This document shows positions 1 to 64,000 of a DNA stretch of 64,000 nt, one piece after another. Where the stretch lies: NCBI GenBank assembly GCA_903842065.1, contig CAIMKZ010000106.1:186001-250000 (forward strand), given 5' to 3'. This DNA is from an uncultured Acidobacteriaceae bacterium (GTDB taxonomy: Bacteria > Acidobacteriota > Terriglobia > Terriglobales > Acidobacteriaceae). The notes beneath the pieces were generated by a model that did not search any database, had not been told where the DNA came from, and saw nothing but the letters and a program-made list of their open reading frames with translations. How positions within the stretch are numbered: position 1 is the first letter of the stretch; every line of letters begins with the position of its first letter. The position numbers and the translations under genes are program-made.

Positions 1-160
1 ATCCGATCGCGCGCTCTGGACGCTGTTTCCTCGCGGACAGGTGAAACTCCGGTCGCCATACTACCTCCACATAAACGTACGGAAGATGTCCGTACAAAAT
101 CAGTATAACTCAACTTTGAAATCCTCGTCCACCGGACTTCCAGAGTCCACCCCCACCCCG

Positions 161-208
161 TTGACGTGTATATATTTCAGTGGCAGAATATATATATCGA
201 GGTGTGAG
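161..208 (+). promoter_or_regulatory. Putative vapBC promoter/operator and RBS
   Basis: A TTGACG hexamer (161-166) resembles a -35 box, and AT-rich TATATA runs at 187-196 could hold the -10. The two TA runs form an inverted repeat, TATATATT (169-176) and AATATATA (187-194), 10 bases apart. This suits an operator bound by the antitoxin complex, as is usual for autoregulated VapBC pairs. GAGGTG at 200-205 is a good ribosome binding site for the ATG at 209. A second perfect repeat, GTACGGA/TCCGTAC (77-83 and 89-95), lies further upstream. Nothing else is recognisable in bases 1-160. Confidence 0.45.
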
Positions 209-397
209 ATGGGTACCGCGTTGACATCGATCCGGCTGGACAAGAAGCTGGCCGACAAGGCCGCCCGCGCGCTGGGCGTCAAGACCCGCACCGAGGCCGT
301 CCACCTGGCGCTTGAGGAGATCGTCAAGCTCCAGGAGTTCAAAGACACAATGAAGAAGTACGGCGGCAAACTCAAGTTCGAAGGCTACGATGAGTGA
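209..397 (+). CDS. vapB: VapB-family antitoxin
   Basis: This is a 62-residue protein of the VapB type that pairs with PIN-domain toxins. The segment from about residue 5 to 40 (TSIRLDKKLADKAARALG, then a KTRTEAVHLALEE helix) matches the ribbon-helix-helix-like pattern of this antitoxin family. The charged C-terminal tail (residues 40-62) would wrap the toxin. An in-frame extension back to base 41 exists, but it is not protein-like and lacks a ribosome binding site, whereas ATG 209 has GAGGTG just upstream. The gene overlaps vapC by 8 bases, which implies translational coupling. It probably represses its own promoter through the palindrome at 169-194; that is inference. Confidence 0.85.
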   Translation: MGTALTSIRLDKKLADKAARALGVKTRTEAVHLALEEIVKLQEFKDTMKKYGGKLKFEGYDE

Positions 398-797
398 TCT
401 GGCCGTCTTCGACAGCTCGGTGCTGGTCGATCATCTGCGGACAAACTGCCACGCCGGGCGCATCGCATCGCTCGGGTGCGAGGTGCGCTACTCCGCCGTT
501 GTGCTGGCCGAACTCTGGCGCGGGGTGAGAACCGAAGCGGAACGCCACGTTCTAGCAATCTTCGAACTCAGCAGCCCGCTGCTCACGCCAAGCGGAGCGG
601 ACTGGATCGACTCCGGACGGATTCTGGGCGCAATCCGCAAGCGCCGGGGCTACGAGGCAATCAAGCTGCGCGACCTGCACTTCGACGTGCTGATTGCGCT
701 CGCCGCGCGGTCGGCTAGTGCAAAGTTGATTACGTCAAACCGCGCGGACTTTGAAATGATCCGCGAGTTTGTAGACTTCCGCCTGGAGATTTGGTAG
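390..797 (+). CDS. vapC: VapC-family PIN-domain toxin ribonuclease
   Basis: This 135-residue protein has the size and pattern of VapC toxins, which cleave tRNA or rRNA using a Mg-dependent PIN active site. The first acidic residue is D8 in FDSSVLVDHLR, the second is E41 in AELWRG, and further acidic residues lie in the HFDVLIALAA and NRADFEMI segments near the C-terminus. It overlaps vapB by 8 bases and has no spacing of its own, so the two form one operon. The RNA target cannot be read from the sequence. The catalytic acidic residues appear intact, so the toxin is probably active. Confidence 0.88.
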   Translation: MSDLAVFDSSVLVDHLRTNCHAGRIASLGCEVRYSAVVLAELWRGVRTEAERHVLAIFELSSPLLTPSGADWIDSGRILGAIRKRRGYEAIKLRDLHFDVLIALAARSASAKLITSNRADFEMIREFVDFRLEIW

Positions 798-831
798 CGA
801 GTCCCCGGCTCATCCCTGCCACTAAACTATC

Positions 832-869
832 TGTCCCTTGTCCCTCGGTCCCTTTGTCCCTTTGTCCCT
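832..869. repeat. Short tandem repeat of TGTCCCT-like units
   Basis: Five imperfect units of 7-8 bases built on TGTCCCT or TTGTCCCT follow one another just after vapC. It looks like a small simple-sequence repeat with no coding role. Confidence 0.7.
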
Positions 870-1123
870 GCCTTGCCGATAATTACCCACACTCCCGCTA
901 CACTGAACTCAACCGTAAACCCAGACTCCAAGCTCCGCAGGCACCATCCCGCATAACCGCTTTCGTTTGATGCACTTAAAAATTAATCCGTTTATTTTCA
1001 TGCACTTGTGGGCGCAAAAAGAAAAGTCATTATTTTTCATAATCTTACATATTCGGAAAAGAACTACTGGACTTAATTTTACCACAATATGGTATAAATC
1101 GAGGTGCCGGGTCCTGCCGCCCC
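870..1123. other. AT-rich gap with no recognisable gene
   Basis: From about 960 to 1105 the sequence becomes strikingly AT-rich compared with its GC-rich surroundings. No open reading frame here looks like protein. It could hold a promoter or be a remnant of transferred DNA that came with vapBC. I see no terminal repeats or hairpin of note. Confidence 0.4.
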
Positions 1124-1606
1124 CTAGTACTTGACCTTGTCCGCCGACCCGATCCACGCCTCGAAGCTCGTCCATGCCTCGTCCTTCAGCATCTGCGTCG
1201 CGGGCAGCGCCCGCTCCGGCTGGCTCTTGCGGATCTCTCCATAAAGGTAGGCGTCGTCGAACCCGGCACGTGCGGCGTCGGCGGCATTGGCCCCGTAGTA
1301 GATCGCATCCACCCGCGCCCAGTAGGCAGCGGCCAGGCACATCGGGCACGGCTCGCAACTCGTATAGAGCTCGCAACCGGCCAGCAGAAACGTCCCCAGC
1401 TTCTGGGCAGCGGCGCGGATAGCAACCACTTCGGCGTGCGCCGTAGGGTCGTTCGAGCAGGTCACGTGGTTTGCGCCCTCGCCCACAATCTCGCCGTCGC
1501 GCACCACCACCGCCCCGAACGGACCGCCCCTGCCCGAGGTCACGTTCTCAGTGGCCAGCGCAATGGCGCGGCGCAGAAACTCCGGATTGGGTGCCTTGTT
1601 CACCAT
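1124..1606 (-). CDS. guaD: Guanine deaminase (GuaD-like nucleoside deaminase)
   Basis: This 160-residue cytoplasmic enzyme probably converts guanine to xanthine and ammonia in purine salvage. The cytidine-deaminase fold is clear: GGPFGAVVV near residue 25, the zinc ligand and catalytic glutamate in SNDPTAHAE (about 51-59), and the zinc cysteines in SCEPCPMC (about 84-91). The segments SNDPTAHAE and AGFDDAYLY, and the aromatic C-terminus, resemble Bacillus GuaD rather than tRNA-specific TadA. The frame stays open back to 1888, but that would cross the start of the divergent esterase; the ATG at 1606 starts where the homology begins. TadA or a cytosine-type deaminase are the alternatives. Confidence 0.82.
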   Translation of the reverse strand: MVNKAPNPEFLRRAIALATENVTSGRGGPFGAVVVRDGEIVGEGANHVTCSNDPTAHAEVVAIRAAAQKLGTFLLAGCELYTSCEPCPMCLAAAYWARVDAIYYGANAADAARAGFDDAYLYGEIRKSQPERALPATQMLKDEAWTSFEAWIGSADKVKY

Positions 1607-1763
1607 GCCTGCTCCGGGTCGGGGAGAAACAGATTCATTATGACACCGGCGAGGCAGGCAGCACCTTGAGAAGCGAGCGGCAAGTGGCTTCTTTCGCACT
1701 CTCACCAGGGTCAAATAGAATAGCTGCCACCAGGCAATCTCCAGCCTTGAGGTGCTCATTACC

Positions 1764-3407
1764 ATGAATCGTTTCTCGCCAAGCATCATTCTGGCCGCGG
1801 CTCTCGTGGCCGCGCTTCTGTCTTTCTCGCTGGTATCGGCGGCACAGTCCGCATCCGGTCCAGTCGTGAAGCTCGCCAGCGGCTCCATTCAGGGAGTGCA
1901 ACCAACGCCGGGCAGCGCGGTGTTCAAGGGAGTTCCCTTTGCCCAGCCGCCGGTAGGCGACCTGCGCTGGCGTGAGCCACAGCCCGTGAAAGCATGGACC
2001 GGCGTTCGCCCAGCTCTGAACTTCGGCGCCCCCTGCATGCAGCTCGACACCGGCTGGAACAAGAACTCCGCTACGCTCGCAAGCGAGGACTGCCTCTACC
2101 TCAACATCTGGGCTCCGGAGTGGCCGGCCAAGTCCAAACACGCCGTGATGGTCTGGATGCACGGCGGCGGAAACACCGGCGGATCGGCTCTGGGCGCTGG
2201 CGGCATCGAGCCGCCCTTTGACGGCGCTTCGCTGGCCAGCCACGGGGTGGTGGTGGTCACCATCAACTATAGGCTCGGCATCTTCGGCTTCATCGGCCAC
2301 TCGGAGCTTACCGCCGAGTCGCCCCATCACGCCTCGGGCGGATACGGCATTCTCGACCAGATCGCCGCGCTCCAGTGGGTGCACGACAACATCGCCGGAT
2401 TCGGCGGCGACCCCGGCAACGTGACCCTCTTCGGCCAGTCGGCGGGCAGCCGCGACTCAACCATCGTCGAGGCCTCTCCGCTCAGCAAGGGCCTGGTCCA
2501 AAAGGGCATCGCTGAAAGCGGCTCGCCCATGTCCAGCGACCGCCGCCTTGAGACGCCCGCGCAGGTTGAGCAGGCCGGAGCGGTTCTGGCCGAGGTGCTC
2601 AAAGCCCCCGCGACCAGGCAGATCGCATTCCTCCGCACTATTCCGGCAGCGCAGATCATCGCAGTTCAAAAGCAATTTGCGGCAGCCCTCGAAAAGCAGG
2701 GCCTGTCGCTCGACGTGGGCATGGACGGCTATGCGATCCCGGAATACACCGCCGAGGTCTATCGCTCCGGCAAGGAGCCGGCGCTACCCATGATCTTTGG
2801 CAGCAACGGCCGCGACAACGTAAGCCAGCACATCGGCGAGCCCAATGACACGCCCGAGCAACGGCTGGCTGCAGTGAAGTCCACCGTCGAGCACTTCTGG
2901 GGCAAGTACCCCGACCTCCTTGCCCGCGCACTCAAGAGCTACGGATTCAGCGGAGCCGGTAGCGATGTCTCCACCTACCCGCCCTACGGCCCGGTTGAGA
3001 TTCAGCTTGGCACCGACCTCTCGCAGCGCTGCAACGCCACTATCATGTCGGGCTGGCACAGCACCGTTGCGCCCACTTACGAGTACGAGTTCGATGCCGG
3101 CAACGAGAAGCACGCGCCCTATCACTCCGCCGAGCTCGATTTCGTCTTCGGCTACCTGCGCGATCAGGCCAGCGATCCGGCTCTCGTAAAGGTTTCCGCC
3201 CAGATGCAGCAGTACTGGACAAACTTTGCCAAGACCGGCGATCCCAACGGACCCGGCCTGCCCAAGTGGCCCAAGTACGATGCCGCGGGCCGCAAGTATC
3301 TGCAACTGGCAAACGACGGCATAGCGGAAAAGGCCGCGCTACGCAGCGTGCCCTGCGGAATCTATGCGGAGCGGCTGAATCGCGAACTGGACGCGCGCAA
3401 GAAGTAG
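1764..3407 (+). CDS. Secreted type-B carboxylesterase
   Basis: This 547-residue protein belongs to the carboxylesterase/cholinesterase family of serine hydrolases and should split carboxylic esters outside the cytoplasm. An N-terminal signal peptide is visible (about residues 1-29, ending SLVSAAQSA). The early motif VFKGVPFAQPPVGDLRW and the block ASEDCLYLNIW are typical of the family. The nucleophile is the serine in FGQSAGS (about S226), and the histidine lies in APYHSAELDFVFG. The usual form is GESAGG or GESAGS, so Gln in place of Glu is a mild variation. I chose ATG 1764, with TGAGG upstream, over an in-frame GTG at 1752. The natural substrate is unknown. Confidence 0.85.
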   Translation: MNRFSPSIILAAALVAALLSFSLVSAAQSASGPVVKLASGSIQGVQPTPGSAVFKGVPFAQPPVGDLRWREPQPVKAWTGVRPALNFGAPCMQLDTGWNKNSATLASEDCLYLNIWAPEWPAKSKHAVMVWMHGGGNTGGSALGAGGIEPPFDGASLASHGVVVVTINYRLGIFGFIGHSELTAESPHHASGGYGILDQIAALQWVHDNIAGFGGDPGNVTLFGQSAGSRDSTIVEASPLSKGLVQKGIAESGSPMSSDRRLETPAQVEQAGAVLAEVLKAPATRQIAFLRTIPAAQIIAVQKQFAAALEKQGLSLDVGMDGYAIPEYTAEVYRSGKEPALPMIFGSNGRDNVSQHIGEPNDTPEQRLAAVKSTVEHFWGKYPDLLARALKSYGFSGAGSDVSTYPPYGPVEIQLGTDLSQRCNATIMSGWHSTVAPTYEYEFDAGNEKHAPYHSAELDFVFGYLRDQASDPALVKVSAQMQQYWTNFAKTGDPNGPGLPKWPKYDAAGRKYLQLANDGIAEKAALRSVPCGIYAERLNRELDARKK

Positions 3408-3423
3408 CATCGGAAGATACTTC

Positions 3424-4137
3424 ATGCCCCGAGGCGCTAAATATCTCGATCGGTTGAATGCAGAGATCGTGGCCTGCGATCTCTGCCCTCGCCTGCGCGC
3501 TCACTGCACTGAGACCGCACGCAAGCGCAAGCGTGCCTGGGCCGATTGGGAGTACTGGGGCAAGCCGGTTCCGTCTTTTGGTGATACAGCCGCCCGCGTG
3601 CTGGTTGTTGGCCTCGCGCCCGGAGCGCACGGCTCCAACCGCACCGGTCGGCCGTTCACCGGCGATGGCTCTGGCGACTTCCTCTTTCCCGCGCTGTACC
3701 AGGCCGGATTTGCCTCGCAGCCCACGGCAAGCTCCCGTACAGACGGCATGAAGCTCACCGACATGTGGATCAATTCGGTGGGCCGCTGCGCTCCGCCCGG
3801 CAACAAGCCCACGCCCGAGGAACTCCGCAACTGCGCGCCGTTTCTCGACCGCGAGATCGATCTGCTCACCAACCTCCGTGTCGTGGTCTGCCTCGGCCGC
3901 ATCGCATTCGACGGCCTGCTCGCCCACTTCGTCCGCACCGGCAAGGCTGGCTCTCTGCCCCGCTCAAAGTACGTCTTCGCGCACGGGGCGGAGTTCGTGC
4001 TTCCCGGCGGACTCACGGTCATCGCCTGCTATCACCCCTCGCTCCAGAACACCAACACCGGCAAGCTCACCCGGCCCATGCTGCTCCAGGTCTTTCGGCG
4101 GGCTGCCCGTATCGCTAACACATTTGTCCAAAAATAA
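3424..4137 (+). CDS. Family 5 uracil-DNA glycosylase (UdgB type)
   Basis: This 237-residue protein removes uracil and related damaged bases from DNA as the first step of base excision repair. Motif A is GLAPGAHGSNRTGRPFTGD (about residues 60-78), with Ala where polar catalytic residues sit in other families, as expected for family 5. The second motif is HPSLQNTNTGKLT near residue 203. Cysteines in CDLC near the N-terminus, plus later ones in GRCAPP and RNCAPF, fit the iron-sulfur cluster ligands. It starts 16 bases after the esterase and runs into the cupin 8 bases later, so the three may be co-transcribed. Confidence 0.85.
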   Translation: MPRGAKYLDRLNAEIVACDLCPRLRAHCTETARKRKRAWADWEYWGKPVPSFGDTAARVLVVGLAPGAHGSNRTGRPFTGDGSGDFLFPALYQAGFASQPTASSRTDGMKLTDMWINSVGRCAPPGNKPTPEELRNCAPFLDREIDLLTNLRVVVCLGRIAFDGLLAHFVRTGKAGSLPRSKYVFAHGAEFVLPGGLTVIACYHPSLQNTNTGKLTRPMLLQVFRRAARIANTFVQK

Positions 4138-4145
4138 GGAGAAAT

Positions 4146-4649
4146 ATGGAACTTGATAGAGTGTCCGCCGAGATTCTGCGCACCGTGATCGGCAACGAGC
4201 CGGAGCCAAAACCCGAACCCAAGAAGAAGGACGAGCCGGGAGCCGCCGACCACTGGACCCCTCCGGTGCTGCTCGAGCGCGGAGTCTATCTTCGCAAGTT
4301 GGCGCAGGCCGGCAAAGGCGAGGCCGGCGAGACGCTCAAGGAGTTTCCACGCCACAAGGCGATGCTCTCCTTCCGCAGCCGCAGCGGCCAGCCCGAAGTC
4401 CACAAGGAGTTCGCCGACCTGTTCCTGGTGCTCTCCGGCGGGGTAACTCTCGTCACTGGAGGCACGATCGTAAACGCCCGCGAGGTCAAGCCCGGTGAGA
4501 TTCGCGGCGACTCCATAGAAGGCGGAAAGGTGAATGAGCTGCGCCAGCACGACGTGATCCACGTTCCCGCCGGCACGCCGCACCAGTTTCTTGTCTCTGG
4601 CGAGAAGACCGTGCTGTGCATGGTGATGAAGATTCGGGAGTCCGACTAG
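4146..4649 (+). CDS. Cytoplasmic cupin-domain protein
   Basis: This 167-residue protein has a single C-terminal cupin barrel (about residues 70-165) with metal-ligand-like residues in PEVHKEFADLFLVLSGG and VPAGTPHQFLVSG. The N-terminal 40 residues are charged and rich in Pro, Glu and Lys. A strong AAGGAG site precedes the ATG. It resembles the exported cupin at 17873-18403, with LVTGG after the first strand, a long inserted loop, then a PAGTPH motif, so the two belong to one subfamily. It lies 8 bases after the uracil-DNA glycosylase and is followed by a hairpin. The substrate is unknown. Confidence 0.75.
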   Translation: MELDRVSAEILRTVIGNEPEPKPEPKKKDEPGAADHWTPPVLLERGVYLRKLAQAGKGEAGETLKEFPRHKAMLSFRSRSGQPEVHKEFADLFLVLSGGVTLVTGGTIVNAREVKPGEIRGDSIEGGKVNELRQHDVIHVPAGTPHQFLVSGEKTVLCMVMKIRESD

Positions 4650-4662
4650 GGCTGAACGAGCA

Positions 4663-4688
4663 AAGGCCGGAGCGCACGCTCCGGCCTT
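4663..4688 (+). terminator. Hairpin terminator after the cupin gene
   Basis: A perfect 12-base inverted repeat, AAGGCCGGAGCG against CGCTCCGGCCTT, sits 13 bases after the cupin stop. The downstream T-run is weak, so termination strength is uncertain. Confidence 0.6.
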
Positions 4689-4713
4689 CATAAGCAAACA
4701 ATAGTCTCCGGTG

Positions 4714-4755
4714 CCCCACCCTCGCGGCGTCTTTGTACTTGCCGCCAGGGTGGGG
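4714..4755. repeat. Dispersed hairpin repeat, copy 1 (CCCCACCCT family)
   Basis: CCCCACCCT (4714-4722) pairs with AGGGTGGGG (4747-4755). Inside it GCGGC (4724-4728) pairs with GCCGC (4741-4745) around a T-rich loop. It lies in the convergent gap between the cupin and the DinB-like gene. A close copy at 21075-21116 has GCCGC/GCGGC in the inner stem, so the base pairs are kept although the bases differ. Diverged relatives are at 17034-17066 and 29067-29092. Confidence 0.75.
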
Positions 4756-4763
4756 CCCGTTTC

Positions 4764-5321
4764 TTACTTCGCCGCGGGGGGTGCGGGCATCGGTGCGCGC
4801 TCGGCCGTTGAAGGCGGCACTACGCCGTTGATGCGAAGATGAACGGCCATCTGCGCGTACTCATGCTCAATGTGCACGGTATTGCCCCAAAGCGTGGTAA
4901 GGCGGCTGCGCCCGCCCATGGGACCCGCGCCAATTGACTTGCCCATAGTCGAGTCGTCTGGAGTATAGGCCTTCTCGCACTCGGCCTGCGCGGAACTGAG
5001 CGCGCCGGCCAGCTCGGCCTTGGTGGTCATCTTCGCGGCGCCGGCGTTGCGGCGAGGGCCGCTCAGGCTGGAGCAAGAGCCCATGGCGGAGTCGGCGATG
5101 TGGGCAACGATGTCGCGGAAGCTCATGCTCTCAGGCGTGGGTTTGTAGCCGTACTTGTCCTCGGGCATGGCGGCAGCCGCGGCCACGACGTTGTGGTAGG
5201 TGCGATTCCAGGCCTGCTGGGCCTCGGTGGTGAAGGGGTTGGCGGCGGACGCGGTCTGCGCATGTACGGCGGCAAGTGTTCCGGCAGTGAGCGCCAGAGT
5301 ACAAAGGAACCTGAACTTCAT
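4764..5321 (-). CDS. Exported DinB-like helical protein
   Basis: This 185-residue protein has a signal peptide (about residues 1-26, ending AAVHAQTASA) followed by a DinB/YfiT-type four-helix bundle. Features of that fold are the W at the start of the first helix (AQQAWNRTYHNVV), SFRDIVAHIADSAMG with a conserved His, and VHIEHEYAQMAVHLRINGVVPP near the end with histidines that could bind metal. The C-terminus is rich in Pro and Ala. The ATG at 5321 is preceded by AGGAGGA, which rules out the longer frame to 5405. DinB-like proteins include thiol transferases; the activity here is unknown. Confidence 0.75.
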   Translation of the reverse strand: MKFRFLCTLALTAGTLAAVHAQTASAANPFTTEAQQAWNRTYHNVVAAAAAMPEDKYGYKPTPESMSFRDIVAHIADSAMGSCSSLSGPRRNAGAAKMTTKAELAGALSSAQAECEKAYTPDDSTMGKSIGAGPMGGRSRLTTLWGNTVHIEHEYAQMAVHLRINGVVPPSTAERAPMPAPPAAK

Positions 5322-5482
5322 TGATCTCCTCCTCAAACGGAAAATGCGTGTATTGAGCGAACGAATCGTGGGGATAGCGTCCCGCCGGACTCCTCCGGCG
5401 GCCATCGTTCACATTCTAGACGTATGAGGGGTGCAATTGGTCGGAGTCGGGCGGAGATTGCTGCAACACGGAACCGGGGAAC

Positions 5483-5557
5483 TGGAGCGGGAGACCGGGA
5501 TCGAACCGGCGACATTCAGCTTGGGAAGCTGACGTTCTACCACTGAACTACTCCCGC
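5483..5557 (-). tRNA. tRNA-Gly (CCC anticodon)
   Basis: Read on the minus strand, the 7-base acceptor stem GCGGGAG pairs with CTCCCGC. The anticodon stem TCAGC/GCTGA encloses the loop TTCCCAA, giving anticodon CCC, and the T-arm holds GGTTCGATCC. The CCA end is encoded (5483-5485). The gene is 75 bases including CCA and stands alone between the DinB-like gene and a membrane protein. Confidence 0.93.
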
Positions 5558-5741
5558 CCTTGGGAGAAAGCCTGCTGTGTCTGGACTGGTGCACGGCGGC
5601 TGTGAAGAAGTATACCAAGAGCGGGGGAGAGCCGCTCCCCGGGCGGTCCGCCGGGGAAACTTCTCGTGCCATGGTGTCTAATATGTATGGAGCGCGAACG
5701 CCGCCGATGCGGCAGTTTGCCTCCGGTTCGAGGATAAGATT

Positions 5742-6263
5742 ATGACTTTGCTCGATGCTCCTGTATTTGACGAGGCCCGCGACCGGCGCAAGCGGACTAT
5801 TGGTTTTTCTGTTGCCGGCGGTCTGGTTCTGCTGTTCATCGTCTGGTGGATTGTGGCCGGCCAGCCCATCGACTGGCCCTGGCGCTGGAACGCCCACCTC
5901 TTCGGGCGGATTAAGATCAATCGGTTCTTGACCAACATCGAGAAGAACGATCTCGAAGCCGCGTATGCGGTCTGGATCAATGACAAGGACTGGAAGCAGC
6001 ATCCCTCACACGGCGCAAACTCCTTCGAGCGCTTCAAGGAAGGCTGGGACCCCAAGAGTCCCGACGCCGAGTGGCAGGGCGAGATACACTCCCACAAAAT
6101 CGCCTCCCATCGCATCTACGGCGATGTGCTGCTGGTGGCCATCCTGATCAATGGCGCCAAACAGAACGCGCTGAACCTGACCTACGATCCCAAAAACGGC
6201 CAGGTCGGCTATGCGCCTCCCGGAGTCCGGCTCTCGATCGATCCATGGAAGGTAGTTCAGTAA
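5742..6263 (+). CDS. Single-pass membrane protein of unknown function
   Basis: This 173-residue protein has a positively charged N-terminus (RDRRKR) followed by one hydrophobic segment (about residues 21-40). The remainder is soluble and probably lies outside the cytoplasm. The segment RFLTNIEKNDLEAAYAVWIND suggests a helical start, and the rest has alternating strand-like stretches (DVLLVAILING, LNLTYDPKNGQVGY), like small NTF2- or DUF4878-type folds. I do not recognise a named family. It is single and followed by a strong terminator. Confidence 0.7.
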   Translation: MTLLDAPVFDEARDRRKRTIGFSVAGGLVLLFIVWWIVAGQPIDWPWRWNAHLFGRIKINRFLTNIEKNDLEAAYAVWINDKDWKQHPSHGANSFERFKEGWDPKSPDAEWQGEIHSHKIASHRIYGDVLLVAILINGAKQNALNLTYDPKNGQVGYAPPGVRLSIDPWKVVQ

Positions 6264-6284
6264 CTGGTTTCGAGTTTCAAAAAC

Positions 6285-6325
6285 AAAACGGCCGGCAGAG
6301 ACGCAAACTCTCTGCCGGCCGTTTT
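6285..6325 (+). terminator. Bidirectional rho-independent terminator
   Basis: A 16-base perfect inverted repeat (6285-6300 with 6310-6325) has a GC-rich core (GCCGGCAGAG) and ends in six T on the plus strand and four T on the minus strand. It lies between two convergent genes, the membrane protein and the large glycosyltransferase fusion, and can serve both. Confidence 0.88.
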
Positions 6326-6337
6326 TTAGCCCTGTCC

Positions 6338-9300
6338 TTAGCTGCCCGACTCCATCATGGCTTCGGTCCCCTTGCTCATCTTGGCCGTGCGCTCCAGCTT
6401 GTCCCAGTTGAAGGGCTTGCCGTCGATGGCGCGCTTGACGGTCTTGAACAGCACGATCGAGAACACCTGCCGGTAGGCGAAGCGTTGCAGCCAGATGTGG
6501 AAGAGCAGCCATCCGTCGCCCTTGTTGGCCGGGTGGCGGCGCTCCAGGCTGAAGGCCACCGACGAAGTCACGAAGTCGATCACCAGGAATCCCAGGAAGT
6601 AAACGACCAGCTTCTCAAAGCTCGTCGCCGAGGCGGCCTCGGGGTGATAGTACCGGTCGATGCCGTAGTTGACCACACCGGCCACAAACATCAGGTCGAT
6701 GAAGGGCGACACCAGCGGCAGCAGCATCTGGAAGATGAGGATGTTGGGCAGCGCGAACAGGCCCATGGCGCGGTTGCGCGTAAAGGCCGCACGATGCTTG
6801 AAGACCGCCTGCAAGATGCCGAACGACCAGCGGAAGCGCTGACGCATGAGGCCCTGCATGTCGACCGGGGCTTCGGTAAAGGCCAGGGCGCGGTCCTCGT
6901 AGTCCACTCTGAGTCCGTGCTCGAGCAGGTTCATGGTCAGGTCGGCGTCTTCGGCAACGGTGTTGAGCGGATAGCCGCCCACAGCGCGCACCTCGGCGGT
7001 CCGCCACGCGCCAATCGCTCCCGGAACCACGGTGACGATGTGGAACAGGTCCATGGCCCGACGCTCGAAGTTCTGGCTGGTGATGTACTCCAGAGCCTGC
7101 CAGCGGGTCCATAGATTGACGCGATTGCCCACCTTGGCGTTGCCCGCGATGGCGCCGATCCGCTTGTCCTCGAAGTGCGGCACTAGCTTTGAGATGGCAT
7201 CGGGCGCAATGACCGTATCGGCATCGATGCCGACGTAGATCTCTTCCTCGATACGCTCGATGGCGTGGTTGAGCGCCGCGGCCTTGCCGCCGTTGGGTTT
7301 AATGAGCACCTGCACCAGACCGGACGCGATCTCCTGCGTATAAGCGGCCGTTGCCACCTCGGCGGTCTTGTCGCTCGATCCGTCGTCGATGACCACCACA
7401 TGCAGGTTCTTGTAGTCGGAGTTGAGCACCGACCGGATGGTGCGGACGATGACCTTCTCCTCGTTATAGGCCGGAATGAGCACGGCCACACGGGGATTGT
7501 AGGATGCCGATGTCTGGCGGTAGGGTTTGCGCAGCCGGTCCACGATGGCAAACAGCCCGACCAGCACCAGCCGGGCGCTCATCAGAACGTCGCCGATGAA
7601 GAAAATCAGCACAATTCCGGTGGCAATAACATCCAGCGCAGAGAAGGCTATCGAGTCGGGAATCGTGCGCACCCGCTGCCAGAAACTAAGCGGCGGCATC
7701 ACTTCGGCGGGAGTCTTGCCCATCAGGGACGAGACCGGAACAATGCTGTAGCCTTGCGCGCGCAGCGTGTCGATGAGAAGCGGCAACGCGGCTACGGTAG
7801 CCGCACGATCTCCGCCGCCGTCGTGCAACAGGATGATGGAGCCGCGGTACTGGGGCTTGGTCTTCATCGTCTCCAGCTGCGCCATCACCGAATCGGAGAT
7901 CTCCTCGGGCGTCCTGCGAGGATGATCCATCCAGTCGTCGGTGTCGATCTTGCTGCCGATCACCATGAGCCCCAGCTGTTGCACCACCGCGACAGGAGCA
8001 GCTTCGTCGTCTGTATCCGGCTCCTCGTCGATGTCGTAGGGGGGACGGAAATAGCGCGCGTGGAGGCCAAGCTTGCTCGCGAAGAGCTCGTCGGTGATCT
8101 TGATTTCAAGATTCAGCTGCCGCGGCGAGATTTCGCTGATGTCCGGGTGTGTGTACGTGTGGTTGCCTATCTCGTGACCCTCGCGCGCGATGCGCTGCAT
8201 CAGCCTGACGTTCTGCGATGCGTCCTGGCCGATAAGCATGAAGGCCGCCTTCGCGCCCTTCTCCTTCAGGATGTCGAGAATCTGCGGCGTCCACCGGGGA
8301 TCGGGTCCGTCGTCGAACGACAGCGCCACTTCGTTGGCGTGGTAGCCGTACAGCTGGGCGTTGTAGGCGAGCGGGTACTCCTCCATGTGCTCGTCGACGA
8401 TGAGCTTCTTGCGCGGATCGGGCTCATCGGAATCCACTTCAACCCGGCGTTTGCCCTGTTTGGGAAGGCTGGTGATGCGCAGGATATCGCCTGTACCCTC
8501 GGTATCGACGTTGTGTCCGGGCAGTACCGTCGCAAGCTGTCCGAGCGACTCAGCCGCAGTCGGTCGGTCCCAGATATTCCACACCGACCGGTCCTCGGAA
8601 CCCAGCCGCCACAGCGCGAAAGTCTGCAAGCCCATCTCTCGGGCGACCCGCATCTCATTGAGCACCGTCACCGCATCCAGAAACCAGACCACGTGGCGCT
8701 GGTTCTTGTCCTGGTCCACATATTCGAAGTGGGGATTGAGAGTGTCGTAGTCCAGGTCAAGATCGGCGTCGGCGTCAGAGGCCTTCTGCCAGGCGTCGGA
8801 TACCGATAGCAGGTCGGTCATGACGACTACAGGCTGCTCCTTCCGGCGGCTCTTTGGATTGGGGATGCTGAGAGTCCAGTCGTACCCGTAGTTGCCGATT
8901 GCGCAGATGATCTTCTCCCTGGGAACCAGGCTCATCATGCGTTGCAGATTGGCCACAAACCAGCTCTGCGCCGCCGCCGGTCCGGGGTCGCTTTCTATCT
9001 CGTGCTGGTCGTAGTTCAGCAGCACCACGCCGTCGGCATTGGCCGCGATCGAGCGGTACACCGCATCGCTGTCGTCGGGAGACACGCTTACATACAGGCG
9101 CAGGTTGCGCGCGTGCATCTCCGCGTACAGATCGTGAACAAATACCAGATACGACGGCGTCGCATCCGCGGGCAGGTTCTCGAAATCGAGTGAAAGACCC
9201 TGATAGACCGGATAGGCTTCGACCAGCCGCATCAACTGTTCGTGCAGTAAGGCACGCTTGGTGGCGTCCTTGAACACCGCACCCACGCCCTTGTCCCAGC

Positions 9301-9868
9301 TCAGCGTGTGCGGGTTGTAGTTGCCCGCCTGAGGATAGATCTCTGTATCCACGTGTGCGTGCTGCACTACGTTCTTGACCTTGTTCAGAATATCCGGGTC
9401 GCGAACTCCCGAATCCTCCACGACCGGATACTCGCTCAGATTGTCGCTGCTCATCGCCATCAGCTCGCCGCTCTGCGCGCTTACATGCAGCCAGTCCGGA
9501 AAGAGGATGTCGATCTGCTGGATATGTTCCTTGAGCGAAGAAATACTGCCGGCATCGCTCTGCGAATAGTAGGCCGCTCGCAGACCCTCGCCGGAGTTGA
9601 GGGGAATCTCAGAAGGCCGGCGCTGGGTGCTTCGACGCGCCGGGCGCGCGCCCTTCGCATTTCGCTGGGAGATATTGCGGTCTGGAACCGCCTTGTAGTT
9701 GTGGCTAGGCTCGGGCAGCAAGAGTTGGGGAAGAGGGCGGCTCAAAAAGACGTTAAAGATAAAAACCGCCACGACCAGCGTTACCGCGACGGCGCAGATG
9801 TCAAAGATGCGCCGCAGACGTTTCCAGCGCTTGCGTTGCGGGTCAAAAAAGATCTGCTCGTTCACCAT
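6338..9868 (-). CDS. Trifunctional membrane glycosyl hydrolase 18 / polysaccharide deacetylase / glycosyltransferase 2 fusion
   Basis: This 1176-residue protein joins three enzymes of polysaccharide metabolism. A membrane segment at about 22-43 follows a basic N-terminus. A GH18-type domain (about 95-470) has the catalytic-type segment GLSLDFENLP near residue 225. A NodB deacetylase (about 515-710) shows SFDDGPDP at 517-524, GNHTYTHPD with the metal histidines, RPPYD and LLHDGGGD. A processive GT2 synthase (about 785-1130) has LIPAYNEEK, DADTVI, AEDADLTM and QRFRW (about 1009-1013), with several membrane helices around it. A plausible job is making, partly deacetylating and trimming a beta-linked amino-sugar polymer, like PgaB plus PgaC in one chain; that is inference. 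The longer frame to 9946 lacks support. Confidence 0.85.
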   Translation of the reverse strand: MVNEQIFFDPQRKRWKRLRRIFDICAVAVTLVVAVFIFNVFLSRPLPQLLLPEPSHNYKAVPDRNISQRNAKGARPARRSTQRRPSEIPLNSGEGLRAAYYSQSDAGSISSLKEHIQQIDILFPDWLHVSAQSGELMAMSSDNLSEYPVVEDSGVRDPDILNKVKNVVQHAHVDTEIYPQAGNYNPHTLSWDKGVGAVFKDATKRALLHEQLMRLVEAYPVYQGLSLDFENLPADATPSYLVFVHDLYAEMHARNLRLYVSVSPDDSDAVYRSIAANADGVVLLNYDQHEIESDPGPAAAQSWFVANLQRMMSLVPREKIICAIGNYGYDWTLSIPNPKSRRKEQPVVVMTDLLSVSDAWQKASDADADLDLDYDTLNPHFEYVDQDKNQRHVVWFLDAVTVLNEMRVAREMGLQTFALWRLGSEDRSVWNIWDRPTAAESLGQLATVLPGHNVDTEGTGDILRITSLPKQGKRRVEVDSDEPDPRKKLIVDEHMEEYPLAYNAQLYGYHANEVALSFDDGPDPRWTPQILDILKEKGAKAAFMLIGQDASQNVRLMQRIAREGHEIGNHTYTHPDISEISPRQLNLEIKITDELFASKLGLHARYFRPPYDIDEEPDTDDEAAPVAVVQQLGLMVIGSKIDTDDWMDHPRRTPEEISDSVMAQLETMKTKPQYRGSIILLHDGGGDRAATVAALPLLIDTLRAQGYSIVPVSSLMGKTPAEVMPPLSFWQRVRTIPDSIAFSALDVIATGIVLIFFIGDVLMSARLVLVGLFAIVDRLRKPYRQTSASYNPRVAVLIPAYNEEKVIVRTIRSVLNSDYKNLHVVVIDDGSSDKTAEVATAAYTQEIASGLVQVLIKPNGGKAAALNHAIERIEEEIYVGIDADTVIAPDAISKLVPHFEDKRIGAIAGNAKVGNRVNLWTRWQALEYITSQNFERRAMDLFHIVTVVPGAIGAWRTAEVRAVGGYPLNTVAEDADLTMNLLEHGLRVDYEDRALAFTEAPVDMQGLMRQRFRWSFGILQAVFKHRAAFTRNRAMGLFALPNILIFQMLLPLVSPFIDLMFVAGVVNYGIDRYYHPEAASATSFEKLVVYFLGFLVIDFVTSSVAFSLERRHPANKGDGWLLFHIWLQRFAYRQVFSIVLFKTVKRAIDGKPFNWDKLERTAKMSKGTEAMMESGS

Positions 9869-10082
9869 GAACTCCCGGTTTCCGCGGCTTCCAGCATCCG
9901 AATCCCGGGCAAGACCGGAATCTGAATGCACTAGCCCTGCTATCAATCCTATAGGGCCGCTTATGCCTTTTGGTCAGGAACCGAAAGCAGGCTGAGCGGT
10001 TTGAAAGGCATTCCGCGCGAATTGGGTCTTCTTATCGGGGGAAAGACCCTCTCGGTCGGGCTACTCTATACATGGAAATCGT

Positions 10083-11534
10083 ATGGAACCCAATCGGGAG
10101 AGTCAATCCACATCCGCAGCCGGGCCCCTGACCCGACAACTGCTGCTCCACGCCGGCCTGGCGCTCGCCGCCGGAGCCGCTCTCCGCGCCTGGATGCTCC
10201 TCCACTGGTTTGAGGTCTACGGAGACCCGCTGGTCTACGGAGGCATCGCAAAAAACCTACTCCTCCACGGCCATTACGACCTCCTGAAGGCCAGCGGAAT
10301 CGTTGGCCCCACGCTGATTCGCCTGCCCGGCTACCCCTTCTACCTCGTTGCTTGTTTCAAGCTCTTCGGCATGGAGAACTACTTCGCCCCAGTCTGCGTT
10401 CAGATCGCTATCGAGCTGGCCGGATGCCTGCTCCTTGCTGCTTTTGCCCGCACCATGGCCACCGGACTCCGCACAGCCGATTCGGCCCTCGGCCGACGCG
10501 CCTTTGCTGCAACCCTCTGGCTCTCCGCGCTCTGCCCCTTCACGGCCTCCTATGCGCTGCGGCCCATGACCGAGACCCTCACGCTCTTTTCGCTGGCGCT
10601 GGCTATGTTTGCCATGGCGTGGTTCTGGCAGCGGCCGGGATGGCCTCCGGCCCTCATCTTCACCTTCGCCGTGACATTTTGTACGCTCCTGCGCCCCGAC
10701 GGCGCGCTGGCCGCCATCGCCTTTGCGCCCGTAATGCTGCTCGCCCTGCGAAAGCGCCCAAACCTGCTCGCCTCGGCAAGGATGATCGCCGTCTGCGTCC
10801 TGCTGGCCCTGGCCCCCTTCGCGGCCTGGGGCTGGCGTAACTGGCAGGTCTTCCACGTAATTCAGCCGCTTGCCCCCCGGCTTGCCATCGATCCCGACGA
10901 TAAGCCTAATCTCGGCTGGGAGCGCTGGATGAAGAGCTGGTGTCTGGACTTCGTCTCCACCTTCGAGGTCTACTGGCAGATTCCCGGCGAGACCTTCGAC
11001 GTCTCCACCCTGCCGGCGCGCGCCTTCGACTCCGAAGCGCAATATCAGGAGACCGCGGCGCTGGCCCGGGACTACAACGCCGGCGGGAAAAGGATCACCG
11101 CCAACATCGACGCGCGCTTCGGCAAACTGGCAGACGAACGCCTCGCCGCCCACCCCTGGCGCACGCGGATCTGGCTGCCTCTCGGCCGCCTGGCAGACAT
11201 GTGGCTCAGGCCCCGCAACGAGAACCTCCCTGTTGAACTCGACTGGTGGGCGTGGTCGCGGCATCCACAGCAGACGGCTGTCTCCTGGGCTCTCGCCGCT
11301 CTGAACCTGCTCTATCTGCTGCTGGCCGTGGCGGGGCTGCTTCTGCGGCCAAAGTTTGCGTGGCCGCTCATCGCCTACATGATCCTGCGCAGCCTGCTTT
11401 TGTTAACCGTGCAGGCCCCCGAGGCCCGCTACACGCTCGAGTGCTTCCCCATGTTGTTCGTACTCGGCGGAGTGGCGCTGGCCGCGTGGGTGGGCAGGTC
11501 CGGCAAGCGCCCGCGTTCCGCAACAGCAAAGTAA
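10083..11534 (+). CDS. GT39-like integral membrane glycosyltransferase
   Basis: This 483-residue protein has about ten or more hydrophobic segments and the layout of the PMT/ArnT-type GT-C fold, which moves sugars from polyprenyl-phosphate donors on the outer face of the inner membrane. The first outside loop has the acidic motif VYGDPLVYGGIAKNLL (about residues 44-60), where GT-C enzymes keep a catalytic Asp, followed by LIRLPGYPFY, typical of the family. It is divergent from the large GH18/deacetylase/GT2 gene across 214 bases and may act on a related cell-surface polymer, but acceptor and donor are unknown. Confidence 0.75.
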   Translation: MEPNRESQSTSAAGPLTRQLLLHAGLALAAGAALRAWMLLHWFEVYGDPLVYGGIAKNLLLHGHYDLLKASGIVGPTLIRLPGYPFYLVACFKLFGMENYFAPVCVQIAIELAGCLLLAAFARTMATGLRTADSALGRRAFAATLWLSALCPFTASYALRPMTETLTLFSLALAMFAMAWFWQRPGWPPALIFTFAVTFCTLLRPDGALAAIAFAPVMLLALRKRPNLLASARMIAVCVLLALAPFAAWGWRNWQVFHVIQPLAPRLAIDPDDKPNLGWERWMKSWCLDFVSTFEVYWQIPGETFDVSTLPARAFDSEAQYQETAALARDYNAGGKRITANIDARFGKLADERLAAHPWRTRIWLPLGRLADMWLRPRNENLPVELDWWAWSRHPQQTAVSWALAALNLLYLLLAVAGLLLRPKFAWPLIAYMILRSLLLLTVQAPEARYTLECFPMLFVLGGVALAAWVGRSGKRPRSATAK

Positions 11535-11697
11535 CTCGCCATCGTCTGGCTTCTTCATCGGGTCGCACGATAGCATGAGGATTCCCGGCAAAACTCGCGG
11601 AACAAGCCCGCGAACCTTCTCCGGCCCCCGATTGCCTCAATGGACCCTGCCGCCCGACTCGCGGTACGCGCGAGTTGAAGCCGATGGAGCAACCTGA

Positions 11698-12975
11698 ATG
11701 ATGACCGAAGCCCTCCGCCGTCCGCCCTCCACCCTCTTCCGCTGGGCGGTGCTGATCTTTGTCAGTCTGGCCATGTTCGGCAACTACTACGTGTACGACT
11801 GCGTGGAACCGTTGGCCGACCTGCTGACGCGGCAGCTCGGATTCACCGACGCCAACATCGGCCTGCTGCAGGCCATCTATTCTGTGCCCAATGTGGTCAT
11901 GGTGCTCATCGGCGGCATCATCGTGGACCGCCTGGGCGCGCGCAAGGCGATTCTGCTCTTCGGTACGACCTGCCTGGTAGGAGCGGTCATCACCGTTCTC
12001 CAAGGCTGGCTGCCACTGATGGCCGCCGGGCGGCTCGTCTTCGGCATGGGCGCCGAATCGCTGATCGTAGCCGTCACCACAGCCATTGCAAAGTGGTTCC
12101 GGGGCAAGGAACTGAGCTTCGCCTTCGGCATCAACCTCATGATCGCCCGCGCCGGCACGCTGCTCGCCCAGCGCTCTCCCTCCTGGGCGGGCTTCGCCTA
12201 CTCCAGCTGGCGCAAGCCGCTGCTGATCAGCGTGGGCTTTGCCGCCTTCTGTGTCATCGGCGCGGTCATCTATTGGGTCATGGAGGTCTATGCCGAAAAG
12301 AAATACGAGCTCGCGCCGGCCTCCTCCGACAAGGTCGTCTTCAAGGATCTGTTCAACTTCGGAGTCTCGTTCTGGTACGTCGTGGGCCTCTGCGTGGTCT
12401 TCTACTCGGCCATATTCCCCTTTGAGACCTTCGCCGTGAAGTACTTCCAGTATGCGCACGGGGCATCGCTTGAGCAGGCGGGCTTTATGCTCTCAATCCT
12501 CACCATGTCCACCATGTTCGGCACGCCGCTCTTCGGCTGGCTCAGCGACAAGATCGGTCGCCGCGCCCTGCTCATGACTCTCGGCTCCGTGCTGCTCATT
12601 CCCGTCTACCTGATGATGGCCTACTCGCATATGTCGCTTTTTGTACCCATGGCGATGATGGGCGTGGCCTTCAGCCTGGTGCCGGCCGTGATGTGGCCCT
12701 CCGTTGCCTACATCGTGGACCAGAAGAAGCTCGGCACAGCATACGGACTGATGACGGTAATCCAGAACATTGGACTGGCCGGCTTCAACCTGGTGATCGG
12801 CGGCGTGAACGATATGGGCCACGCCAGCGCGGCGAATCCCAACGGCTATCGCGCCGGGATGTGGATCTTCTCGATCCTCGGCTTCCTCGGCGTGGCCTTC
12901 TCGTTCCTGCTCCGCCAGCGCGAGACCGGACCGCACGGACATGGACTCGAAACCATCACACTTGGCGGCAAGTAA
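11698..12975 (+). CDS. MFS transporter
   Basis: This 425-residue protein has twelve hydrophobic segments and the loop signatures of the major facilitator superfamily: GGIIVDRLGARKA between helices 2 and 3, and GWLSDKIGRRA in the matching place of the second half. The start has two adjacent ATG codons (11698 and 11701). It stands alone, with 163 bases before it and a short gap before a convergent hydrolase. The substrate cannot be inferred; the overall look is that of the sugar-phosphate/nitrate-type groups. Confidence 0.82.
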   Translation: MMTEALRRPPSTLFRWAVLIFVSLAMFGNYYVYDCVEPLADLLTRQLGFTDANIGLLQAIYSVPNVVMVLIGGIIVDRLGARKAILLFGTTCLVGAVITVLQGWLPLMAAGRLVFGMGAESLIVAVTTAIAKWFRGKELSFAFGINLMIARAGTLLAQRSPSWAGFAYSSWRKPLLISVGFAAFCVIGAVIYWVMEVYAEKKYELAPASSDKVVFKDLFNFGVSFWYVVGLCVVFYSAIFPFETFAVKYFQYAHGASLEQAGFMLSILTMSTMFGTPLFGWLSDKIGRRALLMTLGSVLLIPVYLMMAYSHMSLFVPMAMMGVAFSLVPAVMWPSVAYIVDQKKLGTAYGLMTVIQNIGLAGFNLVIGGVNDMGHASAANPNGYRAGMWIFSILGFLGVAFSFLLRQRETGPHGHGLETITLGGK

Positions 12976-13049
12976 GCAGCCCTCGACCGCGCTGTCGGCC
13001 GCACACTGCTAGATTGCGAAATTGGATACGGCGGACAGAGAGCGACGTA

Positions 13050-13871
13050 TCAGACCGCCAGGAAATCCCCTATCAACTTTGCCAGCAGCTCCGGAGCGGT
13101 TCGCATCGCCACGTGGCCTTCGCCCTCCAGAACCTCAACCCGCGCGCTGCTCAGCACCCCGGCCAGCGCCCTCGATGCATCTTTCAGCGGATGCTCCGGA
13201 CTCTCGCTGCCCACCAGCATCATGGTGGGGCAACCGAGCGCGCGATAGCGCTCCACGTCTCCGCTCAGCCCGTCCATCACCTTAAGTTCTCGCACCCAGC
13301 CCGGCGCAAGCGTGCGCAGACGCTCCCAGCCCCGTGATGCCCGCATCGCCGCAATCTCGTCCGGCGGAATCCGGCTGAAGTTTTCAAGACCGAGTTCCAG
13401 AGCTCCATCTATGTCTCCCCGCGCGATGGCCGCCGCATAGGCCGCGTGTTTTTCGCCGGCGATCGGCCCACCAAACGGTAGCGGCGGCTCATAGAGCACA
13501 AGCTTGCGCACCGGTGTGCACATCGCCACGTCGAGCGCGCCGATAGCTCCAAAGGAGTGCCCCACCAGTGCGGCGCCTTCTCCGGCTGCCTCCAGCACCG
13601 CCTCGATGTCCTCGCACTCCCGCTCCATCGAGTAAGGGCCTTCTCCGTGCCCGCTGCGCCCTCTGCCCCGCCGGTCCATCGAGTAGCAGGTAAACTTGCC
13701 GGCAAGCAGCCGCGCCACACGCATCCAGTCGGTGTGCGTCGAAATGCTGCCGTGAACAAACACGACCGCCGGACCCTCTCCGGCCCTCAGATACCCGATG
13801 CGCGTTCCATCCGCGGACCGCACATGCCCCTCGGCCACGTGGTGAACCGTCTCTGCCATGCTGTGAGTCAT
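13050..13871 (-). CDS. Alpha/beta hydrolase
   Basis: This 273-residue cytoplasmic protein has the full alpha/beta hydrolase signature: the oxyanion-hole strand VVFVHGSIS (about residues 35-43), MDRRGRGRSGHGEG, the nucleophile elbow VGHSFGA (about 104-110), an acid after TMMLVGSESP, and the histidine in EGEGHVAMRTAPE (about 253). It resembles small-molecule esterases or epoxide-hydrolase relatives, with no cap motif that fixes the substrate. ATG 13871 has GAGAAG just upstream; a second ATG follows four codons later. Confidence 0.82.
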   Translation of the reverse strand: MTHSMAETVHHVAEGHVRSADGTRIGYLRAGEGPAVVFVHGSISTHTDWMRVARLLAGKFTCYSMDRRGRGRSGHGEGPYSMERECEDIEAVLEAAGEGAALVGHSFGAIGALDVAMCTPVRKLVLYEPPLPFGGPIAGEKHAAYAAAIARGDIDGALELGLENFSRIPPDEIAAMRASRGWERLRTLAPGWVRELKVMDGLSGDVERYRALGCPTMMLVGSESPEHPLKDASRALAGVLSSARVEVLEGEGHVAMRTAPELLAKLIGDFLAV

Positions 13872-13988
13872 CTTCTCTATCGTAAAACCTGCCCGCCCGC
13901 CGCACTGCTGCTTGTAAACAATCTGCCTCGCCAGTCCGTCTTAAAGACATATCCAACCACTCCGGGCCACATATAAAGGCTGAAAATT

Positions 13989-16900
13989 ATGAAGTCATAC
14001 CTCCGGTCCTGTGCCGCGGTGTCGGCGTCTCTGCTGTTGCTTGCAGCCATACCCGCAATCCTTCATTCCCAGGCCGTACCGGAGCCGCAACCCACCTCGA
14101 CCCTGCAACTGCCCGCCGACGAGGTGCTCCTCGAACTCGTCGTCGAGGACAAGCACAATCGCCCCGTCGTCGATCTCCAGCCCGATCAGATCGCCGTCAC
14201 CGACAACGGCGTACCGGTTAAGCTCACCAGCCTTAGGTTCATCTCCGGCAGCCGCACGGATCCTACGCTGGTCGCGTTGCTCTTCGACCGGCCCGGCATT
14301 GACAGTAAACAGCCCGCTGCCAAGACCGAAGCTATGGATGCTTCCTCCACATCGGCACAGGAGCTTTCCAAAGGCATGCAGGACGCGGCACGGAGCCTCC
14401 TCAAGCCCTTTCCTGAGGCCGGCTTTCAGTTCGCGGTTCTCGACGCATGGGGGCGCCTTGAGGCGCAGCAACCCTACACCGCAGACCGCAAGGCCATCGC
14501 GCAGGCGATCTCCGCTGCCGTTCAAATCGGCAATTATGGCGTGAAGGCCGAGCCTCCGGCCGCTGAAGCCCAGCTCGTCGCGGTCGCCAAGACCGGCCAG
14601 GTTCCGGGCGGCGCAGCGGTCAGCGCCGCGGAGCGCGCTCTCGCCCGTTCGCTCACCTCGGCGGTAGACAGCTCCAGCCGCATCGTCACCAGCCAGCACC
14701 TGCCCGCATCGCTCGCTTCTCTGCTTGCGCTGGTTGAGTCCATGCAGTCGCTGCCTGGCCGCAAGGCGGTTGTCTACTTCACCATTTCCAGCGGTTCGCA
14801 GGGCAGCCAGCTCAGCGACAGTTCCTCAAAAGCCGCGCTCCAGTCGATTCTTGGCGCGGCCAACCGCGCCGGCGTCAGCATTTACATCGTGCGGGTCAGC
14901 GACCTCAGCGCCGCCCACCAGTTGGCCGCCATCATGAACGGCTACGCGGCCATGAGCCTTGGCTCCGACGACGTCCAGCGCGCGCCCAGCACCAGCGCAT
15001 CCGGAGTCACTACCAGCAGCTATCAAACCTCACGCGCCGCCATGTATGGCGGCGCCTCTGAGATGCGCCAGATCACCGCACAGCAGTCCGGCCAAAACGC
15101 CGTGCACGATGCTCTGGATGGGCTGGCCAAAGGCACCGGCGGAGATGCCCTCAACGCGGCCGAAAATCTCGCCGGACCGGCAAAGCAACTGGTGCGCGAT
15201 CTCTCCTCCTTCTACGAAGCCGCCTATGCGCCGCCTGCCGGCACGCTCGACGGCAGCTTTCACGCAACCGACGTCAAGCTCATCCGTACCGGCCTCACGG
15301 TTCGCGCCCGCTCCGGATATCTCGCCCTGCCCCGCAACGCCGGCTTCACGCAACCGCCCCAGCCCTTTGAAGTGCCCCTCATGGCGCTGCTCAGCCGGCC
15401 CCAGATTCCGACAGACATCAACTTCCGCGCCGCCGCCATCCACATCGGCCATCAGGAGGAGGGCGACCTGAGCCTCGCAGCTGTCGAGGTTCCCATCGCC
15501 TCCATCGAGACCAGCGAAGACAACTCCACCCATCTCGTCTCAGCCCACCTCGCCATCCTCGCCAGCATCAAAGACAGCACCGGTATAGTCATCGAGCGCT
15601 TCAGCGAAGACATTCCGGCGCGCTGGTCCTCATCCAACGGAGCCACGGCAAAGCCGCAGACGTTCTCCCTCGAGCGTCCCTTCTCAGCGCCTCCCGGCGA
15701 ATACACGCTTGAAGCAGCGGTCCTCGACTCCATCAGCGGCAAGGCCGGAGTGATCCGCGAGCCCTTTACCATCGCACCCGCCGCCGGCGTACCCGAGTTG
15801 AGCCAACTCGTTCTGGTCCGCGCCATTGAGCCCGCGTCCGCCTCCGATGCCGGTTCCACTCCGCTCTCCTTCGGCGACAACCGCGTGCTGCCCAACCTCA
15901 ACAACGAGCTGCCCGCCGGAACGCAGAAGATATCGGTCTACTACCTCGCCCACACCGACCCCGCATCGAAAGATCCCGCAAGCGTCAAACTCGAGGTGCT
16001 TCGCGGCGGAACGCCTCTCACCGGTGCCATTCTCGAGTCGAACCTCCAGACGGACTCCGAGTTTCATCCCATCGTCAACAGCTTCTCCATCCGTAACGCC
16101 CCGGCGGGCGGATACGAGTTGCGCGCCACCATCACCCAGGGCGAACGTTCCGCCTCCTCTTTCGTCTTCTTCAACATGGCCGGAGACCCCGCCGACTCTG
16201 ACCCTGTAAGCGTTCCGGTGCTCGACGATCCCACCAACCTCAAGTCCGCGGACAACTCCGTTGCCAGCCTGACACCCGTGCAGATCACCCAGGTCCTCGC
16301 CGACGCACGAAAGTACGCACTCGACTACGCAGCCTCGCTGCCCAACCTCATCTGCCAGCAGGTCACCTCGCGCTCCCAGGACGCGAGCGGAGACGGCAAG
16401 TGGAAGCACACCGACTCCATCGTCGAGATACTCACCTACGTCGATCATGAGGAAAGCCGAACCGTCCTCGGCAGCGAAGTGTACGGAAGCACCAGGAACG
16501 CCGCTCAGACCAAAGGCAACGGCATGAACTCCGCCGGCGAGTTCGGAGAAGCCCTCGGCGGCATCTTCAAGCCGGCCGCAAATGCCGAGATCATATGGAA
16601 GGAGTCGGCCATGCTCGCCGGAAAACCGGTCGAGGTCTTCGAGTATCGTATCGAGAAGGCAAACTCCACCTTCTCGCTGCACTCCCCGTCCGGCTACGCC
16701 AACGTGGGCTACTACGGCCGCATCTACGTAGACCGCGCCACCCGCGGCGTCCGCAGCTTCACCATGCTCACCGACGAGGCGCCCAAAGACTACGCCATTC
16801 GCCGCGCCGCCGTGCGCATCGACTACGACTACGTCTCCATCAACGAGCACGACTATCTGGTTCCGGTCAGCGCCGAGGTCGTCGTCAGCCAGGGCAAGAG

Positions 16901-16997
16901 GCTGCTTGAACGCAATCAGATCGAGTTCACCAGCTTCCGCCGCTTCGGCTCAAACGTGCGCATCGTCGGCGACGACCCGGCCGCGAAGACGAAGTAG
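13989..16997 (+). CDS. Large exported VWFA-related Acidobacterial-type protein
   Basis: This 1002-residue protein starts with a signal peptide (about residues 1-29, ending AILHSQA). Next comes the block VLLELVVEDKHNRPVVDL and ITVTDNGV-like text that marks the VWFA-related Acidobacterial domain (TIGR03436 type). A von Willebrand A-like region (about 85-330) follows, with TLVALLFDRPG in place of the classic DxSxS metal site and GRKAVVYFTISSG later. The remainder (about 340-1000) is strand-rich and likely holds Ig-like modules plus a C-terminal beta domain. It is probably a periplasmic or surface protein; no enzymatic motif is seen. Stand-alone gene. Confidence 0.82.
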   Translation: MKSYLRSCAAVSASLLLLAAIPAILHSQAVPEPQPTSTLQLPADEVLLELVVEDKHNRPVVDLQPDQIAVTDNGVPVKLTSLRFISGSRTDPTLVALLFDRPGIDSKQPAAKTEAMDASSTSAQELSKGMQDAARSLLKPFPEAGFQFAVLDAWGRLEAQQPYTADRKAIAQAISAAVQIGNYGVKAEPPAAEAQLVAVAKTGQVPGGAAVSAAERALARSLTSAVDSSSRIVTSQHLPASLASLLALVESMQSLPGRKAVVYFTISSGSQGSQLSDSSSKAALQSILGAANRAGVSIYIVRVSDLSAAHQLAAIMNGYAAMSLGSDDVQRAPSTSASGVTTSSYQTSRAAMYGGASEMRQITAQQSGQNAVHDALDGLAKGTGGDALNAAENLAGPAKQLVRDLSSFYEAAYAPPAGTLDGSFHATDVKLIRTGLTVRARSGYLALPRNAGFTQPPQPFEVPLMALLSRPQIPTDINFRAAAIHIGHQEEGDLSLAAVEVPIASIETSEDNSTHLVSAHLAILASIKDSTGIVIERFSEDIPARWSSSNGATAKPQTFSLERPFSAPPGEYTLEAAVLDSISGKAGVIREPFTIAPAAGVPELSQLVLVRAIEPASASDAGSTPLSFGDNRVLPNLNNELPAGTQKISVYYLAHTDPASKDPASVKLEVLRGGTPLTGAILESNLQTDSEFHPIVNSFSIRNAPAGGYELRATITQGERSASSFVFFNMAGDPADSDPVSVPVLDDPTNLKSADNSVASLTPVQITQVLADARKYALDYAASLPNLICQQVTSRSQDASGDGKWKHTDSIVEILTYVDHEESRTVLGSEVYGSTRNAAQTKGNGMNSAGEFGEALGGIFKPAANAEIIWKESAMLAGKPVEVFEYRIEKANSTFSLHSPSGYANVGYYGRIYVDRATRGVRSFTMLTDEAPKDYAIRRAAVRIDYDYVSINEHDYLVPVSAEVVVSQGKRLLERNQIEFTSFRRFGSNVRIVGDDPAAKTK

Positions 16998-17033
16998 TAC
17001 AAACGCGAACTGGGCCGGGAGGTGCTGGGTGCG

Positions 17034-17066
17034 CCATCCATCGTGCGTTCTTTGCGCGATGGGTGG
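17034..17066. repeat. Dispersed hairpin repeat, diverged copy
   Basis: CCATCCATCGTGC (17034-17046) pairs with GCGCGATGGGTGG (17054-17066), using two G-T wobbles, around a seven-base loop. It is followed by GGGAAAGCACA, the same flank found after the hairpin at 29067-29092, so it seems to belong to the same family as 4714-4755 and 21075-21116. It sits between the VWFA gene and a small secreted protein. Confidence 0.55.
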
Positions 17067-17128
17067 GAAAGCACATCCCTCAACCGGCACTTCGCAACCA
17101 CCCAACCTACGCGCTATCATGGCCCATC

Positions 17129-17836
17129 ATGAAAACGCGATTCGCAAGGCTACTCTTGTTTGCCTGTGTTCTTTCACTCGCCGCTGCATCGGCTTCGGCA
17201 CAGGGCCCCTTCTCCGGCGGAGCGTCAGCCAAGCCCCAGTGCGACGGCCTCGTAGGTACCTGGGTCAGCCAGAGCGCAACCATCGACCTGCGCAAGGACG
17301 GCACTACTGAGGTCAATGGCGTTGCCTATCGCTACGCAGGCGACGGCAAGATCATCACCCTGGTCGGCATCGACGGCACCTATCGCTATCCCTACCAGCT
17401 CAAGGGTGACATCCTGATCGTGCTCATCAACGGCGTGCTCCAGACCTTCCAATGCGGTGCGGCCGGTGCGGCGCCATCCGGCGGCAACATGAACGGCGGC
17501 AACGCCGGCGGCATCACTCCCCAACTGCTGCTGTCCAGTGCCTGGTGTACCTTCTCCTACAACAAGATCACCGGCTACTCCAACTCCACCCGCTACGTCT
17601 TCAGCTCAAACGGCACATTCAGCACCGGTGGCCGCGCTGAAGGTTCATCGAGCGGCTACGGAGGCTCCATGGCCAGCCAGCGCAACTCCCAGGCCGCAGG
17701 CGTCTGGAAGGTCGCCAACGGTGTCCTCTACATCGGCGACTCTGTGCCGCAGCCCGTCGAGACCCAGCTCAAGCGCAACAACAACGGCAGCGTCATCGTG
17801 GTAGCCGACGGAGTCGAATACTCGCAGTGCCGGTGA
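17129..17836 (+). CDS. Small secreted protein of unknown function
   Basis: This 235-residue protein has a clear signal peptide (MKTRFARLLLFACVLSLAAA, cleavage near ASAQG at residue 24). Two similar halves are suggested. Residues 36-110 contain CDGLVGTWVSQSATIDL and GTYRYPYQL. Residues 135-235 contain SSAWCTFSYNKITGYSNS and YSQCR at the very end. Each half pairs cysteines and ends in a strand. A Gly/Asn/Ser-rich linker joins them. The pattern is like small lipocalin-like or copper-resistance-like beta proteins that report 'GTW' motifs, but I do not recognise a specific family. The ATG at 17129 is chosen because the signal peptide begins there. Confidence 0.7.
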   Translation: MKTRFARLLLFACVLSLAAASASAQGPFSGGASAKPQCDGLVGTWVSQSATIDLRKDGTTEVNGVAYRYAGDGKIITLVGIDGTYRYPYQLKGDILIVLINGVLQTFQCGAAGAAPSGGNMNGGNAGGITPQLLLSSAWCTFSYNKITGYSNSTRYVFSSNGTFSTGGRAEGSSSGYGGSMASQRNSQAAGVWKVANGVLYIGDSVPQPVETQLKRNNNGSVIVVADGVEYSQCR

Positions 17837-17872
17837 GTTGGGTAGCCTGCAAATCTGTACCAGTTGCTCGCC

Positions 17873-18403
17873 CTACTTCAGATCCAGAATCTGCTGCGGG
17901 TCCACGCGAATAACCATGTACCCCAGCGCCTGGTCGATCTTGCTGAACCAGTGCGGCGTCCCAGCCGGGATTATCACCACATCCCCTTCGTGGATCTCCT
18001 GGCTTACTCCGTCCTCGATCGCCGTTCCTGACTCGCCCGGCCCATCCTGCGCCTTCACCTGCGCGCTGTCGGCGGCCCTCACCTTGGCGTTCAACACCTT
18101 GCCGCCGGTCACCAGCGTCGCCGAGCCCTTCAGCACGTAGTAAATCTCGCTCACCTTGTAGTGAACCGCCACCGGCTGCGGCTGGGCTGCCGTCCGGTAG
18201 AGCGCGCCTACGGCGATGTTGTGCCCGCCCGCATCCACCACGCGAATATTCGGCAGCGTCCCCTGCTTGTGCTCCGGTCCCGCCATGGCCGCAATCTCCG
18301 CCGCCTTGATATCGACCGCCGGCAGCGTTCCCACCTGCCCTGACGCCATCAGCGGCATCGCCGACGCCGCACCAATCACCAGCATCCTGATGTGCATTCG
18401 CAT
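17873..18403 (-). CDS. Exported cupin-domain protein
   Basis: This 176-residue protein has an N-terminal signal peptide (about residues 1-22, ending LMASGQ) and one cupin barrel. Metal-ligand-like residues lie in AVHYKVSEIYYVLKG (first motif) and IIPAGTPHWFSK (second motif). Between them is an extended loop with LVTGG and DGPGESGTAI. It is the exported counterpart of the cytoplasmic cupin at 4146-4649. The gene is convergent with the small secreted protein and divergent from the M1 peptidase. The substrate is unknown. Confidence 0.78.
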   Translation of the reverse strand: MRMHIRMLVIGAASAMPLMASGQVGTLPAVDIKAAEIAAMAGPEHKQGTLPNIRVVDAGGHNIAVGALYRTAAQPQPVAVHYKVSEIYYVLKGSATLVTGGKVLNAKVRAADSAQVKAQDGPGESGTAIEDGVSQEIHEGDVVIIPAGTPHWFSKIDQALGYMVIRVDPQQILDLK

Positions 18404-18572
18404 CCCTCAACCTCCTCCAAACTAATCCGGATGGTAGCAGGCTCTAAGTAACCCGGCAAAATAACTACTTAGTCACGGGATAACTGAGTGACTCTTCCCG
18501 GTCCGCTTTTCCTTCCGGCTCGGTTCTGGGCTATAGTGGTCACACACCAGACTTACTGTCACGAGGTCTTCG

Positions 18573-21056
18573 ATGCGTTTGCACGTCCGCGCCCGTCTAT
18601 TTCTGCTTGTATCCGTCGTTCTTGCAGCTACAATGTTTCTCCCCGCTCAGGGACCGGAAAACACCAGCACCGTATACCGGCAACTGCGCGATCTGCTTCC
18701 CTCGGGCCAATCCGTCTCCATCTCCAACTTCGAACTCAAGCGCGACGCCGCCACCTTCTCCCTGCGCAGCGGCAGAATCGTGTTCTACGGCGAGGTCAAC
18801 GGCAAGATCACCGGCGCGGTATTCAATGGCGAAGGACATCTCCACATCGCTCCACCCACCGCCGAGGAGCGGCACAACCTCGCTCTCCAGACCCACGTCG
18901 AGGCCTTCGACGAAGACTTTGACCTGGCCGTCCTGCGCTTTTCTGACTCCACGGCCGCTGAACTACACAAAGCCTCCACAGCGAACGGCCAGTCAGACAA
19001 CTCCTTCGTCAAGGCGGCCCAGGATCTGCAAACCTTCCTGCGCCGCCACTCGATTCAGTTATCCAACAGCGGCGATGGAGAGACCTACTACTCAAAGTCG
19101 TTCTATGGAAACCTCGACCTGCGCCTGCTAGAGGATGTGCTCAGCCCTGCCCCCGGCGGATACTTCATGGCCGCGATGCACGGCAGCAAGAACGCTCATC
19201 TTTTCTTTATCCTCGACCCCAACGGCGTCGGCGAGGTCGCTCCGGAAGAGGTGGCACTGCTCAACTGGGACTCGCGAGAAAACTCTGAGACCATGCCCCT
19301 CGCCTTCCACCGCGCCGCCGAGTATGCAAAGAACGGCGTCCCCTCCGGTAACGAGCGCAACGGAACCTACCGCATCCTCAACCAGGACCTCGACGTAGGC
19401 ATCGAGAAGAACGGCTTCCTCACCTCGACGGCCACTGTCGAAATCCGTGCCGAGCAGGACCAGGCCGCCGTGATTCCCTTCAACCTCTATCCCACGCTGC
19501 GCGTCAGTCAGGTTACAACCATCGACGGCAAGCCGCTCGACTGGGTTCAGGAAGCCAAGGACGTGGACCCCGACTTCGGCGTAATTCTCGCCGCGCCACT
19601 CAAGAAAGGCGAAACCACAAAGATCAAGATCACCTACTCCGGCAAGGACGTCGTCTTCAACAAGGGCGGAGACAACTATTACCCAGTCGCCCGTGAGAAC
19701 TGGTATCCCAATTCCAACCGCGGCCTCGGCGACTACGCCAACTACCACATGACCTTCCACGTGCCCAAGGGCCTTCAGATCATCGCCACCGGCACCAAGG
19801 TCAAAGAGAACAACGATGGCAAGCTCACCCTCACCGAGTGGAAGACCGATTCGCCCCTGCCCGTCGCGGGCTTCAGCTTCGGCGACTTTGCCACCAAGCA
19901 AGCCAAAATCCCGGCTGGCTCATCCGGGCAGTTGACGCTTGACGCCTATGCCAATAAGCAGCAGCCCGGATTTCTGAGCACTCTTTCCAGTTCTTTGTCC
20001 ATGGCCGGAACTTCCCTGGGCTCACTCGACTCCACCAACATGCTCGGGGCAGAACTCGCACAGGGCCAGGTGGCCGCGCAACTCTACACCGACTACTTCG
20101 GCCCCTTGCCCTTCTCCCACATCGCACTCACCCAGCAGTCGGCCTGCAACTACGGCCAAAGCTGGCCCATGCTCGTCTATCTGCCCGTCTGCGGCTTTCT
20201 CGACACCACCCAGCAGCACTTCCTCGGAATGGGCGGCTTCGAAGGCACACTCTACTGGAAAGAGGTCACGCCGCACGAGGTCGCACACCAATGGTGGGGA
20301 CAGACCGTAGGCTTCTCCAGCTACCGCGACCAGTGGATGAGCGAGGGCTTCGCCGGCGCCTCGGCCTCCATCTACCTACAGGCAACCCGCCCGAAGCCAG
20401 ACGACTTCCTCACCTACTGGCAGGAGCAGCGGCGTTTGATCACCGAGAAGAACCAGTTCGGATTCCGGCCCATCGAAGTAGGCCCCGTCACCATGGGCGC
20501 GCGCCTCAGCTCGCCCAAGACCGGCTGGAGCGTATACCAAAACCTCGTCTACCCCAAGGGCGCTTACATCCTCCACATGCTGCGCATGTTGATGTGGTCT
20601 CCCCAGCAGGGGGACGCGCGCTTCAAGGCCGCCATGCAGGACTTCGTCGCCACCTACCGCCTCAAGCCCGCCACCACCGAGGACTTCAAGGCCGTCATGG
20701 AAAAACACATGGACGACGCCATGGATCTCGACAGCAATCAGCGCCTCGACTGGTTCTTCCGCCAGTTCGTCTACGGAACCGACCTGCCTGCCTATCACTT
20801 TGAGTCACAGGTCACTCCGAACGACAAAGGCAACTCCCTGCACATCAAGCTAGTCCAGTCCGGTGTGCCAGACAGCTTCCGCATGCGCGTACCCATCTAC
20901 CTTGAGTTCGCTGACGGCAAGGTGCAGCGCCTCGGCTCATTTGAGGTCTACGGCAACAGCACCAAGGACCAGACCATACAGCTGCCCAAATTCCCCTCGG
21001 CCATCAAAAAAGTCTCCATCAACCACTACTACGACGTTCTCTCGATCGATAACTAG
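18573..21056 (+). CDS. Exported M1-family zinc aminopeptidase
   Basis: This 827-residue protein begins with a signal peptide (about residues 1-27). The zinc site is intact: H568-E569-V-A-H572 in HEVAHQWWGQ, and the third ligand E591 in DQWMSEGFAG, spaced HExxH-x18-E as in M1 enzymes. The GxMEN-type exopeptidase motif is not obvious; the equivalent place reads FLGMGGFEGTLYW. Residues 1-270 form an N-terminal region with no clear family, 280-470 the saddle-like beta domain, 480-720 the catalytic domain. It should process peptides outside the cytoplasm, but aminopeptidase specificity is uncertain because of the missing motif. Single gene, followed by a repeat hairpin. Confidence 0.85.
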   Translation: MRLHVRARLFLLVSVVLAATMFLPAQGPENTSTVYRQLRDLLPSGQSVSISNFELKRDAATFSLRSGRIVFYGEVNGKITGAVFNGEGHLHIAPPTAEERHNLALQTHVEAFDEDFDLAVLRFSDSTAAELHKASTANGQSDNSFVKAAQDLQTFLRRHSIQLSNSGDGETYYSKSFYGNLDLRLLEDVLSPAPGGYFMAAMHGSKNAHLFFILDPNGVGEVAPEEVALLNWDSRENSETMPLAFHRAAEYAKNGVPSGNERNGTYRILNQDLDVGIEKNGFLTSTATVEIRAEQDQAAVIPFNLYPTLRVSQVTTIDGKPLDWVQEAKDVDPDFGVILAAPLKKGETTKIKITYSGKDVVFNKGGDNYYPVARENWYPNSNRGLGDYANYHMTFHVPKGLQIIATGTKVKENNDGKLTLTEWKTDSPLPVAGFSFGDFATKQAKIPAGSSGQLTLDAYANKQQPGFLSTLSSSLSMAGTSLGSLDSTNMLGAELAQGQVAAQLYTDYFGPLPFSHIALTQQSACNYGQSWPMLVYLPVCGFLDTTQQHFLGMGGFEGTLYWKEVTPHEVAHQWWGQTVGFSSYRDQWMSEGFAGASASIYLQATRPKPDDFLTYWQEQRRLITEKNQFGFRPIEVGPVTMGARLSSPKTGWSVYQNLVYPKGAYILHMLRMLMWSPQQGDARFKAAMQDFVATYRLKPATTEDFKAVMEKHMDDAMDLDSNQRLDWFFRQFVYGTDLPAYHFESQVTPNDKGNSLHIKLVQSGVPDSFRMRVPIYLEFADGKVQRLGSFEVYGNSTKDQTIQLPKFPSAIKKVSINHYYDVLSIDN

Positions 21057-21074
21057 CCACCGAAATATTCGGTG

Positions 21075-21116
21075 CCCCACCCTCGCCGCGCCTTTGTTTT
21101 TGCGGCTAGGGTGGGG
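21075..21116. repeat. Dispersed hairpin repeat, copy 2 (CCCCACCCT family)
   Basis: CCCCACCCT (21075-21083) pairs with AGGGTGGGG (21108-21116), and inner GCCGC (21085-21089) pairs with GCGGC (21102-21106). Compared with copy 1 (4714-4755) the inner stem has swapped strands while keeping the pairing. It follows the M1 peptidase stop by 18 bases and could act as its transcript end. Confidence 0.78.
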
Positions 21117-21142
21117 AAGGGCAACCCCCAACCCACCACGCC

Positions 21143-21227
21143 CGCTCCCGGAGGGAGCGAATGAAATTAGCCCCGGGTGAAACCAGGGGTAGGCTGCCCA
21201 TAGAACACCGCCGTCCTGTAAGGACGG
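21143..21227. repeat. Cluster of three short hairpins
   Basis: Three stem-loops stand in a row: CGCTCCC/GGGAGCG (21143-21159), CCCCGGGT/ACCAGGGG with one mismatch (21171-21189), and CCGTCCT/AGGACGG (21211-21227). From memory this run of words recurs in other acidobacterial genomes, which would make it a composite intergenic repeat; only one copy is in the window. Confidence 0.5.
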
Positions 21228-21261
21228 CATGACACTTTAATGTTGACTCCAGAACTAGATC

Positions 21262-22014
21262 TTGAATCCCACGGGTGCCCCCGGCCCCTCCACCCCACCC
21301 ATTATCCTTAAATCAGTGAATCTGGTCCGCATCAAAGCCCGGCTCCGCAGCATCACCTGGCGCAAAGCTCTCCTCGGCATCGCCGCGGCCCTCGTATCGC
21401 TGTGGCTGCTCGCGGTCCTCATGCTCATCGCCGCCCGGTTCATCGATCCGCCCACCACAGCCGTTCAGGTGCAGCGCCACATGCAGGCAGTTCTTCACGG
21501 CAAGCCCTACAGCAAACGATTCCAGTTCGTTCCTCTCAATCAGATCTCGCCCAGCTTTCAGCACGCGGTCATCGCCGCGGAAGACGGCGCCTTCTACCAG
21601 CACCACGGCTTCGACTGGCACGCCATCCAGCTCGCCGCCGAGCACGACATGGACGGCGGTAAGATCCGCGGCGGCTCCACCATCACCCAACAGCTCGTCA
21701 AAAACCTCTTCTTCGGCACCAGCCGCTCCTACCTGCGCAAGGGCGCCGAGTTCACACTCGTCCCCATGGCCGAGCTGATCCTCGGCAAGCAGAGAATACT
21801 TGAGCTTTATCTGAATGAAGTCGAGTGGGGCCCCGGAGTCTTCGGCGCGGAAGCCGCCTGCCAGTTCTGGTACAAGACCCCAGCCCGCACCGTCGGCCGC
21901 GACCAGTCCGCCCGCCTCGCGGCAATCCTGCCCTCACCCCTCAAGCGCAAGCCCAGCCGCATGGACAACTACAGCTCCATCATCCAGGCGCGCATGAGCA
22001 TGATGGGCTGGTAG
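21262..22014 (+). CDS. mtgA: Monofunctional peptidoglycan glycosyltransferase
   Basis: This protein of about 250 residues polymerises lipid II into glycan strands. It has one N-terminal membrane anchor (about residues 34-56) and a GT51 domain. The family motifs are AVIAAEDGAFYQHHGFDW with the catalytic Glu, RGGSTITQQLVKNLF, the KGAEF region, ELILGKQRILELYLNEVEWG, and FGAEAACQFWY. No transpeptidase domain follows, so it is monofunctional. The start is uncertain: the frame opens at TTG 21262, a GTG at 21316 is an alternative, and neither has a good ribosome binding site. It follows the M1 peptidase and the repeat cluster. Confidence 0.87.
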   Translation: MNPTGAPGPSTPPIILKSVNLVRIKARLRSITWRKALLGIAAALVSLWLLAVLMLIAARFIDPPTTAVQVQRHMQAVLHGKPYSKRFQFVPLNQISPSFQHAVIAAEDGAFYQHHGFDWHAIQLAAEHDMDGGKIRGGSTITQQLVKNLFFGTSRSYLRKGAEFTLVPMAELILGKQRILELYLNEVEWGPGVFGAEAACQFWYKTPARTVGRDQSARLAAILPSPLKRKPSRMDNYSSIIQARMSMMGW

Positions 22015-22036
22015 AAAAGCCCCGCCCCCAAACTGC

Positions 22037-22789
22037 TCACCCGGCCGCCGGAGCAATCTCCCCCGTCATCGCAAAGTAGATTCGCCGTGCCGTGGCCTCC
22101 TCGTCCGCCTCCGAGCGGATCATCAGGTCGTAGAGCCGGTGGTCGCCCCAGTCCTTGCCGAACTGCTGCTGCATGTACCTGGCCCGCTCGGCGTCCACCG
22201 TACGAGTCCGCTCGACGATGTCGATGCCCGGCTTGATGCGCGCCTTCAGCCGCTCCACCCGCGCCCGGAACGGCGCATAGACGAAGACGTGGTAGACATC
22301 GGGCTTGTGGGCCAGAATGCACTGTCCGCCACGGCCCACAATGACGCACTCGCCTGTCGAGTAGGCCTCTTCGACGATCTTGCGCGTCATCTGCGCCATC
22401 CGCGCCCCGTCAAAGATGTCCCCTTCGCCGATGCCCTCGCCAGAGGCGATGGCGACGCCGCGCAGCGCCTCCTCGTTGAGCCGCTTGAGCCAGCTCTGCG
22501 CCCGCTCGTCGTAGCTCTTCACCACATGCGAGTCGACTCTCGCCGCGTCGGCGATGGCCGTAATAATCTCGCTGTCGAGCAGCTTCCAGCCCAGCCAGCC
22601 GGCGACGATGCCCGCTATCCTGCCGCCGCCGCTGCCGAACTCCCGTGCCACCGTCAACGCCCGATACCGCATAACCACCTCCCGCGCATGCAAGCGCATG
22701 AGGAAATTTCCCAACAGAGGAGCATACTCCAATTCCGCCCCGCGCGCATTGCGCTTCGACATATCGGCACGGTTCATGCTCGCGTACAC
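22037..22789 (-). CDS. Cytidylate-kinase-like P-loop protein
   Basis: This 250-residue protein resembles the cytidylate kinase-like family. The P-loop is atypical (TVAREFGSGGGRIAGIVA, about residues 46-63, with no canonical GKS), followed by GWKLLDSEIITAIADAAR and a helical lid. Later VIVGRGGQCILAHKPDVYHVFVYAP is the family's hallmark strand-loop. This family is often annotated as Cmk-like, but true Cmk usually has GPSGSGKS; so nucleotide kinase activity is not proven. Starts at 22789, 22777 (MNRADMS) or the ATG before RYRALTV are possible. It is divergent from an ATP-grasp gene 57 bases away. Confidence 0.7.
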   Translation of the reverse strand: MYASMNRADMSKRNARGAELEYAPLLGNFLMRLHAREVVMRYRALTVAREFGSGGGRIAGIVAGWLGWKLLDSEIITAIADAARVDSHVVKSYDERAQSWLKRLNEEALRGVAIASGEGIGEGDIFDGARMAQMTRKIVEEAYSTGECVIVGRGGQCILAHKPDVYHVFVYAPFRARVERLKARIKPGIDIVERTRTVDAERARYMQQQFGKDWGDHRLYDLMIRSEADEEATARRIYFAMTGEIAPAAG

Positions 22790-22846
22790 TGGCTACAAGC
22801 ATTGTTCGATGCAATACATGCGCGCTGCGCGGGAGATGAATCGGCT

Positions 22847-23803
22847 ATGAAGCGAATCGGCGTGCTGTTCGGGGTGGAGAACAGCTTTCCCGGCGCGCTC
22901 GTGGAACGCATCAACTCCATCCATCCGGAAGACATCGAGGCCGAGTTCGTCCTCACCGGCTCGATCGCGCTCGACCAGCCGTCGCGCTACGCGGTCATAG
23001 TAGACCGCATCTCCCACGTCATTCCCTTCTATCGCGCCCTGCTCAAGCACGCCGCACTGCAAGGAACCGTGGTCATCAACAACCCCTTCTGGGCCTCTGC
23101 CGACGACAAGTTCTTCAACTACGCCGTCGCCCTCAGCGTCGGAGTCGCGGTTCCGCCCACGGTTCTGCTGCCCCACAAAGACCGTCCAAACGACACCTCG
23201 GAGCGCTCGCTGCGCAACCTCGAGTATCCTCTCGACTGGGATGCGGTATTCAAGGCCATCGGCGAGCACGGCTACCTCAAGCCCATCGACGGCGGCGGCT
23301 GGCGCGACGTCACCGAGGTGCGCGGTCGCGCGGAGTTCTTCCGCGCCTACGACAACTCCCGCGATGAGTGCATGGTCTACCAAAAAGCGGTTGAGTACAC
23401 CGACTACTTCCGCTGCTACGTGGTCGGCCAGAGCAAGGTTCGCGTAATGGCCTACGACCCGCGCCGCCCCCACGAGGAGCGTTACCACGCCAGGATGCCG
23501 CGCGGACTCGCCGCCCGCCGCCTGCTCCGCCGCATGGAACGGGACGCGCGCACCCTCTGCCGCGCCCTCGGCTACGACTTCAACTCGGTCGAGTTTGGGG
23601 TTGAGAACGGCATTCCGTTCGCCATCGACTTCATGAACGCGGTACCCGACACCGATCCGCGTACTGTGGGCGAGAAGAACTTCAACTGGGTCGTGGATCA
23701 GATGGCGCGTCTGACCATCTCAAAGGCAAAGCGCCCTCCGCGCCGGCCCGGCCCAGACGCGGCAAAGCTCCTCGTCCCCGCCGGGGAACAGAAACTGGAG
23801 TAG
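22847..23803 (+). CDS. ATP-grasp-like protein
   Basis: This 318-residue cytoplasmic protein looks like a member of the ATP-grasp group, which ligates a carboxylate to an amine or thiol at the cost of ATP. The N-terminal third (MKRIGVLFGVENSFPGALVE) resembles a pre-grasp Rossmann region. The central segment GYLKPIDGGGWRDVTEV fits the ATP-binding loop, and DFNSVEFGVENGIPFAIDFMNAVPDTD near residue 275 has the Glu and Asn spacing of a metal site. The frame is open upstream to 22139, but that part is antisense to the kinase-like gene; ATG 22847 is where the family sequence begins. Substrate unknown. Confidence 0.7.
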   Translation: MKRIGVLFGVENSFPGALVERINSIHPEDIEAEFVLTGSIALDQPSRYAVIVDRISHVIPFYRALLKHAALQGTVVINNPFWASADDKFFNYAVALSVGVAVPPTVLLPHKDRPNDTSERSLRNLEYPLDWDAVFKAIGEHGYLKPIDGGGWRDVTEVRGRAEFFRAYDNSRDECMVYQKAVEYTDYFRCYVVGQSKVRVMAYDPRRPHEERYHARMPRGLAARRLLRRMERDARTLCRALGYDFNSVEFGVENGIPFAIDFMNAVPDTDPRTVGEKNFNWVVDQMARLTISKAKRPPRRPGPDAAKLLVPAGEQKLE

Positions 23804-23814
23804 CGATTGTTCGT

Positions 23815-24582
23815 CTAGCTTTTCGCGCGTACCAGCACGCAGGTGATGTTGTCCTGCCCGCCGGCCTTGTTGGCTTCATCGATCAGTTGCTTACACAGTC
23901 CGTCAAGCGGCAGCGGCTCGCCTAGTATCGACGCAATGCGCTCGTCACTGAGCTCGCGGTTCAGGCCGTCGGAGCAAAGCAGATACAGGTCTCCGGCTGC
24001 GATCTCAAGCGGGAAGACGTCTGCCGTGACCGAACTCTGTGTGCCAAGCGCCCGTGTGATTACATTGCGCAGCGGCGAGATGCGGGCCTCGGCTGCGTTC
24101 ATGCGTCCAAGGCGAACCTGCTCATCGACCAGGGAGTGGTCGAGCGTAATCTGCTCAAACTGCCCTGCGCGCAGACGGTAGGCGCGGCTATCGCCAACGT
24201 TCACCACCCAGCCCCGAGCGCCCTCCACGGCCAGGCTCACCAGCGTCGTCCCCATCCCGCTGCATCGCGGATTGTGCAGCGCATGCAGGAAGATCGCTTC
24301 GCCCGCCGCGTTCACCGCGCGCTCAAGCACTTCGGCCAGCGGCGTCTCGTGAAGGTTCCCGGCCATATGGTGCATGACAACCTTCACAGCCATGGAGCTT
24401 GCTACCTCGCCCGCCGCCGCGCCGCCCATGCCGTCGCACACAACGTAGACGCCAAGATCGACGCCGACGGCAAAGGCGTCCTCGTTGCCTGAGCGCTTGC
24501 GTCCGCGATCGGTACGTCCCGCTGCTATGTAATGTATGGCGGCCTTACCCAAAAATGTTCTCCCGTTGGTCAGTTTACACAC
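23815..24582 (-). CDS. PP2C-type serine/threonine protein phosphatase
   Basis: This protein of about 255 residues is a PPM/PP2C phosphatase that reverses Ser/Thr phosphorylation in the cytoplasm. Metal-binding motifs are all visible: RSGNEDAFA, VCDGMGG (about residues 48-54), GDSRAYR, LLCSDGLN and GGQDNITCV at the end. No membrane segment or sensor domain is attached, so it is a bare Stp/PrpC-type enzyme. The start is doubtful: the frame opens at GTG 24582, and a TTG about ten codons further in has GGGAG upstream. No kinase gene is adjacent. It converges on the ATP-grasp gene with 11 bases between the stops. Confidence 0.88.
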   Translation of the reverse strand: MCKLTNGRTFLGKAAIHYIAAGRTDRGRKRSGNEDAFAVGVDLGVYVVCDGMGGAAAGEVASSMAVKVVMHHMAGNLHETPLAEVLERAVNAAGEAIFLHALHNPRCSGMGTTLVSLAVEGARGWVVNVGDSRAYRLRAGQFEQITLDHSLVDEQVRLGRMNAAEARISPLRNVITRALGTQSSVTADVFPLEIAAGDLYLLCSDGLNRELSDERIASILGEPLPLDGLCKQLIDEANKAGGQDNITCVLVRAKS

Positions 24583-24618
24583 CGGCCCTTCTATCGGCGG
24601 TGTACAAGTCCATCCTGC

Positions 24619-25899
24619 CTAGTGTGTGCTTCGCGCCGCTGTCGATTCGGGAAGCGGTGGCGCATCGGGAAGCTCGAAGATTTGAATTGCCGAGCCGTTC
24701 AGCACCGCTACTCTGCGCCCGGAGGGCGACAGCGCCACGTTGCCGCCGGCATCGAGAATCGGCGCAACCGGCGTCTCAAGTGCCACGGCTCCCGTTGCCG
24801 TGTCGAAGACTCGCACCCACTGGCCCTTGATGTCGCTGTTCGTCAGCGGATCGAAGGAGTTCACCGGCTGCGACACATAGAGCGCCTCGCGCGCAAAGCG
24901 CAGCCCGCCGCGCGAAGTAACGAATTGCGGCCAGGTTGCATGTTCGGTCTCCGCGGCGCTCCACAGCGTGCCTCCCCCTGTGTTCAGCGCGGTCAGGGTA
25001 TATCCGCCGCTGCCGGTACAGGAGGTCGCCAGCACCACCTTCTCCGAGACCAGATCCAGCCGCGGCATGCACGCCGACGTCACCTCGTCCACGGGCCGCA
25101 TTGCACCGCCGAATTGGCTTTCCACCACGACCCACTGCTCGCCATTGCCGCGCAGAGTGCCGTAAGTGCCCGAGGCCCCGACTGCCGGCCGCACGGCCGT
25201 GCGCACCCGAGCAACCAGCTCCACCTTGCCGGTATCGCCGTGCAGGATGCGCAGAACCGTGTCCTGTCCGCTGCCGGTGTCTTCGTCGCCGGCCTTCTGT
25301 TTCGCTTCGATCGAGTCGGTCACGATCAGTTCCCCGCCGGGACTCACGCCCATCCATTCCACCGGCCCGGGAAAGTGCAGCAGCGGCCTGCGGTTGAGAT
25401 TGGCATCCAGTTCGTAGATCGAATCCATATCGCGCAGCAGAAACCGGGCATCGCCGCCGGCGAGCAGATAGCGCTCACGGTCGTGCACCGTCCACTCGCT
25501 TCGTGCCAGCACGGCGCCGGACTTTACGTCCAGCACAACGGCGCGTATCGTCCGCTGATCTTCTCCCGCGCTCTCGGCTTCGCGCCGCATCAGACCCGGA
25601 ATCCTGAAGGTGAACAGAACCCTGTCTTCACCTGCGAAATCCAGCGAGGCCAGCACATTTCTCTGCCCCAGATAGTTCGCGCCCGGCTGCGCGAAGCCCA
25701 GATCTTCAATGGGAATCGTCCAGCCTGGTTTGACGCTCGGTTTGGCGGGCAGCCGGTCTGAGAGGTCCTGAATCTTCGTCGCGGGAGCGGCCCCGCGGCC
25801 CGTGGCTTTCACTTCGAAGCCCAAGCTCATGCATGCCACCGCCAGCAGACAGAGGCACATGCTTATCGTTGCTCGAACTGTGAGGCTCGCAAGCTTCAT
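24619..25899 (-). CDS. Exported beta-propeller-like protein of unknown function
   Basis: This 426-residue protein has a signal peptide (about residues 1-27) with cysteines near its end, so a lipoprotein is possible though the lipobox is poor. The remainder shows repeating strand pairs such as RVLFTFRIPG, GAVLARSEW, TLWSAAETEH, WVRVFDTATGAVALETPV and GRRVAVLNGSAIQIFELPD. These repeats read like WD40 or PQQ-type propeller blades. No catalytic motif is seen. It lies 36 bases after the PP2C start on the same strand, so the phosphatase could be translated from the same message. Confidence 0.65.
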   Translation of the reverse strand: MKLASLTVRATISMCLCLLAVACMSLGFEVKATGRGAAPATKIQDLSDRLPAKPSVKPGWTIPIEDLGFAQPGANYLGQRNVLASLDFAGEDRVLFTFRIPGLMRREAESAGEDQRTIRAVVLDVKSGAVLARSEWTVHDRERYLLAGGDARFLLRDMDSIYELDANLNRRPLLHFPGPVEWMGVSPGGELIVTDSIEAKQKAGDEDTGSGQDTVLRILHGDTGKVELVARVRTAVRPAVGASGTYGTLRGNGEQWVVVESQFGGAMRPVDEVTSACMPRLDLVSEKVVLATSCTGSGGYTLTALNTGGGTLWSAAETEHATWPQFVTSRGGLRFAREALYVSQPVNSFDPLTNSDIKGQWVRVFDTATGAVALETPVAPILDAGGNVALSPSGRRVAVLNGSAIQIFELPDAPPLPESTAARSTH

Positions 25900-25980
25900 C
25901 CCTTTCTATTGTCGCCGATCGGTTTTGCCCTGGCGCACTCGCGCACTCCATTGCCCCCGGTATGAAAGAGTAGAGACAGA

Positions 25981-26955
25981 ATGCCGGTTGAATCCAGCCC
26001 AGACGCACGAACTGCCGCCGCTCGATCGAGGCGCACGACGCTGCTCGGCTATGGGGCCTGCGCGCTGGCTTCTACGCTCTGGGGAACGGGTTTCTACTGG
26101 GGCAGGCTTGCGCTCGACGAGATGAGCGTGCCGAACATGGTGCTCTACCGGTTCCTGTTCGCCTCGCTCGGCATTTTGCCTGTCATTATTCGCCCTCTGG
26201 TCAAGCTCAACCGCCGCGAGTGGTGGATCCTTCTGGCCACGGCAGCCTTCGGGATTCCCATTCAGTTTCTGCTCCAGTTTCACGGCCTGGCCATGACCAC
26301 AGTGAGCCACGCCTCGCTGATGGTGGGCGCCATGCCGGTGTTGCTGGCTGCCACCGCCGCCATCTTCGCCAACGAGCGCCTGGACTGGATCGGCTGGGTC
26401 GCCCTCTGCGCCTCAACCTTCGGCGCGGGTCTGGTGGTGCTGGGCGGAAGCCGCACCACTACTGGCAACGAGACTCCAACACTCGCCGGAGACATGCTGG
26501 TTGTCGCATCGCTGATCGTGGCGCTGGCCTGGATCATCCTCAGCAAGAAACTGCTTGAGACGCACTCCGCTCCTGTTGTGAGCGGCTACACAATCCTGGC
26601 CGGAACCCTGATGCTCATCTTCTGGAACTTCGCGCCGGCCCTCATCGGACACACCGTCGAGCCGTTGCCCTTTGCGCACGTCTCCGCGCGCGCATGGATA
26701 GCGCTGGCCATAAGCGGCGTACTGTGCACCGCCGCCACGACGCTGCTCTGGAACTGGGGCATCCACCATGTCCCCGCCTCGCGCGCGGGCGTTTTTCTGA
26801 ACATCGAGCCGGCTCTGGGATCTATCCTCGGCGTCATGCTGCTCGGCGAGAGCCTTGGACCCTACGCCTGGCTCGGCGGCGCGCTGATTATCGGGGCCGC
26901 CGCCACCCTTACCACCCGCGGAAATAAGTCCGAACCCGAGGTCATCCTCGAGTAG
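25981..26955 (+). CDS. EamA-family (DMT) permease
   Basis: This 324-residue inner membrane protein has ten hydrophobic segments in two five-helix halves. The first EamA repeat begins ASTLWGTGFYWGRLALDE, and the second runs from about residue 165 with a closing FLNIEPALGSILGVMLLGESLG, the best known motif of the family. Members export amino acids, sugars or other metabolites; the substrate is not evident. The first 22 residues are charged and lie in the cytoplasm. It is divergent from the propeller-like gene across 81 bases. Confidence 0.85.
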   Translation: MPVESSPDARTAAARSRRTTLLGYGACALASTLWGTGFYWGRLALDEMSVPNMVLYRFLFASLGILPVIIRPLVKLNRREWWILLATAAFGIPIQFLLQFHGLAMTTVSHASLMVGAMPVLLAATAAIFANERLDWIGWVALCASTFGAGLVVLGGSRTTTGNETPTLAGDMLVVASLIVALAWIILSKKLLETHSAPVVSGYTILAGTLMLIFWNFAPALIGHTVEPLPFAHVSARAWIALAISGVLCTAATTLLWNWGIHHVPASRAGVFLNIEPALGSILGVMLLGESLGPYAWLGGALIIGAAATLTTRGNKSEPEVILE

Positions 26956-26978
26956 CGCGGCGCTTCGAGCCAAACCAG

Positions 26979-27042
26979 CTTGTCATTCTGAGCGTAGTCT
27001 GCCGCGAACTGCGGCAAACGGAGTCGTAGGACCTGCGGTTGC
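26979..27042. repeat. Dispersed repeat (CATTCTGAGCG family), copy 1
   Basis: The segment reads CTTGTCATTCTGAGCG, then a variable GC-rich part, then GAGTCGTAGGACCTGCGG and TTGCT. Two further copies share the ends at 28972-29036 and, inside trmD, at 61437-61496. It lies between the convergent permease and holA genes. Confidence 0.8.
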
Positions 27043-27071
27043 TCCTAAGTGCGACTTGCGAGACACCGCCG

Positions 27072-28238
27072 TTAGTTTTCAAACAATGGTTGCGTTGCGG
27101 CCCATGCCGGTGGGGCAGGCTTCGGTTCGCTGGCCAGATCGTAGACCAGCCGCTCCAAAACCAGCTTCTTGTCCGGCGGCGAAGAGCGCAGCTCCATGTC
27201 CGCGCGAGCAACCAGCCTTAGCGCGCGGGTGAGCTCGCGGCGGCTCTTGTAGCGCCGCGCCTGGCGGATCAGGTCGTCGGCCGCGAACGGCGGCATCCTG
27301 AAGCCCTGCCAAAGCGCCTGCCAGATCGCCCGAGAGTCGCGCACGTTCTTCTCAAGGATCACCAGCATCTGCCGGAAGGTACGCGCCAGCATGTACAGGT
27401 GGCCAATGGCCGCGTCCTCGCCGGCGTCGGAGCTGTTCAGCAGGCCCTGAAGCAACATCAGCGCTCGCGCCCGATCCCGCGCGCTGATGGCGTCGGTCAG
27501 CTCGTAGAGCGAGCGCTGTTTGGCGGCCAGCACCATCGTCTCCACGTCGCCCAGCGTGATCTTGCCGCGGCCGTGAGCGAAGAGCAACAGCTTCTCAAGC
27601 TCCGATGCCACCAGCATCATGTCGGCGCCCAGCGCATCCACCAGCTCGCGCGCCGCTTCGGGCTCCACACGCACGTTCGCGTCCTGCGCCGTCGCCACCG
27701 TCCAGCGCATGGCGTCTTCCTCAGTCACGCGCGCCAGCTCAATCACGGCGCAGTGCTCGCCCAGCGTCTCCTTGATCCGCTCGAAGCGGTTCTTGTCGTC
27801 CATGTCCATGCGACGGATGTCGGAGGGGATGCGCAGAAAGTCCGCCACGAAGATCAGCAGCGCCTGCGGGTTGGGCGAGCGGAAGTAGCGGTCCAGCGCC
27901 GCAAACTCTTCCTTCTTGGCTCCGCGTGTGTAGAGCTGCTTGACGCTGCGGATAAAGATCACTTGAAACGGCGACATCAGCGAAGGGGTCTGCGCCTGGT
28001 CCAGCGCCTCGAAGATCGAGGTCTCGGCTAGGTCGATCTCCGACAGGCAGAAGTCGCGCAGATCAGCCGGAACATAAGCTTGCAGCACCACCGCCCGGCA
28101 GCGATCGATTAGGAAGGTCTCGTCGCCGGCCAGTACGTAGCCGGGCCGCAACTCGCCCTTGCCCGCCGCAGCAGCCTCGATCTCGGCGGCAAATCGTCCC
28201 GCCGCCGAAAACCCCGCGCCTGCCCGACCGCCGGTCAT
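27072..28238 (-). CDS. holA: DNA polymerase III subunit delta
   Basis: This 388-residue protein is the clamp-loader delta subunit, which opens the beta sliding clamp during DNA replication. The family beginning is seen in GYVLAGDETFLIDRCRAVV (about residues 35-53), and the AAA-like middle has ALLIFVADFLRIPSD. The helical C-terminal part includes LYELTDAISARDRARALMLL and the collar-like HLYMLARTFRQMLVI. It is a little longer than usual (about 340). It follows lptE with a 119-base gap; lptE-holA adjacency is common and supports the call. Confidence 0.85.
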   Translation of the reverse strand: MTGGRAGAGFSAAGRFAAEIEAAAAGKGELRPGYVLAGDETFLIDRCRAVVLQAYVPADLRDFCLSEIDLAETSIFEALDQAQTPSLMSPFQVIFIRSVKQLYTRGAKKEEFAALDRYFRSPNPQALLIFVADFLRIPSDIRRMDMDDKNRFERIKETLGEHCAVIELARVTEEDAMRWTVATAQDANVRVEPEAARELVDALGADMMLVASELEKLLLFAHGRGKITLGDVETMVLAAKQRSLYELTDAISARDRARALMLLQGLLNSSDAGEDAAIGHLYMLARTFRQMLVILEKNVRDSRAIWQALWQGFRMPPFAADDLIRQARRYKSRRELTRALRLVARADMELRSSPPDKKLVLERLVYDLASEPKPAPPAWAATQPLFEN

Positions 28239-28357
28239 CGGCAGGTCTCCGGGGCGCGCACTGCTCCGAGCTCAGGCTTTTTTGCCATCCGCGTACAGAA
28301 TACCGCCAATGCCGCCTGCTACGGGAGTGGTGCAACCTCTTGAAAACCGGGCTGGAA

Positions 28358-28885
28358 TCAGAATCCTTCGAGAACGTCCGCTACCAGCTGCCTCGCGAAG
28401 TTCCGCGAAAGCCGCTCAACCGCCGCCGGATTCTCCTCGACAAACAGCGGCAAATTGGTCGTTGCCTGGTACTGCTCGCGGAAGACGTAGTTCGGGTTCG
28501 AGTAGAGCACGCGGCCGTCCCGCGCCGTCACCGTCACCGAAACCACCACCGTGATAACAAAGCTCGATGACTGGTCGGTGGCCGAGTTGAAGGTCAGCGG
28601 CTTCACGCCCTCGTTCACGATCGTGCCCTGCACCACCGCGTCCGCGCCGTCGTCCTCTCGCGGAGTCACCCGCAGCCGGGTCCGCGTCGCGAACTCACGG
28701 ATCACAGCCTCGGTCATCGCCGTATTCGTTCCGTTAAAGGTTGTCCTGTTGGCGAAGACCGGAACCGACAGCGTTTTGACATCGGCGGGCAGATGCGTGG
28801 CCGCGCCCAGCGTGTGATACCCACACCCGCTCAGCAAAAGCAGGACGGCGGCAGCTTGGACGGCAAGGTACGAACGCATAACCAT
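28358..28885 (-). CDS. lptE: LPS-assembly lipoprotein LptE
   Basis: This 175-residue protein is a small outer membrane lipoprotein that plugs LptD and helps insert lipopolysaccharide. The signal ends in the lipobox LLLLSGCGYH (Cys about residue 21). The family's next block is seen in LPADVKTLSVPVFANRT. The rest is mixed strand and helix and ends with LSRNFARQLVADVLEGF. It begins ATG 28885, with a second ATG two codons later. The gene stands just upstream of holA, as in many Gram-negative bacteria. Confidence 0.85.
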   Translation of the reverse strand: MVMRSYLAVQAAAVLLLLSGCGYHTLGAATHLPADVKTLSVPVFANRTTFNGTNTAMTEAVIREFATRTRLRVTPREDDGADAVVQGTIVNEGVKPLTFNSATDQSSSFVITVVVSVTVTARDGRVLYSNPNYVFREQYQATTNLPLFVEENPAAVERLSRNFARQLVADVLEGF

Positions 28886-28971
28886 ATGTTAGCGCGCCCC
28901 GGGCGCCTTGACGCATTGACTCACTCGCCAGTCAACCAACCTCCGGCCTCAAAAGTTCATTTCAAAACCGG

Positions 28972-29036
28972 CTTGCCATCCTGAGCGCAGTTTGCCGCGC
29001 TTTTGCGGAAACGAAGTCGAAGGACCTGCGGTTGCT
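28972..29036. repeat. Dispersed repeat (CATCCTGAGCG family), copy 2
   Basis: It begins CTTGCCATCCTGAGCG and ends GAAGTCGAAGGACCTGCGG plus TTGCT, matching copies at 26979-27042 and 61437-61496. The middle (TTTGCCGCGCTTTTGCGG) differs from copy 1 yet also has an internal hairpin. It lies upstream of lptE and downstream of tsaD. Confidence 0.8.
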
Positions 29037-29066
29037 TTTCTGTAAACCAACCACGAATTTGGGTGC

Positions 29067-29092
29067 CCCAGGTCTCGTGTTTGAGACCTGGG
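29067..29092. repeat. Hairpin repeat, diverged copy with GGGAAAGCACA flank
   Basis: CCCAGGTCTC (29067-29076) pairs perfectly with GAGACCTGGG (29083-29092) around six bases. It starts GGGTGCCCCA and is followed by AAAGCACA, as in the copy at 17034-17066, and its GTGCCCCA opening matches copies 1 and 2. It lies 37 bases after the tsaD stop and could end that transcript. Confidence 0.6.
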
Positions 29093-29128
29093 AAAGCACA
29101 AATCTTCGCGGTCACAGAAATAGCCGAC

Positions 29129-30307
29129 TCACAGCGCCAGCGAAGGGTCCGCCGACAGATCCGGTGGCGCGAACTCGCGGGCCTCGAACCGAGGCCACGC
29201 CGCAGCCGCAACCATCGCCGCGTTGTCGGTGGATAGTGCGAGGCTCGGGAAGGCCACCCGCTGGCAGCGCTTTGCTGCCTGGGCGGCGAAACGCTCGCGC
29301 AGTTCGCGGTTGGCGGCAACTCCGCCGGTTACAAGCACGCGCGTTGCGCCCAGTGTTTCGGCGGCGGCGAAGGTCTTCTTAAGCAGATCGCCCACTACAG
29401 CATGTTGAAAACTCGCGATCAGGTCGAGCGTTCGCTGCGGGCAGAGATCGAGAGCCGTCTCGCGCGTCGCGGGAGGCTTCATCTCGGCAGTTCCCCGCGC
29501 AGCGCGAGCCTCCGCCTCTTCGCGCATCGAGTGCAGTTCCACGTAGCGCAGCACCGCCGTCTTGATTCCTGAGAACGAGAACAGAAAGTGCGGGTCGAGT
29601 GCGGCGATGGGCGCGGTCTTCGCAGCTTTTGTGCGTGGCGTCTTTCCGATCAGATGCGCCTTGGTCTTGATCTGGGCAAAAGTAAACGGCACGGCCAGCG
29701 GATTGCCAAATTGCGCCAAAGTATCGATCCACGGCCCGCCCGGATAGCCCAGGCCAAGCAGCTTTGCCACCTTGTCGTAGGCCTCTCCGGCCGCGTCGTC
29801 CAGCGTGCGCCCGACGAGCTTGTAGGTCCAGAGACCATTCGCAGGCCGGGCCAGATAGAGATGCGTATGCCCACCGGAAACGACCAGCGCAAGAGCCGGC
29901 TCGTCGGCGCTCGGGCCATACTCCTCGCGCTCGCGCAACAGCACCGCGTGGATGTGGCCTTCGAGGTGATTGACGGCGATCAACGGCAGGCCAGTAGAAA
30001 AAGCGAGGCCCTTGGCGTACATAATCCCCACCAGCAGCGCGCCCGCCAACCCCGGACCGCTGGTAACGGCGATGGCGTCGAGATCAGCCAGCGTGACACC
30101 GGCTTCGGCAAGCGCCGCTCGGACAACAGGAACGATCGAGCGCAGATGCTCGCGGCTGGCCAGCTCCGGCACCACGCCGCCGTACTTGGCGTGGGTGGGA
30201 ATCTGCGAAGCCACTGCCGACGACAACGCGCGCGAACCGCGTTCGACGACGGCCGCAGCCGTCTCGTCGCAGGAGCTTTCGATGCCGAGAATGAGGCCGC
30301 GGGACAT
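29129..30307 (-). CDS. tsaD: tRNA threonylcarbamoyladenosine synthase subunit TsaD
   Basis: This 392-residue cytoplasmic enzyme transfers threonylcarbamoyl to A37 of ANN-decoding tRNAs. The family start [16 protein letters not shown], the metal-binding HLEGHIHA (about residues 112-119), SGGHTHLY and [12 protein letters not shown] are all present, and [13 protein letters not shown] is in the C-terminal lobe. The length exceeds the usual 335-345. Extra residues appear around 220-275, near [18 protein letters not shown] and [18 protein letters not shown], and look like low-complexity inserts. ATG 30307 is the family start. It is divergent from cca across 71 bases. Confidence 0.93.
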
Positions 30308-30378
30308 AGTTCAAGTTTAGCGGGGTTAGCGGAGTTCGCTGGCCGATCCGGCGAAATAACGCGACAATAGAAGCAGCC

Positions 30379-31770
30379 ATGCCGTCCGCCAAAGCCAAGT
30401 ACGACGCCGCGCTCCAAATCGTCGCCGATCTGCGCGCTAAAGGCTTTGAGGCCTGGCTGGCCGGCGGTTGCGTGCGCGATCTCGCGCTGGACCGCGAACC
30501 CCACGACTATGACGTGGCAACAAGCGCCACTCCCGACGTTGTACTCAACATGTTTCCGCGCACCTTCGCCGTGGGCGCGCACTTCGGCGTGGTGCTTGTT
30601 GCTTCCAGCGATGAAGATTCTCGTCCCGACCGCTTCACAACGGAGGTCGCCACCTTCCGCTCCGATGGCGCCTACTCTGACGGCCGCCACCCCGATGCCG
30701 TGCGCTACTCGCTGAGCGCCGAGGAAGACGTGCAGCGCCGCGACTTCACCATCAACGGCCTCTTGCTCGACCCGTTCATCGAGATTCCCGGATACTGCTC
30801 GCCCTCTCCGCCCATCGAAGGGGTTCGCGACTTTGTCGGCGGTCTGGCCGATCTCGAATTGGGCGTAGTGCGCGCCATCGGCCGCGCCGAGACGCGCTTT
30901 GAAGAAGACCACCTCCGCATGTTGCGTGCCGTGCGCTTTGCCGCGCGCTTCGGCTTTGAGATCGAGCCCGGGACCCTCGCCGCCATTCGCGCTCTCGCTT
31001 CGCGCATCCACGCCGTGAGCCGGGAGCGGGTTCGCGACGAACTCACCAAAATGCTCACCGAGGGCCGAGCCCGCCGCGCCTTCGAGTTATTGGACTCAAC
31101 CGGCCTGCTCGCCGAGGTGCTGCCTGAGATTGCGCGCATGAAGGGTATCGAGCAGCCGCCCGAGTTCCATCCCGAAGGCGACGTTTGGACCCATACTTTA
31201 CTTCTGCTCGATCAACTTGAACCGGGAAGCAGCCCAACGCTGGCCTGGGGCGCGCTGCTGCACGACGTGGGCAAACCCGCCACCTTCCGCCGCGCTACGG
31301 ACCGTATCCGTTTCGACGGCCACGTGGAGGTAGGCGCGGCCATCGCCGCCGAAGTCTGCCGCCGCTTCCGCTTCTCGAACGAAGAGACCGCCCGTGTGCT
31401 CTCGCTCGTTGAGCAGCACATGCGCTTCATGGACGCGCAGAGGATGAAGGCGTCCACTCTCAAAAAGTTTCTGCGCCAGGAGAACTTCGACGAACATCTG
31501 GCCCTGAACCGGATGGACTGCATGGCGGCGATGGGCAAGCTCGACACTTACGAGTTTGTGAAGCAGCAGTTGGAGGCGATGCCGGAAGAAACCATGCGCC
31601 CCACGCCGCTCATCACCGGCCGGGAACTGATCTCGGCAGGCTACACGCCCGGTCCGAAGTTCCGCGAAGTGCTGGCCGCTGTTGAAGACGCACAGCTTGA
31701 AGGCACGATCACAACGGCAGAGGAAGCGCTGGCGCTGGCTAGGAAGCAGCTCGGCGAACCCGGCCTCTAA
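30379..31770 (+). CDS. cca: CCA-adding tRNA nucleotidyltransferase with HD domain
   Basis: This 463-residue enzyme adds or repairs the CCA tail of tRNAs. The class II nucleotidyltransferase head shows LAGGCVRDLALDREPHDYDVAT (about residues 29-50) with the catalytic DxD, followed by EEDVQRRDFTINGLL and RFEEDHLRMLRAVRFAARF. The neck and body follow, then an HD phosphohydrolase-like motif LLHDVGKPATF (about 295-305). In other bacteria a split pair of A- and CC-adding enzymes exists; this one cannot be assigned to A- or CC-only by eye. Both tRNAs of the window already encode CCA, so repair is a likely role. Confidence 0.88.
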   Translation: MPSAKAKYDAALQIVADLRAKGFEAWLAGGCVRDLALDREPHDYDVATSATPDVVLNMFPRTFAVGAHFGVVLVASSDEDSRPDRFTTEVATFRSDGAYSDGRHPDAVRYSLSAEEDVQRRDFTINGLLLDPFIEIPGYCSPSPPIEGVRDFVGGLADLELGVVRAIGRAETRFEEDHLRMLRAVRFAARFGFEIEPGTLAAIRALASRIHAVSRERVRDELTKMLTEGRARRAFELLDSTGLLAEVLPEIARMKGIEQPPEFHPEGDVWTHTLLLLDQLEPGSSPTLAWGALLHDVGKPATFRRATDRIRFDGHVEVGAAIAAEVCRRFRFSNEETARVLSLVEQHMRFMDAQRMKASTLKKFLRQENFDEHLALNRMDCMAAMGKLDTYEFVKQQLEAMPEETMRPTPLITGRELISAGYTPGPKFREVLAAVEDAQLEGTITTAEEALALARKQLGEPGL

Positions 31771-31844
31771 GCTTCAGGCCAATCCACGCTTGATAAAATC
31801 AATATGTCCTTACTTTTTGGGGGCTTGAGATAGAACCGCACAGA

Positions 31845-33323
31845 ATGACGCTTCGCCTTTTCAACACGCTCTCCGGCCAAATCGAACCGCTCGCGCCCGC
31901 TGACGGCCAGTCGCTGCGCATGTACGCCTGCGGGCCTACGGTCTACGACTTTGGCCACATCGGCAACTTCCGGACGTTCCTCGAAGTCGACGTGCTGCGG
32001 CGGTTTCTGCTGCTCACCGGCACGCCGGTCCGTCACGTCATGAACATCACAGACGTCGATGACAAGATCATCCGCAACGCCGCCGCCGCCGGAATCCCCA
32101 TCGGCGAGTACACAGCCAAATTCGAGGCTGCGTTCTTTGAAGATCTCGATTCGCTCAAGGTGCAGCGGCCCGAGGTGGTGCCCCACGCCACGGCGCACAT
32201 CGACCAGATGATCGAGCTGGTGCAAAAGCTCGCAGCCGCGGGCGCTGCGTACAAAACCGAAGACGGAAGCTGGTACTTCCGCCTCGCCGCATTCCCTTCC
32301 TACGGCAAGCTTAGCAAGAAAGACCTGAGCGGCATGGAAGACGGCGCGCGAGTGGACGTGGACGAGTACGAGAAGGACTCGGCCCGCGACTTTGCACTGT
32401 GGAAGGCCGCCAAGCCCGGCGAAACAGCATGGGATACGGCGATCGGCCGCGGGCGTCCCGGCTGGCATCTGGAATGCTCGGCTATGGCGGCCAAGTATCT
32501 GGGCGAGAGCTTCGACTTGCACGCTGGTGGCGAAGACCTGATGTTCCCGCACCATGAGAACGAAATTGCCCAGAGCGAGACGGCCAACCACAAGCCCTTT
32601 GCGCGCCACTGGATGCACGTGCGCTTCCTGCTGGTCGAAGGGCGCAAGATGTCAAAGAGCGAAGGCAACTTCTTCACGCTGCGCGACCTGCTGCTGAAGG
32701 GCTACCGTGCCTCGTCGATTCGCCTCGCGCTCATCTCGGTTCCGTACAGGCACCAGCTCAACTTCACCTTCGACGGACTAGCCGAAGCCACCAGCGCCAT
32801 CGACCGCTTGCGCACGTTTCACGACCGGCTCACGAAGACAAGTTTCGCGCCCGGCGAGAGTCCTGCCTTGCAGGAAGCGGCGAAGAAAGCGCGCGAGGAG
32901 TACTTCAATGCGCTGGCTAACGATCTGAACACCGCCGAGGCACGTGCACCCATATTCGATCTCGTCCGCGCCGGCAACACAGCTATCGATCAAGGCCAGA
33001 TGCTTGCCGCCGATCGCGATGCAATTCTGGCCGTGCTTTCCGACTTCGATGCGGTCTTCGATGTTCTGAAAGACGACGACGCCGAGCCGACCAGGAAGGC
33101 TCTCGTATGGGCCGAGGAAGCCGGACGTCTCGACGAGGTTGCGCCGGAGCTGCGCGCCAGTCAGTCGCTGACCGATGAATCCATCGACGCGCTGGTAGCC
33201 GAACGCACCGCCGCTAAAAAGACCCGCGACTTTGCCCGCGCCGACCAAATCCGCAACGATCTAGCGGCCAAAGGCGTCGTTATCGAAGACTCGAAAGACG
33301 GCGTGCGCTGGAAGCGGAAGTAG
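31845..33323 (+). CDS. cysS: Cysteinyl-tRNA synthetase
   Basis: This 492-residue class I synthetase charges tRNA-Cys. The zinc-ligand Cys and HIGH-type signature are in YACGPTVYDFGHIGNFRTF (about residues 27-45). The substrate cysteine/zinc block is GWHLECSAM, the histidine block is HAGGEDLMFPHHENE, and the signature KMSKSEGNFF lies near 271. The length is typical. It lies 74 bases after cca on the same strand and may be read with it. The C-terminal anticodon-binding part ends KDGVRWKRK, as usual. Confidence 0.95.
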   Translation: MTLRLFNTLSGQIEPLAPADGQSLRMYACGPTVYDFGHIGNFRTFLEVDVLRRFLLLTGTPVRHVMNITDVDDKIIRNAAAAGIPIGEYTAKFEAAFFEDLDSLKVQRPEVVPHATAHIDQMIELVQKLAAAGAAYKTEDGSWYFRLAAFPSYGKLSKKDLSGMEDGARVDVDEYEKDSARDFALWKAAKPGETAWDTAIGRGRPGWHLECSAMAAKYLGESFDLHAGGEDLMFPHHENEIAQSETANHKPFARHWMHVRFLLVEGRKMSKSEGNFFTLRDLLLKGYRASSIRLALISVPYRHQLNFTFDGLAEATSAIDRLRTFHDRLTKTSFAPGESPALQEAAKKAREEYFNALANDLNTAEARAPIFDLVRAGNTAIDQGQMLAADRDAILAVLSDFDAVFDVLKDDDAEPTRKALVWAEEAGRLDEVAPELRASQSLTDESIDALVAERTAAKKTRDFARADQIRNDLAAKGVVIEDSKDGVRWKRK

Positions 33324-33325
33324 AA

Positions 33326-33349
33326 AACAGCTATTAGTTTTTAGCTGTT
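33326..33349 (+). terminator. Short AT-rich hairpin after cysS
   Basis: AACAGCTA (33326-33333) pairs with TAGCTGTT (33342-33349) around TTAGTTTT. It starts three bases after the cysS stop. The stem is AT-rich, so it is a weak candidate; similar AGCTGTTAGC text is also a common simple-sequence pattern. Confidence 0.35.
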
Positions 33350-33411
33350 AGCTGCTTTGTAGCCGCAGTAAACATGTTTGCCTACCGTTACAGCTCTGGA
33401 GTATCGGAACT

Positions 33412-33951
33412 ATGCAGCGCATCTGCGTCGATATGGACGAAGTCATGTCTGACACGCTCGGCGAACTTCTGCGCCGGTACAACGTGACTTTCGGCGAATC
33501 GCTGAGGCCCGAAGATCTGGCCGGAAAAGGCATCTGGAGAGGCACGCCGCCGGAGCACAAGGAGAAGCTCGGCGCACTTCTCAACACCGAGGAGTTCTTC
33601 GAGGATCTTGAGCTGATGCCGGGGGCGCAGGAGGTGTTGCGCGATCTCTCCGGACTATTTGAGATCTTTATCGCCACGCAGGCCATGGCTGTGCCAAACT
33701 CGCTCGGCTCAAAGTTTCGCTGGCTGCAACGGCACTTTACCTTCATACCGGCCGACAATTACGTCTTCTGCGGCAGCAAGTCTATTCTGCGCGCCGACTA
33801 TCTCATCGACGACGCGCCCAGAAACCTGCGCGCCTTCGCGGGCCAGGGGCTGCTGTTTACTGCTCCGCACAACGTCGGAGTCGAAGACTTCCTGCGCGTA
33901 AACAACTGGCCGGAAGTGGCCGAATACTTCGCAAACATCAAATCGAGGTAA
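33412..33951 (+). CDS. 5'(3')-deoxyribonucleotidase-like HAD phosphatase
   Basis: This 179-residue protein belongs to the HAD superfamily and most resembles cytosolic deoxyribonucleotidases, which remove phosphate from deoxynucleoside monophosphates. The catalytic motif I is ICVDMDEVMSD (about residues 4-14, with both Asp). Motif II is near FIATQAM, with Thr. Motifs III and IV are in GSKSILRADYLIDDAPRNL (Lys, then DD). The short cap region (residues 25-75) is typical of the NT5C type. It follows cysS by 88 bases. Confidence 0.78.
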   Translation: MQRICVDMDEVMSDTLGELLRRYNVTFGESLRPEDLAGKGIWRGTPPEHKEKLGALLNTEEFFEDLELMPGAQEVLRDLSGLFEIFIATQAMAVPNSLGSKFRWLQRHFTFIPADNYVFCGSKSILRADYLIDDAPRNLRAFAGQGLLFTAPHNVGVEDFLRVNNWPEVAEYFANIKSR

Positions 33952-33957
33952 TTCTTC

Positions 33958-35313
33958 TCAGCGCTCCTCGCGGGCAGCAATTCCCAATGCCTTCATCTTG
34001 CGATAGAGGTGGCTGCGCTCCAGCCCCAGCAACTCAGCCGCGTGGCTGATATTGTTGTGCGCCTCCTCGATCTTCTTGACGATGTACTCGCGCTCGTACG
34101 CCTCGCGGGCCTGTTGCAGGCTGGCAAAGTCGCCCGTGCCTCGTGAGCCGCTCTTCTGCGAAAACGGCGGCAGATGCTTGCGCTCGATGCGCAGCGCGCG
34201 GGGATTGAGAATCACCACGCGCTCGATCACATTGCGCAGCTCGCGGACGTTGCCGGGCCAGTGATAGGCCTCCAGCGCCTCCAGCGCCTCTTCGCCAATC
34301 TCAATGCGCGGCCTGCCGTACTGGCGTCCGAAGTCGGCCAGAAACTCGCGTGCCAGCAGTGGAATGTCCTGCTTGCGGTCGCGCAGCGGCGGCACAAAAA
34401 ACGGAATCACGTTGAGACGGTAGAAGAGGTCTTCGCGGAAGTTGCCCTTGCCTATCTCTTCTTCGAGGTCCTTGTTGGTGGAAGCAATCAGGCGCACGTC
34501 GACGCGTAGCGGCTGCGCTCCGCCCACAGGCGTGAACATCTGGTCGTCGAGCGCGCTCAGCACCTTGGCCTGGGTCTTGAGGCTCATGTCGCCCACTTCG
34601 TCCAGATAAAGCGTGCCTCCGTCGGCGCGCTCCAGAGTGCCGCGTTGATCCGCGAGTCCCTGTGCGCTGTGGCGCGATCCGAAGAGCTCCGCCTCGATGT
34701 GTGCCTCGGGAATTGCCGCGCAGTTCAGCTCAACGAAGACGCGGTCGCGGCGCTGGCTTTCTGCGTGGATGGCGCGCGCAATCAGTTCCTTGCCGGTGCC
34801 CGACTCGCCGTATATCAGCACGCGGCCGTTGGTCGGCGCCATCAGCCGAATCTGCTGGCGAAGCGCTTTTGCCGGCACGCTGTCGCCGGTCAGCACGGCG
34901 TTGGCGCTGAACTGGCGTTTGAACTCCTCGTTCTCGGCACGCATCCGGCGAGCATCCACGGCGTTTTTGAGCACGATCAACGTCCGGTCGATCGAGAGCG
35001 GCTTTTCAAGAAAGTCGTATGCACCAAGTTTCGTAGCACGCACGGCGGCTTCAATGGTTCCGTGACCGCTGATGATCACCACCTCGGGCCGGGCCTCGGA
35101 GGGAATCTGGCGGATGTCGTCGAGTACATCGAGACCGTCGCGGTCGGGCAGCCAGATATCGAGCAGAACCACATCGAAGGAAGCATCGCGCACCATAGCC
35201 ACCGCTTCGGCGGCGTTGGCGGCCGTGGCAACGCTGTAGCCTTCTTCGCCAAGAATCTCGGCGAGCGAGTTCCGGATCTCTTCTTCGTCGTCGACCACAA
35301 GGATGTGGCTCAT
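33958..35313 (-). CDS. NtrX-like response regulator with degenerate GAFTGA loop
   Basis: This 451-residue protein is the partner of the histidine kinase next to it. A receiver domain (1-120) has D9, D10, the phosphorylated D52 in LLDIWLPD, and K104. An AAA+ domain (135-370) has Walker A YGESGTGKE (168-176), Walker B TLYLDEVGDM and the FREDLFYRLN region. A Fis-type helix-turn-helix is at about 418-446 (SHAAELLGLERSHLYRKM). The loop after AELFG, normally HEKGAFTGA, reads SRHSAQGLADQRG (213-225) and is about two residues shorter. Because GAFTGA contacts sigma-54, classic sigma-54 activation is doubtful. The ATG at 35313 overlaps the kinase stop by 4 bases; the longer frame to 35904 is only readthrough. 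Confidence 0.85.
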   Translation of the reverse strand: MSHILVVDDEEEIRNSLAEILGEEGYSVATAANAAEAVAMVRDASFDVVLLDIWLPDRDGLDVLDDIRQIPSEARPEVVIISGHGTIEAAVRATKLGAYDFLEKPLSIDRTLIVLKNAVDARRMRAENEEFKRQFSANAVLTGDSVPAKALRQQIRLMAPTNGRVLIYGESGTGKELIARAIHAESQRRDRVFVELNCAAIPEAHIEAELFGSRHSAQGLADQRGTLERADGGTLYLDEVGDMSLKTQAKVLSALDDQMFTPVGGAQPLRVDVRLIASTNKDLEEEIGKGNFREDLFYRLNVIPFFVPPLRDRKQDIPLLAREFLADFGRQYGRPRIEIGEEALEALEAYHWPGNVRELRNVIERVVILNPRALRIERKHLPPFSQKSGSRGTGDFASLQQAREAYEREYIVKKIEEAHNNISHAAELLGLERSHLYRKMKALGIAAREER

Positions 35314-37586
35314 TCGGCAGTCCCCTTCATTGCTTCTGTTTCGCCAATCGGCGGGGAAATAGCGGCCTGTTCGATCACCGGTAGACGGACCACGAACCGC
35401 GCGCCCTTGGGACTGTTCGATTCCGCGCGGATGGTGCCGCCGTGCTCCTGCACGATCTTGGCGGCGATGGCCAGACCCAGTCCCGTGCCGCGGTGCTTGG
35501 TGGAGTAAAAGGGTAAAAAGAGCCGCTCGCGGATCTGGTCCGTGATGCCGTGGCCTGTATCTGAGACGACGATCTCGACCGCTCCGCCATCTTCGATCAC
35601 CGCCGTGTGCACCGCCAGCACACGCAGTAGACTTCCCTGCATGGCCTCGGCGGCGTTGTCGATCAGGTTGGCGAGAGCGCGCCGCATAGCCTCGGGATCG
35701 ACCATGACTCGAGGCAGTCCGGCTCCCAGATCGCGCTCCACCGAAATACCTTCCAGGCGGCCCGCAAACAGGGTGAGCGCCTGCTCGGCGACCTCGTTCA
35801 CATCGCAGGGCCGCGGCTGCGTCGCCGGGAACTGGGCCAGCGCCGAGAACTGATCGACTAGCGTGCGCAGCGTGCCCACACAGCCCAGAATTACCTCGCT
35901 GCACTTGCGGATGACGCCCGTCGAATCGGCCTGTCCGCGGTCGAGATGCCTGCCGATGCGCTCGGCCGAGAGCGCGATCGGCGTGAGCGGATTCTTGATC
36001 TCGTGGGCAACGCGCTGGGCCACTTCTTTCCAGGCAAGCTGTCGCTGCGCGCGCAGCAGCTCCGATGTGTCTTCAACGACGAGCACCGTACCGGTCTGCC
36101 CGTGTGCGAGTTCAAGACGCACCGCGGTGAAGGCCAGATGCAGCAAGCGTCCGCGCACCGGAAACTCAACCTCGGAAGAGGATGCGCCCATCCGCTGGCC
36201 GCGTCGGATCACGGCCGCTATCTCTTCGGCGCACTCGGCGGGGAAGAGCGACTCGACGCGTTCTCCGGCACAGGGCTCGTCACCGCGCCCGATCAGTTCG
36301 GAAAAAGCGTGATTCGATTGCAGCACCACGCCGACGCCATCCAGCGTAAGCACGCCACTGGGGATGGTTTCAAGAATCGTCTCTACTTCGCGGCGGCGCT
36401 CTTCGAGCGTCTGATTGGCCGCTTTCAGTTGCGCCTGCGAGGTATCCGCAAGTTGCCGGCTGGCGTCCAGGTCCTCGGCCATGCTGTTGAAAGCACCCAC
36501 CAGATCGGCCATCTCACCTGATGTTTGTATGTCGACGCGATGGCTATACTTGCCCTCGGCGATATCGTCCATGGCGTTCGCCAGAGCCTCCACCGGGACG
36601 GTGATCTGCTTGGAGAGAAAGACCGCGAGCCAGACGCTGGTGAACAGCACAAAGACCGTAATCAGCAGCAGCATGAGCGAGAGCAGAGTACGAATCCGCT
36701 TGCGCGACTGGTATAGCTGCCAGTAGTCGGCCGTGCCGGTGCGGATGCGCTCGGTGGCGCGGTTCAGCCCCTGAGGCAAAGGCATGGCCACAACCACCAT
36801 CCGCCCGGATACGCTGGGCGCAATGCCCATAGAAAAATCGTCGCCGCCGATGCGCAGCGTCTGCGCGTCTCTGCGTTGTGCTGCCAGTAACAGCGCAGCT
36901 GAAAGCGGTCCGGGCAACGGCACGATCCGGGGATTCTCCGGATCGGTGGCAAGACGCAGCGCAACCTGAGACGTCTCCGGCGGCGCAATGAAGTTGGCGA
37001 TCACGTTGTGCTGCTTGTCGTAGGCAATGGCAAAGCCCCGCGCCAGCGTAATGTTGTGCACTTCAAAAACGCGCGCCAGCTGTGCCGGTGACTGGTCCAG
37101 AGCCCCGGAGTCCACAATCGAAACCGCCTCGCCGCGGGCGTTATCGGCCACATACTGGGCCAGCTGGCGGGCGATACTGTCTGAGTCCTGGCGCAGTTGC
37201 GAAGCGTCCGGCGAAAACCACCGCTCCAGCGAGCGGTTCATAAGAAAGTAGCTGAACAAAGACATCAGCACGGCAGGAGTCACCGTGATCAGAATGGCTC
37301 CGAAGACCATGCGCGAGCGCAGGCGCGTGCCCAGCCCCCCACCGCCCCGCGTCACATAGACCTTGAACACGGTGCGGAAGAGCAGCAGCAACAATAGCAG
37401 CAGCAGCAGGAACAGCAGCCCTTCAAGGGCCGTAAGCATGATGGTCTGGCCGTAGCTCTGCGGATTCAGGAAGTCCAGGCCGGTAGTGTTGAACCACTGT
37501 AGCGAGCCCAGCAGCACAAACACTACAAGCACTCCGCCCGTAAGCAGATAAGTGTTGCGCCGCCGTGGATCGCCGAAAAACGGCAT
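35310..37586 (-). CDS. NtrY-like sensor histidine kinase
   Basis: This 758-residue membrane kinase likely senses a signal and phosphorylates the regulator that overlaps its end by an ATGA. The N-terminus has two or three membrane helices (about 13-35, 47-70, 93-115), a long outside sensor region (about 120-310), another membrane helix near 315-335, and a HAMP-like linker. A PAS region (about 395-490) follows. The phosphorylated His is H528 in RVAHEIKNPLTPIALSAERI, and the ATPase has the DNA-binding-like LIDNAAEAM, VSDTGHGI and GTGLGLAIA boxes. The NtrYX name rests on layout and on the regulator; the signal is unknown. Confidence 0.85.
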   Translation of the reverse strand: MPFFGDPRRRNTYLLTGGVLVVFVLLGSLQWFNTTGLDFLNPQSYGQTIMLTALEGLLFLLLLLLLLLLFRTVFKVYVTRGGGGLGTRLRSRMVFGAILITVTPAVLMSLFSYFLMNRSLERWFSPDASQLRQDSDSIARQLAQYVADNARGEAVSIVDSGALDQSPAQLARVFEVHNITLARGFAIAYDKQHNVIANFIAPPETSQVALRLATDPENPRIVPLPGPLSAALLLAAQRRDAQTLRIGGDDFSMGIAPSVSGRMVVVAMPLPQGLNRATERIRTGTADYWQLYQSRKRIRTLLSLMLLLITVFVLFTSVWLAVFLSKQITVPVEALANAMDDIAEGKYSHRVDIQTSGEMADLVGAFNSMAEDLDASRQLADTSQAQLKAANQTLEERRREVETILETIPSGVLTLDGVGVVLQSNHAFSELIGRGDEPCAGERVESLFPAECAEEIAAVIRRGQRMGASSSEVEFPVRGRLLHLAFTAVRLELAHGQTGTVLVVEDTSELLRAQRQLAWKEVAQRVAHEIKNPLTPIALSAERIGRHLDRGQADSTGVIRKCSEVILGCVGTLRTLVDQFSALAQFPATQPRPCDVNEVAEQALTLFAGRLEGISVERDLGAGLPRVMVDPEAMRRALANLIDNAAEAMQGSLLRVLAVHTAVIEDGGAVEIVVSDTGHGITDQIRERLFLPFYSTKHRGTGLGLAIAAKIVQEHGGTIRAESNSPKGARFVVRLPVIEQAAISPPIGETEAMKGTAE

Positions 37587-37635
37587 GGGGCGATTATAGC
37601 CGCGGACGTGTTCGCGGGGGCATTGCGGAAGGGGG

Positions 37636-37654
37636 GAAATGGTGCGCCCGGAGA
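37636..37654 (-). repeat. Partial copy of the tRNA-Arg 3' end
   Basis: Nineteen bases (GAAATGGTGCGCCCGGAGA) repeat exactly those at 37712-37730, which span the end of the tRNA-Arg gene, in the same direction. The rest of a tRNA is absent. Copies of a tRNA end beside the intact gene often mark attachment sites of integrating elements. Confidence 0.6.
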
Positions 37655-37715
37655 TCCGCCGCAGCGACCTCTGCAGGCATATGCCGTGAAGACAATGGGA
37701 AGTACAGAGGAGAAA

Positions 37716-37792
37716 TGGTGCGCCCGGAGAGATTCGAACTCCCGACCTAACGCTCCGGAGGCGTTCGCTCTATCCAGCTGAGCTACGGGCGC
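37716..37792 (-). tRNA. tRNA-Arg (CCG anticodon)
   Basis: On the minus strand, the acceptor GCGCCCG pairs with CGGGCGC. The anticodon arm AACGC/GCGTT encloses the loop CTCCGGA, giving anticodon CCG. The D-arm has AGCTCAGCTGGATAGAG and the T-arm GGTTCGAATC-like text. CCA is encoded (37716-37718). Length 77 bases with CCA. The accessory genes brnTA and an AT-rich membrane gene lie beyond its 5' end. Confidence 0.94.
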
Positions 37793-37957
37793 GCTCTTTA
37801 AGAATAGCGCATTTTCACAGACTCGCCTTGCGGGAGTCGCCGAACTCGTACTTTGGCTTGCAAGCCCGCGTTTCTCGCAATCATATCTCCAGCCCTGGCT
37901 ATAAGGTTTCTAGAGAATCACAGCAGCCGATTGCCCCCTCTTGCCAGCGCGTCTAAA

Positions 37958-37967
37958 TGTAGCTACA
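37958..37967. promoter_or_regulatory. Palindrome TGTAGCTACA before brnT
   Basis: A perfect 10-base palindrome ends 8 bases before the brnT start. BrnTA operons are known to be repressed by BrnA alone or with BrnT at operators overlapping the promoter, so this is a candidate site. Confidence 0.45.
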
Positions 37968-37975
37968 ATTAAACC

Positions 37976-38254
37976 ATGTACGCTTGGGATGAGGCAAAGC
38001 GCAGATCGAACCTCACCAAGCACGGCCTGGATTTTGCCGATGCTTACCTCGTCTACGAGAATCCCCGCAAGTGCACCTACGATGCCAGCCGCGAGGAGGA
38101 GTATCGACTCATGGATGTAGCACTGGCGGTAGTCAGAGGTCGAGTGCTGTCGCTGGTCTACACAGAGAACGAGGAGACGAATGAATTGCGAATCATCTCG
38201 TTCCGGCACGCATCGCGCGAGGAGCGCAAACGCTATGAACAAGACGCAGAGTAA
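37976..38254 (+). CDS. brnT: BrnT-family toxin
   Basis: This 92-residue protein has the BrnT pattern, a RelE-like toxin that inhibits translation by RNA cleavage. The family features are WDEAKRRSNLTKHGLDFADA at the start, the middle YRLMDVALAVVRGRVLSLVYTE, and the end RIISFRHASREERKRYE, where Arg and His residues form the active site. The gene overlaps brnA by 20 bases, and a palindrome precedes it. The toxin appears complete. Confidence 0.9.
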   Translation: MYAWDEAKRRSNLTKHGLDFADAYLVYENPRKCTYDASREEEYRLMDVALAVVRGRVLSLVYTENEETNELRIISFRHASREERKRYEQDAE

Positions 38255-38582
38255 GACAGACTGGGCGCGGGTGCTGGCGTACAAAGAAGGCGATCCGATC
38301 CCCTTCGAGCCTGGGGACGGCCCCTACGACCCGAACGATGCCGAGGCAACACGCGCGTTTTTCGAGCGAGCCGATCTGATTCGCGGCGGAAAGCTGGTTC
38401 GCCGTGGCAAGCGCGGACCGCAAAAGGCACCGACAAAGAAACTGGTCTCGCTGAGGCTCTCGCCAGAGGTGATCGACTACTTCAAGGCCGATGGGCCAGG
38501 GTGGCAGACGCGGATCGACAGCACGCTAATCGCGTCGATCAAGAGAAGCACGCTAATCGCGTCGATCAAGAGAAGAGTGTAG
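38235..38582 (+). CDS. brnA: BrnA-family antitoxin with duplicated C-terminal tail
   Basis: This 115-residue antitoxin neutralises BrnT and represses the operon. The start is the ATG at 38235 (MNKTQSK), which overlaps brnT by 20 bases. The ribbon-helix-helix DNA-binding region is KKLVSLRLSPEVIDYFKADGPGWQTRID (residues about 76-103, written here with its ends joined as KKLVSLRLSPEV and GPGWQTRID). The C-terminus has a nine-residue unit STLIASIKR present twice, from a 27-base direct duplication at 38520-38573. The usual length in the family is near 100 residues, so the second copy looks like an extra. Confidence 0.85.
   Translation: MNKTQSKTDWARVLAYKEGDPIPFEPGDGPYDPNDAEATRAFFERADLIRGGKLVRRGKRGPQKAPTKKLVSLRLSPEVIDYFKADGPGWQTRIDSTLIASIKRSTLIASIKRRV
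38520..38573 (+). repeat. 27-base tandem duplication inside brnA
   Basis: Bases 38520-38546 and 38547-38573 are identical. The unit is a multiple of three, so the reading frame is kept and nine residues are duplicated at the antitoxin C-terminus. Confidence 0.9.
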
Positions 38583-38682
38583 TTGAAAAAACTGAGTCGT
38601 GGGCCAAGGTTAGAATGCCTCTCACCTAAGACTCTGCTCTTTGGATACGCGCTTTTGTCGGAAGTCAAACTGGCACAGCAAG

Positions 38683-39339
38683 CTAAATCGTGTTGCCGCT
38701 AATCCCTTCCGCAGTACCAATATCTCGGTGAGCTTCGCTGCGAAGAGTTTGCATGAAATTAACGTAGTCGTTGCGTAACGCTAAGGAAAGATCTGATCGC
38801 TCATTGCTTACGTCGAGCTTATCCTGGTCGGTTCGTGATAACCGTATTCGATGATCAGGAGACAAAATCTTGCTGGCAACATCCGTTGAATGTTGCAGAA
38901 ATGCCAAGATGAGGTCTCTATTCCTTTCGTTTTTAAGAAAGTCCTCCAAGAAGAGGCAATTAGCATAGGCTTCCTCGACTCGTTGAATTGCAGATATGAG
39001 TCCTTCGGCAACTTGAATGTAATCCACTTCGATCTTTGAGACTGCAGGGACAATCATTCCGAACTCTGCAACTGCCTTGAGCAGCTGCTTCCAATCGCTT
39101 CTTTTTTGGTCACGAATCCACTGCTCGTGCTCCGTTTTGCGGTTTCTCCTGAACGACCAGACGGCGATTGCCACGCCGGCAACGACGGAAAGTAAGCTCA
39201 CTGCCGTTTGGACAACGGTCGGCAGGAGCCATCTCCACCACGGATCGGTAGCCTGTTGCAATGCGCATTGGACTTGAATCGTGGCCTGAGCTGCCCCGTC
39301 GGCCAGAGTGGCAATCATCGTGACTGTGTGAAAGACCAT
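38683..39339 (-). CDS. AT-rich membrane-anchored protein of unknown function
   Basis: This 218-residue protein has one clear membrane helix (about residues 38-60, WLLPTVVQTAVSLLSVVAGV) followed by a basic RRNRKTEHEQW segment, and a helical cytoplasmic region rich in charged residues. It resembles short membrane proteins with a coiled or helical soluble part that occur in defence or mobile regions, but I do not recognise a family. Base use is AT-richer and codon choice less biased than in neighbours, which suggests recent transfer. The start ATG 39339 keeps it clear of hisS; the open frame to 39468 would overlap it. Confidence 0.65.
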   Translation of the reverse strand: MVFHTVTMIATLADGAAQATIQVQCALQQATDPWWRWLLPTVVQTAVSLLSVVAGVAIAVWSFRRNRKTEHEQWIRDQKRSDWKQLLKAVAEFGMIVPAVSKIEVDYIQVAEGLISAIQRVEEAYANCLFLEDFLKNERNRDLILAFLQHSTDVASKILSPDHRIRLSRTDQDKLDVSNERSDLSLALRNDYVNFMQTLRSEAHRDIGTAEGISGNTI

Positions 39340-39385
39340 AGCGTAAACCTTGTATCCTAAAGAGGAAGCATCAATTGATACCATT

Positions 39386-40675
39386 ATGAGCCAAACTCTA
39401 AAAGCTGTACGCGGCACCCGCGACCTGTTGCCCCCCGAGACTGCCCTCTGGAACCGCATCGAGGCCACCGCCCGGGCCGTCTTTGCCCGCTACAACTTCG
39501 GCGAGATCCGCACCCCCATCTTCGAGGACACCTTGCTCTTTGCCCGCGGCGTGGGCGAGGAGACCGATATCGTCTCGAAAGAGATGTACACCTGGGAGGA
39601 CCGCGCGCGCGCCGCAAGCGAGAAGCCGCAGTCGCTCACCCTGAGGCCCGAGAATACAGCCGGAGTCGTCCGCGCCTACATCGAGCACAAGCTGGGCGAA
39701 ACCGGCCAGTTGCAGAAGCTCTATTACATCGGCCCGCAGTTCCGGCGCGAGCGGCCGCAGAAGGGCCGTTACCGGCAGTTCTGGCAGATCGGCGCCGAGG
39801 CCATCGGGCCGCAGTCGGCGGGCAGCGAGAGCCCGCTGCGCGACGCGGAAGTCCTCGAAATGCTCTCAAGCTTACTAAACGAGCTCGGTATCAGCGGCTG
39901 GACCCTCGAACTCAACTCCGTCGGCTCCTCCGCCGACCGGGCGCGCTACAACGATGCGCTTCGCGCCGCGCTTGAGCCGGTGGCGTCGCAGCTCTGCGCG
40001 GACTGCCAGCGCCGAGCTGTGACGAATCCCCTGCGCGTACTCGACTGCAAGGTGCCCGAAGACCAGGCCATCATCGAGACGCTCCCCAAGATCGCCGAAT
40101 ATCTGGACGAAGACTCCAAAAAGCACTTTGATGCCGTGATCGCGGCGCTCGATGCGGCAGGCGTTCCCTACCACCTGAATCCCCGGCTGGTTCGCGGACT
40201 CGACTACTACACGCGCACGACCTTCGAGTTCACGCACGGCGGTCTCGGCGCGCAGAATGCATTGCTTGGCGGCGGCCGATACGACGGCCTCAGCGAAGCC
40301 ATAGGCGGGCCCAAGGCTCCCGGAATCGGCTTTGCCATTGGCCTCGACCGGCTGGTGCTGACCCTTCAGGGTCTGGAGACAACGGAGACGATTGCGGAAA
40401 AGATAAACGCCTACATAGCTCCGCTTGGCGAAACCGTGAACCCCGCTGCCCTCAAGCTGGCCCGCGAACTGCGCCGCGCAGGTCTCTCGGTCGAGCTCGG
40501 CGACGGCAGCTTCCGGCTCAAGAAGTCCTTCGAAGCTGCGGACAAGGTGGCGCGCAAGATCGTGATCCTGGGCGAGGACGAAGTCCAATCCGGTATCCTT
40601 ACAGTGAAGGATTTCTCGACCGGCGCACAGACGAAGGTCCCTCGCGCCGAGCTGGATCGCTTCCTCCAACAATAA
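39386..40675 (+). CDS. hisS: Histidyl-tRNA synthetase
   Basis: This 429-residue class II enzyme charges tRNA-His. The start MSQTLKAVRGTRDLLPPE is the family's first motif. Motif 2 is RRERPQKGRYRQFWQIGAE (about residues 112-130), the HisA box is RGLDYYTRTTFEF (about 271-283), and motif 3 is near GGGRYDGLSEAIGG and GIGFAIGLDRL. A C-terminal anticodon-binding domain follows. ATG 39386 is chosen because the homology starts there. It runs into aspS 81 bases later, a common arrangement. Confidence 0.94.
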   Translation: MSQTLKAVRGTRDLLPPETALWNRIEATARAVFARYNFGEIRTPIFEDTLLFARGVGEETDIVSKEMYTWEDRARAASEKPQSLTLRPENTAGVVRAYIEHKLGETGQLQKLYYIGPQFRRERPQKGRYRQFWQIGAEAIGPQSAGSESPLRDAEVLEMLSSLLNELGISGWTLELNSVGSSADRARYNDALRAALEPVASQLCADCQRRAVTNPLRVLDCKVPEDQAIIETLPKIAEYLDEDSKKHFDAVIAALDAAGVPYHLNPRLVRGLDYYTRTTFEFTHGGLGAQNALLGGGRYDGLSEAIGGPKAPGIGFAIGLDRLVLTLQGLETTETIAEKINAYIAPLGETVNPAALKLARELRRAGLSVELGDGSFRLKKSFEAADKVARKIVILGEDEVQSGILTVKDFSTGAQTKVPRAELDRFLQQ

Positions 40676-40756
40676 GCATGGGCCTTGTGTACTCGACTCT
40701 TTGCCGCCAGTTCCGGCGCGAAGGCAGCGCACCAGGCAAATAGAAGGAACTCTGTA

Positions 40757-42634
40757 GTGCTCGACTTTTTAGGCAATCTCGAACGGACGCATCTTTGCGG
40801 CACGCTGCGCGCTTCTGACGCCGGCAAGCAAGTGGTTCTCATGGGCTGGGTCAACCGCCGCCGCGACCACGGCAACCTGATCTTTCTCGATCTTCGCGAT
40901 CGCACCGGAATCTCGCAGATCGTGCTCGACGCCGAGCTGTGCCCAGAAGGCCACGAGAAGGGCGAGCAGGTTCGCCCCGAGTACGTTGTCGCCGCCGTCG
41001 GCAAGGTTCGCCTGCGCGATAACGACGCCATCAATCCCAAGATGGAGACCGGCGAGATCGAGATCGAAGCCACCGAGCTGCGCGTGCTGAACGACACCAA
41101 GCTGGCTCCGTTCTCGCCGTCAGAAGAAGCCATCCAGAACGAAGAGGTCCGCCTCAAGTATCGTTACGTCGATCTGCGCCGTGCCGAAATGCAGCGCAAC
41201 TTCCGCCTGCGCCACGAGATCACGCTCGCCATCCGCGACTGCCTCAGCGGGCTTGGCTTCCTTGAGATCGAGACGCCGATTCTGTGCAAGTCCACGCCCG
41301 AGGGCGCACGCGACTTCCTGGTTCCCAGCCGCGTGCATCCGGGTGAGTTCTACGCGCTGCCCCAGTCGCCGCAGATCTTCAAGCAGATCCTCATGATCTC
41401 CGGCTTCGACCGCTACTTTCAGGTTGCGCGCTGCTTCCGCGACGAGGACCTTCGCGCCGATCGCCAGCTCGAGTTCACGCAGATCGATTTGGAAATGTCA
41501 TTCCCGCGCCGCGAGAACGTCTTCGACGTGGTCGAGAAGTTCATGCACGCGGGCTTTGCCGCCGCCGGCGTCGATCTCCCCGTTCCCTTCCCGCGCATCA
41601 GCTACGACGAGTCACTAAAGCAGTACGGCACCGACAAGCCCGACCTGCGTTTGCCCGGGCTCGTCGATGTGCGCTCGGCCTTTACCGACGAGAATCTCGC
41701 CGTGCTTCAGATCGATCCCGCGCTGCCCATCGTGGCCTTCCGCATTCCCAACGTCGGCGAACTGAGCCGCAAGGAGCGCGAAGACAACCATCCGATGTTC
41801 GACCTGAAGAAGGGCGCCAAGTTCATCGACGACTTCAAGCGCCTCGCCAAGGGCTTTCCGGAGTCGGCCGTCAAGGTACGTGAGCTTGCAGGAGCCGCGG
41901 AAGCGGACTTTGTCATCATCGTCGCCGGCGATCCGGCTCACCACATCAAGGCCAGCGACACCAAGTTCCCCGGTCGTCTCTCCGAACGCGAGATCAACGT
42001 CTACGCTGCCGCGGGCAACTTCCGCTCCGAGCTGGCCAAGAAGTACGCCGATCGGCACGGAGCTTTCAAGGTTACCGAAGAGGTTGTCGAGGCTGCGCAC
42101 ACCCGCGACGCGAAAGATCCTATCGATGGATCGTTGGCCTTCCGTCCCATCTGGCTCACCGACTTCCCGATGTTCGAGTTTGACGTGGCTACGGGCAAGT
42201 GGATGCCTGCGCACCATCCCTTCACTGCGCCTTACGAGGCCGACATGGCGAACCTGGTCAGCGATCCGGCCAGCGTCCGCGCCGACTGCTACGATCTGGC
42301 GATGAACGGGCTCGAACTCGGTTCCGGCTCCATCCGCATTCACCGCAAGGACGTGCAGAAGCAGATCTTCGCCTCGCTCGGCATCAGCGACGAAGAGGCC
42401 CATCAGCGCTTCGGGTTCTTCCTCGACGCGCTTGAGTACGGCACGCCCCCGCATGGCGGCATCGCGCTCGGTCTGGACCGCATCGTGATGCTTCTGGCCG
42501 GCGCCGCGAACTTGCGCGAGGTGATCGCATTCCCCAAGACCGCCAAGGCCATCGACCTGATGGCGGACGCTCCGACTGGAGTAACCGAGCAGCAACTCAA
42601 GGAGCTGCACCTGCGGATAGCGCTCAAGAGCTAG
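40757..42634 (+). CDS. aspS: Aspartyl-tRNA synthetase
   Basis: This 625-residue bacterial-type class II enzyme charges tRNA-Asp. The N-terminal OB-fold starts LGNLERTHLCGTLR, class II motif 1 has FLEIETPILCKSTPEGARDF, motif 2 the RCFRDEDLRADRQLEFTQ block, a GAD-type insert follows in the middle, and motif 3 is GIALGLDRIVML near residue 576. The GTG at 40757 follows AGAAGGAAC and gives the family length; the longer frame back to a TTG at 40685 is not needed. Whether it also charges tRNA-Asn, as in many bacteria with the amidation pathway, cannot be told. Confidence 0.93.
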   Translation: MLDFLGNLERTHLCGTLRASDAGKQVVLMGWVNRRRDHGNLIFLDLRDRTGISQIVLDAELCPEGHEKGEQVRPEYVVAAVGKVRLRDNDAINPKMETGEIEIEATELRVLNDTKLAPFSPSEEAIQNEEVRLKYRYVDLRRAEMQRNFRLRHEITLAIRDCLSGLGFLEIETPILCKSTPEGARDFLVPSRVHPGEFYALPQSPQIFKQILMISGFDRYFQVARCFRDEDLRADRQLEFTQIDLEMSFPRRENVFDVVEKFMHAGFAAAGVDLPVPFPRISYDESLKQYGTDKPDLRLPGLVDVRSAFTDENLAVLQIDPALPIVAFRIPNVGELSRKEREDNHPMFDLKKGAKFIDDFKRLAKGFPESAVKVRELAGAAEADFVIIVAGDPAHHIKASDTKFPGRLSEREINVYAAAGNFRSELAKKYADRHGAFKVTEEVVEAAHTRDAKDPIDGSLAFRPIWLTDFPMFEFDVATGKWMPAHHPFTAPYEADMANLVSDPASVRADCYDLAMNGLELGSGSIRIHRKDVQKQIFASLGISDEEAHQRFGFFLDALEYGTPPHGGIALGLDRIVMLLAGAANLREVIAFPKTAKAIDLMADAPTGVTEQQLKELHLRIALKS

Positions 42635-42668
42635 TACCCCGGGCTTACCCATCTCCCGCGAAAAACAA

Positions 42669-42728
42669 AAGCGGTCGACTCAGGCCGGAACGCTTCGTGA
42701 AGGAGCATTCCGGCGGAATCGGCCGCTT
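42669..42728 (+). terminator. Branched inverted repeat after aspS
   Basis: AAGCGG (42669-42674) pairs with CCGCTT (42723-42728), and inside it GCCGGAACGCT and AGCATTCCGGC form a second stem. The structure is imperfect but GC-rich and ends in TTGTTACT. It sits between the convergent aspS and mtrB genes and may stop either transcript. Confidence 0.45.
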
Positions 42729-42757
42729 GTTACTGGCTGCGCTTTCGTGCCGTCAGG

Positions 42758-45460
42758 CTAGAACGCCCAAACCATGGAAAGCCCTCCGGCGTTTACAGCG
42801 TAGTTGGGAGCCTTCTCGGTTGTGGGCAGGTAGTTGGTCCCGGTGCCGTACTGCATACCCTGGTTGCCCCAGTCGCTCGACATCATTCTCTGGAACATGT
42901 AGAAGGCTTTCAGCGTGAACCGCTTGTCGATGCTGTACTGCGCAGTGGGAGTAACGGTGATCTGATCGTCCCTGACCGTGGGGTAGTTTTGCGCGGCAAT
43001 GTAGTACGTTGCCGCGGTGCCGCTGGGCAGCGCAGGAGCAGGCGCGGCAAGAGCCAGCGGATTGTTTACGTAGCTGCCTCCGGCGACCGCGTTATCGGTG
43101 CGGGCGCGGGTGTAGAGGATCTGGCTGGCCAGCTCGAGCTTTCCTGCCAGAAGGTTCTTTCTTCCGATCGTCATGCCGAGCGTATCGATCTTGTCGCGAT
43201 CGTTCTTCTGAAAGTTCAAACAGGGATCGATCTTTCCGCTCGCATTCCTGAGAGCGACGGTTGCAAAGCAGCCGCCGGTGACGACCGTATTGGCAGCCTG
43301 GCCTACGAAGGCCGTGGTGCTGTTGCTGCCGTAGGCGTCGCCCTTGGCCAGGTAGCGGTGGTTGTCGTAGGTGTAGAAGACGTCGACCGTGAAGTTGTCG
43401 CCGACAGTGTAGCTGGCGTCGAGCGAAGCCTCCCAGAAGGCATCTTTGATCAGGCCGTAGACCGAGTGCAGGTAGTCGTCCAGCTTGTACTGGCCGTTGC
43501 CGTGGAGTGAGATCTTATCGCTGGCCTGCCAGTCGAGATTGGTCCATACCTTCTGGGTGTTGCGATCGGACTCCATGTAGCGCCTCATGCCGGGCAGCTC
43601 GTTGATGTTGTTACGGCTGCCGTAGAGACCCTGCGGGACGATGTTGTTGTTGGGTGTGAAGATGGCCGCGTTTCCGGTGAGTGCCGTGCCAGGCAGACCC
43701 GCCACGGGACCAAATCCGGTGATGCCCGCCTGCTGCATGTAGGCGAATGCGCTCATGGTCGCGCCACCGGCGGGAATCATGTTGGCCGCCGGCACAAGAG
43801 CCAGAAACGCATTCTCGTTATACGCGCCGCGACGCCATGAGGCCGCGTAGTCAACGCGTCCGGTAAAGCTGCCGGCCGAGGTGGTGCGCCAGTCCGCGCC
43901 AATGGTGTGCTCGTTGGTGTGAGCCGCGTCAGAGCAGTCGATCCATGCGCCATTGCAGCTCCGGTCGACCTTCTGCCACTGGTAAGTCGCCTCGATCCAC
44001 TGCTTTTTAGCGAACTCGTACTCTACCGATCCATCTGCCTGGTTCAGCATCTGGCTGTAAGAGCGATTCTGGTAGATGTTGGTGTTGCTGCCCAGTGTGG
44101 CAGGCAGGCCGTTCAGACCGGCGAAAGCAGACGTGCCGCTCTTGGATTCGTTGACGTCCTGGAAAAGATAGGTGTTCACGGGAGTCTGGTTGTCGCGGTT
44201 GAAGTACTTGTAGGCGGCGACCAGATTGGCCTTCTTTGCCGGCTTTGCGGTGAACTTTGCACTAATCATGCTGTTCACAACAAGACCCTTGAGCGACGTG
44301 GCGGGAAGCCCGAAGGCGAGCTGGCCGTTGGCGGCGGTCGATGGCCCAAGAAAGGCATCGTTCTGCGTATTGCGGCCATAGGAGCCGGCGACGAGCAGCT
44401 TCATCGTGTCGCGGAACTTTTCAGAGCCGACAAACGTGAACTGGTGGAACTGGTTGCTCGGAGCCGTCGCCATGGTGGCGCTCTTGGTCGGATCGGCGAC
44501 GTCCTGCCAGGTCACCGACGATACGTTGTCCTTGAAGATCGAAGCGTAATAACCAAACGAGAGAAGCAGGCGCTTGTACCTGATTTTGAGCCCGGCGTCT
44601 GCCTGTGTGGTGTCGAAGTCGATGGGAATGGGCAGCGTAACGCTGTTTTCCACGACCTGCGAGGTGACCGCGCCCAGAGCCTTCCGACCGGACTTGTGCT
44701 CGTACGAGATTCCGAGCGGGACATCGATGGCGGTTGACGGTGTGAGGTTGACGCCCGCATCCACACGGGTGCGCTTGGTGTGCAGCGAGACGTTCTGGAA
44801 GTCGGGAACGTCGGCTGCAAGGATAGCGGCGTTGGCGGCTAACTGCGCCGATGTGGGAGCGGTCAGCACGCCCGAGCTGTTGTAATAGCTGCCTGCCGCC
44901 GCGGTAGCGTCAAAGACGCGGAAGTTCTGCGAAGTGGCGCCACGCTGGGCAAGCGACGGAAAGAGCCAGTTGGTGGGCAGCGTGAAGTTGCCCGTTCCAG
45001 CTCCGAGATACGGCGTCGCATAAGTGTCGGAGCGGTTGGCGAGCAGCTCCGAATAGGCAACAAAGAAGCGGTACTTGCCCTGCTTGCCGAAATCAGCCCG
45101 GATGCTGCGATTCTCAAGGCCGAGATTGCGACCTTCCAGATGCCAGCGCCAGGTGTTGTTGCTGTCGTACTTTGCGCCTCCGGTGAGATCCACGTTGCCG
45201 ATGCCGAACGGGCCGGAGTTCTCGAGGCCGTTGTACTCGCCAAACTTGTAAGAGCCATTGCTAACCGCGCCGGCCCCGAAGTCGACCTTGTTTTCAGGAT
45301 TGGTCTGGCTGGCGGCCGTGGCCTGCGCGCAGGCGCGGCCTGCCGCAACGGCCAGCAGCAGCACAATCATTGAGCCGATAACAGCGCCACGAACGTAGTC
45401 AAACGCATGGGGCGCACACTTGGTTCTTTTTGCGTGAGTATTCAATTTCAATCTCCCCAT
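42758..45460 (-). CDS. MtrB/PioB-family outer membrane beta-barrel
   Basis: This 900-residue protein begins with a signal-type helix (about residues 26-46, ending GRACAQA) and then shows dozens of alternating strands with Gly and aromatic residues (for example GGAKYDSNNTWRWHLEGRNL), ending NYAVNAGGLSMVWAF, the aromatic-terminated last strand of outer membrane barrels. Family members sheath a decaheme cytochrome and let electrons cross the outer membrane. The decaheme cytochrome is the gene just before it, 7 bases away. No CxxC motif is present near the N-terminus, unlike the Shewanella protein. No outer-surface MtrC-like cytochrome lies in the window. Confidence 0.85.
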   Translation of the reverse strand: MGRLKLNTHAKRTKCAPHAFDYVRGAVIGSMIVLLLAVAAGRACAQATAASQTNPENKVDFGAGAVSNGSYKFGEYNGLENSGPFGIGNVDLTGGAKYDSNNTWRWHLEGRNLGLENRSIRADFGKQGKYRFFVAYSELLANRSDTYATPYLGAGTGNFTLPTNWLFPSLAQRGATSQNFRVFDATAAAGSYYNSSGVLTAPTSAQLAANAAILAADVPDFQNVSLHTKRTRVDAGVNLTPSTAIDVPLGISYEHKSGRKALGAVTSQVVENSVTLPIPIDFDTTQADAGLKIRYKRLLLSFGYYASIFKDNVSSVTWQDVADPTKSATMATAPSNQFHQFTFVGSEKFRDTMKLLVAGSYGRNTQNDAFLGPSTAANGQLAFGLPATSLKGLVVNSMISAKFTAKPAKKANLVAAYKYFNRDNQTPVNTYLFQDVNESKSGTSAFAGLNGLPATLGSNTNIYQNRSYSQMLNQADGSVEYEFAKKQWIEATYQWQKVDRSCNGAWIDCSDAAHTNEHTIGADWRTTSAGSFTGRVDYAASWRRGAYNENAFLALVPAANMIPAGGATMSAFAYMQQAGITGFGPVAGLPGTALTGNAAIFTPNNNIVPQGLYGSRNNINELPGMRRYMESDRNTQKVWTNLDWQASDKISLHGNGQYKLDDYLHSVYGLIKDAFWEASLDASYTVGDNFTVDVFYTYDNHRYLAKGDAYGSNSTTAFVGQAANTVVTGGCFATVALRNASGKIDPCLNFQKNDRDKIDTLGMTIGRKNLLAGKLELASQILYTRARTDNAVAGGSYVNNPLALAAPAPALPSGTAATYYIAAQNYPTVRDDQITVTPTAQYSIDKRFTLKAFYMFQRMMSSDWGNQGMQYGTGTNYLPTTEKAPNYAVNAGGLSMVWAF

Positions 45461-45467
45461 TGATCGG

Positions 45468-46427
45468 TTATCGTTCGAACTTGGCGCCGGCCGGGTGGTT
45501 GGAGCCGTGGATTGTGGAGTGGCAGAGCATACAGCTGCGGGCGTTGCCCTGCGCTGCCGGACTCTGCGCGCCCAGTGGCAGTTGTCCGTTCACGGTGGTC
45601 ACGTTGCCGGTTGGAAGGTTAGCCCCGCTGTAGAGGCTCTTGCCGTGGTCGCCGCTGTGGCAGTTCTGGCAGAGCATAGGAGCCTTCACCTTCAGCAGCG
45701 GAGAGATATTCGATCCGTGCGGGGTGTGGCAGTTGGTGCAGTCGTCGCTCACCGGCGCGTGCTCCCAAAGAAACGGACCGCGCTTTTCGGCGTGGCAGGT
45801 ATAGCAGGTCTCGTTCACCGACTCCTTGACCAGAAGCTTGGGACCCACCGAACCGTGGACGTTGTGGCAGCTCGAGCAGGTCACCTTGCCTTCTGCGATC
45901 GGGTGACGCGAGAAGCGATGGATCTGGGCATCTTCCGCCTTATGGCATTTGGCGCAGACTGCTTCCTGCTGCTGAGCGGTTAGAACCCGCTGCTTGGGCG
46001 AGTGCAGTTCGTGGCAATCGGTACAGGCAACACCGTGCGACTCATGCGTGCTGCCCGACCAGTGCTCGCGGGGCAGAACCTTCGATTCGTGACAGCTCAG
46101 GCAGGCTGCATTGCGAGCCTCCACCGAGGACTGCTTCTTCGACTTGGAGGCAAACACAACGTCGGGCGCTTTACCCGCGGGATCGCTCTGGTGATTCACG
46201 CTGGCGCCGTGGCAGGTCTGGCAGCCCGGAGTGCGGCTGTCACCCTTCACACCATGCTTGGTCTGGTAGATGGTGAGGATGGGTTTGGACCAGCTTTCGT
46301 TGTGACAGAGAGTGCACTGCTGGTCTCCGTCCAAAGACCGGTCAACCTGCGCTGACGCGGATGCGGGTCCGGACAGGACCGATACAACAGCGCATGCAAA
46401 GATAAGCCGAATTAGGTAGCGCATCAT
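45468..46427 (-). CDS. DmsE/MtrA-family decaheme c-type cytochrome
   Basis: This 319-residue periplasmic protein has a signal peptide (about residues 1-27, cleavage near ASASAQV) and ten CxxCH heme-binding motifs: CTLCH, CQTCH, CLSCH, CTDCH, CAKCH, CSSCH, CYTCH, CTNCH, CQNCH and CMLCH. That count and the spacing match MtrA/DmsE electron carriers that sit inside MtrB barrels. The barrel gene follows 7 bases downstream, so the two make one operon. I chose the ATG at 46427 (with AGGAAA just upstream) over the longer frame to 46487, since the signal peptide begins there. Upstream palindromes suggest CRP/FNR-type control. Confidence 0.92.
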   Translation of the reverse strand: MMRYLIRLIFACAVVSVLSGPASASAQVDRSLDGDQQCTLCHNESWSKPILTIYQTKHGVKGDSRTPGCQTCHGASVNHQSDPAGKAPDVVFASKSKKQSSVEARNAACLSCHESKVLPREHWSGSTHESHGVACTDCHELHSPKQRVLTAQQQEAVCAKCHKAEDAQIHRFSRHPIAEGKVTCSSCHNVHGSVGPKLLVKESVNETCYTCHAEKRGPFLWEHAPVSDDCTNCHTPHGSNISPLLKVKAPMLCQNCHSGDHGKSLYSGANLPTGNVTTVNGQLPLGAQSPAAQGNARSCMLCHSTIHGSNHPAGAKFER

Positions 46428-46542
46428 TTTCCTTTGCGTAGAGGATCTGGACTTAAGCCACTTGGGTTGCAACAGGCGGAATCGCAACGCCGCTGTCGAG
46501 TAAGCAAGATCAAACGTTGAATTGGAATTACTGGATCGAAGC

Positions 46543-46558
46543 TGTGATATCGCTCACT
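46543..46558. promoter_or_regulatory. CRP/FNR-like palindrome 1
   Basis: TGTGATATCGCTCACT fits the TGTGA-N6-TCACA pattern of CRP-type regulators with one mismatch at the end. It lies about 116 bases upstream of the mtrA-type start, the nearest site of the array. Confidence 0.55.
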
Positions 46559-46559
46559 T

Positions 46560-46579
46560 TTGAATTCCTAGCAATTCAA
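46560..46579. promoter_or_regulatory. Palindrome TTGAATT/AATTCAA
   Basis: A perfect seven-base inverted repeat with a six-base spacer. The half-site resembles neither a strict CRP nor an FNR site and may bind another dimer. Confidence 0.45.
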
Positions 46580-46597
46580 CCAGAAGAAGCAGGGGAA

Positions 46598-46613
46598 CGT
46601 GATCATTATCACA
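46598..46613. promoter_or_regulatory. CRP/FNR-like palindrome 2
   Basis: CGTGATCATTATCACA matches GTGA-N6-TCAC exactly, with only the first outer base off the CRP consensus. Confidence 0.55.
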
Positions 46614-46649
46614 ATGTCTGATTGTGGCCAAAAAAAATCAGGAGCCGGA

Positions 46650-46665
46650 TGTGACAATGGTCACA
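46650..46665. promoter_or_regulatory. CRP-like palindrome 3
   Basis: TGTGACAATGGTCACA is an exact TGTGA-N6-TCACA site. It directly abuts the next palindrome. Confidence 0.65.
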
Positions 46666-46681
46666 TGTGACAGCAGTCACA
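46666..46681. promoter_or_regulatory. CRP-like palindrome 4
   Basis: TGTGACAGCAGTCACA is an exact TGTGA-N6-TCACA site placed end to end with palindrome 3, so two dimers could bind side by side. Confidence 0.65.
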
Positions 46682-47077
46682 CTTATATGCTGGGTATTCT
46701 CTAGTGTCCGGTCTTTGCCGTGGCGGGTGTTGAGAGCCGGGGCACAGGGCTCAGTTACTGCTGAAGACCCCAGCCCTACATCTCTCACGGAAAATTATTG
46801 ATAATAAATAACTTAGATCAGGTTCGGAGCGCTAAGTATCTGCCGTGGATTATTTTACCGTCAGGTTATCCAGAATCAATGACTTACGGAGCTTTTGAGG
46901 CACCGGCCCCTACCCGGCGCGGCCTCCAGGGGGAAGGTTCCGCGCGGAAGATATCCCACTCAGTTACGTCCAATGCAGGGAATCGACAGAGATAACCGGC
47001 AAATCGGGTGGGGGATTTATGCGGGGTGATTGCCGGGTCGAGGTTTGTCGCTTGCCACCCGGCCGCTATGACTCCAC
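46682..47077. other. Intergenic gap with no convincing gene
   Basis: This region lies between the mtrA-type operon and the YXWXGX-like gene. One plus-strand frame (46798-46995, 65 codons) shows no protein-like pattern or good start. An AT-rich stretch near 46795-46815 might serve a promoter. The word ATCGGGTGGGGG near 47005 recurs at about 47649. Confidence 0.45.
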
Positions 47078-47125
47078 CTGCAAAACAACGAAGCGAGTCT
47101 GAGAGCTCGCTTCGTTGTTTTGCAG
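47078..47125 (-). terminator. Strong perfect hairpin terminator
   Basis: A perfect 20-base inverted repeat (47078-47097 with 47106-47125) around eight bases. It lies 14 bases after the stop of the small secreted gene on the minus strand. Its stem carries TTGTTTTG on the 3' side. Confidence 0.8.
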
Positions 47126-47138
47126 AGTGAGAAGTGTT

Positions 47139-47429
47139 CTAGCGCCAGTGACCTTCCCGCAACTCCCAGTGGTCGCCGCGATGAACCCACTTGGGCGCTA
47201 CCCAACGCTGGCGCTGCTGCGGCGGACGCTCCCAGCGGCCGGGGGTCCAGACGTAGCGGTCGCCGTCATAGCTTTGGTAGCCGCCGATCCATACGTAGCC
47301 CCGCTCCGGACGCGGACTTCTGCGCTCGGACTGGCGCGGCGGCGGGCCGATGCGAATCGAGAACTGCGCGAACGAAGCCGCAGGAACCAGTGTGAAAGCA
47401 AGCAAAAGTGCCAGTGCAGTTTTTTTCAT
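47139..47429 (-). CDS. Small secreted YXWGXW-repeat-like protein
   Basis: This 96-residue protein has a signal peptide (about residues 1-22, ending AASFAQ). The mature part is Arg- and Pro-rich and has two aromatic repeats, YVWIGGYQSYDGDRYVW then TPGRWE and WVHRGDHWELREGHWR. These belong to the tryptophan-rich YXWGXW family of small exported proteins whose function is unknown. A terminator follows. It stands alone between the cytochrome operon and the three-gene cassette. Confidence 0.78.
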   Translation of the reverse strand: MKKTALALLLAFTLVPAASFAQFSIRIGPPPRQSERRSPRPERGYVWIGGYQSYDGDRYVWTPGRWERPPQQRQRWVAPKWVHRGDHWELREGHWR

Positions 47430-47843
47430 GGTGGGGATTTCTCCAGGGGATTCGAACGTTCGCGGAACACCTCGTGCGTTCCGGCTTGTTAACCAGGGGA
47501 GCGGCTACGCAGCAAAGGTTCGATCCATCTGACGCCGCACTCACGTCAGTTTTAGCATTCTGATTTGTCGTGCGATGTCCCGGATAGCTCAGTGGGGGTG
47601 TTGGGGGGAATGATGGCTTTGGGGTGAATCGGAAGAGATACCCGGCAGATCGGGTGGGGGGGGTGTAGGTGGATGCCGGAGCGGAGGACGCCCGGCCACG
47701 ATCAATGTCAGACACTTTGAGCATACCTCGGGGCTGAAGGTGATTGCGGTTTAGGCGGAAGTGCTGAGACCCGGCGATTGTATGCGCCAGTCCATCAGGG
47801 TACGGGTGAACCCGTCTACCAAGTATCCAGCGCAACAAAATCA
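47430..47843. other. Intergenic gap of about 410 bases, no gene seen
   Basis: No frame here has protein character. A run of nine or so G at about 47655-47663 and a repeated word (CGGGTGGGGG) are the only notable items. It may include the promoter of the YXWGXW-like gene. Confidence 0.45.
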
Positions 47844-47872
47844 AAGGCCGCCCGCTTCGCGCGAACGGCCTT
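47844..47872 (-). terminator. Terminator of the three-gene cassette
   Basis: AAGGCCG (47844-47850) pairs with CGGCCTT (47866-47872) with an inner TTCGCGCGAA. Read on the minus strand it is followed by TTTGATTTTGTT, a U-rich end. It lies 50 bases after the stop of the 238-residue gene. Confidence 0.7.
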
Positions 47873-47921
47873 AATTCTCGGTTCACCTACACCGACCAAA
47901 CAGGTAGTTCTCCCCTATGTC

Positions 47922-48638
47922 TCATACCGGACTTTCCGGAGGAAGTATTTCAGGACGTGCTGGCAAGTCGCTTTCGCGGGAAGAGTCATTAGGGGACTCA
48001 AGAAGCAGATGAGGTGGCTCCTCTGATTTGCCTACTGTTAGATACAACGGCTTGCAAAGCACTTCTCTGACGATAAAGTCCGTCAAGAGCTGTTCCGTCG
48101 GGGCAGTTCTCACGACGACCGCTGTGTCGGATGTCATAGAAATAACATGATCCCCCAAACTTAGCAGGCCAGCGTCACATGCCATTGTCGCCGCTTGGAC
48201 ACATAAGCTCATGCTGCCGCCAAAAATACTGAGAGCGTTACCAATCAGCGTGAGATCTTGCCCTAAGATTCCATGGTTTTTGTACTGTGCGGATATCGGA
48301 TTAAACGGGAGATGAGCTCTGATGAGAGGAACGTGGCAGTCCTCCATCCTTTTCTTTGTCTCATTCGGAATTTCGACGGGCTTCTTTTCGCCCCCGCCTC
48401 CAAAATGCTGCCCGTAAGGAAACGTGACGGCTATTAATTTGATGCCCCTATACTCCGGTCGAATTAGGAACTCATCGAGAGCAATTAGTGGCCCTTCACC
48501 AACTCCCGTGAACATTATGATCGTTTCTATCCCGCGCAAGACCGCCGCATCGAAAGCAATCCTAACGCAATCACGGAGATTCTCCTTTCCCTCTACGAGG
48601 AAATATTCCGTGCTCGAATTGAACGAATGTTCCGTCAT
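47922..48638 (-). CDS. Stand-alone pyruvate-kinase alpha/beta-type domain protein
   Basis: This 238-residue protein looks like the regulatory C-terminal alpha/beta domain of pyruvate kinase (PK_C type) without any catalytic barrel. Recognised parts are ETIIMFTGVGEGPLIALDEF (about residues 37-56), IKLIAVTFPYG, GNALSIFGGSMSLCVQAATMACDAGLL (about 131-157, cited in part), and a TAVVVRTAP block ending IVREVLCKP. Similar stand-alone domains exist in archaea and some bacteria as uncharacterised proteins. The last 35 residues are Pro- and Ser-rich. It is the third gene of a cassette and overlaps the gene before it by ATGA. Role unknown; a nucleotide or metabolite sensor is a guess. Confidence 0.65.
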   Translation of the reverse strand: MTEHSFNSSTEYFLVEGKENLRDCVRIAFDAAVLRGIETIIMFTGVGEGPLIALDEFLIRPEYRGIKLIAVTFPYGQHFGGGGEKKPVEIPNETKKRMEDCHVPLIRAHLPFNPISAQYKNHGILGQDLTLIGNALSIFGGSMSLCVQAATMACDAGLLSLGDHVISMTSDTAVVVRTAPTEQLLTDFIVREVLCKPLYLTVGKSEEPPHLLLESPNDSSRESDLPARPEILPPESPV

Positions 48639-49147
48639 GGAGTCACCGTAAACTTCAGGATCGAATCGAAGTCTCTACCAGTGTTTCGATGTTCGATAAC
48701 AGACCTCATGAAGTCGAATGGATCTGAATCCTGGATTATCATGCCGCGCACACGATGCTGCAAAATATGATCGTCTTCGCTGTGAAAGTGGAGATGAGGG
48801 CCTCGCTTATCGCAGTCAATCCTGATGATCGCGGGGTAATTGATCTTGTCCCTTTCAGGAATCCCGTTGGGCTTAAGTGAGGTGTTTGCGGGTCCGTAAT
48901 GAAAGGAAAAATGTTTCCGACTCCCCCAGCGGGGCATACTAAGACCCCGAACGCCGGATCCGTGCCACCGTTCGTACACATAGGCATAGTAGCCATCGGG
49001 AAATTTGATTGCCCAATCCATATTCCAAGGCGGAGAATTAGGGGGCACCGTCGGTCCGTAATTCGGGCCGATTTCGATCCAGGCAGGGTCTACCTGAAAC
49101 GCGGCGTACCCCCTGTGAAGCCATGCCGCGTAATCGGGAAAGAGCAT
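48635..49147 (-). CDS. TumE-like (DUF6516-type) putative toxin
   Basis: This 170-residue protein has no membrane segment. Its C-terminal half resembles the TumE/DUF6516 group through AIIRIDCDKRGPHLHFHSED (about residues 104-123), where the invariant-looking HLHFH lies. Its N-terminal half is Trp- and Tyr-rich (WAIKFPDGYYAYVYERW). TumE-type proteins are described as toxins partnered with a small antitoxin, which fits the 86-residue gene directly before it, but the match is by eye and needs proof. The ATG sits one base after the upstream stop, and the 3' end overlaps the next gene by 4 bases. Confidence 0.5.
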   Translation of the reverse strand: MLFPDYAAWLHRGYAAFQVDPAWIEIGPNYGPTVPPNSPPWNMDWAIKFPDGYYAYVYERWHGSGVRGLSMPRWGSRKHFSFHYGPANTSLKPNGIPERDKINYPAIIRIDCDKRGPHLHFHSEDDHILQHRVRGMIIQDSDPFDFMRSVIEHRNTGRDFDSILKFTVTP

Positions 49148-49148
49148 A

Positions 49149-49409
49149 TTAGGCAGCGAGGCGATCCAAAACGCTGTAGCAATTTTTCAAGGACTTTCCC
49201 GTTTCAGACCGAAGATAGGGATTTGCTCTCAGCACACGGCGCTGCTCTACGAGGAACAACCACTGCACAGCGTCATCCTCGTCGATTTGGGCTCCATGCT
49301 GCTCAGACGCAAGAAATTCCTCTGTACTGATATGGAAACGCCCTTCGAACTGAGCGAGTTCCTGGTTGATCTCATTCAAAGTCGGTGGTGCAAGCTGCTG
49401 AATGGGCAT
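49149..49409 (-). CDS. Small acidic antitoxin-like protein
   Basis: This 86-residue protein is helical and acidic. The segment LAQFEGRFHISTEEFLASEQHG resembles, in shape, small proteins with a 'Y-x-M-S-S-E-E-F' motif that pair with TumE-type genes; here it reads FHISTEEF (residues 28-35, approximately), followed by DEDDAVQWLFLVEQRRVL. I remember this pairing from other genomes and cannot check it. It is the first gene of the cassette and is followed after one base by the TumE-like gene. No DNA-binding motif is plain. The codon choice is less GC-rich than in neighbours. Confidence 0.5.
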   Translation of the reverse strand: MPIQQLAPPTLNEINQELAQFEGRFHISTEEFLASEQHGAQIDEDDAVQWLFLVEQRRVLRANPYLRSETGKSLKNCYSVLDRLAA

Positions 49410-49770
49410 TTCAAACCCCAGATAAACACTTCTTGATTCAGTTTTTAGTGTGACACACTCGGAAATCTCGAGATCCTCTGCATTGGACGCGTCACTACTA
49501 TCGAAGTTGCAGGAATGACAATTCTATCGGCAAATCGTATTCAGACGCCAGTATTAATTATGACCGATGCCCTCAAAATCATCGGCAACCAATACCGTAT
49601 TGGGATACAACTTTATACGTACTTGGCCACACATCACACAAAATGATGATTCTAAAGAGTTGTTTATTCAGGTCAAGCTAAATTTGAGCCATTTACGCCA
49701 CGACAACTGTGAGAGGCTCGCTTCGAAGAGCTTGACAGTTCGCTGCTTTGCGGAGGGGCTCTGTTACACC
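49410..49770. other. Gap before the cassette, with one palindrome
   Basis: This 361-base gap lies upstream of the cassette and after the meaB stop. It is AT-rich for this genome and probably carries the cassette promoter. A perfect palindrome, CCAATACCGTATTGG (49589-49603), is about 180 bases upstream of the first cassette gene. A 28-codon frame at 49560-49646 is too short to call a gene. Confidence 0.45.
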
Positions 49771-50865
49771 CTACTTCTTCAGCGAATACAGGTTGAGCAG
49801 TTCGCGGGCGGCGGCGAAGGGGGTGATTTTGCCGGTGACTACGGAGTGGTCGAGTTCTTTCATGCGTTCGGGGATGCCGGGGGTGGACTCGAAGCGGTTG
49901 CGGAGTTCTTCTTCGATGGCGCTGCGCATGGCGGTGCGCATCTGCTCACGGCGGACGAAGTCGCGCCAGCCGTTGGCGCGGGTGTGTTTGCTGTGCTCGA
50001 GGATGGTCTCCCATAGCTCGGCAACTCCCGCTCCTGTTGAGGCCGAGCAGGTCTGGGCCTTGGGGATCCAGCCCGAAGGCGAGGCGGGGAAGAAGTGGAG
50101 GGCGTTGGTGATCTGGGAGCGGGCGAACTCGGCGGGCTGGAGGTTGTCTCCGTCGGCCTTGTTGACGGCGACCAGGTCGGCGATCTCCATGACGCCGCGC
50201 TTGATGCCCTGAAGCTCGTCGCCCGCGCCGGAGATGGCGACGAGCAGGAAGAAGTCCACCATGTTGCGGACGGCGGTCTCAGACTGGCCGACGCCGACGG
50301 TTTCGATGAGTACGTTGCGGAAGCCGGCGGCCTCGCAGAGGATCATGACCTCGCGGGTTCTTTGCGCTACCCCGCCCAGGGTTCCGCGGGAGGGCGAGGG
50401 GCGGATGAAGGCGAGATCGCTGCGGGAGAGCTCGGTCATGCGGGTCTTGTCGCCGAGAATCGAACCTCCTGACAGGGTGCTGGAGGGATCGACGGCGAGG
50501 ACGGCGAGCTTTTGGCGGCGTTCGGTGAGCATGTGGCCGAGCGCTTCGATGAGCGAGCTTTTGCCTGCGCCGGGGACGCCGGTGATGCCGACGCGGATGG
50601 AGTCGCCGGCGTGGGGCAGGCAGGCCTCGATGATCTCCTCGGCGAGTGCGCGGTCGTCGTGGCGGGCGCTTTCAATCAGTGTGATGGCGCGGGCCAGCAC
50701 GATGCGGTCACCGTGCAGGATGCCGTGAACGAGTTCTTTTGGCGAGATGGGCTGGCGGCGGATGCGGCGCGCGGGAGCCTCAGGGATGACGCAGCCGGGC
50801 ACCTCGTGCATGGCACTGTCGGTAGCGGGGGCCGGCTTAGGCTTTTTTGAGGTTTTGAAAAACAT
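49771..50865 (-). CDS. meaB: Methylmalonyl-CoA mutase-associated GTPase MeaB
   Basis: This 364-residue G3E-type GTPase guards and loads cobalamin for methylmalonyl-CoA mutase. The P-loop is GITGVPGAGKSSLIEALG (about 94-111), then VDPSSTLSGGSILGDKTRM, ETVGVGQSE (switch region) and NKADGDNL for guanine recognition. It follows the mutase large subunit on the same strand, 81 bases on, but a strong hairpin lies in that gap, so it may have separate expression. The N-terminal 40 residues are a charged, low-complexity extension. Confidence 0.93.
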   Translation of the reverse strand: MFFKTSKKPKPAPATDSAMHEVPGCVIPEAPARRIRRQPISPKELVHGILHGDRIVLARAITLIESARHDDRALAEEIIEACLPHAGDSIRVGITGVPGAGKSSLIEALGHMLTERRQKLAVLAVDPSSTLSGGSILGDKTRMTELSRSDLAFIRPSPSRGTLGGVAQRTREVMILCEAAGFRNVLIETVGVGQSETAVRNMVDFFLLVAISGAGDELQGIKRGVMEIADLVAVNKADGDNLQPAEFARSQITNALHFFPASPSGWIPKAQTCSASTGAGVAELWETILEHSKHTRANGWRDFVRREQMRTAMRSAIEEELRNRFESTPGIPERMKELDHSVVTGKITPFAAARELLNLYSLKK

Positions 50866-50905
50866 CCCTCTCCCGTTGCTTCTTCAATGCCATTAGAGCA
50901 CGCAC

Positions 50906-50933
50906 AAAGGCCGCGCGGTTGGGCGCGGCCTTT
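50906..50933 (-). terminator. Hairpin terminator after the mutase large subunit
   Basis: AAAGGCCGCGC (50906-50916) pairs with GCGCGGCCTTT (50923-50933) around GGTTGG. Read on the minus strand it ends the mutase transcript 14 bases after its stop codon and stands 41 bases before the meaB start. Confidence 0.75.
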
Positions 50934-50946
50934 GCAGGGTTCAGGG

Positions 50947-53082
<2,136 letters not shown>

Positions 53083-53084
53083 GA

Positions 53085-54812
53085 TTACTTTTTCACCCCC
53101 AGCCACTGCTGCCAGTCGGCAAGTACTTCTAGCGGGTTGGAACGAGCGTGAATGAACTCTGCGATGCCCAGAGCCTTAAGCTCCTCGGTGTTCTCAGGGT
53201 TGCCGGCTACGACGACAGGCGTTGTGAGTCCCGCGGCATTCAGGGCCGGAAGGAGCGCGGAGGCAAGACCCGCATACTCCGGGTCGGAGCTGCAGAGCAC
53301 TATAACGTCGGTCTTGTGAGCCGCGATCTCCTCAACCGTAGCGAAGCGCTTGGAGAGGATGTCGAATCCGGCGCAGGCAAAGAAGTTGGTGCAGAAGGTG
53401 GCGCGTGCGGCGCGCATCTTCGGGTCGCCGATCTCTGCCAGCAGGATGTGCGGCGCCTGTCCGTGGCGCTCGGTGCGCAGTCGCAGAGCCTCGTATGCGA
53501 TGGTTCCGCGGCGAGGATCGACGATGCGGGCGGGCTCGATGCGGCCCAGCGCGCGCTCGGTGGCGTTGGCGTACTGGTTGGTGCCAACAAAGACGCGCTT
53601 GCGGCTGGCGATTCGCTCTTCGCGAGCCGCCATGGACTTAGCGGACCTCTCGGCTATCCATTCGGCGGCCTTGCGGTAGCCACCGCGAGCCTCGACCTCC
53701 TGCATGATCTTCCAGCCCTGGCGGGCCTGGAACTCGGTGATACTCTCAATCGCATAGGAGCCGCCGCCGGGATCGGAGACGCGGCCCATCATGGCCTCAT
53801 TCTTAAGCATTATTTGGGTGTTGCGCGCCAGCCGGCGGCTGTCATCGTCAGGGCGTTTGTAGCAGGAATCGAACGGGAAGATGCAGATGGACGATGCGCC
53901 CCCGATGACCGCGGCCATGGCCTCGGTGGTAGCGCGCAGCACGTTCACATGCGGGTCATAGATCGTCTTGTTCCAGCGTGAGGTGCGGGTGGCGATGGCA
54001 GCCCAGCACTTGTCCGCGGGAATGCCGTAGCTCTCCGCGGCCCGCGCCCACACCATGCGGAAGGCGCGAATCTTTGAGATTTCAAAGAAGAAGTTGGAGG
54101 CGACGGTAAAGCCAAACTCGACCAGCGAGACGGCACGCACCGGTTCGATTCCGCGGCGGGACATGGCGTCGATGTAGTCGATGCCCGCGGCAAGCGCGAA
54201 GCCGACCTGTTCCGCCGTAGTGGGGCCGTTCTCTTCGATGCGGGCGGCATCGATCATGAAAGGAAAGAAATTGGGATGATTGGCCTTCGCTGTCTCCTCT
54301 GAGAGATCGAGATCAAGCAGGGGATCGAGTGTGGAGGTCAACTTTGCCTTACGCGGGTTCTTGGCCAGGTACTGCAACAGGCGGCGCATGAGCTTGTCGC
54401 CCGGGCAAATAATGTGCACGGGGACGTTGTCGAGTCCGTTTAGCAGCAGCGCGAGGTCGTTAACGCTGCCGATTGCGACTCTGCCGAATGCAACCTCTTC
54501 GGCTCCGGCGGCAACCGCGGCCAGTGCGGCCTTATTGGCGGGAATCGGATCGGTGTGGTCGATGGACTCGCGAATGGTCCAGCCGGGATGGGTCTTGGCG
54601 CCGCGAACATACGGGAAGACGCCGGGAGCGGCTTCGAGCCAATCGAAGGCTGCGATGTCCTCGCGCTGGTAGTAGGGGCGGACGGCCATGCCGCTGGGGA
54701 CTTTCCATACGAGTTTCTTCTCGTAGTCGGCCCCCTTGAGGTCCTTGACGATGACCGCGTCCCACTCCGCCTTGGATACGGACGAAAACTCTTTGAACAG
54801 GAGCTCAGGCAT
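53085..54812 (-). CDS. mutA: Methylmalonyl-CoA mutase small subunit
   Basis: This 575-residue protein is the partner of MutB in the heterodimeric mutase. It has the same barrel-plus-cobalamin-like layout, but the cobalamin half lacks the DxHxxG motif, so it does not bind B12 and only supports the large subunit. The start is ATG 54812 (MPELLFKEF), overlapping the epimerase gene by 8 bases; a GTG at 54821 is an in-frame alternative. The stop precedes mutB by two bases, so translation is coupled. Confidence 0.93.
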
Positions 54813-55287
54813 GGCTGCCACCTTCAGGAGCTTCGACGATCTCGATCAGGAAGCCGAAGGGATAGTCGGCGCGGGACTTGGGATGAACGAAAAATACCGT
54901 GGTGCCGCGTGAACCGGGACGAGGGGCCTTGTCGATGAGCGTGAAGCCGGCGGCCTGCATGGCGTCGTAGGCCACGCGTGCGCTCTTGACGCGCAGACCA
55001 ATGTGGGCAAAGCCGCCCTTGCCGCCGTTCTTGTCGATCATCTTCTGGACAGGCGAGGTGTCGTTCAGAGGCTCCAGAATCTGCATCAGGTTCGGTCCGT
55101 CGCCGATCTCAAGCAGAACTTCGCGCACCTGGTCGCCGGCATACACCTCTTCGCGGTGCATCTCGCGAAAGCCGAGCAGCTTGTACGCGTTGACGTGTCC
55201 CTCAAGGTCGCCCTGCTTCACCGCGATCGCAACGTGATCCACGAACAGAATTCCGGGAACCTGTCCCAATTCACCTTCGAGTGTCAT
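54805..55287 (-). CDS. mce: Methylmalonyl-CoA epimerase
   Basis: This 160-residue VOC-fold enzyme interconverts (S)- and (R)-methylmalonyl-CoA. It has two beta-alpha-beta-beta-beta halves. Metal ligands fit VDHVAIAV (first His), VLLEIGDGPNLMQILEP (Glu), GFAHIGLRV (His) and the final FLIEIVE (Glu). It sits between the carboxyltransferase and the mutase, where an epimerase is needed to link the two. The gene begins 115 bases after the carboxyltransferase stop and overlaps mutA by 8 bases. Confidence 0.92.
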   Translation of the reverse strand: MTLEGELGQVPGILFVDHVAIAVKQGDLEGHVNAYKLLGFREMHREEVYAGDQVREVLLEIGDGPNLMQILEPLNDTSPVQKMIDKNGGKGGFAHIGLRVKSARVAYDAMQAAGFTLIDKAPRPGSRGTTVFFVHPKSRADYPFGFLIEIVEAPEGGSHA

Positions 55288-55402
55288 TTCCAGCCTTTCG
55301 TTGTGCGCTCTGGGGCGCTGTTATCAGAGATCGGCGAGCAGGGCTACTTTGATAGCCCTTCCGCGCGCGCCGAAGGAAAATTCGATGGCGGGGTCCCGCT
55401 CC

Positions 55403-56980
55403 TTAGAGCGGAATCAGCCCGTGCTTCTTCTGCGGGCGCAGCTCGCGCTTGCTGTGCAGCGACTCGAGTGCGCGCGCCAGGTAGGGCCGTGTCTGGGCCG
55501 GCTCAATGATGTCGTCGACGAGCCGGCGGCCGGCGGCCACGTAGGGGTTTGAAAACGTCTCACGATAGTCGTTGACCAGCTCGCTGCGTTTTGCGGCTTT
55601 GTCCTCGGCGGAGTCGATCTCGCGCCGGAAGACGATCTCCGCTGCGCCCTCGGCGCCCATCACGGCAATCTCTGCCATCGGCCAGGCGACAACGCGGTCC
55701 GCTCCCAGGCCGCGGGAGCACATGGCAATGTAGGCTCCGCCGTAGGCCTTGCGCATCACGACAGTCAGCTTGGGCACGGTGGCCGCGGAGTAGGCGAACA
55801 GCAATTTTGCGCCGTGACGGATGATGCCGCCCCGCTCCTGCTCCACGCCGGGCAAAAAGCCGGGGACATCGACCAGGGTGATGATCGGAATGTTGAAGGC
55901 ATTCAGGAAACGAACAAAACGCGCGGCCTTGTCTGAAGCGTCGATATCGAGCGCGCCGGCCATGGCGCAGGGCTGGTTGGCCACGATGCCCACAGTGCGC
56001 CCTTGCAGGCGGCCGAAGCCGATGACGATGTTCGGGGCAAAGGCGGGCTGGATCTCGAGGAAGTCCTCGTTATCCACGATGCGCAGAATGACGGCGCGAA
56101 CGTCGTAGGCGACCTTGGGATCGGTTGGCACAACCTGGTTAAGAACCGGGTCGGGGCGCACGCGGGAAGAGAAGGGCAGCCGCGGCGGGTCTTCCAAATT
56201 GTTCGAGGGCAGAAAGCTGAGCAGCTTGCGGCAGAGCATCGCCGCATCCGCGTCGTCTTTGGCGATCAGGTGGACGACGCCGGAGTAGCGCATCTGCGAG
56301 TGGGGTCCGCCCAGTTCCTCGGCGGTTACATTTTCTCCAGTAACCTGGCGGATGACCTGCGGTCCGGTGATGAACATCCGGGCCGCCTCGGTCTGGATGA
56401 TGAAGTCGGTGAGCGCCGGGCTGTAGGCCGCGCCGCCCGCGCAGGGGCCGCAGATGAGCGAGATCTGGGGCACCGAGCCCGACAGCATCACGTTGCTGTA
56501 GAAGACACGGGCATAGCCGGCCAGGCTGTCGATGCCCTCCTGGACGCGCGCGCCACCCGAGTCGTTGATAAAGACAAAGGGGCTGCCGGTCTTGAGCGAG
56601 AGCGAAAGGGCGTCGGCGATCTTGTTGCAGTGGGTCTCGCCGGCCGCGCCGCCGGCTACGGTAAAGTCCTGGCTGGCAAGGTGGACCTGCCGGCCGTCGA
56701 TGGTGGCGCAGCCGGTAACCACTCCGTCGGCGGGTAGCGACTTGCCGGCCATTCCAAAGGTCGTTGCGCGATGCTGGGCAAACATCCCGATCTCGTCGAA
56801 GCTGTCTTTATCTACCAGCTTGGCGATACGCTCCCGCGCGGTCAGCGAGCCTGCGGCGTGATGGCGGTCAATCTTGTCTTTTCCACCGCCCAACTCCAGT
56901 TCGGAGCGCCTCGCTTCCAGCTCCGCTACTTTTTTGGCAATGGTTTTCTGGTTCCCTGTATCCTGCTCGGACGTCATCAT
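55403..56980 (-). CDS. Acyl-CoA carboxylase beta subunit (propionyl/methylmalonyl-CoA carboxyltransferase)
   Basis: This 525-residue carboxyltransferase moves a carboxyl group between biotin and propionyl-CoA, or works in reverse as part of a decarboxylase. The two crotonase-like halves have the family motifs GGVARVQEG-like SGGARVQEGID (about 150-160), GPCAGGAAYSPALTDF in the first half, and VDVPGFLPGVEQE, GGAYIAM in the second. It is likely the beta subunit of propionyl-CoA carboxylase (PccB or MmdA type); the biotin carboxylase and biotin-carrier genes are not in the window. The start, ATGATG at 56980, follows AGGAGAG. First gene of the methylmalonyl operon. Confidence 0.92.
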   Translation of the reverse strand: MMTSEQDTGNQKTIAKKVAELEARRSELELGGGKDKIDRHHAAGSLTARERIAKLVDKDSFDEIGMFAQHRATTFGMAGKSLPADGVVTGCATIDGRQVHLASQDFTVAGGAAGETHCNKIADALSLSLKTGSPFVFINDSGGARVQEGIDSLAGYARVFYSNVMLSGSVPQISLICGPCAGGAAYSPALTDFIIQTEAARMFITGPQVIRQVTGENVTAEELGGPHSQMRYSGVVHLIAKDDADAAMLCRKLLSFLPSNNLEDPPRLPFSSRVRPDPVLNQVVPTDPKVAYDVRAVILRIVDNEDFLEIQPAFAPNIVIGFGRLQGRTVGIVANQPCAMAGALDIDASDKAARFVRFLNAFNIPIITLVDVPGFLPGVEQERGGIIRHGAKLLFAYSAATVPKLTVVMRKAYGGAYIAMCSRGLGADRVVAWPMAEIAVMGAEGAAEIVFRREIDSAEDKAAKRSELVNDYRETFSNPYVAAGRRLVDDIIEPAQTRPYLARALESLHSKRELRPQKKHGLIPL

Positions 56981-57113
56981 CTCTCCTGTTACAGCCCAGA
57001 CGCCGCGTGTGCAGAGCAGGCGCAGTCACTGCCTGGAGCCGTACACCTAGTATGCGTCCGGCTCCCCTTGCTGGGTACCCTCCTGATTCTAGGGTTGCAA
57101 CGATATGACGGGA

Positions 57114-57129
57114 TGTGACCGTGTTCACC
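57114..57129. promoter_or_regulatory. CRP/FNR-like palindrome upstream of the methylmalonyl operon
   Basis: TGTGACCGTGTTCACC fits TGTGA-N6-TCACA with one mismatch in the last base. It lies 134 bases upstream of the carboxyltransferase start, in the gap shared with the winged-helix gene. The remainder of 56981-57415 has no gene that I can support. Confidence 0.45.
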
Positions 57130-57415
57130 GGCAACGCCCCCATACGTCACAATTGAATTTGACCCGCGAAATGCAACTAAGTGCATGTAAAATAAGTTAC
57201 TTAAATCTCTTATTCAGGCCACTCCCCTGCCCCTTACGTCACGCAATGAGGGATAGCACGGCCCGGCCTGACCAGGTGTTGTCCCAGACCGTACCGAAAT
57301 GGCCTTCTGCACAACGGTGCTTTACGGGCCGAGCAAAGGCGTGGTACAAAGAGTGCGCTTCCTGTACTCCCCTGCGGCCGCGCCCTGCCGGCCGGGGAGG
57401 GCAAACCGGACTTCT

Positions 57416-57970
57416 ATGACGAATGAGAACAGCGTTTCCGGCCTCGCCCCCAGCACCGAACAGTGCTGGCTGGCAGTGGAACGGGCAGCAGCCAGCCCGT
57501 CCCTGAAGCGGGCGGCCCGGCTCAGAGCCTTCCTCCTCTATATAGGTGACCAATCCGTACACCACGGGCGAACCGAGCTGCACGAACAGGAACTCGGCGA
57601 AACCGTATTTGCCCGGCCGCGCGGATACGACACTACCCAGGACAATATCGTTCGCGTCAGCGCCACCGAACTTCGCAAGCGCATCGAGACCCACTTCGCC
57701 GCCGAGGGCAAGGACGAACCGGTGGTCTTCGATATTCCGCGGGGAGGCTATGTGCCGGTCTTCCGGTGGCGGACACTGCCAGTGGTGGCCGTTTTGGCGG
57801 CGGGGAAAGATATCGCCGCCCCGCCTAAGGCAGCCAACTGGGAGCGCAGGCTGCTTTGGGGGGTCTCGACCATTGCTTTGGCGCTCGCGGTGTTGTGTCT
57901 GCTGTTGTGGCAGAGCAACCGGGACCTGCAACGGAGGATCACTGAGCCGGCAGCGACTCAGAGCCGGTAG
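57416..57970 (+). CDS. Winged-helix regulator with C-terminal membrane anchor
   Basis: This 184-residue protein starts with a winged-helix-type domain (about residues 10-120) of the kind that begins many acidobacterial regulatory proteins: SLKRAARLRAFLLYIGDQ, ETVFARPRGYDTTQDNIVRV, SATELRKRIETHF and IPRGGYVPVF. A hydrophobic segment (about 144-166, TIALALAVLCLLLW) anchors it in the membrane, so DNA binding would occur near the membrane. No kinase or sensor follows. The ATG at 57416 begins the homologous part; the in-frame extension to 57299 looks non-coding. It is divergent from the methylmalonyl operon and may control it or itself. Confidence 0.68.
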   Translation: MTNENSVSGLAPSTEQCWLAVERAAASPSLKRAARLRAFLLYIGDQSVHHGRTELHEQELGETVFARPRGYDTTQDNIVRVSATELRKRIETHFAAEGKDEPVVFDIPRGGYVPVFRWRTLPVVAVLAAGKDIAAPPKAANWERRLLWGVSTIALALAVLCLLLWQSNRDLQRRITEPAATQSR

Positions 57971-58177
57971 CCGGAATGCGAATGTCCTCATTCCGTTAGC
58001 TGGAGGGGATATTAGATCGAACCAAACCGTATTTCGATTCGATACAGTCGAATCGCATTATGGAACACCTCCCCACTCTGTGATTCACAACACTTGAACT
58101 TTCAGGCCGCACCCTGACAATAAGACTGAGGGTGTAGGACCACATTCATTCTTCCCCGCCCAAGAGGAGTTTTATAT

Positions 58178-59164
58178 ATGAGCGATCTTGATTCGCTGGT
58201 CGATGCGGTTGCAGCCGACCCGCTTGTCGATCATCCGGCCGATTATCACGTCTTTCATCAGTTCATAGAGCGGTGCAAGGATCTGCCCGCTATCACTACC
58301 GCCGTGGTGTGGCCGCTCTCTGAGCCGGCTATGCTGGGCGTCATCGAAGGCGCATCGAACGAACTGATCGATCCGGTGCTGATCGGGCCCGCTGACGCTC
58401 TCAAGGCGCTGGCAGCCAAGCTGAAGATCGATATCTCCAAATTCCGGATCATCGAGGCCGACAGCGAAGAGAAGGCCGCCGAGACCGGCTGCATCCTCTG
58501 CCGCAGCGGCGAGGCCCAGGCGCTGATGAAGGGCAGCCTGCACACCGACACGCTGATGAAGGCTGCCATGCAGCGCGACACCGGCCTGCGCACCTCTCGA
58601 CGCGTCTCGCACGTATTTGTAATGGATACGCCGGCCTACGCGCGCACGGTGCTGATCTCCGACGCGGCCATCAACATTGAGCCGACGCTCGAGGACAAGG
58701 TCCACATCATTCAGAACGCCATCGACCTGGCCCACGCGCTCGGGATTCCCGAGCCCAAGGTGGCGCTGCTCTCGGCTGTCGAGACGGTGAACCCCAAGAT
58801 CGCCTCCACGCTCGACGCGGCGTCACTGTGCAAGATGGCCGACCGCGGACAGATCACGGGAGGCATTCTGGACGGGCCGCTGTCGTTCGACACGGCGGTG
58901 AGCGCCAAGGCGGCAAAGATCAAGAAGCTGGTCTCGCCGGTCACCGGGAAGGCGGACATTCTGGTCGTTCCCGATCTGGAGAGCGGCAACATGCTGGCCA
59001 AGCAGTTGGAGTACCTGGGCGGCGCGCAGCTTGCCGGCATCGTGCTCGGCGCGCGGGTTCCTGCAATTCTGGTCAGCCGGGCCGACTCCGCGCAGACGCG
59101 CCTTACCAGTTGCGCCGTAGCCGTGCTGCTGCACTACGCCAACCATCCGGTGGTAAAGGCCTAG
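58178..59164 (+). CDS. pta: Phosphate acetyltransferase (Pta/Ptb family)
   Basis: This 328-residue enzyme interconverts acetyl-CoA (or another short acyl-CoA) and the acyl-phosphate. The size and motifs such as LGVIEGASNELIDPVLIGP, the RRVSHVFVMDTP block, TVNPKIASTLDAASLCKMADRGQITGG (cited in part: LDAASLCKMADRGQ) and GPLSFDTAVS fit the phosphate acetyltransferase/phosphobutyryltransferase family. AGAGGAGT precedes the ATG. It follows the winged-helix gene. No acetate kinase gene lies in the window, so acetyl versus butyryl use is not settled. A strong terminator follows. Confidence 0.88.
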   Translation: MSDLDSLVDAVAADPLVDHPADYHVFHQFIERCKDLPAITTAVVWPLSEPAMLGVIEGASNELIDPVLIGPADALKALAAKLKIDISKFRIIEADSEEKAAETGCILCRSGEAQALMKGSLHTDTLMKAAMQRDTGLRTSRRVSHVFVMDTPAYARTVLISDAAINIEPTLEDKVHIIQNAIDLAHALGIPEPKVALLSAVETVNPKIASTLDAASLCKMADRGQITGGILDGPLSFDTAVSAKAAKIKKLVSPVTGKADILVVPDLESGNMLAKQLEYLGGAQLAGIVLGARVPAILVSRADSAQTRLTSCAVAVLLHYANHPVVKA

Positions 59165-59176
59165 AACTCCAATCCA

Positions 59177-59221
59177 AAATACAAAGGGCGTCCAGCCGAG
59201 AGCTGGACGCCCTTTGTATTT
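59177..59221 (+). terminator. Strong bidirectional terminator after pta
   Basis: A perfect 20-base inverted repeat (59177-59196 with 59202-59221) around five bases (CGAGA) ends TTTGTATTTC. It sits 12 bases after pta and 12 before the stop of the convergent TPR gene, so it can serve both. Confidence 0.88.
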
Positions 59222-59232
59222 CTGTGCGCCGG

Positions 59233-60747
59233 TTATTTGCCTTTGGTCGCAGGAGCAGCAGGAGCAGCAGGAGCAGCAGGTGCGGCAGGTGCGGCAGGTG
59301 CTGCGAGCGCCTTGATCTCAGCCAGCGATCCGATGTACTCGACGTAGTCTTTGGGGCAGTTGTCGCGGGCAGCCTTGAAGCTGGCCAGCGCCGAGATCTT
59401 GCGGCCGTGCAGCAGCGCGTCCTCGCCCACGTAGAAGTTCGCCTCGCAGAGCTGCTCGGTCTGGTACTCGGGGTCGGAATCCAGTGCCGCCTTCATCACG
59501 TCGTCGGCCGTAGCTTTGCCCAGAAAGAGCTTGAGGGCCGGTCCGGGCCAACTGGAGAGATTGGCGCTCTGCGCGACCTGGTTGAGTTCGTCGGCGTCGC
59601 CCTCGTGGGTCTTCTGGCGAACCAGATGCAGCCAGAGGGCGGAGTAGACGGCGGCGGTTTTTGAAGGATCGACTCCGATGGCGAGACCGAAGTCGGTGCC
59701 TGCCGTGCCCATCTTTGCCTGGAAGTAGTGCGCAACGCCGCGGTCGAAGAAGGAGTACTGGTTGTTGGCCTTGGCCGCCAGTCCCTTGTTGAAGTCGGCG
59801 ATGGCGGCATCGTAGCGGCCCAGCGCAATCTCCGCCAGCCCACGGCTGTTGAAGCCGTCCGGATCTTCCTTGTCCAGCTCGGAGTAGCGGGCAAAGAGGC
59901 CGAGTGACGCCTCCCACTGTCCCTGGCGGCTCTTGATCAGCCCCATGTTATAGAAAGCCATGGCTCGCACGGGATCGTGGTCGAGCGTCTTCTGATAGTC
60001 CGCGAGCGCCTCGGGGTATTTCATCATGTGGCGGTAAGCATCGCCGCGGCCGCCATATCCGTCGGCGTCGTCGGGAGCGATCTCGATGTAGTGGTTCAGA
60101 TCGTCCAGCGCCAGATTGAACTGGCGTTTGCGATTGTGCGCGATGCCGCTGTTCAGAGTGGCGAATGGATGGTTGGGGTTGATGCGCAGCGCGGCACGGT
60201 AGTCCTCGAGCGCCTTGTCGTTCTCGCCTTTCTGCATGTTGGCGTGGCCGCGGTTGTTGTATCCGTCGGGGTCGTTTGGCGCCAGCTGGATGTAGTGGTT
60301 GTAGCTCTCGATCGCCTCATCCCATAGCTTCTTGTTGCCGTAGGCGTTGCCACGGTTGTAGTAGGCCAGGGCGTGACTCGAATCGATGCGCAGGCACTCG
60401 TTGTAGTCCGCGATGGCGCGATCGTAGTCGCCCTTGCCGTTGTAGGCGTTGCCCCGGCTGTTGAGGGCGCTGGCCAGGTCCGGCTTGAGGCGGATGGCTT
60501 GATCGAGATCCTTGAGCGCGGTGTCCCAGTCCTTCTTGTCGTTGTAAGCGATTCCGCGGTTGTAGTAGGCATTGGCCAGATTGCTTGTGGACTCCTGACC
60601 GGAGTTGATCAGGGCCGTGCAGCCGGAGATGCTGGTGTCCGGATCGTTGGCCTGACACCGGGTCCAGTTTTGATCGCGGGTTTGGGCAGTGGCAGCCAGC
60701 GAAGCCGCCAGGGTCAGACAAGCCAGAAATCCGAGTAAACGAGACAT
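59233..60747 (-). CDS. Exported TPR protein with an Ala-Pro tail
   Basis: This 504-residue protein has a signal peptide (about residues 1-22). About nine tetratricopeptide units follow (residues 35-400), for example LANAYYNRGIAYNDKKDWDTAL and similar helix pairs spaced by 34 residues (cited as AYYNRGNAYGNKKLWDEAI). The C-terminal region is a helical solenoid with CEANFYVGEDALLHGR, then six Ala-Ala-Pro units encoded by a nine-base tandem repeat. It probably binds other proteins in the periplasm. ATG 60747 follows AGGAGG, so the longer frame to 60813 is rejected. Converges on pta. Confidence 0.83.
   Translation of the reverse strand: MSRLLGFLACLTLAASLAATAQTRDQNWTRCQANDPDTSISGCTALINSGQESTSNLANAYYNRGIAYNDKKDWDTALKDLDQAIRLKPDLASALNSRGNAYNGKGDYDRAIADYNECLRIDSSHALAYYNRGNAYGNKKLWDEAIESYNHYIQLAPNDPDGYNNRGHANMQKGENDKALEDYRAALRINPNHPFATLNSGIAHNRKRQFNLALDDLNHYIEIAPDDADGYGGRGDAYRHMMKYPEALADYQKTLDHDPVRAMAFYNMGLIKSRQGQWEASLGLFARYSELDKEDPDGFNSRGLAEIALGRYDAAIADFNKGLAAKANNQYSFFDRGVAHYFQAKMGTAGTDFGLAIGVDPSKTAAVYSALWLHLVRQKTHEGDADELNQVAQSANLSSWPGPALKLFLGKATADDVMKAALDSDPEYQTEQLCEANFYVGEDALLHGRKISALASFKAARDNCPKDYVEYIGSLAEIKALAAPAAPAAPAAPAAPAAPATKGK
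59249..59302. repeat. Nine-base tandem repeat coding for Ala-Ala-Pro units
   Basis: Six tandem units of nine bases (GCAGGAGCA or GCAGGTGCG types) lie in the 3' end of the TPR gene and encode the Ala-Pro tail. The unit is a multiple of three, so copy-number changes would keep the frame. Confidence 0.85.
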
Positions 60748-60864
60748 CGGAAGACCTCCTCTTCGAGCGCGGAAAACTGGACAATCATACACCCGTTTTC
60801 CAATGACGCGCATGAGTTTTCTGAAACGAAACCTCAGACCAGAAGGAAGAAAATACTGCCACGC

Positions 60865-61755
60865 TCAGCCGGCTTCCGAGCGAATAGCTTCGATCAGCCG
60901 GCGATCCTGCTTGTCGAGCTGGGCTTCTGCGAGCAGGTCGGGCCGGTTGGCCAGCGTCTTGCGCAACTGCTGCTCCCGCCGCCAGCGGCGGATCTGCTGG
61001 TGGTCGCCGTTCATCAGTACCTCAGGCACGCGCAGCCCGGCAAACTCTGCCGGCCGCGTGTAGTGGGGATAGTCGAGCAGCCCTCCCGCGCCGTGCTGCG
61101 AACGCGGCACGCCATCTACATCTGTAGTGATCTCGGCGTCGGCGGTTCCAAAGCTCTCAAACTCGCTTGAGGCCTCGTTGCCCAGCACGCCGGGAAGCAG
61201 CCGCATCACTGTATCGATAACAATCGCGGCGGCCAGCTCGCCGCCACTTAGAACATAGTCGCCGATCGAAAGCTCCATGTCGCAGTAGAGCTGGTTGACT
61301 CGCTCATCCACTCCCTCGTACCGCCCGCAGACAAAGACGATGCGATCGAGGTGTGCCAGCTCGCGCGCCAGTGACTGATCGAAGCGGCGGCCCTGGGCAG
61401 AGAGCAGAATGACGCGCGTTCCTGCGCCACTTTCAACTTTGTCATCCTGAGCGAAGGTCGCGTCAGCGACCGGAGTCGAAGGATCTGCGGTTGCCTCTAG
61501 CGATGCCCCCCGCTCGGCCTTCGTCCCAATCCCCAGCGAGGCCAGCGCCCCGGCAATCGGCTCGGGCTTCAGCACCATCCCCTCGCCGCCGCCGAAGGGC
61601 CGGTCGTCCACGGTGCGATGCCGGTCGTGCGTAAACTCGCGCAGATCGTGCGTAGCCACCGCCACCCGCGCCTCGGCGATAGCCCGGCGCAGAATGCCGT
61701 GCTCGAAGATGCCGTCAAAGAAGCGCGGGAAGATGGTGACGATGTCAAAGCGCAT
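60865..61755 (-). CDS. trmD: tRNA (guanine-N1)-methyltransferase with an embedded repeat
   Basis: This 296-residue SPOUT enzyme methylates G37 of tRNA. The N-terminal knot starts [15 protein letters not shown], and later [14 protein letters not shown] and [14 protein letters not shown] (the trefoil-knot SAM site) are typical. The usual length is about 225-255; the excess is in an insert at about residues 82-112, between [13 protein letters not shown] and [12 protein letters not shown]. The DNA of the insert (61437-61496) is a copy of the dispersed CATCCTGAGCG repeat, read in frame. The knot and active-site motifs look intact. No rimM or rplS neighbour is present. Confidence 0.9.
61437..61496. 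repeat. Dispersed repeat (CATCCTGAGCG family) inside trmD
   Basis: It begins CTTTGTCATCCTGAGCG and ends GAGTCGAAGGATCTGCGG, TTGCCT, matching the intergenic copies at 26979-27042 and 28972-29036. It lies within the trmD frame, encoding about residues 87-107 with no stop codon in that frame. Confidence 0.85.
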
Positions 61756-61901
61756 ACCTCCGATGATAGAACCTTCCTCCGCGCCCTGTCCGCCATAAGT
61801 AGCGATGAAGTACAGAGATCATGCGTCATTTGAGCAGGAACAGTTTCACGTCGCGTGGTGTCTATATGTAATATTAACGCGATTCCAACGAAGGAGGAGA
61901 G

Positions 61902-63134
61902 ATGCGACTGGATTTCGTGCGCCTGCGCATTCGTGCGGCCTTTCGAGTTAGCATGGTCGCTTTGGTTGTGGTCTTGATTGGAACCACCTCGCTATGGGCG
62001 CTCCCGGCGAATGGTTCGCAAGCTCCATCTTTGAACGCACTGAGTCTACTGCAAGCGCCTCCGGGAGCTAGGGCAAGCTGGGCAAGCTTGAAGGGCAAGG
62101 TGGTGGTTCTCGAGTTCTGGGCCACCTGGTGTTCTCCGTGCATCGCGGGCCTTCCCCATTTCAATCAATTAGTCGCGTCGCTTGACCCGGCAAAGTTCCA
62201 GTTCATCTCCATCGACGACGAAGATACGAAGGCGGTACAAACTTTTCTTACCAAGAAGAAGATGTCCGGATGGGTTGGAATCGATGCCACCGGCAGCGTC
62301 TACAAGTCTTACGGAATCAAATCGAGACCGACCGGCGTCATCATCGATCAAAACGGTAAGGTTGTCGCGGTCACTGGGCTTGATTCGGTAACCGCCGCCG
62401 ATCTACAGGCAGTAGCAGCGGGAAAGAAAGTTACATTCAAGCCGCCCGAAGATATTGTCGAGGCCAGTGCTCCAACCAAGCCGGTTGGCGAGCAGCCATT
62501 GTTCTCGGTTTCCGTAAGTAAAGCGGCTCCCGACCAAAAGCAATCGCAGGTCAATCATCCTCCGACCGGAACGGACTTTTTGGGAATCCCCCACGCCGAT
62601 GGCCTCCTTACCACCGTCTTCGACGTATTTGCAAATCGATATGCCGTTAAGTGCGAGATGCCGGATGGACATTACAACCTCCGCATGACGCTCGGCGACG
62701 CGACCCAATCTTTGAATAGTCCGGCTGTCCAGCAAGCTGTTCTGGCCGCATTGCATCTGCAGATCCAGCCAAGGACCATCACCAAACCGGCGTACATTCT
62801 CCGCGCCACCGATGCGAGCAAGAGTTTGCTGAGCCCGTCGGCTTCGACGCATGCCGTCAAGCGAGGCTACTGGCACGGAATCTACATTCTGATGAATGGG
62901 TCGATGGACGATCTCGCCTACGTGCTGGGGACAGGTCTGGAAACTCCCGTAATCAACGAGACTGGCATCGATGGGACATACGACGCGCGATTCACGGTTG
63001 CCGCGGGAGACGTTGACAGCGTGAACGCCGTCCTCAAAAGTAGTTTGGGGTTAGAACTCGTTCCGGGAGATAAGGAGCTGCACATCACCGTTCTCGAAGT
63101 AAGTAAGCAGGAGAAGAGTACCCCAACCCAATGA
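61902..63134 (+). CDS. Thioredoxin-like (TlpA) domain fused to a TIGR03435-type domain
   Basis: This 410-residue exported protein has an N-terminal signal or anchor segment (about residues 15-36). A TlpA/thioredoxin-like domain (about 40-180) has the redox motif W76-C77-S-P-C80 in WATWCSPCIAGLP and the cis-Pro region SRPTGVIID. A second half (about 225-405) matches the TIGR03435 soil-associated proteins typical of Acidobacteria: FDVFANRYAVKCEMPDGHY-like text, MNGSMDDLAYVLG, VINETGIDGTYDARF, and SSLGLELVPGDKELHITVLEV. The TIGR03435 domain is usually seen alone or with a peptidase; the fusion suggests delivery of thiol chemistry to the same target. Confidence 0.82.
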   Translation: MRLDFVRLRIRAAFRVSMVALVVVLIGTTSLWALPANGSQAPSLNALSLLQAPPGARASWASLKGKVVVLEFWATWCSPCIAGLPHFNQLVASLDPAKFQFISIDDEDTKAVQTFLTKKKMSGWVGIDATGSVYKSYGIKSRPTGVIIDQNGKVVAVTGLDSVTAADLQAVAAGKKVTFKPPEDIVEASAPTKPVGEQPLFSVSVSKAAPDQKQSQVNHPPTGTDFLGIPHADGLLTTVFDVFANRYAVKCEMPDGHYNLRMTLGDATQSLNSPAVQQAVLAALHLQIQPRTITKPAYILRATDASKSLLSPSASTHAVKRGYWHGIYILMNGSMDDLAYVLGTGLETPVINETGIDGTYDARFTVAAGDVDSVNAVLKSSLGLELVPGDKELHITVLEVSKQEKSTPTQ

Positions 63135-63275
63135 CGGAAACACAATCCACTAAGCAGTAACGGTGCGTGTATCACCGTCAACGGACGGGCAAGGTACAAG
63201 TTGGTGGGTATTTCCATTGTTACTGATTGAGCCGCGTGCTGCCGCTTCGCCCGCCTATAATTAGGCCCAATAGTC

Positions 63276-64000
63276 ATGTTTAACATTGAACCGCAACTGA
63301 ACCGCTGGGTAGAGGGCGGCGTGCTCGATGCCGAAGCAGCCGCGCGCATCCGTGCCTTTGAAGCAAAGAGTCCGGCGCAAAGTGGCGGCGTCCGTTGGCA
63401 GAGCCTCATCGCGCTCATTCTCGGAGCGATCTTGCTGGCCTGCGGAGTGGCGCTGTTTGTCTCCGCGCACTGGGACCAGCTCTCACCCGGCGCGCGGCTC
63501 ACGCTGGTCTTTGCGATGGTCGCGGTCTTTCACCTCGCCGCCGGTCCCGCGAAAGAGTACTATCCCCGAACCTCGACAACGCTTCATGCGTTGGGAACGT
63601 TGGCGATGGGTCCGGCGATTGCGCTGGTCGGGCAGATCTTCCACCTCAGCTCGCACTGGCCCTCGGCGGTGCTGCTGTGGGCTATCGGTGCGCTGGCCGG
63701 ATGGCTGCTGCTCAGTGACGAGGCCCAACAGACACTGGCCTTGCTTCTGGTTCCGGCATGGCTGGCCTGTGAGCTGGCCGAGACCGGCGGAGATCACATC
63801 GGCACCCCGATCTATGTGGGCCGACTGCTGGTAGTGTGCGCGATTCTCTATCTGACCTGCTTCGATAACTCCCGGCGCAGGTTTGTTCATGGAGTGCTGG
63901 CCGCCGCAGCGATCATTACCGCTGTCGCGGGAACCGCGCTGATGCTGACAGGCTGGGAATCCTACACCTGGTCGCAGACCTTTCTGCCCTTTGGCACAAG
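63276..64000 (+). CDS. DUF2157-type membrane protein, cut by the window edge
   Basis: The frame opens at ATG 63276 and runs to the last base. It begins MFNIEPQLNRWVEGGVLDAE, then ARIRAFEAKSPAQSGGVRW, and enters several hydrophobic segments starting near residue 45 (IALILGAILLACGVALF) with the short HWDQLSPGARLTLVF block of the DUF2157 family. At least 241 residues and six or seven membrane helices are visible; the rest lies outside. DUF2157 proteins are uncharacterised bacterial membrane proteins. It stands 141 bases after the TlpA-TIGR03435 gene. Confidence 0.8.
   Translation, partial: MFNIEPQLNRWVEGGVLDAEAAARIRAFEAKSPAQSGGVRWQSLIALILGAILLACGVALFVSAHWDQLSPGARLTLVFAMVAVFHLAAGPAKEYYPRTSTTLHALGTLAMGPAIALVGQIFHLSSHWPSAVLLWAIGALAGWLLLSDEAQQTLALLLVPAWLACELAETGGDHIGTPIYVGRLLVVCAILYLTCFDNSRRRFVHGVLAAAAIITAVAGTALMLTGWESYTWSQTFLPFGT

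Follow-up and report, generated by a model that had tools for sequence, protein, structure and literature searches.

Hairpin repeats read in frame within a TrmD loop and within linkers of other enzymes in Acidobacteriaceae

A copy of a dispersed hairpin repeat, here called family A, is read in frame within the trmD gene of an uncultured Acidobacteriaceae bacterium, and copies of A and of a separate family B occupy the same TrmD loop and the linkers of PriA and the CCA-adding enzyme in related genomes. Presence, frame, orientation, recurrence and patchy distribution of these inserts were observed directly, as were short linkers in other genera that carry the repeat. The explanation which we regard as very probable is that tolerated insertions of hairpin repeats became disordered linkers, in a manner resembling Rickettsia palindromic elements (RPEs) and intragenic REP sequences. 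The window referred to below is the whole stretch of 64,000 nucleotides that was analysed (GenBank assembly GCA_903842065.1, contig CAIMKZ010000106.1, positions 186,001 to 250,000).

The trmD gene, encoding tRNA (guanine-N1)-methyltransferase, occupies positions 60865-61755 on the minus strand. Its product is an intact protein of 296 amino acids that matches PF01746 (E = 3.2e-56), and a genome search gave a single TrmD match in the source genome, which bears out the proposal of a sequence-only reading that the repeat lies in frame in an otherwise intact gene. The copy extends over 61434-61494 on the plus strand, antisense to trmD, and encodes approximately residues 88-107. It is located in a length-variable loop (about residues 83-112, positions 61420-61509 on the minus strand) following the motif KPEP..LGI..KAER. 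The strict match covers 61441-61488, GGTTGC carries the right end to 61494, and the left end is placed at about 61434 by the outer pairing of CAACT with GGTTG; the sequence-only reading had placed the segment at 61437-61496. On the plus strand, the copy begins CAACTTT-GTCATCCTGAGCG-AAG-GTCGC.., includes a perfect hairpin, and has the right shell GTCGAAGGATCTGC with GGTTGC. Pairing analysis located a central perfect hairpin, GGTCGC-GTCA-GCGACC, at 61456-61471. Counted from GGGEGM, the loop is 60 residues long, about 22-26 more than in short-loop congeners (34-38); together with the roughly 20 residues encoded by the repeat, this replaces a former estimate of about 30 inserted residues. The proposed check for target-site duplication found no direct repeat of at least 6 nt flanking the trmD copy.

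The strict pattern of family A detects 33 copies in the 4.09-Mb source genome and none when reversed. The repeat that had been described as common to trmD and two sites between genes is a copy of this family; the two other copies, at 26979-27042 and 28972-29036 (both on the plus strand), are slightly degenerate, and the open frames across them are without coding signal. A 20-mer from the right end of the trmD copy has 3 matches in the window against 0.01 expected. A 15-mer from the left end has 7 against 1.78 expected, and three of these are trmD and the two copies just described. Chance similarity of the TrmD loop to DNA between genes had been named as a possible refutation, and nothing beyond the G+C-rich composition favours it. 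It is practically negligible, since both shells and the hairpin match the 33-copy family and shuffled loops rarely match, and the genome-wide census of A copies led us to reject it. The source genome is a draft of 106 contigs, but an artefact of assembly or binning has an equally minute probability, as trmD is intact on a 425-kb contig and inserts of the same type are present in the single-contig genomes G056 and G002.

Family A is built of a nearly fixed shell, GTCATYCTGAGCG...GTCGAAGGAYCTGC, that encloses a palindromic core of varying sequence. Alignment of 14 copies of equal length shows this pattern clearly, with the central hairpin swapped wholesale. Covariation was observed in the core, where 7 of 9 pairs are altered on both sides in some copies; the whole structure has 7 two-sided pair changes, where shuffling yields 2.5 on average and sliding the partner yields 1-2. 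The inverted repeat is imperfect and nested. Single-strand folding of the window copies was no better than that of shuffles (z from -0.98 to +0.84), and at the Rfam gathering score only two tRNAs were found in the window, repeat A having no family match. The length of 25 of the 33 strict copies is divisible by three, which is possibly mere subfamily structure. The window also contains GGTGCCCCANNTCTCG, the start of another palindromic repeat, in two exact matches, at 29062-29077 on the plus strand, adjoining the rear of the A copy at 28972-29036, and at 56459-56474 on the minus strand; allowing up to two mismatches, there are 4 matches against 0.89 expected.

Congeners were taken from the Occallatibacter lineage, which includes Occallatibacter savannae and O. 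(Terracidiphilus) gabretensis. By the strict pattern, A is present in 51 of 59 congeners (832 copies). Family B, with the seeds and ends TGCCCCATCCTT...AAGGGTGGG, is dispersed in 53 of them (1003 strict copies, of which the source genome has none). Repeat A is mostly outside genes, often directly behind one. In the source genome, 23 of 24 assignable copies have, on their GTCATCC side, a gene that is directed towards them; corresponding counts are 17 of 22 for A copies sampled across the genus, 9 of 12 for A in G056, and 15 of 20 for B. Known in-gene loci were removed from these counts, except that the set from the source genome kept the sense copy in TrmFO, and their rows share ancestry. Most copies outside genes are therefore in sense orientation behind a gene, and this polarity (loci L001-L030, L189-L260 and L426-L427) suggests a role at RNA 3' ends.

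A TrmD match was found in 52 of 59 congeners, 51 loci were taken, and 49 loops were parsed (L053 and L094 were unparsed), with length counted from GGGEGM to the next strand. The loop ranges from 33 to 133 residues and reaches at least 48 in 24 of the 49. Other genera of the family have loops of 29-44 residues in 24 parsed loci, 34 in 12 of these. Short seeds of A were found in 3 loops, of B in 5, and of palindromic motifs C (GGCTAAAGCC, TTGAAACCCC and ACGACTGAAGTCGT) in 6, giving a union of 14 with no loop matched twice; dispersal is shown for A and B. Codon-shuffled loops gave 0.055, 0.03 and 0.07 seed matches for A, B and C, respectively, and the remaining 33,259 nt of trmD sequence gave none. 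On a rough estimate, uniform scatter of A over the 59 genomes would place 0.17 copies in trmD, against 3 observed. The window copy is a long form of the repeat; those in TrmD of G056 and G002 are short forms. Some of the other long loops contain near-tandem sequence of the TTCCCT type, or unrecognised filler. Those of L044, L046 and L050 (genomes G009, G013 and G038) are degenerate sequences of the TTCCCT type, which represents another route of lengthening.

Solved structures place the insert in a region of variable length. The window TrmD is matched by 27 PDB sequences. In 8byh the aligned segments are residues 2-74 and 109-204; among three solved TrmDs displayed as alignments, two cover 2-74 and resume at 109, and one covers 3-71 and resumes at 95. 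PDB 7kff aligns without a break over residues 1-203, loop included, and a long loop at that place thus exists elsewhere too. In an AlphaFold2 model built with 32 sequences (mean pLDDT 67.5), residues 87-110 have pLDDT below 50. The repeat-coded loop is probably disordered, and the model is consistent with this without proving it; as low confidence extends also to residues 46-59 and 200-250, it is weak evidence for disorder of the loop in particular. A second insertion in the inter-domain linker (about residues 204-223, missing from the best-aligned solved TrmDs) was considered and rejected, because the stretch is conserved in the family.

The trmD insertion is not the only one of its kind. Of the 33 strict A copies of the source genome, all of which were examined, three are read in frame as parts of genes, namely trmD, priA and trmFO. 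In priA, the copy is situated between the 3'BD and helicase domains. The trmFO gene (L426:324-1928, plus strand, on contig C106 outside the window) encodes about 50 extra residues with A read in sense; the insert corresponds to residues 369-418 (CHPEQ-CHPEQ-CHPERS..ESKDLR), and the solved structure 3g5q aligns at 30-368 and 419-523, leaving the insert between. In other genomes, the genes hit are those for ATCase, an ABC protein, the CCA-adding enzyme, a P-type ATPase and PriA, with two doubtful cases, L222, which gave no Pfam match, and L244, where acetate kinase was matched in its distal part alone. In the genus samples, 2 of 31 A copies and 3 of 37 B copies had coding signal on both flanks; in G056, none of 14 A copies besides the one in trmD did. 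These in-gene rates are lower bounds, as the codon-signal test misses true cases (0.0 at the left flank in trmFO, -0.05 at the right flank in priA). The window's own CCA-adding enzyme (30352-31749, plus strand) is matched in two blocks and has only 39 nt between them, so that the linker which holds repeats in some congeners is short here.

To be counted in linkers of congeners, a repeat had to match at both ends. Two-ended A matches were found in 3 of 49 trmD, 6 of 46 priA (L290 is doubtful) and 3 of 30 cca linkers, and two-ended B matches in 4, 8 and 1 of the same sets; codon shuffles gave at most 0.13 per set. Five loci drop out of the count: L385, L396 and L410 for A, the last two matching at a single end, and L278 (in sense) and L293 for B. 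The 46 priA and 30 cca loci are samples, a match of some kind having been obtained in 59 and 51 genomes, respectively, in part to other proteins only, and the cca loci were those ranked best against an A-carrying query and so may be enriched for repeats. Linkers of PriA measure 25-78 residues in the 46 congeners. An in-frame repeat in an essential enzyme had been presented as a rare event; the insertion is real, yet it is no one-off, since A or B occupies 8 of 49 TrmD loops, PriA and CCA-adding-enzyme linkers, and priA and trmFO of the source genome itself.

We have also examined orientation and frame of the inserts. In the linkers of TrmD, PriA and the CCA-adding enzyme, every one of the 25 two-ended matches lies antisense to its gene. 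The frame ..AQDD is used in 11 of 12 A matches (in the form ARDD in L270), the doubtful L290 in PriA being the one out of frame, and ..KDGA (or KDAA, GDGA) in 11 of 13 B matches. As four of the six A frames are free of stop codons, the favoured frame is not imposed by stop codons alone; one sense frame is moreover the more polar, and hydropathy was for these two reasons rejected as its full explanation. The antisense, one-frame bias could come from the protein favouring polar peptides, from sense copies acting at the RNA level, or from common ancestry. Beyond the three linkers, orientation is mixed: copies in TrmFO, L209 (ATCase) and L215 (ABC protein) are sense, and those in L267 and L268 are antisense. 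The three sense copies led us to reject any strict antisense rule for copies within genes.

Repeats could have entered the loop once, in the ancestor of the genus, to be inherited, lost in most species and disguised by core turnover. The single orientation and mostly single frame in the three surveyed linkers agree with such a history, and so does the repeated presence of B in one supported clade (G029/G046/G051). It is also in line with G058 (5.3 Mb, 99% complete), whose sole two strict B copies lie in priA (C157:2634-2671) and trmD (C275:40376-40414). In this genome, family B seems to survive only as protein. G032 has A in PriA and a single A copy genome-wide by the A pattern, and the inserts of G032 and G058 suggest old insertions rather than recent movement.

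A tree based on TrmD and PriA without their linkers was constructed by a quick method for 49 genomes (40 of the genus); 13 of its 46 inner branches are weak. In trmD, parsimony accounts for the 3 occurrences of A with 3 changes, for the 4 of B with 3 and for the 3 of C with 2; in priA, the 4 occurrences of A take 4 changes and the 9 of B take 6. Rows were labelled by hand, G021 (seed match only) being counted with B in trmD and G029 (L293) with B in priA. The number of changes for A, one for each occurrence in both genes, argues against a single ancestral insertion, as do supported sisters free of the repeat (G001 and G009 have no A in TrmD beside G002, which does), the difference between short and long forms, and the fact that A and B are different repeats in one loop. 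We consider common inheritance distinctly unlikely. The comparison with relatives proposed by the sequence-only reading fits patchy presence, the insert being missing from the nearest tree rows; no close relative was found in which the site is cleanly empty at the level of single bases.

For contrast, 11 genomes from the genera g10, g31 and g34 were searched, which carry between 4 and 192 copies of A. Nine of their TrmD loops were parsed (L334 and L336 were not), eight measuring 34 residues and one 36; the PriA linker has 23 residues in all 11, and no A or B match was found in PriA of these 11 genomes. Abundance of the repeat alone does not cause invasion of the TrmD and PriA loops.

Recurrence in nucleic-acid enzymes, the preference of each family for a single frame in three linkers, and retention of B in two genes only in G058 could also be read as signs of adaptation, with the linker or an mRNA hairpin regulating TrmD, PriA, TrmFO or the CCA-adding enzyme. 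This is very unlikely in our assessment, because 35 of 49 congeners have no recognised repeat in the TrmD loop, and the loops span the range of lengths given above, with other fillers occurring in them.

As to how the repeats spread, mobility of A may be deduced from its dispersal and patchy presence. That A is an element of REP type, mobilised by a Y1 tyrosine transposase like the RAYTs, is a tentative possibility, and a rather doubtful one. The Y1_Tnp domain (PF01797) was found in 58 of 59 congeners, with 9 matches in the source genome, and Acidobacteria possess their own Y1 (TIRYT) group, as described in excerpts of PMC3733652. The tetramer before the A core in the 33 copies of the source genome is GAAG in 14, GGAG in 7, GTAG in 4, GCAG in 2 and another in 6, so that 27 copies have GNAG at the base of the core hairpin and few have GTAG itself. 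Against this candidate, not one of the 33 distinct Y1_Tnp loci that were examined with 2-kb flanks (4 of the 9 loci of the source genome among them) has A beside it, and two have B. One of the nine Y1_Tnp matches of the source genome is at G000:C106:184571-184900, about 1.1 kb ahead of the window start, and has no A or B beside it.

In-frame repeats in core genes, even at a shared site, are already known from published RPE and intragenic REP cases. According to excerpts of PMC2229807, RPEs are fused in frame in 19 reading frames, and the one tested product (Gmk) stays active; the references of that paper name coding palindromes in Wolbachia and Methanocaldococcus, and in-frame RPEs are also treated in PMC10969869 (excerpts). 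Family A resembles RPEs as a dispersed palindromic repeat in frame within conserved proteins, here TrmD, PriA, TrmFO, the CCA-adding enzyme, a P-type ATPase, ATCase and an ABC protein. The likeness is an analogy of how the elements work. Family A differs in its size, the shell measuring about 50-60 bp around a core that varies, against 105-146 bp described for RPEs (PMC2229807, excerpts), and in that two dispersed families occupy the same loops across one genus. REPs of the GTAG/CGTC type are likewise found inside genes of DNA synthesis and repair and of tRNA modification in several bacteria, and two Xanthomonas species carry different REPs at roughly one position in recB (PMC3733652, excerpts). 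Unlike them, the present repeats form a genus-wide series in the same linkers, with one orientation in three of these and with contrast genera that bear the repeat and have short linkers; GTAG at the hairpin foot, moreover, is limited to 4 of 33 copies. ERIC/RU-1 and other MITEs are also short non-autonomous repeats that fuse in frame to genes (PMC2229807, excerpts), in contrast to which A has no target duplication at the single copy tested and was not matched to an IS. In the literature searched, we found no case of two dispersed families that occupy common loops throughout a genus, of short-linker contrast genera bearing the repeat, or of a family remaining only inside proteins, which is not proof that such cases are unpublished.

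The origin of linkers from tolerated insertions, our preferred explanation, would comprise the following steps. Hairpin repeats would spread over the genome of Acidobacteriaceae, and in the Occallatibacter lineage A and B would repeatedly reach one TrmD loop and the linkers of PriA and the CCA-adding enzyme, as well as TrmFO in the source genome. The open frame of the repeat would lengthen the protein by some 20 residues or more, in a stretch that is probably disordered, and the protein would remain intact. Selection after insertion would presumably leave survivors where the loop tolerates a change of length, the added peptide being near-neutral, and some copies may be old and retained because they became protein. 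A bolder proposal is that a standing process in this lineage turns gene-end hairpin repeats into linkers, with loosened linker length in TrmD, PriA, the CCA-adding enzyme and perhaps TrmFO providing shared landing sites for unrelated repeats, with orientation deciding tolerance, and with a family able to outlive its intergenic copies as protein, as in G058. The sense copy in TrmFO lowered the probability of this proposal, which we hold to be speculative and on balance unlikely.

Read as tolerated insertions, these loci would amount to replicated natural experiments in which noncoding repeats turn into protein, with different repeats entering shared loops of essential enzymes. Genera that bear the repeat and have short linkers would act as their controls, and one genome has a family only inside two proteins.
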